Assembly: GCA_009693245.1 (NCBI GenBank)
Contig: SHXO01000031.1
Span: forward strand, 1 to 32,275
Direction: 5' to 3'
From: Betaproteobacteria bacterium
GTDB lineage: Bacteria > Pseudomonadota > Gammaproteobacteria > Burkholderiales > SHXO01
Length of the DNA stretch: 32,275 bases
In this document: positions 1 through 32,275 of the stretch, in pieces
Layout of the letters: each line of letters starts with the position of its first letter
How positions within the stretch are numbered: position 1 is the first letter of the stretch
Position numbers and translations under genes: made by a program
The notes under the pieces: model-generated
Databases searched by the model: none
Seen by the model: only the letters and a program-made list of their open reading frames with translations
What the model was told of the DNA's origin: nothing

Positions 1-218
1 AAGTTGGATACAAAGCCAGTGAAGAGGCTCGCAAAACGCCTTGAAAGGCGCGAAATAACCCGGCTGAAGGTCACCTGGCCGAGAATGAAACTCATTTCGC
101 TAACGCGGTAAGAGATCCGTCGTAGAAAAGTGATTATTAGAGGTGCCCTCTAGTAAGTAGTGGAGACTAACGTCCTGCACCGGGTCTTCGCGGCTTAACG
201 TATGTCCGTTGCGCAGCT
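1..218. other. left-edge region without a convincing gene
   Basis: One plus-strand frame is open from the window edge to TAA at 109-111 (36 codons, rich in Lys and Arg). It could be the tail of a gene that starts outside the window, but an open run this short is common by chance in GC-rich DNA and I recognise no family in it. The other two plus frames close within 44 bases. The rest, up to the stop of the minus-strand hydrolase at 219, shows no coding signal. Confidence 0.3.
37..50 (-). terminator. possible weak intrinsic terminator
   Basis: A 5-bp perfect stem (CGCCT/AGGCG) with a 4-nt loop. Read on the minus strand it is followed by TTTT. It lies about 170 bases beyond the stop codon of the minus-strand hydrolase gene, so it could end that transcript. 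The short stem and short T run keep confidence low. Confidence 0.22.
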
Positions 219-1142
219 TCAATCCTCCCATTCCAACTCCACATAACTCGTCGTCACGTTGCGCCGGTGGAAGTTCTCGAACTCCCGCCACTTGCCTTGC
301 TCCGAGTATCCAACTTCTTCTATTGCCTGCTCGATGGTTCGGCGCTTCTTGAGCGCGGTGCGGATCTCGCCGACGATCAAGCGTAGATAGGCTTCCTGCG
401 CTTGCATGGCCTGAGGCCACTCTACTGCGGCGGGGCCGTGGCCAGGGACGGCGCGCTTGGCGGGGAGTTTTTTGAGATCCTCGATGACCGCGAGCCAACC
501 TAACACGCTGCCGTCGATGGCGGGGGTGTGATCGAGGAACAAAAGATCGGACAACCATATGGTGCCGGTGCGTTCGTCCCAGATGCTGATGTCGCTATCG
601 GAATGCCCAATGGGGAAGGCGCGCAACAGGATCTTGCGGCCACCTAGATCCAGCGTGAGGGTGTCCGCTACCGTCAATGTTGGCGGGATCATGGTGCTTG
701 CGGCCACCGGTTCGCCTAGGTCTCGCACCAGGGAACGGGTGAAGTTTCGCGCACGCACGGCCATGGCCTTGGGCAGGCGCTCGTGCCCCACGAAGGTTGC
801 GCCATCGTCCTTGAACGCGGCATTGCCGAAGACGTGATCGGGGTGGACGTGGGTGTTGATGACGTAACACACGGGGAGCGCGGTGCGTTGTCGGATGGCA
901 GCGCGCAGGCGCTGGCCGATGACGATGCTGCCTCCGGTGTCGATCACCGCCACGCAGCGTGCGCCAAGGATGAACCCGATGTTGGCTTGGTCGCCCATGT
1001 TGCCGGGTGCGCGTTCTTCGATTTTGCCGGCATGCACGAACACGCCCGGGGCGATTTCCTGTAGCTCGAAGTCGCTTGAAGCGTTGGTTCGTGCCATGAG
1101 CGGCAATAGGCACAGCGCGAAAGACCATTTTTTTATGCTCAT
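219..1142 (-). CDS. exported metallo-beta-lactamase-fold hydrolase (SoxH / quinoprotein-relay type)
   Basis: Predicted 307-residue secreted zinc hydrolase. A Lys-containing N-terminus followed by a hydrophobic stretch (residues 6-17) and a small-residue region looks like a signal peptide, so it should act in the periplasm. The metal-binding signature HVHPDH is at residues 98-103 (H98, H100, D102, H103), with further ligands expected at H180 (GHSDSD), D199 (SDLLFLDH) and H235 (PGHG). This is the full ligand set of the fold. From family knowledge, the sequence resembles the SoxH-like hydrolases seen beside quinoprotein systems; the substrate is unknown. No sox or PQQ genes adjoin it here. The ATG at 1142 is chosen because it gives a complete signal peptide. 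It is divergent from ltaE, and the shared 63-bp gap carries two palindromes. The family call is secure; the specific role is not. Confidence 0.85.
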   Translation of the reverse strand: MSIKKWSFALCLLPLMARTNASSDFELQEIAPGVFVHAGKIEERAPGNMGDQANIGFILGARCVAVIDTGGSIVIGQRLRAAIRQRTALPVCYVINTHVHPDHVFGNAAFKDDGATFVGHERLPKAMAVRARNFTRSLVRDLGEPVAASTMIPPTLTVADTLTLDLGGRKILLRAFPIGHSDSDISIWDERTGTIWLSDLLFLDHTPAIDGSVLGWLAVIEDLKKLPAKRAVPGHGPAAVEWPQAMQAQEAYLRLIVGEIRTALKKRRTIEQAIEEVGYSEQGKWREFENFHRRNVTTSYVELEWED

Positions 1143-1157
1143 TACGGGGTTTCCATG

Positions 1158-1179
1158 AGGGCAAGATTTATCTTGCCCT
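1158..1179. promoter_or_regulatory. perfect 22-bp palindrome in divergent promoter region
   Basis: Arms AGGGCAAGAT and ATCTTGCCCT (10 bp, no mismatch) are separated by TT. The element lies 16 bp from the hydrolase start (minus) and 27 bp from the ltaE start (plus). A short spacer with symmetric arms between divergent genes is typical of a dimeric repressor or activator site. There is no T run to suggest a terminator. The regulator is unknown. Confidence 0.5.
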
Positions 1180-1181
1180 AG

Positions 1182-1193
1182 GGTAACATTACC
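1182..1193. promoter_or_regulatory. second short palindrome GGTAA-CA-TTACC
   Basis: A 5-bp inverted repeat with a 2-nt spacer, 2 bp downstream of the larger palindrome and 12 bp before the ltaE ATG. Its right half overlaps a direct repeat of ACATTAC (1186-1192 and 1195-1201). It may be part of the same control region or a separate half-site; chance cannot be excluded for arms this short. Confidence 0.25.
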
Positions 1194-1205
1194 TACATTA
1201 CAGGG

Positions 1206-2243
1206 ATGGAGAAGGTTGTGGGAACCATCGATCTACGCAGCGACACGGTGACCAAGCCGGCGCCGGGAATGCGCGCCGCCATGGCCGCCGCCGAAGTGGG
1301 CGACGATGTTTATGGCGAGGACCCCACCGTCAACCGGTTGGAAGCTCTCGCCGCCGGCATGCTGGGAAAAGAGGCGGCATTGTTCGTGTGCAGTGGCACG
1401 CAAAGTAATTTGTTGGGTGTCATGGCCCATTGCGAGCGCGGGGACGAGTATCTGGTAGGCCAGCAGGCGCATACGTATAAGTACGAGGGAGGCGGCGCGG
1501 CGGTGCTGGGCAGCATCCAGCCGCAACCTCTGGACAACGAACCCGACGGCACGTTGGACTTGGGTAAGCTTGCCCAGGTGGTCAAACCAGACGATTCGCA
1601 CTTTGCGCGTACGCGCCTGTTGTGCCTGGAGAACACTCACGGCGGCAAGGTGCTGCCATTGGGCTATCTCGGCCGGGCGGATGCCTTTGCGCGCGGCGCG
1701 GGGTTGGGCATGCATCTGGATGGGGCACGCTTGTTCAACGCGGCGGTTAAGCTACAAATCCCCGTGGGTGAAATGGCGAAGCATTTCGACACCGTCTCCA
1801 TCTGCCTATCGAAGGGCCTGGGTGCGCCCGTGGGCTCGGTGTTGTGCGGAAGCAAGGATCTCATCGCGAAAGCGCGCCGCTGGCGCAAAGTGCTAGGCGG
1901 CGGCATGCGGCAAGCGGGGGTGCTCGCCGCCGCGGGTATCTATGCCTTGACCCAGCATGTGGAACGGCTGGCGGAGGATCACGAGAACGCCAGCCGGCTG
2001 GCGCAGGGGCTGGCGGACGTCGATGAGATCGATGTCGATGCGTGGTCGGCCCAAACCAACATGGTGTTCATAAAGCTCGCCCAGGAGTTGGTGGCGCCCT
2101 TGAAAAAGCATCTGGCGGAACGAGGCATTCTCATCGGAAGCGGGCCAGCGGTACGGCTCGTGACCCATCTCGATGTCAGCAGGACAGACGTCGGCGCGGT
2201 AGTGGGCGGGGTTAAGGAGTTCTTTGCGGGGGCAAGCCACTAG
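1206..2243 (+). CDS. ltaE: low-specificity L-threonine aldolase
   Basis: PLP enzyme of fold type I that cleaves L-threonine and L-allo-threonine to glycine and acetaldehyde in the cytoplasm. The product is 345 residues, the normal length for the family. It opens with the characteristic TIDLRSDTVTKP (residues 7-18), has the substrate/PLP contact HLDGAR at 170-175, and the Schiff-base lysine K203 in SICLSKGLGAPVGS. The ATG at 1206 has only a weak upstream ribosome site (a short purine run), but homologues begin at about the same point before the conserved IDLRSDT block. It is divergent from the metallo-hydrolase and 78 bp upstream of the next gene, which has its own promoter-like sequence. Nothing suggests damage. 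Confidence 0.92.
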   Translation: MEKVVGTIDLRSDTVTKPAPGMRAAMAAAEVGDDVYGEDPTVNRLEALAAGMLGKEAALFVCSGTQSNLLGVMAHCERGDEYLVGQQAHTYKYEGGGAAVLGSIQPQPLDNEPDGTLDLGKLAQVVKPDDSHFARTRLLCLENTHGGKVLPLGYLGRADAFARGAGLGMHLDGARLFNAAVKLQIPVGEMAKHFDTVSICLSKGLGAPVGSVLCGSKDLIAKARRWRKVLGGGMRQAGVLAAAGIYALTQHVERLAEDHENASRLAQGLADVDEIDVDAWSAQTNMVFIKLAQELVAPLKKHLAERGILIGSGPAVRLVTHLDVSRTDVGAVVGGVKEFFAGASH

Positions 2244-2246
2244 GTT

Positions 2247-2276
2247 TTGGGAGCGAGTGAGCGCTGCGCCTATAAT
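2247..2276 (+). promoter_or_regulatory. candidate sigma-70 promoter for the OmpA-domain gene
   Basis: TTGGGA at 2247-2252 (4 of 6 matches to the -35 consensus), an 18-bp spacer, and a perfect TATAAT at 2271-2276. It starts 3 bases after the ltaE stop and would give a leader of about 40 bases before the ATG at 2322. The perfect -10 box in an otherwise GC-rich gap makes this one of the better promoter candidates here. Confidence 0.5.
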
Positions 2277-2321
2277 CGACGCCCTAGGCACCTTTGGCCC
2301 AACCCCATTAAGAGATTCGCG

Positions 2322-3365
2322 ATGCAACAAAACTGGATATCCGTGGCAGTGGTGATGGCCTGTTTGGGCATGGCCGCGCCAATGACGGCATCATCCGCGG
2401 ATCAAGGCGGAGTATTGCCGCCGCCGAGTCTGTTCGACGACCCGCCCTCGCAAGAACGCGCGGCGCCACCGCCAAGCGCCGCACCCTCGCAGCCAGCAGC
2501 AACGCCTCAGCCCGCCCCGGTAAGCGCGTCTAAGGAGGCCACACCGCCTCCCGAGGAATCCTCGGCGCCCCCGCGTAGATCCGTATGGTGGAAGCCATGG
2601 ACATGGGGTTCGGGCGAGACCAAAGCACCGGCGCCAACCTCGCCTGCGCCCCAAGCGAGCCAAACTGCCCACCCGGAGCCCGCGCAGGCAGGCACGACCG
2701 AGCCTGCCTCCGCCGCGCCACCGCCGGTGGTGCAACAACAGGTTCCCAATACCACGCCACCGGCCGAAGTTTCCGCGCCAGCACCCGCGCGCGAGATACA
2801 AGCCCCGCCGCCGGCGAAAACGGTTCCCATGGATAAGCCAAAAGATCACGCGGCCCCGCCCGCTCCGCCGCAACGCGCGCCGGTGGCGAGCCCGGCGGCT
2901 GCCAAGCCTAAACCCGTGGCGGGAACCGCCCACCAACCGCAGGTCCGAAAGGCAGACCGTCCCTTGAGCATGTCCTCTGAAGCTTGGTTCGCTTACAACA
3001 GTTCCGCCCTCGATGTGGCGGACAAGAAACTGCTGGACGACATGGCGGCGAAGCTCGCCAACGGCGACTATCAGACCATCCGCGTGACGGGCCACACGGA
3101 CAAGATCGAGACCGCCGAGTTTGGCGAAAAGCTATCGCTGCTACGCGCGCAAGCGGTCAAACAAAATTTGGTATTGAAGGGCCTCGATGCCCGCCGTATC
3201 GCGGTTTCGGGGCAAGGCGCCGGCGATCCGGTGACGCGCGCGGGGCAATGTGGCAAGCTCGAGGGCCAAGTGTTGCATGCCTGTCTAGCCCCAGACCGCC
3301 GGGCCGAAATTATCGTTACACGTGCCTTGGCCAAGAAGCCGGGCGGGCAAGTCGTGCGGCAGTAA
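2322..3365 (+). CDS. proline-rich OmpA-family peptidoglycan-binding envelope protein
   Basis: A 347-residue exported protein in three parts. First is a signal peptide (residues 1-26; hydrophobic core VAVVMACLGMA). Then comes a long Pro/Ala-rich low-complexity linker (about 30-213) interrupted by a Trp-rich patch (RSVWWKPWTW, about 86-95). Last is a C-terminal OmpA-like domain (about 215-335). The OmpA domain has the peptidoglycan-contact features TGHTDKIE (Asp at 260) and PDRRAEI (second Arg at 327). From family knowledge this domain binds meso-diaminopimelate in cell-wall peptide; the linker could span the periplasm. The frame is open upstream to a TTG at 2247, but ATG 2322 is chosen because it begins the signal peptide and lies downstream of the predicted promoter. 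The TAA overlaps the ATG of the next gene by one base. The protein could be lipid-free periplasmic or anchored by an uncleaved N-terminus. Confidence 0.75.
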   Translation: MQQNWISVAVVMACLGMAAPMTASSADQGGVLPPPSLFDDPPSQERAAPPPSAAPSQPAATPQPAPVSASKEATPPPEESSAPPRRSVWWKPWTWGSGETKAPAPTSPAPQASQTAHPEPAQAGTTEPASAAPPPVVQQQVPNTTPPAEVSAPAPAREIQAPPPAKTVPMDKPKDHAAPPAPPQRAPVASPAAAKPKPVAGTAHQPQVRKADRPLSMSSEAWFAYNSSALDVADKKLLDDMAAKLANGDYQTIRVTGHTDKIETAEFGEKLSLLRAQAVKQNLVLKGLDARRIAVSGQGAGDPVTRAGQCGKLEGQVLHACLAPDRRAEIIVTRALAKKPGGQVVRQ

Positions 3366-4222
3366 TGCGAATGGACAACCGCTCGGGCAATGGCGAAACA
3401 CGAAACATGGCGCTGTTCTGCGATTTTGAGAACATCGCCCTAGGCGCGCAAGACGCCAAGTACGACAAGTTCGATATCAGCAAGATCCTCGAGAAGTTGC
3501 TCGTCAAAGGCAACATCGTCGTCAAGAAGGCCTATTGCGATTGGGAGCGCTACAAGGCCCACAAGGCCGCCATGCACGAGGCGGCCTTCGAGTTGATCGA
3601 GATCCCCCATGTGCGCCAGTCCGGGAAAAACTCCGCCGACATTCGCCTTGTGGTGGATGCCCTGGACCTGTGCTACACCAAGGCGCATCTGGATACGTTC
3701 GTCATCATCAGCGGCGACTCGGACTTCTCGCCCCTCGTGAGCAAGTTGAGAGAGAACAACAAGGAAGTGATCGGCGTGGGCGTGAAGCAGTCCACCTCGG
3801 ACTTGCTGATCGCCAACTGCGACGAGTTCATTTTCTACGACGATCTCGTGCGAGAGGACAAGACCGCCAAGCGCGGCCGGCGGCGGACTTCCCCCGCCAG
3901 CTCAGGCGCGGCGAAAGCGGCGGCTCCCAATCCAAAACAAGCGCCCGCCGAAGGCGAGGACAAAACCCAGCAGGCCCTCGACTTGGTGGTGGACACCTTC
4001 GACGCCCTGGTGGCCGAGCGCGGCGAGGGCGACAAGATCTGGGGTTCCATGATCAAGCAGGCCCTGAAGCGCCGCAAACCGGGCTTCAACGAGAGCTACT
4101 ACGGCTTCAAGAGTTTCAGCAGCTTGTTGGATGAAGCCCACTCGCGCGGGCTCCTCGGCTTGGAACACGACGACAAATCGGGCGGCTACGTCGTGCGCGC
4201 CACTCGCGGGGAGGCCGCGTAG
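3365..4222 (+). CDS. NYN-domain (PIN-like) RNase with C-terminal LOTUS/OST-HTH domain
   Basis: A 285-residue protein. The N-terminal NYN nuclease domain (about 15-165) contains the acidic positions expected of PIN-like RNases: D20 in LFCDFEN, D92 in NSADIRLVVDAL, and D118/D120 in ISGDSDFSPL. A basic linker with GRRR (about 168-205) leads to a C-terminal LOTUS/OST-HTH-like domain (about 205-282), a fold known to bind RNA or protein partners. From family knowledge it should be a cytoplasmic RNase or RNA-processing factor; the target is unknown. The start is ambiguous: ATG 3365 overlaps the TAA of the OmpA gene (TAATG), ATG 3371 is two codons on, and the domain itself begins at Met15 (3407). I prefer 3365 because the overlap suggests coupled translation. 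The pairing of an RNase with an envelope protein has no obvious functional logic. Confidence 0.8.
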   Translation: MRMDNRSGNGETRNMALFCDFENIALGAQDAKYDKFDISKILEKLLVKGNIVVKKAYCDWERYKAHKAAMHEAAFELIEIPHVRQSGKNSADIRLVVDALDLCYTKAHLDTFVIISGDSDFSPLVSKLRENNKEVIGVGVKQSTSDLLIANCDEFIFYDDLVREDKTAKRGRRRTSPASSGAAKAAAPNPKQAPAEGEDKTQQALDLVVDTFDALVAERGEGDKIWGSMIKQALKRRKPGFNESYYGFKSFSSLLDEAHSRGLLGLEHDDKSGGYVVRATRGEAA

Positions 4223-4245
4223 TTTGCGTCCTTGCGCCCCTTTCA

Positions 4246-4275
4246 TTGACCTGCGGCAATGCAGCACGGTAACAT
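4246..4275 (+). promoter_or_regulatory. candidate promoter for tpiA and the downstream array
   Basis: TTGACC at 4246-4251 (5 of 6), an 18-bp spacer and TAACAT at 4270-4275 (4 of 6), 25 bp before the tpiA ATG. It would give a short leader of about 18-20 bases. It lies in the only sizeable gap (77 bp) upstream of tpiA, so some promoter is expected there. Confidence 0.4.
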
Positions 4276-4299
4276 CCCGCCGCTTTTTTCACCCACTGA

Positions 4300-5070
4300 A
4301 TGCCTGCGATGCGCAAACCTCTGGTAGCGGGTAACTGGAAGATGCATGGGAGCTTGGCGGCCAATGCCAAGTTGCTGGGCGCTCTGGTGGAAGGGTGGAC
4401 GGGTGCGAAGTCCGTGGATTGTGCCGTATGCGTACCTTTCCCTTACTTGCACCAAGCGCGGGCGTTGCTGGGCTCGAGCGATATCCAGTGGGGCGCGCAG
4501 AATATGAATGCCCAGGCGCAAGGGGCTTTCACCGGGGAGATATCTGGCCCCATGTTGCGTGATTTCGGTTGCCGGTTCGTAATCGTGGGGCACTCGGAGA
4601 GGCGCCAGCTCTTCGGCGAAAGCAGCGAGTGGGTGGCGGAGAAGTTTTCCGCGGCTTTGTCTCATGGCCTGGTTCCGGTTCTATGCGTGGGGGAGTCCTT
4701 GGCGCAAAGGGAATCCGGACAAACCGAGGCGGTGGTGGGCAGTCAGCTCGATGCGGTATTGAATGCCGTTGGAGCGCAGGAATTGAGCAAAGGCGTGTTA
4801 GCCTACGAGCCCGTTTGGGCCATCGGCACGGGCAAGACCGCCACGCCGGAACAGGCTCAGAGCGTTCACCGGTTCCTGCGAGAACGGGTGGCGCTGGCGG
4901 ACGGCGAAGCCGCTGGCGCGTTGCGAATGTTATACGGAGGCAGCGTGAAGGCCTCCAACGCGCGGAGTTTGTTCCGCCAGCCAGACATCGACGGTGCGCT
5001 GGTGGGGGGAGCTTCTCTACAGGCGGAAGAATTCCTGAGCATTTGTTTGGCCGCGAGGCCTAAAGATTAA
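4300..5070 (+). CDS. tpiA: triosephosphate isomerase
   Basis: Interconverts dihydroxyacetone phosphate and glyceraldehyde 3-phosphate in glycolysis and gluconeogenesis. The 256-residue product has the standard TIM-barrel signature: N12/K14 in AGNWKM, the catalytic His98 in VGHSERR, the catalytic Glu170 in AYEPVWAIGTGKT (which continues into flexible loop 6), and the phosphate-binding YGGSV (212-216) and LVGGASL (234-240). The length is normal. ATG 4309 (Met4) is an equally good start because most family members begin 2-5 residues before the AGNWKM block. It is first in the array and is followed after 14 bases by secG, an arrangement widely conserved in Betaproteobacteria. Confidence 0.96.
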   Translation: MPAMRKPLVAGNWKMHGSLAANAKLLGALVEGWTGAKSVDCAVCVPFPYLHQARALLGSSDIQWGAQNMNAQAQGAFTGEISGPMLRDFGCRFVIVGHSERRQLFGESSEWVAEKFSAALSHGLVPVLCVGESLAQRESGQTEAVVGSQLDAVLNAVGAQELSKGVLAYEPVWAIGTGKTATPEQAQSVHRFLRERVALADGEAAGALRMLYGGSVKASNARSLFRQPDIDGALVGGASLQAEEFLSICLAARPKD

Positions 5071-5084
5071 ATAGCGAGTTGACG

Positions 5085-5450
5085 ATGTTGCATGCCATTG
5101 TTCTGACGTTTCACGTAATCGCGGCGGCCAGTGTGATCGGCCTGGTACTTCTGCAGCACGGAAAAGGCGCCGACATGGGAGCCGCTTTCGGTAGCGGATC
5201 GTCTGGAAGTTTGTTCGGGGCCTCGGGCTCGGCCAACTTCCTGAGCCGGTCCACGGCCGTGGTGGCGGCGGTGTTTTTCGTGACGAGCATGGGATTGACC
5301 TACCTGTCCACGCAAAAGCACCGGCCCACCAGCGTGGTGGATGTGCCGCATGGCACCGAACCGGTTCCGGCTACTTCTACCGCTACCACGCCGGCCACTC
5401 CGCCGAGCCAGCCGGACGATAGCTCGCGAGTCAAGGAAATTCCGAAGTAG
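5085..5450 (+). CDS. secG: preprotein translocase subunit SecG
   Basis: Small inner-membrane subunit of the SecYEG channel. The 121-residue product has two hydrophobic segments (about 4-22 and 56-74). They are joined by the conserved loop with LLQHGKGADMGAAFGSG and SLFGASGSANFLSR, which is diagnostic for the family. The C-terminal tail (about 80-121) is Pro/Thr-rich and variable, as usual in this class. ATG 5085 is used; an in-frame TTG two codons upstream is less likely. It is spaced 14 bases from tpiA and followed by a tRNA gene, so the transcript probably needs processing around the tRNA. Confidence 0.93.
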   Translation: MLHAIVLTFHVIAAASVIGLVLLQHGKGADMGAAFGSGSSGSLFGASGSANFLSRSTAVVAAVFFVTSMGLTYLSTQKHRPTSVVDVPHGTEPVPATSTATTPATPPSQPDDSSRVKEIPK

Positions 5451-5495
5451 ATTGGCGGTCGCACTGAATGGGATGCGGACGTTTTGAGTAGGCTT

Positions 5496-5580
5496 GCCGA
5501 TGTGGTGAAATTGGTAGACACGCCGTCTTGAGGGGGCGGTGGCGAAAGCCGTGGGAGTTCGAGTCTCCCCATCGGCACCA
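5496..5580 (+). tRNA. tRNA-Leu, anticodon GAG
   Basis: An 85-base type II (long variable arm) tRNA with encoded CCA. The acceptor stem pairs GCCGATG with CATCGGC, followed by A and CCA. The anticodon stem CCGTC/GGCGG closes the loop TTGAGGG, giving anticodon GAG (reads CUC and CUU). The T-arm contains GTTCGAGTC and the variable arm is a short hairpin. It lies between secG and nuoA on the same strand, so it is probably cut from a longer transcript by RNase P and other nucleases. Confidence 0.97.
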
Positions 5581-5685
5581 TGAGAGCGGGCGTCTGAACG
5601 CTCGCGGAGTAAGCCTGGAGGCTGTTGTGACGGCAGGTCCGTTGCGTGTAGTGAAAGTGCCATTCGCGGGGGCAAGGAAAAAAGG

Positions 5686-6054
5686 GTGTTAGAGCAGTAC
5701 TTCCCGATCCTGCTTTTCATATTGGTTGGCCTGGGTGTTGGCGTGGTTCCCATCGTACTGGCGGGTGGAATCAGCCGCCTCACCGGTACGCACAAACCCG
5801 ATAGCGAGAAACTCTCTCCTTACGAATGCGGTTTCGAAGCCTTCGAAGATGCGCGCATGAAGTTCGATGTGCGCTATTACTTGGTCGCCATTTTGTTCAT
5901 CTTGTTCGATCTGGAGATCGCCTTCCTGTTTCCCTGGGCCGTGGCTCTGAGGGAGATCGGCCTCTTCGGTTTCCTTTCCATGATGGTGTTTCTGGCCATC
6001 CTCGTCGTGGGCTTCGTCTACGAGTGGAAGAAAGGCGCCCTCGAGTGGGAATGA
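5686..6054 (+). CDS. nuoA: NADH-quinone oxidoreductase subunit A
   Basis: First gene of the complex I operon; a membrane-arm subunit homologous to mitochondrial ND3. The 122-residue product has three hydrophobic segments (about 4-26, 62-82 and 90-112). It also has the conserved loop [18 protein letters not shown], whose Cys lies near the quinone-channel entrance and changes state in the active/deactive transition of complex I. The following [21 protein letters not shown] is diagnostic. The start is GTG 5686, preceded by the purine-rich AAGGAAAAAAGGG; no suitable ATG exists. It begins 105 bases after the tRNA, a gap with no promoter I would defend. Confidence 0.95.
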
Positions 6055-6110
6055 GCGACCGGCCCATGGCCGCGACTGGATCAGCCACTACTTAAACGAT
6101 AAGGCATGAC

Positions 6111-6590
6111 GTGAACACCGAGGGCGTTCTTGAACGGGGTTTTGTTACCACCAGCCTTGACACTGTCATAAATTGGACCCGCACCGGGTCGCTCTGGCCC
6201 ATGACTTTCGGGCTGGCTTGCTGCGCGGTGGAAATGATGCATGCGGGCGCGTCGCGCTACGACCTGGACCGCTTTGGCATCGTGTTTCGTCCGAGCCCAC
6301 GCCAGTCGGACGTGATGATCGTCGCCGGTACTCTGTGCAACAAAATGGCGCCCGCGCTACGCAAGGTGTACGACCAGATGGCCGAGCCGCGCTGGGTGAT
6401 TTCCATGGGATCGTGTGCCAACGGCGGCGGTTACTACCACTATTCCTATTCCGTGGTGCGCGGCTGCGACCGTATCGTGCCGGTGGACGTCTATGTGCCG
6501 GGCTGCCCGCCCACGGCGGAGGCGCTGCTCTACGGCATCATCCAGTTGCAAAACAAGATCAAGCGCACCAACACCATCGCCCGGGGCTGA
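6111..6590 (+). CDS. nuoB: NADH-quinone oxidoreductase subunit B
   Basis: Peripheral-arm subunit that carries cluster N2, the last iron-sulfur centre before quinone. The 159-residue product has the four cluster cysteines in place: C37 and C38 in [10 protein letters not shown]102 in GSCANGGG, and C132 in VPGCPPTAE. The start is GTG 6111; AAGG at 6101-6104 is a plausible ribosome site. It is separated from nuoA by 56 bases and from nuoC by 9. Length and motifs are normal. Confidence 0.96.
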
Positions 6591-6599
6591 CCAGAGAAT

Positions 6600-7244
6600 A
6601 TGAGCGAACGGCTCGATGGCCTGATCGATACGCTGCAAGTAAAGTTTGGCGAGAGCGTGGCCTCCTGTACGCCATCCCATGGCGAGGTGACCTTGACGGT
6701 CAAGGCGGCAGACCTGCTGGCGGTGGCGCGTGCCCTGCGCGACGACCCGGCGCTGCGCTTCGAGATCCTGATCGATCTAGCCGGAATGGACTATAGCGGC
6801 CATGGCGGGGGCGAGTGGGACGGGGCGCGCTTCGCGGCGGTATATCACTTCTTGTCGGTGTCCTTGAACCAGCGGTTGCGCCTGCGCGTGTTTGCCCCCA
6901 ACGATGACATGCCCATCCTCGATTCCGTGACCACAATATGGCCCTCCGCCAATTGGTATGAGCGCGAGGCCTTCGACTTGTTCGGCATCGTCTTCGATGG
7001 ACACCCCGATCTGCGCCGCATCTTGACGGACTATGGCTTCACCGGCCATCCCTTCCGCAAGGATTTCCCGATCTCCGGTTACGTGGAAATGCGCTACGAC
7101 CCGGACCAGAAGCGGGTGATTTACCAACCGGTGACCATCGAGCCGCGCGAGATCGTGCCGCGCGTGATACGCGAAGAACATTATGGGGACGTGGAAAACA
7201 AATCTCACCACAGAGGCACGGAGACACAGAGGAAAGCCGGTTGA
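6600..7244 (+). CDS. nuoC: NADH-quinone oxidoreductase subunit C, repeat-encoded C-terminus
   Basis: The 30-kDa peripheral-arm subunit, 214 residues. The family core is present, including [19 protein letters not shown] and the following [19 protein letters not shown], then the terminal block [11 protein letters not shown] (about 181-191). After the natural-looking end (about [10 protein letters not shown]) the last dozen or so residues, including [12 protein letters not shown], and the stop codon are encoded by the left arm of a foldback repeat (7205-7327). Family members normally end near the [11 protein letters not shown] region, so this tail is acquired. It is probably harmless because it follows the conserved core. 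It is fused to nuoD in some bacteria but separate here. Confidence 0.94.
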
Positions 7245-7327
7245 TGAAAAATCCTGCGCTCTCGAAAACGGTTGCGGCTAGAAAAGAAAATCTTCTACCA
7301 GGGTTTTCTCCGTGTCTCCGTGGTGAA
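7205..7327. repeat. foldback repeat across the nuoC-nuoD junction
   Basis: The left arm begins TCACCAC at 7205 and the right arm ends GTGGTGAA at 7327. Over the outer 20 nt the arms match at 18 positions; both are built of CACGGAGACA-type words. About 75 bp of AT-richer sequence lies between. From memory, very similar CACGGAGACAC words occur as dispersed palindromic repeats in many environmental bacteria; I could not check this. The element contributes the last codons and stop of nuoC. The right arm contains GGTGA at 7322-7326, the only plausible ribosome site for nuoD. Confidence 0.7.
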
Positions 7328-7335
7328 CGCCGCAA

Positions 7336-8589
7336 ATGACTGAGATTCGTAATTACACGATGAATTTCGGGCCTCAGCATCCGGCGGCGCACGGGGTGCT
7401 GCGTCTGGTGCTGGAGCTGGACGGCGAGGTCATTCAACGCGCCGATCCGCATATCGGGCTGTTGCACCGGGCGACGGAGAAGCTGGCCGAGCATAAGACT
7501 TTCATTCAATCCCTGCCCTACATGGACCGGCTCGATTACGTGTCCATGATGTGCAACGAGCATGCATACTGCCTCGCCATGGAGCGTCTTCTGGGCGTGG
7601 ACGTGCCCATCCGTGCCCAATACATCCGCGTGATGTTCGATGAAATCACGCGCGTGCTCAATCACCTTCTGTGGCTGGGTGCCCATGGCCTGGACATCGG
7701 TGCCATGACGGTATTCCTTTACTGTTTCCGCGAGCGCGAAGACTTGATGGATTGCTACGAAGCGGTTTCTGGCGCGCGCTTGCATGCCGCCTATTACCGG
7801 CCGGGTGGCGTCTACCGCGATCTACCGGACCGCATGCCACAGCACCTGGCGTCGAAATTTCGCAATGCGAGCGAAATCGCAAAGCTCAACGAAACCCGCC
7901 AGGGTTCCATGCTGGATTTCATCGAACGCTTCACCAAGCGCTTTCCCAAGTGCGTCGATGATTACGAAACCCTGCTCACGGACAACCGCATCTGGAAACA
8001 GCGCACGGTGGGCGTGGGAGTCGTGAGTCCCGAGCGGGCTAAGGCCCTGGGGTTCACCGGCCCCATGCTGCGCGGCTCCGGGGTGGAGTGGGATTTGCGC
8101 AAGAAGCAACCCTACGAAGTCTATGGCGAGATGGATTTCGACATTCCCGTGGGCGTGAACGGTGATTGCTACGATCGCTATCTCGTGCGGGTGGAAGAAA
8201 TGCGCCAGTCCAACCGCATCATTAAGCAATGCGTGGATTGGTTGCGCAAGAATCCTGGCCCAGTGATCACGGACAATCACAAGGTGGCGCCGCCCGAGCG
8301 CGTGGACATGAAGAGCAACATGGAAGAGCTGATCCATCACTTCAAGCTCTTCACCGAAGGTTTCCATGTGCCGCCCGGCGAATGCTATGCCGCGGTGGAG
8401 CATCCCAAGGGCGAGTTCGGAATCTACTTGGTGTCCGATGGCGCCAACAAGCCCTACCGCCTGAAAATTCGCGCGCCCGGTTTTCCCCATCTGGCGGCCA
8501 TCGACGAGATGGCGAAGGGCCATATGATCGCCGACGTGGTGGCCATCATCGGCACGCAAGATATCGTGTTTGGAGAAATCGACCGGTGA
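7336..8589 (+). CDS. nuoD: NADH-quinone oxidoreductase subunit D
   Basis: The 49-kDa subunit that lines the quinone-reduction site with NuoB; homologous to the large subunit of NiFe hydrogenases but lacking metal cysteines. The 417-residue product opens with [19 protein letters not shown], whose His residues sit at the quinone headgroup site. It continues with [17 protein letters not shown] and ends with the conserved [12 protein letters not shown] 7336 follows the foldback repeat by 8 bases, and the ribosome site GGTGA comes from that repeat. The stop overlaps the GTG of nuoE by 3 bases within GTGA, so the two are translationally coupled. Confidence 0.97.
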
Positions 8590-9071
8590 GCGAGGTATTG
8601 AGCGAGGAATCCTGGGCGCGTATCGACCGCGAGCTGGAAAAATATCCTCCGGACCAAAAAAAATCCGCCGTGATGTCCGCCCTTGCCATCGCGCAGGACG
8701 AAAAAGGGTGGCTCTCCACCCAGACCATGGACGCGGTGGCCGGGTATCTCGATATACCTCCCGTGGCCGTTTACGAAGTGGCGACCTTCTACGCCATGTA
8801 CGATTTGGAAGCCCTGGGCAAGCACAAGCTCACGATATGCACGAACCTGCCTTGCGCACTGTCCGGCGCGAACGAGGCGGCCGCGCACTTGAAACGCTGT
8901 TTGAATATTGGTTGGAACGAAACCACTGCCGATGGCCACGTGACGCTGAAAGAGGGTGAATGCTTCGGTGCCTGCGGCGACGCCCCGGTGATCTTGCACA
9001 ACAACAAGAAGATGCTGATTGGCATGACGCCAAAGCGCATCGACACTTTGCTCGCGGACCTGAAGAAATGA
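8586..9071 (+). CDS. nuoE: NADH-quinone oxidoreductase subunit E
   Basis: Thioredoxin-fold [2Fe-2S] (N1a) protein of the NADH-dehydrogenase module. The 161-residue product has the four ligands C85 and C90 (ICTNLPC) and C126 and C130 (ECFGAC). The start is GTG 8586, inside the GTGA overlap with nuoD; this frame begins with the SEVLSEESW region expected for the N-terminus. The stop TGA overlaps the ATG of nuoF (ATGA). Length and motifs are typical. Confidence 0.95.
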
Positions 9072-10390
9072 TGAAATCTTCCGCCGCCCCTTTCGATCCC
9101 GCCGGCTTCGGGCCCGATGCGCTCATATTGAAAGGGCTCGACGGTTTGAACTGGCGCCTAAAGGATTACGAGGCGCGCGGGGGCTATAGCGCGTTGCGCA
9201 AGATCATCAACGAGAAAATTCCTCCCGAGGGCGTAATCGCGGAATTGAAGAAGGGGTCATTGCGCGGCCGCGGCGGGGCGGGGTTTCCGACGGGGTTGAA
9301 GTGGAGTTTCATGCCTCGCAATCTACCAGGCAAGAAATACCTGGTGTGCAACTCCGACGAAGGCGAACCCGGCACCTTCAAGGACCGCGACATCCTGCGC
9401 TACAACCCGCACATCGTGATCGAAGGCATGGCCATCGGCGCCTACGCCATGGGCATTCAGGCCGGCTACAACTACATACACGGCGAAATCTGGGACGTTT
9501 ACGAACGCTTCGAGGAGGCGTTGAAGGAAGCCTACGAGGCCGGATTCCTGGGCAAGAACATTTTGGGCAGCGAATTCAGTTTCGACCTATATGCCCATCA
9601 TGGCTACGGTGCCTACATCTGCGGTGAGGAAACCGCGTTGCTGGAATCCCTGGAAGGCAAAAAAGGCCAGCCGCGCTTCAAGCCGCCGTTCCCCGCCACC
9701 TACGGTTTGTACGGCCGCCCCACCACCATCAACAATACAGAGACCTTCGCCGCCGTGCCGTGGATCATCAACAACGGTGGCGAGGCCTTCCTCAACATGG
9801 GCCGCCCCAACAACGGCGGCACCAAGATATTTTCCATGTCGGGCCACGTTAACCAGCCGGGAAACTACGAGGTGAAATTGGGCACGCCCTTCGCCGCCTT
9901 GCTGGAGATGGCGGGCGGCATGCGTGGCGGCCGTGCGCTGAAGGCCTGCATCCCAGGCGGATCCTCGATGCCGGTATTGCCAGGCGGCCTGATGCTGAAA
10001 ACGGACATGGATTACGACTCCATCGCCAAGGCGGGGTCCATGCTGGGTTCGGGCGCGGTGATCTGCATGGACGAAACCACCTGCATGGTGAAAGCGCTGA
10101 TGCGCTTGTCGTACTTCTATTACGAGGAATCCTGCGGGCAATGCACGCCTTGCCGCGAGGGCACCGGTTGGCTCTACCGCGTGGTCAATCGCATCGAGCA
10201 TGGCAAGGGCCGTGCGGAGGATTTGGATCTGCTCAATTCCGTGGCCGACAATATCGCCGGGCGCACCATCTGCGCGCTGGGAGACGCGGCCGCCTTGCCC
10301 GTCAAGAGTTTCATCAAGCACTTCCGCGGCGAGTTCGAGTACCACATCGAACACAAGAGGTGTTTGGTGGACGAAGCGGTAACGGCTTAA
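9068..10390 (+). CDS. nuoF: NADH-quinone oxidoreductase subunit F (NADH- and FMN-binding)
   Basis: The subunit that oxidises NADH through FMN and passes electrons to cluster N3. The 440-residue product has the glycine-rich nucleotide motif [13 protein letters not shown] (67-79) and the cluster ligands C356, C359 and C362 in [15 protein letters not shown] plus C402 in ICALGDAA. The start is ATG 9068, overlapping the nuoE stop; ATG 9071 immediately follows and is equally possible. It is 4 bases upstream of nuoG. Confidence 0.97.
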
Positions 10391-10394
10391 CACC

Positions 10395-12767
10395 ATGGCC
10401 AACGTAAAGATCGAAATCGACGGGCAATCACTCGAAGTGCCTTCCAGCTTCACCATCATGGACGCCGCGAACCAGCTAGGCGTTCATATACCGCATTTTT
10501 GTTATCACAAGAAGCTTTCCATCGCCGCCAACTGCCGCATGTGCCTGGTGCAGGTAGAGAAGGCACCCAAGCCCTTGCCGGCTTGCGCGACACCGGTTGG
10601 GGAGGGCATGAAGGTGCAAACGCACTCGGCGGCCGCGGTGGCCGCGCAGAAGGGCGTGATGGAATTCTTGCTGATCAACCATCCGCTGGATTGCCCGATC
10701 TGCGACCAAGGCGGCGAATGCCAATTGCAGGATCTGGCCGTGGGTTATGGCGGCAGCGCCTCGCGCTATGCGGAAACCAAGCGCGTGGTGCCACGCAAGG
10801 ACATCGGCCCCCTGGTGGCGGCGGAGGAAATGAGCCGCTGCATTCACTGCACGCGCTGCGTGCGCTTCGGCGAAGAAATCGCGGGCATGATGGAACTGGG
10901 CATGGCCGGCCGCGGCGAGCATGCGGAGATACTCTCCTTTGTCGGGCGCGCGGTGGAATCCGAGCTGTCGGGAAACATGATCGACGTGTGCCCCGTCGGA
11001 GCGCTGACATCGAAGCCCTTCCGCTATGCGGCCCGCACCTGGGAACTCACGCGCCGCAAGTCCGTGAGCCCCCATTGCGGCCTGGGCTCCAACTTGGTGG
11101 TGCAGATCAAGCAGGACAAAGTGGTGCGTGTGCTACCGCTGGAGAATCCGGATCTGAACGAATGCTGGCTCTCGGACAAGGACCGCTTCTCCTACGAAGC
11201 GTTGAACTCCGGCGAGCGCCTGCTGCGCCCGATGGTGAAAGAGCACGGCCGGTGGGTGGAAGTGGATTGGCCCGTTGCATTGGAACGCGTCGCGCGCGGG
11301 CTGAAAGAAGTTCTCGCCACCCATGGCGCGAGTTCCGTTGGCGCGCTGGGCTCGCCGCACGCCACCTTGGAAGAACTGTATTTGCTGCGCCGGCTGATGC
11401 AAGGCGCCGGCAGCCACAACGCGGACTTCCGCCTGCGGCAGGCGGACTTCTCCGCCGATAGCGCGCGCGCCGGGGCGCCATGGCTAGGGATGAAGGTTGC
11501 GGAACTGGGTGGGCTAGATCGCGTGTTGGTCATCGGGTCCAATTTGCGCAAGGATCATCCGCTGATCGCGCAGCGCCTGCGCCAACTCACGAAAAAGGTG
11601 GGCGAGGTGCTGCTGATCGATGCCACGGACGACGATCAACGCCTGCGCATCACGCACAAACTCATTCGCGCGCCCTCGCGGTTTGCTGTCGCGCTCGCGG
11701 AGGTGGTGAGCGCTGCCGCGCTCATCAAATCCGTGCCAGTGTCCGCTCCTTTGCGCGCCGTGGTGGAGAGTGCTGGAGCGAGCGATGAGGCGAAGCGGAT
11801 TGCCGAGAGCTTGTGCAAAGCGGCCCATGGCGCGGTGTTCCTGGGTAATAGGGCACAACACCACGCGCAAGCCGGGCTGTTGCACCGGCTGGCGTTGGAG
11901 CTTGCGCGCATCTGCGGATTGAAGATGGGGTTCCTGGGCGCGGCCGCCAATTCCGTGGGCGGTTACGTGGCGGGTGCGCTCCCTGGTACGGAGGGACGCA
12001 ACGCCGCCCAGATGCTGGCTAATCCGCTCAAGGCTTACTTCATTTTGCATGCCGAACCGGAACTCGACTGCGCCAATGGCGCGCAAGCGATGAAGGCCAT
12101 GCAAGCCGCAAAGTTCGTCGTGGCCCTTTCGCCTTTCCGCCATCGCGCCACGGAATATGCGGACGTGATGCTGCCAGTGGCGCCCTTCACCGAAACCGCG
12201 GGCTCCTTCATCAATACCGAAGGCCGCCTGCAAAGCTTCAACGGCGTGGCCAGGACGCTCGGCGAATCCCGTCCCTCCTGGAAGGTGTTCCGAGTGCTGG
12301 GCAATCTGCTCGGCCTATCCGGCTTCGATTTCAACTCCGCCGAAGAAGTCCGCAAAACCTGCCTACAAGGCATTGACATGGCGGCAATGCTAAACAACAA
12401 CCTAATAGACGCTTCCCCCTTACCCGTGCTTGCGCAAGCGAGCACGGGTCTGGAGCGAATCGCCGAAGTGCGTATCTACGACGCCGATGGCATCGTGCGC
12501 CGGGCGCCTTCACTTCAGCGCACGGGCGATGCGGCCGCGCCCAGCGCTTCCATGAATGCCGCCACTTTGCACAAGCTGGGGCTGCGCGAGGGCCAAGACG
12601 TGCGCGTCAAGCAGGGAGCAGGTGAAGCGCTGTTGCCGCTCGTGCGCGATGACCGGTTGCCGGACAACTGCGTGCGCGTTCCCTCGGCCACCGCGGTCAC
12701 CGCCGCGCTAGGCGAGGGCGAGATCATCCTTGAAGCCGTGGCGCAACGAAAGGAAGTGGCGGCGTGA
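10395..12767 (+). CDS. nuoG: NADH-quinone oxidoreductase subunit G
   Basis: Large iron-sulfur subunit, 790 residues. The N-terminal ferredoxin-like part has [2Fe-2S] ligands C36, C47, C50 and C64. Cluster N5 ligands are H96, C100, C103 and C109 ([10 protein letters not shown]). Cluster N4 ligands are C149, C152, C155 and C199. The CxxC-type motif for the extra cluster N7 found in enterobacterial NuoG is absent: only one Cys (C228, SPHCGLG) remains, so seven-cluster wiring is expected. The C-terminal part is the molybdopterin-oxidoreductase-like domain without cofactor. A 9-bp perfect hairpin (12422-12449) lies in a poorly conserved late segment. The TGA overlaps the GTG of nuoH. Confidence 0.96.
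12422..12449 (+). repeat. perfect hairpin inside nuoG
   Basis: Arms ACCCGTGCT and AGCACGGGT (9 bp, no mismatch) flank a 10-nt loop, TGCGCAAGCG. It encodes part of a variable stretch near residues 676-685 ([10 protein letters not shown]) and keeps the frame. Confidence 0.5.
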
Positions 12768-13789
12768 GTCTCGCATATTTTGAGCAAGCGTTCGGGCCAG
12801 CTTGGCCCCTGGTGTGGACCTTGGCCAAGATCCTCGCCATCGTGTTGCCCTTGATGGGTTGCGTAGCCTACCTCACGCTCGCCGAGCGTAAGGTCATCGG
12901 CTGGATGCAGGTGCGCATCGGCCCCAACCGCGTCGGCCCTCTCGGTTTGCTGCAACCCATCGCGGATGGCATCAAGCTGCTGATGAAGGAAATCATCATC
13001 CCTTCGGGCTCCAGCAAATTCCTCTTCGTCGGTGCGCCGGTGCTCTCCCTGATGCCCGCGCTCGCGGCCTGGGCGGTGGTGCCTTTCAGCCCCGAAGTGG
13101 TGTTGGCCAATGTGGATGCGGGTTTGCTCTACGTACTGGCACTCACGTCAATGGGGGTGTACGGCGTCATCATCGCCGGCTGGGCTTCCAATTCCAAGTA
13201 TGCGTTTATCGGTTGCTTGCGCTCGGCGGCGCAGATCGTCGCCTACGAAATCGCCATGGGTTTTGCCTTGGTATGCGTGCTCATGGTCTCGGGCAGCTTG
13301 AATTTGAGCAAGATTGTCATGAGCCAGAGCGCGGGCTGGGGCATTCTGGGGTGGAACTTGATTCCGCTCTTCCCAATGTTCGTCGTGTATCTCATCTCCG
13401 GCGTCGCGGAAACCAATCGCGCGCCATTCGACGTCGCCGAAGGAGAATCGGAAATCGTCGCGGGGTTCCACGTCGAGTATTCCGGAATGGCCTTCGCCAT
13501 TTTCTTCCTGGCGGAATACGCCAACATGATATTGGTGTCCACTTTGTGCGCCCTCATGTTCCTGGGCGGATGGTTGTCGCCCTTCCCGTTCATTCCGGAT
13601 AGTTTCCTGTGGTTGGCGGCCAAAGTCAGCATGGTGTTATTCCTCTTCCTGTGGTTCCGCGCCACTTTTCCGCGTTACCGCTACGACCAGATCATGCGGC
13701 TGGGCTGGAAAGTGTTCATTCCGATCACGCTGATCTGGGTGGTCGTGGTGGGTGTGTGGATGCGCACTCCCTTCTGGTTTTGGGGTTGA
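12764..13789 (+). CDS. nuoH: NADH-quinone oxidoreductase subunit H
   Basis: Membrane subunit homologous to ND1, which joins the peripheral arm to the membrane arm and forms much of the quinone channel. The 341-residue product has eight or so hydrophobic segments. It also has the signature loops [22 protein letters not shown] (about 43-64) and [20 protein letters not shown] (about 219-238), whose acidic residues are essential in the family. The start is GTG 12764 within GTGA, overlapping the nuoG stop. nuoI follows after one base. Confidence 0.97.
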
Positions 13790-13790
13790 G

Positions 13791-14282
13791 ATGGTTCAGC
13801 GGCTAAAGGATTTTTTCTCCACCTTCCTACTCATCGAATTGGTGAAGGGCATGGTCTTGACGGGCCGCCACTTGTTCGCGCGTAAGATCACCGTCCAGTT
13901 TCCCGAGGAGAAGACGCCGCAAAGCCCGCGTTTCCGCGGATTGCATGCTTTGCGCCGCTACCCCAATGGCGAGGAGCGGTGCATTGCCTGCAAACTATGC
14001 GAGGCTGTGTGCCCTGCGCTCGCCATCACCATCGAATCCGAGCAGCGCGCCGATGGCACGCGGCGCACCACGCGCTACGACATCGACTTGACCAAGTGCA
14101 TCTTCTGCGGATTCTGCGAGGAGAGCTGCCCGGTGGATTCCATCGTGGAAACACGCATCTTCGAATACCACGGCGAGAAGCGCGGCGATTTGCTCTACAC
14201 CAAGGAAATGCTGCTCGCCATCGGCGATCGCTACGAAGACCAGATCGCCAAGGATAGGGCGGAAGATGCGAGGTACCGGTGA
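13791..14282 (+). CDS. nuoI: NADH-quinone oxidoreductase subunit I
   Basis: The 163-residue ferredoxin-like subunit that holds clusters N6a and N6b between NuoG and NuoB. It has two complete 4Fe-4S motifs: C64, C67, C70, C74 ([12 protein letters not shown]) and C103, C106, C109, C113 ([12 protein letters not shown]). The ATG at 13791 follows the nuoH stop by one base; an in-frame upstream ATG at 13752 lies inside nuoH and is rejected. Six bases after its stop begins the first GGGAGGA foldback element. Confidence 0.96.
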
Positions 14283-14288
14283 GGGGTA

Positions 14289-14449
14289 GGGAGGAGGGAG
14301 GAGGGAGGGGGGAGGAGAACGGCGGAAAGTGCTCGCGACTTCACTCCATGTGCGAGAAGATTGGATTACGGCTTGGAAAAATTTGCAATGCAGCGATGCT
14401 TGGACGGGAGATGGGTTTTCCTCCTCCCTCCTCCCTCCTCCCTCCTCCC
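14289..14449 (+). repeat. GGGAGGA foldback element, copy A (nuoI-nuoJ gap)
   Basis: A 161-bp element. Its left arm (14289-14317) is four GGGAGGA-type heptamers plus G. Its right arm (14420-14449) is the complement, CCTCCTCCCT and so on. The 29-nt arms differ at one position, and that position would be a G-U pair in RNA, so the transcript could form an unbroken 29-bp stem over a 102-nt interior. It starts 6 bases after the nuoI stop and ends 8 bases before the nuoJ ATG. The left arm also fits the G3+N1-7 G-quadruplex pattern. Copy B has the same length with about 72% interior identity. Confidence 0.88.
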
Positions 14450-14457
14450 AAAGACTT

Positions 14458-15072
14458 ATGACTTTCGCCTCATCGCTCTTCTACGCCTTCGCGCTCATCC
14501 TGCTGTTCGCGGCTGGCCGCGTGATCACGGCGCGTAACCCCGTGCACGCGGCGCTGTTTCTGGTCTTTGCCTTCGCCACGGCGTCGGCGTTGTGGATGTT
14601 GCTGGAAGCCGAATTCCTGGCCATCGTGCTGGTGCTGGTCTATGTCGGCGCGGTGATGGTGCTGTTCCTTTTCGTCATCATGATGTTGGACATCAACATC
14701 GACCAGCTAAGGGAAGGTTATTGGGATTACCTGGTGCCTGGATTGATCGTGGCGGGCGTCATGGTTGCCGAGATGACCATGGTGCTGGGGGGGCGGCATT
14801 TTGGGTTGCTCGACGTGCCGCAACCGCCGCCGCAAGAGGCGGCTTATTCCAACACGCGCGAATTGGGCTTGGTGCTCTATACGGATTATGTGTACCCCTT
14901 CGAGATCGCGTCCGTCATTTTGCTGGTGGCAATCGTCGCCGCCATCACGCTCACCTTGCGCAAGCGCAAGGACAGTAAGTTTCAGGACCCCTCCGTGCAA
15001 GTCTCCATCCGCCGCCAGGACCGCGTGCGGATCATTCCCATGGCTTCGGAGAAACAGGAGAAATCCTCTTGA
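14458..15072 (+). CDS. nuoJ: NADH-quinone oxidoreductase subunit J
   Basis: Membrane-arm subunit homologous to ND6, 204 residues, five hydrophobic segments, with the conserved [17 protein letters not shown] stretch (about 62-78) that contains the pi-bulge helix of complex I. ATG 14458 is used. The frame is open upstream through the foldback element, but that extension (a Ser/Leu/Pro run) is repeat-encoded and not conserved. The ribosome site is weak (AAAG), and the pyrimidine arm CCTCC lies just upstream. The stop TGA overlaps the TTG of nuoK. Confidence 0.95.
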
Positions 15073-15374
15073 TCTCGCTTTCCCATTACCTGGTGCTGGG
15101 CGCGCTCCTCTTCGCCATCAGCGTGGTGGGCATTTTCCTTAACCGCAAGAACGTGATCATTTTGTTGATGGCCATCGAGCTCAATTTATTGGCGGTCAAT
15201 ATGAACTTCGTGGCCTTCTCTCACTACTTGCAGGATCTCTCCGGGCAGGTTTTCGTGTTCTTCATCTTGACCGTCGCCGCCGCCGAATCGGCCATCGGCC
15301 TGGCGATCCTCGTGTGCTTGTTCCGCAATATCAGAAGTATCAATGTGGATGATTTGGGGAGTCTCAAGGGGTGA
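15069..15374 (+). CDS. nuoK: NADH-quinone oxidoreductase subunit K
   Basis: Membrane-arm subunit homologous to ND4L. The 101-residue product has three hydrophobic helices with the functionally important glutamates in [10 protein letters not shown] (Glu37) and [10 protein letters not shown] (Glu73). The start is TTG 15069 within TTGA, overlapping the nuoJ stop. GGAG at 15057-15060 gives good spacing, and the N-terminus [14 protein letters not shown] matches the family, so the rare start codon is well supported. Copy B of the foldback element begins 5 bases after its stop. Confidence 0.95.
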
Positions 15375-15379
15375 TGAGA

Positions 15380-15540
15380 GGGAGGAGGGAGGAGGGAGGA
15401 GGGAGGAGAACGGCGGCGGGCGCTTGCGACTTCGCGCTGTGTAGGAGAAGGCTAGATTGCAGCTTTGACAAGCTTGCAGTGCGGCTATTCGTGGATGGGC
15501 GATGCGATTTCCTCCTCCCTCCTCCCTCCTACCTCCTCCC
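15380..15540 (+). repeat. GGGAGGA foldback element, copy B (nuoK-nuoL gap)
   Basis: A 161-bp element. Left arm 15380-15408 and right arm 15511-15540 are complementary at 28 of 29 positions. The interior 102 nt aligns with copy A without a gap; by hand I count 73 identities, and most differences are A/G or C/T. It starts 5 bases after the nuoK stop and ends 9 bases before the nuoL ATG. The nuoL ribosome site GGAGA (15541-15545) touches the right arm and could pair with its CTCC. Confidence 0.88.
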
Positions 15541-15549
15541 GGAGAACCC

Positions 15550-17508
15550 ATGAAACCCCTCTACCTCATCGTCCCCTTCGCCCCTCTAGCCGGCGCGATC
15601 GTCGCCGGCCTCTTCGGGAAGATCATCGGACGCGCCGGCGCGCACTGGGTCACGATCCTCGGAGTGCTGGTGTCTTGCACCGCCTCGGTCATGGTGTGGA
15701 TGGACGTGCAGGCGGGGGAGCGCTTCAACGGCGCGCTTTATACGTGGATCACCAGCGGCGATCTTAAATTGGAGATCGGTTTTCTCATCGATTCGCTGAC
15801 GGCCACCATGATGGTGGTGGTGACCTTCGTGTCCTTGCTGGTGCACATCTACACCATCGGCTACATGCACGAGGATCCTGGCTACCAGCGTTTCTTTAGT
15901 TACATCTCGCTCTTCACCTTCTCCATGCTGATGCTGGTGATGGCGAACAACTTCCTGCAACTGTTCTTCGGTTGGGAAGCGGTGGGTTTGGTGTCATATC
16001 TGTTGATCGGTTTCTGGTACACGCGGCCGACGGCCATTTATGCCAACCTCAAGGCCTTCCTGGTGAACCGAGTGGGGGATTTCGGTTTCCTGCTGGGCAT
16101 CGCATTGATCTTCGCTCACTTCGGGACGCTGGACTATGCGAAGGTGTTCGAGATGGCGCCCAGCATGACCGGAAAGATTCTTGAGATTGGCGGTTGGTCC
16201 TTGCTCACGGCAATCTGCTTGTGCCTCTTCGTGGGAGCGATGGGCAAGTCGGCGCAGTTTCCGCTGCATGTGTGGCTGCCCGATTCCATGGAAGGCCCCA
16301 CACCCATCTCCGCGCTGATTCACGCGGCCACCATGGTGACAGCCGGCATCTTCATGGTGTCGCGCATGTCGCCCTTGTTCGAACTGTCTCGGACCGCTCT
16401 CTCCGTGGTGCTGGTCATCGGAGGTATTACGGCGCTGTTCATGGGCTTGGTGGCCATCGTGCAAAACGACATCAAGCGCGTGGTGGCTTACTCGACGCTT
16501 TCGCAGTTGGGTTACATGACGGTGGCGCTGGGCGCTTCCGCGTACTCCGCCGGAATGTTCCATCTCGTGACCCACGCGTTCTTCAAGGCGCTGTTGTTCC
16601 TAGGTGCCGGGTCGGTGATCATCGGCATGCACCACGAGCAAGACATGCGCAAGATGGGCGGTTTAAGGAAGTACATGCCCATCACCTACGCCACCATGCT
16701 GGTTGGTGCGCTCGCGAGCGCCGGCGTTCCTGGATTGGCCGGCTTCTTTTCCAAGGACGCCATCATCGAGGCCGCGCATTTCTCGGAGACCCCCGCAGCG
16801 GGCTTCGCCTATGTGTGCGTGCTGCTGTGCGTGTTCGTCACCGCCTTGTATACCTTTCGGCTCATCTTCATGGTCTTCCACAATCGCCATGACGTGCGTC
16901 ATGGCGATTGTGGGGAAGAACATGGGCATCATCATGTGCCGCATGAATCGCCTGCCGTCGTGACAGTCCCGCTGATTTTATTGGCCATACCGTCGGTGTG
17001 CGCGGGGTGGTTGATTGGGGATGTGCTGTATGGCGATTATTTCAAAGGGGCCATCTTTGTGGCGCCCGCGCACGCGGTGCTCTCCGAAATGGGCCAGCAC
17101 TATCAAGGTGTCGCGGGCATGATGACTCACGCCTTGGGTACGGCGCCCTTCTGGCTCACCGTGGCGGGGATTGGCACGGCGGTGTATTGCTATCTCCTCA
17201 ATCCGGCTTTGCCCGCGCTTCTCCAGCGAAAGTTTAAATGGCTGCACACCATCCTGGATCGCAAGTATTGGTTCGACGAAGTCTATAGCTTTGTTTTCGC
17301 GGGCGGCGCGCGCGGCTTAGGTGCCTTCTTCTGGAAGATAGGCGACGTGAAGATCATCGACGGCTTCTTCGTCAACGGCGCCGCCCGCGTGGTGGGTTGG
17401 AGCGCCTCTATCATCCGGCGCTTTCAAAGCGGATTCGTTTATCACTATGCCTTCATGATGATCATCGGCGTCTTGTTGTTCCTGTCCCTGTGGTTCGCGC
17501 GAGCTTGA
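15550..17508 (+). CDS. nuoL: NADH-quinone oxidoreductase subunit L
   Basis: Distal antiporter-like subunit (ND5) that pumps protons and carries the long lateral helix; 652 residues. Recognisable blocks include LFFGWEAVGLVSYLLIGFW, FPLHVWLPDSMEGPTPISALIHAATMV, and KRVVAYSTLSQLGYM with the conserved Lys. ATG 15550 has the site GGAGA; upstream in-frame codons are repeat-encoded. A 36-nt perfect hairpin (16878-16913) encodes part of the hydrophilic His-rich loop (HNRHDVRHGDCG), a region that varies in length in the family. nuoM follows after 4 bases. Confidence 0.96.
   Translation: MKPLYLIVPFAPLAGAIVAGLFGKIIGRAGAHWVTILGVLVSCTASVMVWMDVQAGERFNGALYTWITSGDLKLEIGFLIDSLTATMMVVVTFVSLLVHIYTIGYMHEDPGYQRFFSYISLFTFSMLMLVMANNFLQLFFGWEAVGLVSYLLIGFWYTRPTAIYANLKAFLVNRVGDFGFLLGIALIFAHFGTLDYAKVFEMAPSMTGKILEIGGWSLLTAICLCLFVGAMGKSAQFPLHVWLPDSMEGPTPISALIHAATMVTAGIFMVSRMSPLFELSRTALSVVLVIGGITALFMGLVAIVQNDIKRVVAYSTLSQLGYMTVALGASAYSAGMFHLVTHAFFKALLFLGAGSVIIGMHHEQDMRKMGGLRKYMPITYATMLVGALASAGVPGLAGFFSKDAIIEAAHFSETPAAGFAYVCVLLCVFVTALYTFRLIFMVFHNRHDVRHGDCGEEHGHHHVPHESPAVVTVPLILLAIPSVCAGWLIGDVLYGDYFKGAIFVAPAHAVLSEMGQHYQGVAGMMTHALGTAPFWLTVAGIGTAVYCYLLNPALPALLQRKFKWLHTILDRKYWFDEVYSFVFAGGARGLGAFFWKIGDVKIIDGFFVNGAARVVGWSASIIRRFQSGFVYHYAFMMIIGVLLFLSLWFARA
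16878..16913 (+). repeat. 16-bp perfect hairpin inside nuoL
   Basis: Arms CCACAATCGCCATGAC and GTCATGGCGATTGTGG are perfectly complementary around the loop GTGC. The sequence stays in frame and codes for the variable cytoplasmic or periplasmic loop of NuoL (about residues 444-455). A 16-bp perfect inverted repeat in coding DNA is far beyond chance and suggests a palindromic insertion or a templated switch event. Confidence 0.8.
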
Positions 17509-17512
17509 TGCG

Positions 17513-18991
17513 ATGACAACACCCTGGTTGAGCATCGTCGTATGGGTGCCCATCGTCTCGGGCCTGTTGGTGCTGGCGATGGCCTCGGACCGCAGGCCAG
17601 TATTGGCGCGCTGGCTCGCGCTCGCCGGTTCCCTGGCCGGATTCGTCGTGGCATTACCGTTGTGGACGCGATTCGATAGCGCCGCCCACGGCATGCAGTT
17701 CGTGGAGCGCACACTGTGGATCGAGAGCTTCAACGTTCATTACCACCTGGGCATCGACGGCATTTCCTTGCTGCTTATCCTGCTCAACACCTTCACCACC
17801 GTGCTGGTGGTGATAGCTGGCTGGCAGGTGATACAGAACAAGGTGTCGCAATACATGGCCGCCTTCCTCATCCTTTCCGGATTGATGAACGGCGTGTTCT
17901 GCGCCCTGGATGGCGTGTTGTTCTACGTGTTCTTCGAAGCCACGCTGATTCCCATGTTCATCGTCATCGGCATGTGGGGGGGGCCAAATCGCGTCTATGC
18001 CGCGGTGAAATTTTTCCTCTACACCTTGATGGGATCGCTGCTGACGCTGGTGGCGGTCATCTATCTTTACAACGAATCCGGCCACAGCTTCGATATTCTC
18101 GCCTGGCACAATCTGAAGATAGGCTTGACCGCGCAGATCCTGATTTTCATCGCCTTCTTCGTGGCCTTCGCGGTGAAGGTGCCCATGTGGCCGGTGCACA
18201 CTTGGCTACCGGACGCCCACGTGGAAGCGCCCACGGGCGGGTCCGTGGTGCTGGCGGCCATCATGCTGAAGCTGGGGGGTTACGGTTTCTTGCGAATCGC
18301 GCTGCCCATCGTGCCGGATGCGAGCCGCGAACTCAGCGGCTTCATCATCGCGATCAGTTTGATTGCCGTCGTCTATATCGGCTTGGTCGCCCTGGTACAG
18401 ACGGACATGAAGAAGCTCATCGCCTATTCATCCATCTCGCACATGGGTTTTGTCACGCTGGGGATTTTCATCTTCAACGCGCAAGGCGTGGAAGGCGCCG
18501 TGCTGCAAATGATTTCCCACGGGTTCATATCGGGGGCGTTATTTCTTTGCGTGGGCGTGCTCTACGACCGGCTGCATTCGCGCGAAATCTCCGACTACGG
18601 CGGCGTCGTGAACACCATGCCGGTGTTCGCGGCCTTCTTCATGTTGTTCGCCATGGCCAATGCGGGATTGCCTGGCACCAGCGGATTCGTTGGCGAGTTT
18701 CTGGTGATCATGGGAGCCATGAAAGTCAGTTTCTGGTACGCGGCGCTGGCCTCGGCCACGTTGATTTTTGGCGCGGCTTACACCCTGTGGATGTACAAGC
18801 GCGTGGTGTTCGGAGCGGTGGCCAATCCCCATGTGGCGCAGTTGAAGGACATCAACGCGCGCGAGATCCTCGTTCTCGCCTTGCTGGCGGCCGCCGTGCT
18901 GGCGATGGGCATTTATCCGCAAGCCTTTAGCGCCGTATTGCATACCTCCGTGAACGATCTGCTGGCGCACACCGCCCAATCCAAGCTATGA
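17513..18991 (+). CDS. nuoM: NADH-quinone oxidoreductase subunit M
   Basis: Second antiporter-like membrane subunit (ND4), 492 residues with about 14 hydrophobic segments. It contains the conserved [18 protein letters not shown] (Glu in the ion-transfer path), [23 protein letters not shown], and [15 protein letters not shown]. The ATG lies 4 bases after the nuoL stop. The TGA overlaps the ATG of nuoN within ATGA. Intact and of normal length. Confidence 0.96.
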
Positions 18992-20433
18992 CTCCCGAGA
19001 ACTTCCTAATCGCGCTACCGGAGATTTTTCTTCTCACGATGAGTTGCGTGGTGCTCTTGCTGGATCTTTTTCTCAAGGACGAGCAGCGAGGTGTGAGTTT
19101 CGGGCTTGCCGTTCTAAGCTTGCTCGCCACCGCGGTGCTCTTCCTGGCGCAGGATGCGGGCGCGCCGCGGCACGCCCTCAATTCGATGTTCGTCTCCGAC
19201 GGCATGGCCAGCGTGCTCAAGCTGTTCATCTGTTTATCGGTGGCCATGGTGCTTGTCTACTCACGCGCCTATACCAAGGAGAGAGATCTCTTCAAGGGCG
19301 AATTCTTCGTGCTTGCCATGTTCTGCGCCCTAGGCATGATGGTCATGGCATCCGGCGCGCATATGCTCACGCTGTATCTGGGCCTGGAATTGATGAGCCT
19401 GAGCCTTTACAGCATGACCGCCATGCAGCGCGATTCCGTGAAAGCGACCGAAGCGGCCATGAAGTATTTTGTCCTGGGGGCGCTCTCATCGGGCATGTTG
19501 CTCTATGGCATGTCGATGATCTATGGCGCCACGGGTTCGTTGCACATCGCCGAGATCGCCAGCAAGATCGCCCAAGGTAACGCCCATTCCACCTTGCTCG
19601 TGTTCGGGCTCGTATTCATCGTGGCGGGCTTGGGGTTCAAACTAGGTGCCGTGCCTTTCCACATGTGGGTGCCCGACGTCTATCACGGTGCCCCCACCTC
19701 GGTCACCTTGATGATTGGTTCGGCGCCCAAGCTCGCGGCCTTCGCCATCGTCATGCGCCTGCTGGTGGAGGCACTCGGCGCGAAAACCTTGGCCGTCGAA
19801 TGGCAGAGCATGCTCGTCATCCTGGCCGTGCTGTCCATGGCCATCGGCAACCTCACGGCGATCGCTCAGACCAATTTGAAGCGCATGCTGGCTTACTCCA
19901 CCATCTCGCACATGGGATTTTTGTTGCTGGGCGTGCTCGGCAATTCCAGCGAGGGATACGGCGCCGCCATGTTCTACGTGGTGGTCTATACGCTCACCGC
20001 CCTGGGCGGTTTCGGCATGATCTTGCTGCTCTCGCGCAAGGGATTCGAGGCGGAGGATCTGGAGGATTTCGAGGGACTCAACCGGCGCGAACCGTGGTAC
20101 GCCTTCCTCATGCTGCTCATCATGTTCTCCATGGCCGGCGCGCCACCCACCGTGGGCTTCTACGCCAAGCTCTCCGTGTTGCAGGCCGTCATGAATGCGG
20201 GCATGACATGGCTGGCCGTGGTCGCGGTCCTGTTCTCGCTGGTGGGGGCTTTCTACTACCTGCGTTTGGTCAAGCTCATGTACTTCGACGAACCTAGCGA
20301 GGCCGCGCCCATACTGGCCACGGCCGACACGCGTTTCCTGCTCTCCGCCAACGGCTTGGCCATGCTGGTACTAGGTCTAGTTCCAGGCGGCCTCATGGCG
20401 CTGTGCCATCACGCCGTACAGGCCCTTCCCTAG
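18988..20433 (+). CDS. nuoN: NADH-quinone oxidoreductase subunit N
   Basis: Third antiporter-like membrane subunit (ND2), 481 residues. It has the conserved [13 protein letters not shown] (Glu), [30 protein letters not shown], and [18 protein letters not shown] blocks. The start at 18988 overlaps the nuoM stop by 4 bases. It ends the operon proper; the Nudix gene begins 7 bases after its stop and is probably co-transcribed. Confidence 0.96.
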
Positions 20434-20440
20434 TATTTTC

Positions 20441-20992
20441 ATGCGGAAAAACTTCACCGAGTCCACGCTGGCGACGCGGACGGTCTATAGCGGCCGTTTG
20501 CTCACCGTTAAGGAAGATGACGTGCAGCTTCCCGATGGCACCAAGGCCAGGCGCGAGTACGTCGAACATTCCGGCGCCGTGATGATCCTACCCTTGTTCG
20601 AGGATTTCAGCGTGCTCCTGGAGCGCCAGTTCCGCTATCCCTTGCGATCGCACATGCTGGAGTTACCCGCCGGCAAGATCGAACCTGGAGAAGACACCCT
20701 CAACACCGCAAAGCGCGAACTATTGGAAGAGACCGGTTACGTAGCGGGCCAATGGAGTTTCATGAGCGCCCTCTATCCGTGCGTGGGGTACTCGAACGAA
20801 AAGACCGAACTCTTTCTCGCGCGCGACCTGCGCCATGAAGGGCATCCTGGAGAAGAGGGCGAATTCATCGAGACCGCTCGGGTTCCACTCGATGAGGCCC
20901 TTGGGATGGTTCAGCGTGCGGAGATCGGCGATCCGAAGACAATGCTCGGGCTGCTGTGGGCGGAGAAGATGAGAAGAGGGGAGTGGGAGTAG
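20441..20992 (+). CDS. Nudix hydrolase, ADP-ribose pyrophosphatase type
   Basis: A 183-residue Nudix protein predicted to hydrolyse ADP-ribose or a related nucleoside diphosphate sugar, a housekeeping function linked to NAD turnover. The Nudix box is complete (residues 78-100, GX5EX7REUXEEXGU): G78, E84, R92, E93, E96, E97 and G99. The upstream RQFRYPLRSHMLELPAG matches the NudF/ADPRase subfamily. It begins 7 bases after nuoN; from memory, a Nudix gene commonly closes the nuo operon in Betaproteobacteria. Its 3' end and the following bases are purine-rich and merge with a possible decayed foldback element. Confidence 0.9.
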   Translation: MRKNFTESTLATRTVYSGRLLTVKEDDVQLPDGTKARREYVEHSGAVMILPLFEDFSVLLERQFRYPLRSHMLELPAGKIEPGEDTLNTAKRELLEETGYVAGQWSFMSALYPCVGYSNEKTELFLARDLRHEGHPGEEGEFIETARVPLDEALGMVQRAEIGDPKTMLGLLWAEKMRRGEWE

Positions 20993-20995
20993 GGC

Positions 20996-21066
20996 GTAAG
21001 GAGGAGGAGAGGGCGGGGTGCGCGCTTACGATCCGTTTCTCGCATGCCAGGATTACGCTGGCGCTC
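20996..21066 (+). repeat. possible decayed left half of the GGGAGGA foldback element (copy C)
   Basis: A purine-rich start (GGAGGAGGAGA at 20999-21010) is followed by GGCGGG-, GCGCTT- and CGA-containing words in the same order as the left interior of copies A and B. A later GGATTACG word is shared with copy A. No pyrimidine right arm follows. The resemblance is by eye and imperfect; the start lies 3 bases after the Nudix stop, the same type of position as A and B. Confidence 0.4.
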
Positions 21067-21145
21067 TAGGCAAATCAACTTCAGAGATTTTATAGATGGT
21101 TCAGGTCTAAACCACGTACATACCTGCCTCGGGTAACATGATTGG

Positions 21146-21771
21146 ATGGTTACTTGGAATACGGTAAATTCATCTGCTTTCAACGCAGCCGCCCTATTGC
21201 CTTACGATTTAAGGATAGAGGATTTTAGGCTTGCGATGCAGGATATTTACGATTTTTCTTCGACGTCAACACACATCTAACCGGAAAAGGCCTAGTGCCG
21301 CTCGATGATATGCTGAGGCCTGCGATTATGTCAGGCGTTTTGTCGGACATGTTGACGGCGAGCCTTGCTAGGCACTCACGCGTCCTGGTCGAAAACGCAT
21401 ACTTCAATGGGCATCCCGACTTGATCATGCGAGGCCGTTATCTGGGCAATGCAGTCAAAGCGGGAGAACATGGCGTCGAAATCAAGACAACGCGTAAGGC
21501 AGGAGGAGCTGTAGATACGCACGGTGCGCGCGATCAGTGGATGTGTGTGTTCGTCTGCGCAATCGATGCTCCGTTAGGGCAAGGGCAGGCACCGAGGCGG
21601 CGGCCTTTACGGTTTACAGAGGTGTATTTGGGCCACGTTACGACAGATGACTTCCGCAAGAATGCCAGAGGCGAGCTTGGCACTCGAACCGCGACCCTGC
21701 ATTCGGAAGGAATCGCCAAGTTACGTAGATCTTGGATTTATCGGGACCTGCCAAGCCGCTTAGATTCTTAA
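21146..21771 (+). pseudogene. type II restriction endonuclease-like gene with a frameshift
   Basis: The reading begins at ATG 21146 and runs through LLPYDLRIEDFRLAMQDIY, then meets TAA at 21278-21280 unless the frame moves by -1 at the T5 run 21253-21257. After that shift the protein continues as FFDVNTHLTGKG into a long open frame ending at 21771. Restoring one T would give about 208 residues. The downstream part has a PD-(D/E)xK nuclease signature: HPDLI, then VEIKTT about 25 residues later. The partner is a convergent DNA methyltransferase whose 3' end overlaps by 12 bases, the usual context of a restriction enzyme. The region is visibly less GC-rich than the nuo genes, consistent with transfer. 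GTG 21295 could start a shorter product, but that would lose a conserved-looking N-terminus. Specificity is unknown. Confidence 0.65.
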
Positions 21772-22872
21772 ATTAGCAAGCTTATGTATCCCGGAAACGG
21801 CGATATTGAAATAGCGGGGGTCTTTTTCGGCCCCTATGCTCTCATAGCCAATGGCCTCAGCGGCAGCCAGTGTAGAGCCAGCTCCTGCGAACGGGTCCAG
21901 AACAATCCCCCTTCCCAGTGGCAGAACGCCGCGAACGAGTTGCCGCAAGAATGCTTGAGGCTTCAAGCTCGGATGTGGCGCTAACGCACGCTCAGTGGCC
22001 CGAGTTGGGGATGATTCGATTACATCACCAAAGGGCCGGGACGCGGATACACGCCGGAATCCTCCCGTACCTCAGCGGCGCAAGTTGTCTTGCACACGCC
22101 CCTGCAAAGGTTTACGAAATACCAGCCATGGCTCCCACATGGAGCGCGGCATCACACTTACATCGGCGAACTCAATATGTGCATCCTTGGGACGATCCCC
22201 GCCGCGCATAGTCATCACCAATCTGGCAATTTCTCCGCGGCGTTCGAGGACCGCGCGTGAAAGTGCGCCAGAAACGACATAAGACAGAAGCGGATTACTC
22301 GCAACAACGACATTGGCCCCAGGCACCAAAGTCGGAAGAAGGCGCGCGGCCCAGGCCACGAAAAATTGCTCCAGTGCATCCAAGTCCGCCGTTTTTAGCA
22401 CTGTGAACCTCGGGAGCGGAGAGCGCTTAGTGCCATCAAAAGATGGGGGAATTCTCCAGATCACGCCGCGTCCAGCGCGAAGTTTTTTCTGCTCAAGTTC
22501 CGAGTACTCGATTAACCCATAGGGCGGGTCGGTCACGACAGCGTGAAACGAATTTGGCGTCTGTCGCTCAAGCCAGTTCAGGCAATCTTGGTGCACAATC
22601 ATGGCGTTCCCTATTCGCTCCGAACGCGTGCCAAGCTCCTTTAACCCAATTTCCTGGAGGTACTCAAGCCCGTTCAACGCGTATTGGGCACGGCCTGAGC
22701 GGGCAAATAACTCCGGAGTATTCAGCCTGAGGTACGAACGTATTGAAGAGGGTGGAACTTCGCCAATAAGCTGAGCTACTTCGCCCGCAATAATTGCCAC
22801 TGATGCTCCCTTGGGTCTGGATCCTAGAACGCGGACAATTGCATCTCTTACTTCCCCGGGTCGTCTTCTCAT
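21760..22872 (-). pseudogene. beta-class DNA (adenine-N6 or cytosine-N4) methyltransferase with an in-frame TGA
   Basis: The frame encodes about 370 residues interrupted by one TGA (22074-22072, codon 267). The first segment has a helix-turn-helix-like N-terminus (about 1-68) and catalytic motif IV DPPY at 115-118. The second continues in the same frame with GTGGFRR, PHPSLKPQAF and the AdoMet motif I DPFAGAGS (326-333). The order IV then I marks the beta class. Related enzymes carry Trp at the TGA position in the context NLRRW.TGG (from memory), so a TGG-to-TGA change is likely. Without readthrough the AdoMet motif would be lost, so the enzyme should be dead. ATG 22872 is preferred over TTG 22890. 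It is convergent with the nuclease gene. Genes nearby use TGA as stop, so recoding is unlikely. Confidence 0.75.
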
Positions 22873-22914
22873 TTCATTCTGTTTTATCAAGTAACCCGCT
22901 GGATACTAGTCTCT

Positions 22915-22938
22915 AAGACGTCTAGACGTCTAGACGTC
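22915..22938. repeat. three tandem 8-bp units with GACGTC, upstream of the methyltransferase
   Basis: AAGACGTC is followed by two TAGACGTC units, giving three GACGTC palindromes at exact 8-bp spacing and nested longer palindromes. It lies about 43 bp upstream of the methyltransferase ATG. It may be an operator, a cluster of target sites, or simple repeat expansion. Confidence 0.55.
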
Positions 22939-23016
22939 AATATTTGCTTTCCAGCCAAGCGGGCGACATTCGGTTTATGAGGGATGCGAATTCTTTGAAA
23001 CCATTGGCCCAGCCCG

Positions 23017-23048
23017 CGTAGGGCACAATAAGCGCAGCGCATCGCGCT
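23017..23048 (-). repeat. REP sequence 1
   Basis: On the minus strand it carries GATGCGCTGCGCTTATTG and ends in CCCTACG; on the plus strand it begins CGTAGGG. It is the near-complement of the REP at 23308-23340 (about 26 of 30 positions by eye). From memory, this word family (TGCGCTACGCTTATTGCGCC) is a widespread REP linked to REP-associated tyrosine transposases. It replaces the 3' half of the adjoining transposase gene. Confidence 0.75.
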
Positions 23049-23275
23049 AAATTGCGCCGCAAAATCCGCGTCGCCGGTCGGCAATTCCATGACGCAATGT
23101 AGATGATCCGGCAGCACTACCCAGCCGTGGATCTGAAACGGCTGCCGCCGCCGTATCGCGTGACCCGATTCCCGCAGCAGTTCAATATGTTCGACGAGCA
23201 GATTCTTGCCGTGCCGTAGGTTGAAGGTAAAAAATACGTTCCACCGGGATGCCAGGCGCACCGGTAGTTGGGCAT
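23049..23275 (-). pseudogene. REP-associated tyrosine transposase (RAYT, Y1 family), truncated and frameshifted
   Basis: The minus-strand ATG at 23275 starts MPNYRCAWHPGGTYF, the typical RAYT N-terminus. The frame then breaks at the run of six T (23234-23229 on the complement), where one missing T restores FTFNLRHGKNLLVEHIELL. The HUH metal motif follows as VVLPDHLHCVMELP (His residues near 23105-23095). After DADFA the sequence runs directly into REP 1, so the segment with the catalytic tyrosine is gone. From family knowledge, RAYTs are single-copy domesticated relatives of IS200/IS605 transposases that mobilise REPs. This copy cannot encode an active enzyme. Confidence 0.75.
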
Positions 23276-23307
23276 AAGGGCGGTATTCTAGCGATCTGCA
23301 TACGGCT

Positions 23308-23340
23308 CGGCGTAATGCGCTACGCTTATTGCGCCCTACG
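23308..23340 (+). repeat. REP sequence 2
   Basis: Begins CGGCGTAATGCGC and ends GCGCCCTACG on the plus strand, inverted relative to REP 1. It lies 33 bp upstream of the transposase remnant's ATG, so the remnant is bracketed by outward-facing REPs, the usual layout of a RAYT locus. The 171 bp from here to the next gene contain no feature I can name. Confidence 0.78.
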
Positions 23341-23511
23341 TGTTGGCCCTCAAGCAGGGGAGGGAATCGAGACCCTTGGAAGTCAGTCCGATCTTGATCG
23401 GTGCATCGGGTTTTCAGAATGCCGGCGCAGAAACTCACCAAGATGCTCAGCAGGTCTTGTTACCTGGTCTCCCGGTGTCCCATAATCTCACCCTCCCAAG
23501 GATGACTATGC

Positions 23512-24255
23512 ATGAGCACCGTTGAGATTTACCTCGATGATGCCTACCAAACGGTGTCCAAAACGCGTGTCATCAAGGCCGATGAGCGCGGGATCCAGCT
23601 CGCTCGCACACCGTTTTACGCTCTGGGCGGGGGCCAGCCCGGCGATCGCGGATTCCTCGAAACCGAGCACGGGCGCATAGGCATCTCGAATACGATCCGG
23701 GAACGTGCGAGCGGGGAGATCATTCACATGCCTGAGGCCGGACCCGCGTTGGAGAGGCTCAAGGCGGGAGACGAAACCAGGGCCGAAATCGACTGGGATC
23801 TGCGCTACCGGCACATGCGCTGCCACACCTGCCTGCATCTGCTGTGTTCGCTGATTCCTTTTCCGGTTACCGGTGGCAGTGTGAGGGCGGATAGCGGCCG
23901 CTTGGACTTCGATATTCCCGAATCTATTCTCGATAAAGCGGCGCTCTCCGAAAAACTGCAAGCACTCATTGACCGCAATGCGCGCTTGAACTTCCAATTC
24001 CTAACTCCCGCCGAGATACGCGCCCGCCCGGAGCTTGTGCGCACGCTGCAGGTGGCGCCGCCGCTCGGAGAAGAGCTCGTGCGGCTGGTAGAGATCGATG
24101 GAATCGATATACAAGCTTGTGGGGGGAGCCATCTGCGCGCCACGGGCGAGATCGGACGCGCCTGGATCACCAAAATAGAAAAGAAGGGAAAGCTCAACCG
24201 GCGGGTGGAGATTGCGCTGATTGACGCTCCCTTGCCGGTGCAAGGGCAAACCTAA
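23512..24255 (+). CDS. AlaX-type alanyl-tRNA editing protein
   Basis: A 247-residue free-standing homologue of the AlaRS editing domain, expected to hydrolyse Ser- or Gly-tRNA(Ala) in the cytoplasm. The N-terminal barrel has TPFYALGGGQPGDRGFL (33-49). The zinc site is complete: H105 and H109 (HTCLH), then C203 and H207 (CGGSH). The length fits the AlaX-M class, with no AlaRS catalytic core. ATG 23512 has a good ribosome site, AAGGA, at about 23498-23502. Every motif is intact, in contrast to its damaged neighbours on both sides. Confidence 0.9.
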   Translation: MSTVEIYLDDAYQTVSKTRVIKADERGIQLARTPFYALGGGQPGDRGFLETEHGRIGISNTIRERASGEIIHMPEAGPALERLKAGDETRAEIDWDLRYRHMRCHTCLHLLCSLIPFPVTGGSVRADSGRLDFDIPESILDKAALSEKLQALIDRNARLNFQFLTPAEIRARPELVRTLQVAPPLGEELVRLVEIDGIDIQACGGSHLRATGEIGRAWITKIEKKGKLNRRVEIALIDAPLPVQGQT

Positions 24256-24353
24256 GCCGGCAGAGATGAACACTTTAGGCCAGGACTAATAAAGCGGCAC
24301 TCAAGTGTCCCTCCCGTCGCGCCGAAATATCCTGGCTGGGGCGCTTTTCCATG

Positions 24354-24389
24354 ATTCACTTGCACCCACGCTCACATGGCCAAGTGAAT
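24354..24389. promoter_or_regulatory. 9-bp inverted repeat upstream of the DUF898 gene
   Basis: ATTCACTTG (24354-24362) and CAAGTGAAT (24381-24389) are perfect complements with 18 bp between, ending 40 bp before the ATG at 24430. This could be an operator; the wide spacing leaves chance or a relic repeat possible. Confidence 0.3.
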
Positions 24390-24429
24390 GTGGCTTGGAT
24401 CGGTCACCAAGAGTAGCCAGGGAGAACCT

Positions 24430-25636
24430 ATGGACGACAGCATTCACACGATCACGCCCGGCTTGGGCGCGCAGGCTAGCGGGAACTCCGCAACCCCCGA
24501 AGGCCGGTGCGGCGGCAACGCCCTCGCCCGAAGCCCGGCCCTTTCGGTTCACGGGCAAAACAAGTGAATTCTTCGGGATATGGATCGTCAACCTGTTTCT
24601 GACGATCGTCACGCTGGGGATTTACTCGGCATGGGCGAAGGCGCGCAAGAAGCGCTATCTTTACGGACACACGTGGGTGGCGGACGCGAATTTCTAATAT
24701 CACGTAAATCCAATCGCCATACTCAAGAGCCGCATCATCGCGTTGTTATTATTTGGAGCCTATTCTGGAGTCGCGCATTTCATGCCCCAATTGGCGTTGT
24801 TCCTCGCGTTACTTGTGTTTGCCGCCTCGCCTTGGTTCATCGCTCGTTCGATGGCGTTCAACGCCTTCAACTCCAGTTATAGAAACATCCGGTTTCGCTT
24901 CCAGGCAGGTTATGCGGATGTATTCAAGGCGATCGGGCTCATGGGTGTTGTGCTGGCGATTTCATTCTTCGTTCCCGTGCCGGATCGTGGCCAGGATGCC
25001 GGTCCTCCCGTCTGGTTCTTCATTATTTTCGGTTTGCAGATTCTGGCTTTTCTGCTCATATATCCCTACGTCTTTGGTTCGATGAAGCGCTTACAGGTGA
25101 ACCACTCTCAGTATGGGTCCAGCCCTTTTTCGGTCACGGCCGCTATCGGCAGCTTTTACAAGATTTTTTTCCTGGCCATTGGGTTGTTTATCGTTCTACT
25201 GTGCGCGGCGTTGGCGATCGGAGCGATGGCGTTTGCGTTGATGCCGAAGCAAGGCGGCGCGGGAACTATCGTTGCACTCATCCTTGGTGCCCTGTGCATT
25301 TATTTCGCCGCGTTTCCGGTAATGATTGGATTTCTCCAATCTCGTAACGCGAATCTGGTCTTCAACACGACACGCCTTGATGAGTCCGTTTCATTTTCCA
25401 GCACGCTCAAGGCGCGCAAGCTTGCCTGGTTGTACGTGACGAATCTCCTGGCGATCGTGGTTTCTTTTGGTCTCGCGATTCCCTGGGTCGTGATCCGCTC
25501 CGTTCGGTACCGCCTCGGCTGTCTTGCGCTTGTCTCGGCCGTGCCCATCGAGCAGTTTGTCTCGGGAGTGGCCGCCAATGTGGGTGCCACGGGTGAAAAA
25601 CTCGGGGAATTCTTCAATATAGATCTCTCCTTGTGA
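24430..25636 (+). pseudogene. YjgN / DUF898 family membrane protein, frameshifted and with a nonsense codon
   Basis: ATG 24430 with AGGGAG just upstream reads MDDSIHTITPGLGAQ, then leaves frame at the C5 run 24494-24498. Removing one C joins it to KAGAAATPSPEARPFRF and the family core GKTSEFFGIWIVNLFLTIVTLGIYSAWAKARKKRYLYG. A TAA at 24695-24697 interrupts this frame where relatives have Glu (FEYH...PIAILKGR, from memory). The same frame then stays open to 25636 with six or so hydrophobic segments. The family is an integral membrane protein of unknown function, usually next to an M48 peptidase, as here. Two independent lesions make it a pseudogene unless the sequence is wrong. An unbroken 297-residue part begins with TTG 24743. 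Confidence 0.7.
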
Positions 25637-25670
25637 GGCGAGGTTTACCAGCCGGTGCCCATGCATTCTC

Positions 25671-26582
25671 TTGCCGTTGATTTCTACGACGGCCTTTCGG
25701 CAAGGCGCCACGCCCCGGCGCATCGAGTTGCCGGGCGGTGCCGTGGCGGTCTGCGAGCACAATGAAGCGGTCGACGAGACATTCCAACTCTCTAGTCATG
25801 CCACGCTCGCCCACCGTCTCGAATCGCACGCGGGCTTTGTCCTGGCCGCGCTCGCTGGCATCGCCGTATCGATGGCGATCGGATACCTGTATGGGATTCC
25901 GTGGGTGGCGGGCGAGATCGCCCAACGGATTCCTGTTGGCATCGAAAAACAGCTCGCCGAGCAGAGCCTGAAGTCGCTCGACCAGGCGTTGTTCGGGCCG
26001 AGTGAGTTGCCCTCGGAGAAACAAAAAGATATTTCCGCTACTTTTTCCGCGTTGCGCCAAGAGGCTGGCTTGCCCGGAGAAGTACGGCTGGAGTACCGCG
26101 CCGGTCATTGGATCGGGGCGAACGCGCTGGCGCTTCCCGGCGGCGTGGTGATCATTACCGATGAACTGGTCGCGGCGGTGCCTGGTAAGGATGAAATCGC
26201 CGCCGTGCTTGCCCACGAGCTTGGGCATGTGCACTACCGCCACAGTCTGCGGCAGCTTCTGCAAAGCTCCATTACAGCCATGACGGCAATGGCCATTTAT
26301 GGAGACGTGACGGCCATTACTGGCCTTGCCGCGTCCGTGCCGGCAATGCTTGCCCATACGGGCTACTCGCGCGCGGCCGAGCGCGAATCGGACAACTTAG
26401 CATTTGTCTTGCTCAAAAAAACGGGCCGTTCGCCGCGCGCCTTTGCATCCGCCATGGCGGCGTTGGAACAAACCAGCGGTAAGAAAAACCCAGGGTCCGG
26501 GCGGGCGAAAATCCCGGGCTACTTGTCGACCCATCCTGCAACGGATGAGCGCATCGAGGCGGCTCTAGAAAATTCCGAATAA
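25671..26582 (+). CDS. M48-family metallopeptidase, 5' end damaged (probable pseudogene)
   Basis: The downstream frame encodes one membrane segment (FVLAALAGIAVSMAIGYLYG, about 57-76) and an M48 catalytic domain with the zinc motif HELGH (184-188) and the third ligand in ERESDNLAF. This is the Oma1/BepA-like type thought to act in envelope protein quality control. The family's N-terminal domain normally opens with a block like FYDGLSARRHA. That block is present from ATG 25661 (MHSLAVDFYDGLSARRHA) but in another frame, and it joins TPRRIELPGGAVAV near 25705-25715. About 35-40 codons appear deleted, out of frame. TTG 25671 is the only early start in the catalytic frame and has no good ribosome site. 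Its DUF898 partner is also broken. The catalytic domain itself looks intact. Confidence 0.6.
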   Translation: MPLISTTAFRQGATPRRIELPGGAVAVCEHNEAVDETFQLSSHATLAHRLESHAGFVLAALAGIAVSMAIGYLYGIPWVAGEIAQRIPVGIEKQLAEQSLKSLDQALFGPSELPSEKQKDISATFSALRQEAGLPGEVRLEYRAGHWIGANALALPGGVVIITDELVAAVPGKDEIAAVLAHELGHVHYRHSLRQLLQSSITAMTAMAIYGDVTAITGLAASVPAMLAHTGYSRAAERESDNLAFVLLKKTGRSPRAFASAMAALEQTSGKKNPGSGRAKIPGYLSTHPATDERIEAALENSE

Positions 26583-26620
26583 TAAACATCCCCATGCGCG
26601 CCTTGGGAAATTAACCGGTC

Positions 26621-28636
26621 TTAAGGAAGGCCTCGGTTCCCTTCTAGGGGAATTTTCTCCGGCGTGTTTTCCCACAGGGGCGCGGGCGTCTTGAAGTAGA
26701 ACCCTTGGCCGAAGGGGGTTCCCATCGCCTTGAGGATGTCCATGACGTCCTTGGTTTCCACCCATTCCGCGATGACTTGTTTGTTCAGGCCCTCGGCGAC
26801 GTCGCACAGCGCGCGCACTAAGATGCGGTTGGCTTCGTCCGTGGCCAGGTCGCGCACGAATCCGCCGTCAATCTTCAGATAATCGACGTCAAAGCGTTTC
26901 AGGTAGTAGAAGGAACTGAATCCCGCGCCGAAGTCATCGAGCGCGAAGCGGCAGCCCATGCTCTTGAGTTCTCGAATGAACTGCTCGGTCACATCCACGT
27001 CGTGCATGGCCGCCGTTTCCGTGATTTCGAATACCAACTGGCTCACGTCGGCGGAACTCGATTCCAGCATGCGATGAAACTTTCGCACCCACTGCGGATC
27101 GGAAATACTGGTGCGGGAGAGATTCACGAAGTAGCGCCATTTCGGTCCCCGGTCAGCGCATTTTCCCAGGTATTCCAGTATTCGTTGCACCACGCGCATG
27201 TCGAACTCTTGCACCAAGCCCAAGGACTCCGCGTGCTCGATGAATTGGCTGGGCAAGACGATGCCCCCTTCCTCGTCGTGGATGCGCAGCAGGATTTCGC
27301 AGTGCATGGCTCGCAAATCGGACAGCCGCACGACCGGTTGGTAGTAGAGCGATATGCGGTCATCGTCCAAGACGTGGCGCAGCTGGCTTGACCACTGCAC
27401 GCGGTTTTGGGTGTGGCGCAGGCCGCGAGCATCGTGATCGTATAGGAAGTGGCGGTTACGGCCGCTATCATTCGCTTGGTACATGGCGCGATCCGCGCTG
27501 GATAGCAATGTGGCGACGTCCACGCCATGGAAGGGATAAAGGGCAATGCCGATGGAGGCCGTGACGCTCGACATGCGGTGCTGGCCGAGGGCCAGAAAGC
27601 GGTAGTGGCGCAAGGACTCGAGCACGTGATCCGCCGCGCGCACGGCCTGGCTGCGCAAGACTTCGGGAAGATGCACGGCATACTCGTCGCCGCCCAAGCG
27701 AAAGACTTGGCCGCCATGATCCTTTGCCGCCTCCTTCAACACACCACTTACTCCGGCGATGAGATGGTCGCCAGCCCGGTGGCCAAAGTTATCGTTGACG
27801 TACTTGAAGTGATCGATGTCGATGAAAAGCACGGCGCCCACGTCGCGCGACGCGAGCGCTTGTTCGAGTGTGCGTTGCAAACTCACACGGTTGGGTAAGC
27901 TCGTGAGCGCGTCGTGGGTCGCCAAATACTCGATGGTGCGCGCGGCTTCTTGTTCCGCCGTGACGTTTCTGGCCGTGCCGCGGACACCGTAAATTTGCCC
28001 GTTCTCATCACGGGTGAGGCGCGCATTGATGCCCACCCAGCGATCTGTGCCATCCGAGGAGATCACGCACGCGACGTAGTCCTTGATTTCTCCGCTTCCG
28101 AGCAGCACCGACAAAGAGCGGAGGTTGGAAAACCGGGAGGATCTGGACTCGAAATCGAAGATGCTACGGCCCAGTAACTGTTGGGCCGCGAGGCCGAAAA
28201 TACTTGCCGTGGCGTTGCTCAAGTAAGTAAACCGGCCTTGCGTATCCGTGGTCCAGATCAAGTCGTGGGAAGTTTCCACCAAATCCCGGTAACGATTCTC
28301 GCTTTCGATCAGGAGTTGGGTGACTTGGCGCTTGTCTTGGAGGGCCTTCTTCTCGGAGGCGGGCTTGTCCCGCACGTTCGGCGAAGGCTGGACAGCAGCG
28401 CGGGTGAGACTCTCGATCATCTCGCTGGAATAGCGGCGGTGGCCCCCGTCCGTGCGGCGCGCGACAAGCACCCCTTGGGCGTCCCAACGCCGTAGTTTTT
28501 GTACCGGTACTCCGAGCCTGATCGAGGCGTCTCGAATGGAATATTCGGCATCCGGTGAATTTGGCCCCAGAACTTCGCTCATCCCTGGTTGTGTTGCGGG
28601 AGTTATCTTGCTCCCTTCATTGCCCGTGGCGGACAC
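26621..28636 (-). CDS. MerR-type HTH / PAS / GGDEF / EAL cyclic-di-GMP signalling protein
   Basis: A predicted 671-residue soluble protein with four modules. A MerR/excisionase-like HTH is at about 33-80 (YSIRDASIRLGVPVQKLRRW, then GGHRRYS). A PAS domain is at 113-225. A GGDEF domain (233-400) has the active-site GGDEY at 315-319 but no RxxD inhibitory site. An EAL domain (412-655) has E447 in the ExLxR position (EILLR), N505, E537, D567/D568, K588, E627 and Q644. Both catalytic sites look competent, so it may synthesise and degrade c-di-GMP. The DNA-binding module on such a protein is unusual. The start is GTG 28636 or ATG 28582 (Met19); neither has a strong ribosome site, and both keep the HTH. 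It is downstream of the propeller dehydrogenase on the same strand with a 76-base gap and convergent with the M48 gene. Confidence 0.88.
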   Translation of the reverse strand: MSATGNEGSKITPATQPGMSEVLGPNSPDAEYSIRDASIRLGVPVQKLRRWDAQGVLVARRTDGGHRRYSSEMIESLTRAAVQPSPNVRDKPASEKKALQDKRQVTQLLIESENRYRDLVETSHDLIWTTDTQGRFTYLSNATASIFGLAAQQLLGRSIFDFESRSSRFSNLRSLSVLLGSGEIKDYVACVISSDGTDRWVGINARLTRDENGQIYGVRGTARNVTAEQEAARTIEYLATHDALTSLPNRVSLQRTLEQALASRDVGAVLFIDIDHFKYVNDNFGHRAGDHLIAGVSGVLKEAAKDHGGQVFRLGGDEYAVHLPEVLRSQAVRAADHVLESLRHYRFLALGQHRMSSVTASIGIALYPFHGVDVATLLSSADRAMYQANDSGRNRHFLYDHDARGLRHTQNRVQWSSQLRHVLDDDRISLYYQPVVRLSDLRAMHCEILLRIHDEEGGIVLPSQFIEHAESLGLVQEFDMRVVQRILEYLGKCADRGPKWRYFVNLSRTSISDPQWVRKFHRMLESSSADVSQLVFEITETAAMHDVDVTEQFIRELKSMGCRFALDDFGAGFSSFYYLKRFDVDYLKIDGGFVRDLATDEANRILVRALCDVAEGLNKQVIAEWVETKDVMDILKAMGTPFGQGFYFKTPAPLWENTPEKIPLEGNRGLP

Positions 28637-28712
28637 CGCCGGGATACCACGTGTTATGCCGTTTACATATTAACGGTAAAGCAAACACCATCGCCCGGTA
28701 AAGAGCGCTTTC

Positions 28713-29813
28713 TCATTGGCGCCGGTAGGAAACGTGGTAGACCACCCCCGCGTAATCGTCGGAAACCAGCAAAGCGCCGTCGGGCATTACCAGCACATCG
28801 ACGGGACGTCCCCATACCTGCTCATTCTCCATCCAACCCGAAGCGAACACTTCGGACTTTGCGATCTTGCCCTCACGCGCTGTTGCCACGATGAGACGAT
28901 AGCCGCTTTTCTTGCTGCGATTCCAAGAACCGTGCTGGGCGATGAAGATTGCGTTGTGGTATTCCTCGGGAAACATTTTCCCAGTGTAGAAGCGCAACCC
29001 GTCAGGCGCCACGTGCCCGCCTTGCTTGAGCGCTGGCGGCGTGAATTCCGAACACGCGCGGCGCTTGCCGAAATCTGGATCGGCCGTGTCGCCCTGGTGG
29101 CAATAGGGAAAGCCGAAATGCATCCCGGCCCTGGGCGCGTGATTGAGCTCGCAAGAGGGAAGATCGTCTCCCATGTGGTCGCGGCCGTGGTCGTTGAACC
29201 ATAGCTCCTTGGTTCGCGGATCCCAGTCGAATCCCACGCTATTGCGCACACCGCGCGCGAACACCTCGTAACCCGAACCGTCGGGGTTGATCCTGGAGAT
29301 CAGCGCATAGCGGTCCGGGTCCTCCTCGCACACGTTACAAGGCCCGCCCACCGGCACGTAGAGCTTGCCATCGGGCCCGAAGGCAATGAATTTCCAGCCA
29401 TGATGACCCTCGCGCGGGAAACGATCGGTGACCAGCACGGGCTTAGGCGGCATGTCCAGCAGGGAATCGATCCGGTCATAGCGCAGAATGCGGTCGATAT
29501 CGGCGACGTAGAGGCTGCCATCGCGGTAGGCCACGCCGTTCGGTGAGTTGAGGACGCTGGCGATGGTGAGCACCTTGTTCCCCGCGGCGGAAGGAACCAC
29601 GGCGTACACCTTACCCACGCGCTGCGTGCCCACGAACACCACCCCATTGGCTCCCAGAGCCATGGAACGGGCGCCAGGAACCTCGGCATAGACGCTGATT
29701 TCGAATCCCGGTGGCAGCTTGATTCTGTTTAGAGGCAGGTTTTTGGTCCAGCCCGCCACCGGGAGAGTCATCAGCGCCAGGGCTAACAAGCGGAGAAGCG
29801 ATATGTGCGTCAT
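28713..29813 (-). CDS. exported six-bladed beta-propeller (PQQ-dependent sugar dehydrogenase-type) protein
   Basis: A 366-residue protein with a signal peptide (about 1-23, core LLRLLALALMTLPVAG) and the NHL/glucose-sorbosone dehydrogenase fold. Examples are LPPGFEISVYAEVPGARSMA near the start, the EGHHGWKFIAFGPDGKLYV blade with the conserved histidine, the CNVCEED pair that may form a disulfide, and GLRFYTG and GSWNRS blades near the end. From family knowledge such proteins oxidise aldoses or sorbosone with PQQ in the periplasm, but many members are uncharacterised and PQQ binding is unproven. ATG 29813 is chosen because it starts the signal peptide; the frame is open further upstream only into the htpG promoter region. 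It is divergent from htpG with an 83-bp gap. Confidence 0.8.
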   Translation of the reverse strand: MTHISLLRLLALALMTLPVAGWTKNLPLNRIKLPPGFEISVYAEVPGARSMALGANGVVFVGTQRVGKVYAVVPSAAGNKVLTIASVLNSPNGVAYRDGSLYVADIDRILRYDRIDSLLDMPPKPVLVTDRFPREGHHGWKFIAFGPDGKLYVPVGGPCNVCEEDPDRYALISRINPDGSGYEVFARGVRNSVGFDWDPRTKELWFNDHGRDHMGDDLPSCELNHAPRAGMHFGFPYCHQGDTADPDFGKRRACSEFTPPALKQGGHVAPDGLRFYTGKMFPEEYHNAIFIAQHGSWNRSKKSGYRLIVATAREGKIAKSEVFASGWMENEQVWGRPVDVLVMPDGALLVSDDYAGVVYHVSYRRQ

Positions 29814-29837
29814 GCGGAATGTCCTTTCATGGCGGGC

Positions 29838-29865
29838 CTTGAATTTGGCGGGTTCGGCCCCAAAT
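29838..29865 (+). promoter_or_regulatory. sigma-32 heat-shock promoter of htpG
   Basis: CTTGAAT (29838-29844), a 13-bp spacer and CCCCAAAT (29858-29865) match the RpoH consensus CTTGAAA-N11-16-CCCCATNT closely (6 of 7 and 7 of 8, counting N). Transcription would start about 25 bases before the htpG ATG. The function of the downstream gene supports the call strongly. Confidence 0.85.
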
Positions 29866-29896
29866 CCGCGAAGGTCTACCGTAGGGAGAGAAAACG

Positions 29897-31828
<1,932 letters not shown>

Positions 31829-31905
31829 CCTGAAGGGTTGGGGTCCAAATGGCACTTACTTAAGCTTTGTGGGTCGGCGATGATTGCGAGCGCGCTTTGG
31901 GAAGA

Positions 31906-31927
31906 GCGCACGATTTGGGTCGTGCGT
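31906..31927 (+). terminator. possible terminator of htpG
   Basis: An 8-bp stem (GCGCACGA with TCGTGCGT, one G-T pair) and a 6-nt loop, 78 bases after the htpG stop. The bases after it (GCTTATCTGT) are only mildly T-rich, so intrinsic termination would be weak. Confidence 0.35.
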
Positions 31928-31992
31928 GCTTATCTGTATATCCTCACTCATAGCTTTATTCGATGTTGTTAGCCGTGGGCAGCCCGGCGTCT

Positions 31993-32028
31993 GGTCACTT
32001 TTTCTTGCGTGCCCAAGAAAAAGTAACC
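31993..32028. repeat. 15-bp hairpin of a dispersed repeat
   Basis: GGTCACTTTTTCTTG and CAAGAAAAAGTAACC match at 14 of 15 positions around the loop CGTGCC. From memory, near-identical ACTTTTTCTT / AAGAAAAAGT hairpins are frequent between genes of Beta- and Gammaproteobacteria. It may act as a bidirectional terminator, since both strands end in a T/A-rich arm. Confidence 0.6.
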
Positions 32029-32155
32029 AAAAAGAATGGCACCCTGATGCCGCTTTTCTCCTGCGCTGCCTGCCGGACTCGCGGCGCCTGCGGAACTAGT
32101 CCGCGCGAGAAGCATGCGCGGCCGTAGAACAGTCCTCGGCGAAACCCCGCGAGCC

Positions 32156-32207
32156 CGCCGAGCTGCTCGGCGCGGCATAAGGGGGGAAAAGCAAACCAGC
32201 GGTTTGC
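32156..32207. repeat. two further short perfect hairpins
   Basis: CGCCGAG-CTG-CTCGGCG (32156-32172) and GCAAACC-AGC-GGTTTGC (32191-32207) each have 7-bp perfect stems and 3-nt loops. They lie 18 bp apart and probably belong to the same repeat block as the 31993 hairpin. Confidence 0.5.
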
Positions 32208-32275
32208 CATGGGTGTGGGTATTCGGTTCTACGCTTATGGGGTTTTAAGGTTGTGGGTTTGGCTTTGGCTGTTGA

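Follow-up and report, generated by a model that had tools for sequence, protein, structure and literature searches.

Can an enzyme of c-di-GMP turnover that carries a DNA-binding domain at its N-terminus act on promoters by itself? The question was raised by a protein encoded in the window, which is here the whole analysed stretch of 32,275 nucleotides from a Betaproteobacteria bacterium. A first-pass annotation had described this protein as a MerR-type helix-turn-helix (HTH) head on an otherwise standard PAS-GGDEF-EAL enzyme and had proposed that it could link c-di-GMP turnover with the binding of promoters or serve as a trigger enzyme. The protein, its relatives and their loci were therefore analysed computationally.

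Domain architecture and the MerR-type head

A single ORF, counted from GTG, fills the segment exactly (Table 1). Its start is uncertain, as the ATG at codon 19 is nearer to the conserved part of the protein, which sets in at about residue 30; judged by eye, no convincing ribosome-binding site precedes the GTG or the ATG. The MerR-HTH, PAS, GGDEF and EAL domains each exceeded the Pfam cut-off. All catalytic positions are present, namely GGDEY in the GGDEF domain and E447, N505, E537, D567, D568, K588, E624, E627 and Q644 in the EAL domain, whose roles are those described in the EAL literature. With all domains and residues in place, the description as a standard enzyme with intact catalytic residues was correct. 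The protein is no named equivalog, as DibA, PdeR and the other top-scoring NCBI equivalog models stayed far below their cut-offs.

The head was matched by PF00376 (MerR) at residues 33-69 with an E-value of 6.4e-10 and 39.1 bits (cut-off 28.2) and by PF13411 (MerR_1) with 35.6 bits (cut-off 21.6). Fourteen HTH positions are invariant across 40 other full-length members of the family described below, and the query retains all 14. LRRW, L57, A59, R61 and GGHRRY did not vary in a 38-row alignment reaching down to 48% identity. As these invariant positions are shared by family and query, the HTH is not a chance match, and the MerR-type head proposed at first stands on Pfam scores and on its invariance in the family. 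In an AlphaFold2 model made from a 28-row alignment, the region comprises a strand (31-33), two helices (34-41 and 45-53), a further strand (67-70) and a helix (71-82) with a block pLDDT of 76-87, followed by a loose stretch and by a helix that enters the PAS domain. This arrangement is HTH-like. The whole model had a mean pLDDT of 80.4 and a pTM of 0.44 and does not fix the arrangement of the domains. A fold search gave no independent support for the HTH; all matches listed belonged to PAS/LOV or GGDEF-EAL structures.

By sequence, the closest solved relatives of the HTH are of the CarH type (3whp, 5c8d), together with the DNA-binding protein 6ama, which we take to be BldC. The nearest curated relatives are the HspR model (30.5 bits, cut-off 105) and the BldC model (29.7 bits, cut-off 77), whose partners and inputs differ. 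None of the known MerR subfamily models (HspR, BldC, CarH, SoxR, MlrA) reached its NCBI cut-off with the query HTH. Kinship to MlrA or BluR was considered as well and found no support (MlrA model, 13.8 bits).

Table 1. Features of the MerR-PAS-GGDEF-EAL gene and of its surroundings, in positions of the window.
Feature	Position	Strand	Remarks
Full ORF, MerR-PAS-GGDEF-EAL protein	26621..28636	(-)	671 codons; alternative ATG 28582
MerR-type HTH and wing, residues 32-78	28403..28543	(-)	Pfam MerR/MerR_1, invariance, predicted secondary structure
Predicted long connecting helix, residues 93-122	28271..28360	(-)	AlphaFold2 model
PAS, residues 114-230 (Pfam 115-223), putative ligand sensor	27947..28297	(-)	Pfam
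GGDEF, residues 239-395, motif GGDEY	27452..27922	(-)	Pfam
EAL, residues 418-651, motif EIL, catalytic residues present	26684..27385	(-)	Pfam
Glucose/sorbosone-dehydrogenase-like gene (Pfam GSDH), directly upstream of the query, in the place of rpfF in relatives	28713..29909	(-)	
htpG, syntenic landmark, also in several relatives' loci	29897..31828	(+)	
NUDIX-like gene, syntenic landmark	20441..20992	(+)	resemblance to cluster c4 by eye only

A lineage-restricted family

The distribution of the family was determined with its HTH-PAS profile (E ≤ 1e-40 in genomes of the same order). Within Burkholderiales, 45 of 399 genomes gave a match, and 14 of 60 relatives searched, own genome included, carry the family. 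In a sample of 369 genomes from the class, the own genome was the sole match. As four of the 369 were listed as same order or own genome and the remainder was taken as other orders, no family match occurred in approximately 366 genomes from other orders (a figure at most one off). Three other genomes matched in a phylum sample of 299 (E ≤ 1e-20), only beyond the HTH. A collection of named genomes contained 37 near relatives (L022-L058). Every one of their titles starts with 'MAG:', and none is from a cultured isolate; the labels read Burkholderiales, Betaproteobacteria, beta proteobacterium and Pseudomonadota, with one Bordetella parapertussis.

By this profile, the MerR-PAS-GGDEF-EAL family is neither confined to the query genome nor common, but restricted to a lineage. 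It is monophyletic and resides in uncultured Burkholderiales. Searches of open-licence PMC papers, mostly at the level of listings, named neither a MerR-GGDEF/EAL fusion nor a MerR-type DSF receptor, and within this scope the architecture did not turn out to be a well-described one.

In a FastTree phylogeny of the PAS-GGDEF-EAL part, RpfR and PdeR form a clade apart from the family, which rules out orthology to RpfR; moreover, PdeR scores many other PAS-GGDEF-EAL proteins above the family. RpfR proper exists in the same order with 42 and 56% identity to E. coli PdeR, encoded convergently with a more distant rpfF (L241, L242). In two members from family f13 (L233 and L234), the HTH has diverged and GGHRRY is missing.

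Linkage to a DSF synthase homologue

In 45 of the 51 family loci, the gene is directly preceded by a co-directional homologue of rpfF, the gene of the DSF synthase. The 51 loci include duplicates (L009/L022, L010/L023, L015/L039 and L019/L045, with L034 and L035 being nearly so). The distance from rpfF to the HTH codons is 34-300 bp in most loci and larger in L025, L052, L028, L014 and L037. The six loci without upstream rpfF are the query (L001), L055, L015, L039, L041 and L051, the last of which has no upstream sequence. Usually, the genes are arranged as Aas-like acyltransferase/ligase (-), crotonase (+), family gene (+) and NUDIX (-; cluster c4 by Pfam, located just past the family gene), followed by a nuo-like cluster that was read as nuoN-M-L from the sequences. 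No other recurring DNA-binding gene was noticed in this conserved cluster of the relatives.

The upstream crotonase is RpfF-like in sequence. Its four best PDB matches are of the RpfF type (1.6e-55 to 2.6e-49), with the next crotonase at 6.9e-15. Two active-site glutamates, presumably the catalytic ones, are retained in 43 of 43 RpfF matches. The family RpfF exceeded the cut-off of the crotonase model PRK08788 and remained under that of the NCBI RpfF equivalog (216 vs 550 bits).

The linkage offers another reading of the head, namely as an interaction module for RpfF that would stand in for RpfR's FI domain and have no DNA-binding function. The FI domain (residues 1-95) has the same position and, as described in PMC6361424, binds and inhibits RpfF, and the pair of rpfF and family gene is conserved. 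Nevertheless, this reading is very improbable, as both MerR models scored above their cut-offs and the HTH is conserved in members without rpfF, the query included.

A conserved dyad at the predicted promoter of rpfF

Upstream of rpfF, a 23-bp inverted repeat with the consensus AAATCTATCAAATTGTTAGATTT was found in all 38 regions tested, from which duplicates and loci short of upstream sequence had been dropped. A refined matrix scored these dyads with 17.8-38.3 bits, while dinucleotide-type shuffles reached 13.7 bits at most. When each sequence was left out in turn, 38 of 38 still scored above the best of 40 shuffles of their own sequence. Within each dyad-bearing locus, the dyad is the sole place above 11 bits. 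It lies 94 to 217 bp upstream of the rpfF start; a G right after it and a TTAAAT-like block are conserved as well. The dyad sits between rpfF and the acyl-ligase gene.

A sigma-70 promoter of rpfF was predicted with a -35-like TTGCTT, a spacer of 17 bp and a -10-like TTAAAT, and the right end of the dyad overlaps the -35 box. Such a placement would be compatible with repression or with activation of a class II-like kind. At classical MerR promoters, the operator lies inside a lengthened spacer (19-20 bp) between -35 and -10. Here, in contrast, the dyad reaches from upstream into the -35 box, and the predicted spacer has 17 bp.

Association of the dyad with the family protein

In 30 family genomes searched on both strands with up to two mismatches, the dyad was matched 113 times and the reversed pattern three times. 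It was present in 27 of the 30. The three genomes without it are G000 (the window's genome), G032 and G677, none of which has rpfF; a fourth genome without rpfF, G648, has a dyad site. Among the 399 genomes of the same order, with up to one mismatch, the dyad was found in 23 of 45 with the family protein and in two of 354 without it. Fisher's test gave p values of 8e-23 for the dyad and 5e-25 for rpfF, both of which ignore shared ancestry. By family label, dyads occurred in eight of the eleven protein-bearing families and in one other (f16). None of the 33 genomes with rpfF but without the family protein had the dyad at up to one mismatch. Thus, the dyad tracks the family protein and not rpfF alone. 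It was also absent from L233 and L234 with their diverged HTH, although L233 adjoins rpfF. In G713, the family gene is apparently disrupted (the protein matched only residues 164-654), while rpfF and dyad are kept; there, the dyad has so far outlived the head.

These data bear on the possibility that another, unlinked regulator such as a fatty-acid-responsive repressor binds the dyad, that the MerR head binds other DNA and that their association reflects shared ancestry of the rpfF locus. Dyad and HTH are indeed separable, as, of four family genomes tested that lack rpfF, three have no dyad at up to two mismatches despite an intact HTH, and G713 has it with an apparently disrupted gene; the position next to an acyl-ligase gene would fit such a repressor, too. 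However, the 0/33 among rpfF homologues without the family protein, the missing dyads in the relatives with diverged HTHs and the fact that no other recurring DNA-binding gene was noticed in the cluster argue against it, and the neighbours of other dyads are mostly not fatty-acid genes. An unlinked regulator is therefore quite unlikely, and binding of the dyad by the MerR-type head is preferred. Since members without rpfF keep the HTH though the dyad is absent in three out of four, there must be additional reasons why the HTH is maintained.

Further dyads apart from rpfF were inspected in 40 stretches with 41 sites. They were picked by hand, mostly with zero to one mismatch, and are neither a random nor a complete set; the genome behind L270 lacks the family protein, and the site in L268 has a low score (15 bits). 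Genes around them were called by hexamer coding score with rough starts (the query's own start was misplaced), and some of the neighbour proteins subjected to Pfam came from spurious ORFs picked by length. None of the 41 sites lies inside a called gene, and 35 have a called gene start at most 600 bp downstream on either side. By Pfam, neighbours related to c-di-GMP were RR-PAS-GAF-GGDEF-EAL (L175), HAMP-GAF-GGDEF (L176), GGDEF-EAL (L191), PAS-GAF-HD, which is HD-GYP-like (L183), and Cache-HAMP-GAF-GGDEF-EAL (L267). In L177, a response-regulator gene with a CheW gene behind it was read as pilG-H-I, and luxR lies 119 bp from the dyad in L181, followed by luxI. ABC exporters (L182, L186, L269), an iron-containing redox enzyme (Haem_oxygenas_2 in Pfam; L258 and L198), a lipase (L174) and a patatin (L271) were found as well, and several neighbours had no family match in Pfam. 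Proteins similar to Haem_oxygenas_2 were also read by eye at the sites in L259, L264 and L265. The neighbour set is descriptive, with no significance claimed, and resembles what would be expected for a DSF or c-di-GMP regulon. For comparison, the targets of RpfR-GtrR in B. cenocepacia include cepI, which encodes the AHL synthase, according to the review PMC12838280.

Catalytic domains, PAS domain and putative ligand

The enzyme domains are conserved less strictly across the family than the HTH. E624 of the EAL domain is replaced by K in eight relatives (L033, L040, L043, L042, L058, L041, L015, L055), five of which additionally have D568N. K is also found at position 624 in L021, where the GGDEF motif is changed, and K278R occurs in L017 and L018. 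As the head is kept in members with changed catalytic sites and thus outlasts the active sites, the pattern points to DNA binding as the probable primary function.

For RpfR, the DSF contacts S169, N172, Y183, R187 and N202 are given in PMC6361424 (Waldron et al.). N204 of the query aligns with N202, described there as a cis-2 contact. All 14 family PAS domains compared have this residue, as it also occurs in three of three RpfR-type proteins and in four of 33 other PAS-GGDEF-EAL proteins. The family positions aligned to S169, N172, Y183 and R187 differ, so that N202 is the only clearly conserved contact of those named in this source. Hence it is chiefly the linkage to rpfF that hints at DSF binding by the PAS domain.

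A ligand other than a DSF signal, with rpfF being merely co-regulated, would agree with the poor conservation of most carboxylate-contact residues of RpfR and with the position of the family outside the RpfR clade. Three observations speak for DSF instead: the RpfF-like synthase is linked in 45 of 51 loci, N204 is conserved as in RpfR, and the query lineage lost PAS residues and also rpfF. A different ligand is considered less likely, and a DSF-type signal is kept as the most probable input of the PAS domain.

The orphaned copy in the window

The best match to rpfF in the own genome (97% completeness) had 32% identity over about 150 residues, and rpfF was therefore scored as not found there. 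An intact dyad was absent from the window and from the own genome in three tests. Since the GSDH-like gene and htpG, which adjoin the query on one side, are located beyond the Aas-rpfF pair in several relatives (L054, L043, L058, L042, L050, L056), the simplest reading of the gene order is that this pair was lost at the window's locus. In the tree, the loss is independent of that in L055/L015/L041.

Compared with the 40 full-length members, the query alone has changed the family-invariant PAS residues N140, C158, R172 and F174, while N171 and N204 are retained. In the linker (79-113), it is altered at five of eleven otherwise conserved positions; the invariant linker residues L92 and R104 are lost. 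Of the invariant positions in GGDEF and EAL, K389 and F606 alone are changed. Against L022, L023 and L011, pN/pS was about 0.2 for the HTH, 0.2-0.3 for GGDEF and EAL, about 0.3 for PAS and 0.55-0.77 for the linker. Measured against sister sequences, the sensory half evolved faster than the catalytic half in some comparisons, with Fisher p values from 0.002 to 1.0 depending on the outgroup.

The query is a derived, orphaned member of its family. Because rpfF and dyad are both absent, the circuit proposed below is not intact in the window's genome, and the protein might be seen as an ordinary bifunctional c-di-GMP enzyme with a DNA-binding head that is a relic. The residues lost in PAS and linker and the faster sensory half in part of the comparisons would agree with this as well. 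Such a relic is unlikely, however, as all 14 invariant HTH positions are kept and a pN/pS of about 0.2 indicates apparent purifying selection on the head. Judged from these substitution patterns, head and enzymes look to be still under selection with a changed input, and in its own organism the query has probably retained both DNA binding and c-di-GMP turnover.

Proposed mechanism and comparison to known systems

The coupling of c-di-GMP turnover to promoter binding, or action as a trigger enzyme, that had been proposed for this protein is the best-supported reading for the family, based on the constraint on the HTH, the rpfF operon, the promoter dyad and the dyads near genes for c-di-GMP and quorum sensing. 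It does not extend in this form to the window's own genome. The family is accordingly read, with a probability of roughly 60%, as one-component trigger regulators whose PAS-GGDEF-EAL sensor would act on the HTH of the same chain, the query being orphaned. Against this reading count the low score of RpfF with its equivalog model, the single clearly conserved DSF contact, the dyad kept in G713, the place of the dyad outside a promoter spacer and the loss of rpfF and dyad in the query, and the association of dyad and protein is no proof of binding. From the comparisons we infer that the HTH binds the dyad, that PAS binds DSF and that c-di-GMP controls the binding.

In the proposed mechanism, the N-terminal MerR-type winged HTH would bind the 23-bp dyad overlapping the -35 box of the promoter of the rpfF-receptor operon, as well as the dyads close to genes that serve c-di-GMP turnover, twitching motility, export and quorum sensing by AHL. 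Through the long helix, the HTH would be connected to the PAS domain, which may sense a small molecule, most likely a DSF-type fatty acid from the co-transcribed RpfF. The PAS-GGDEF-EAL module would bind and turn over c-di-GMP and relay its state to the HTH, so that promoter occupancy would be set by signal level and c-di-GMP. This would realise the principle of RpfR-GtrR or PdeR-MlrA within one chain.

The HTH of E. coli PdeL (YahA) is of the LuxR type, and we know of no PAS domain, GGDEF domain or rpfF link in that protein. PdeL resembles the family in having an N-terminal HTH on an active EAL domain, and its binding site is an imperfect palindrome within the promoter region of its own gene, as reported in PMC5052742. 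Similar to RpfR-RpfF/GtrR of Burkholderia and Cronobacter, a PAS-GGDEF-EAL protein is genetically linked to rpfF, and for RpfR-GtrR the c-di-GMP state is described to set promoter activity and the complex to control AHL synthesis, too (PMC6361424, PMC12838280). However, RpfR has, according to these accounts, the FI domain at its N-terminus and a separate DNA-binding partner, where the family has the MerR HTH, and rpfF and rpfR are convergent in the system described in PMC6361424 and co-directional in the family. In the E. coli PdeR-DgcM-MlrA system, a trigger phosphodiesterase with PAS-GGDEF-EAL controls a MerR-like transcription factor by contacting it directly (described in PMC5052742); PdeR and MlrA are two proteins there, in contrast to one chain in the family, and PdeR falls into the RpfR clade. 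BluR/BluF of E. coli is alike in that an EAL protein controls a MerR-like repressor and differs by separate proteins, a degenerate EAL domain and blue light as input, as outlined in PMC3509220. DsfR of B. cenocepacia is a receptor of the DSF family that binds promoters directly and whose deletion lowers the expression of cepI and rpfF; in contrast to the family, it belongs to the fatty acyl-CoA ligases and carries a leucine zipper, and the account of it in PMC12838280 mentions no c-di-GMP domains. RpfR-BerB is a further conceptual neighbour (PMC9684580). By this comparison, the family is read as MerR-headed, trigger-type c-di-GMP regulators linked to DSF signalling.

A wider reading, to which slightly less than even odds are given, is that the family constitutes a so far undescribed class of single-chain quorum-sensing receptors in uncultured Burkholderiales. 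PAS would sense the signal made by RpfF, GGDEF-EAL would read and reset c-di-GMP, and the HTH would bind the 23-bp operator and control rpfF and the genes for c-di-GMP enzymes, AHL and twitching. Some lineages would have become a non-enzymatic sensor-regulator (EAL E624K) or, as in the window, an orphan listener after the loss of rpfF.

So far, the relay of c-di-GMP from receptors such as RpfR and PdeR to promoters has been studied via the separate partners GtrR, BerB and MlrA. In a natural fusion for which an operator is predicted, the whole path would lie in one protein and on one DNA site, and ligand, messenger, enzyme activity and DNA binding could be measured together. The predicted dyad may also serve as a regulon handle for signalling in lineages that are known here only from metagenome-assembled genomes. 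If the reading is true, the family would represent an undescribed route from cell-to-cell signals directly to gene control.

Genes beside dyad sites and in the window

In several genomes the inverted repeat (dyad) that lies upstream of rpfF recurs beside genes for an iron-containing redox enzyme (Haem_oxygenas_2/TENA-like), which was assigned by Pfam at L258 and L198 and by eye at L259, L264 and L265. At L198, the redox enzyme gene is followed by an ORF that looked P450-like by eye. The redox-enzyme genes at dyad sites are candidates for a signal-modifying or secondary-metabolite operon. A short protein also adjoins dyad sites in two genomes (L189 and L252); the L189 copy, when searched, had no Pfam match.

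Within the window, the adjoining DUF898 and M48 genes are ordinary neighbours. A separate pair of ORFs, at 22072-23441 on the minus strand, is flanked by the NUDIX-like and an alaX-like gene and possibly represents a mobile insertion close to the family gene's ancestral place. Judged by motif, one ORF looks DNA methyltransferase-like (DPPYG) and the other resembles a REP-associated (RAYT-like) transposase (DHLHCVM).

Window features
Feature	Position	Strand
Two ORFs	22072-23441	-
DUF898 membrane protein	24743-25636	+
M48 metalloprotease	25671-26582	

Apparently disrupted and variant family members

In genome G713 (L232), the family gene is apparently broken upstream of or within PAS, while both rpfF and the dyad are retained.

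Most family members have the EAL loop near residue 624 as AEWVE, with tryptophan directly after the conserved glutamate; the usual motif is AEGVE, with glycine at that position. E624K was found in one clade of eight members (L033, L040, L043, L042, L058, L041, L015 and L055), five of which additionally carry D568N. The substitution is predicted to abolish phosphodiesterase activity in this clade. Its HTH is intact; the clade is a naturally occurring case in which the enzymatic and the sensory role of the protein could be told apart.
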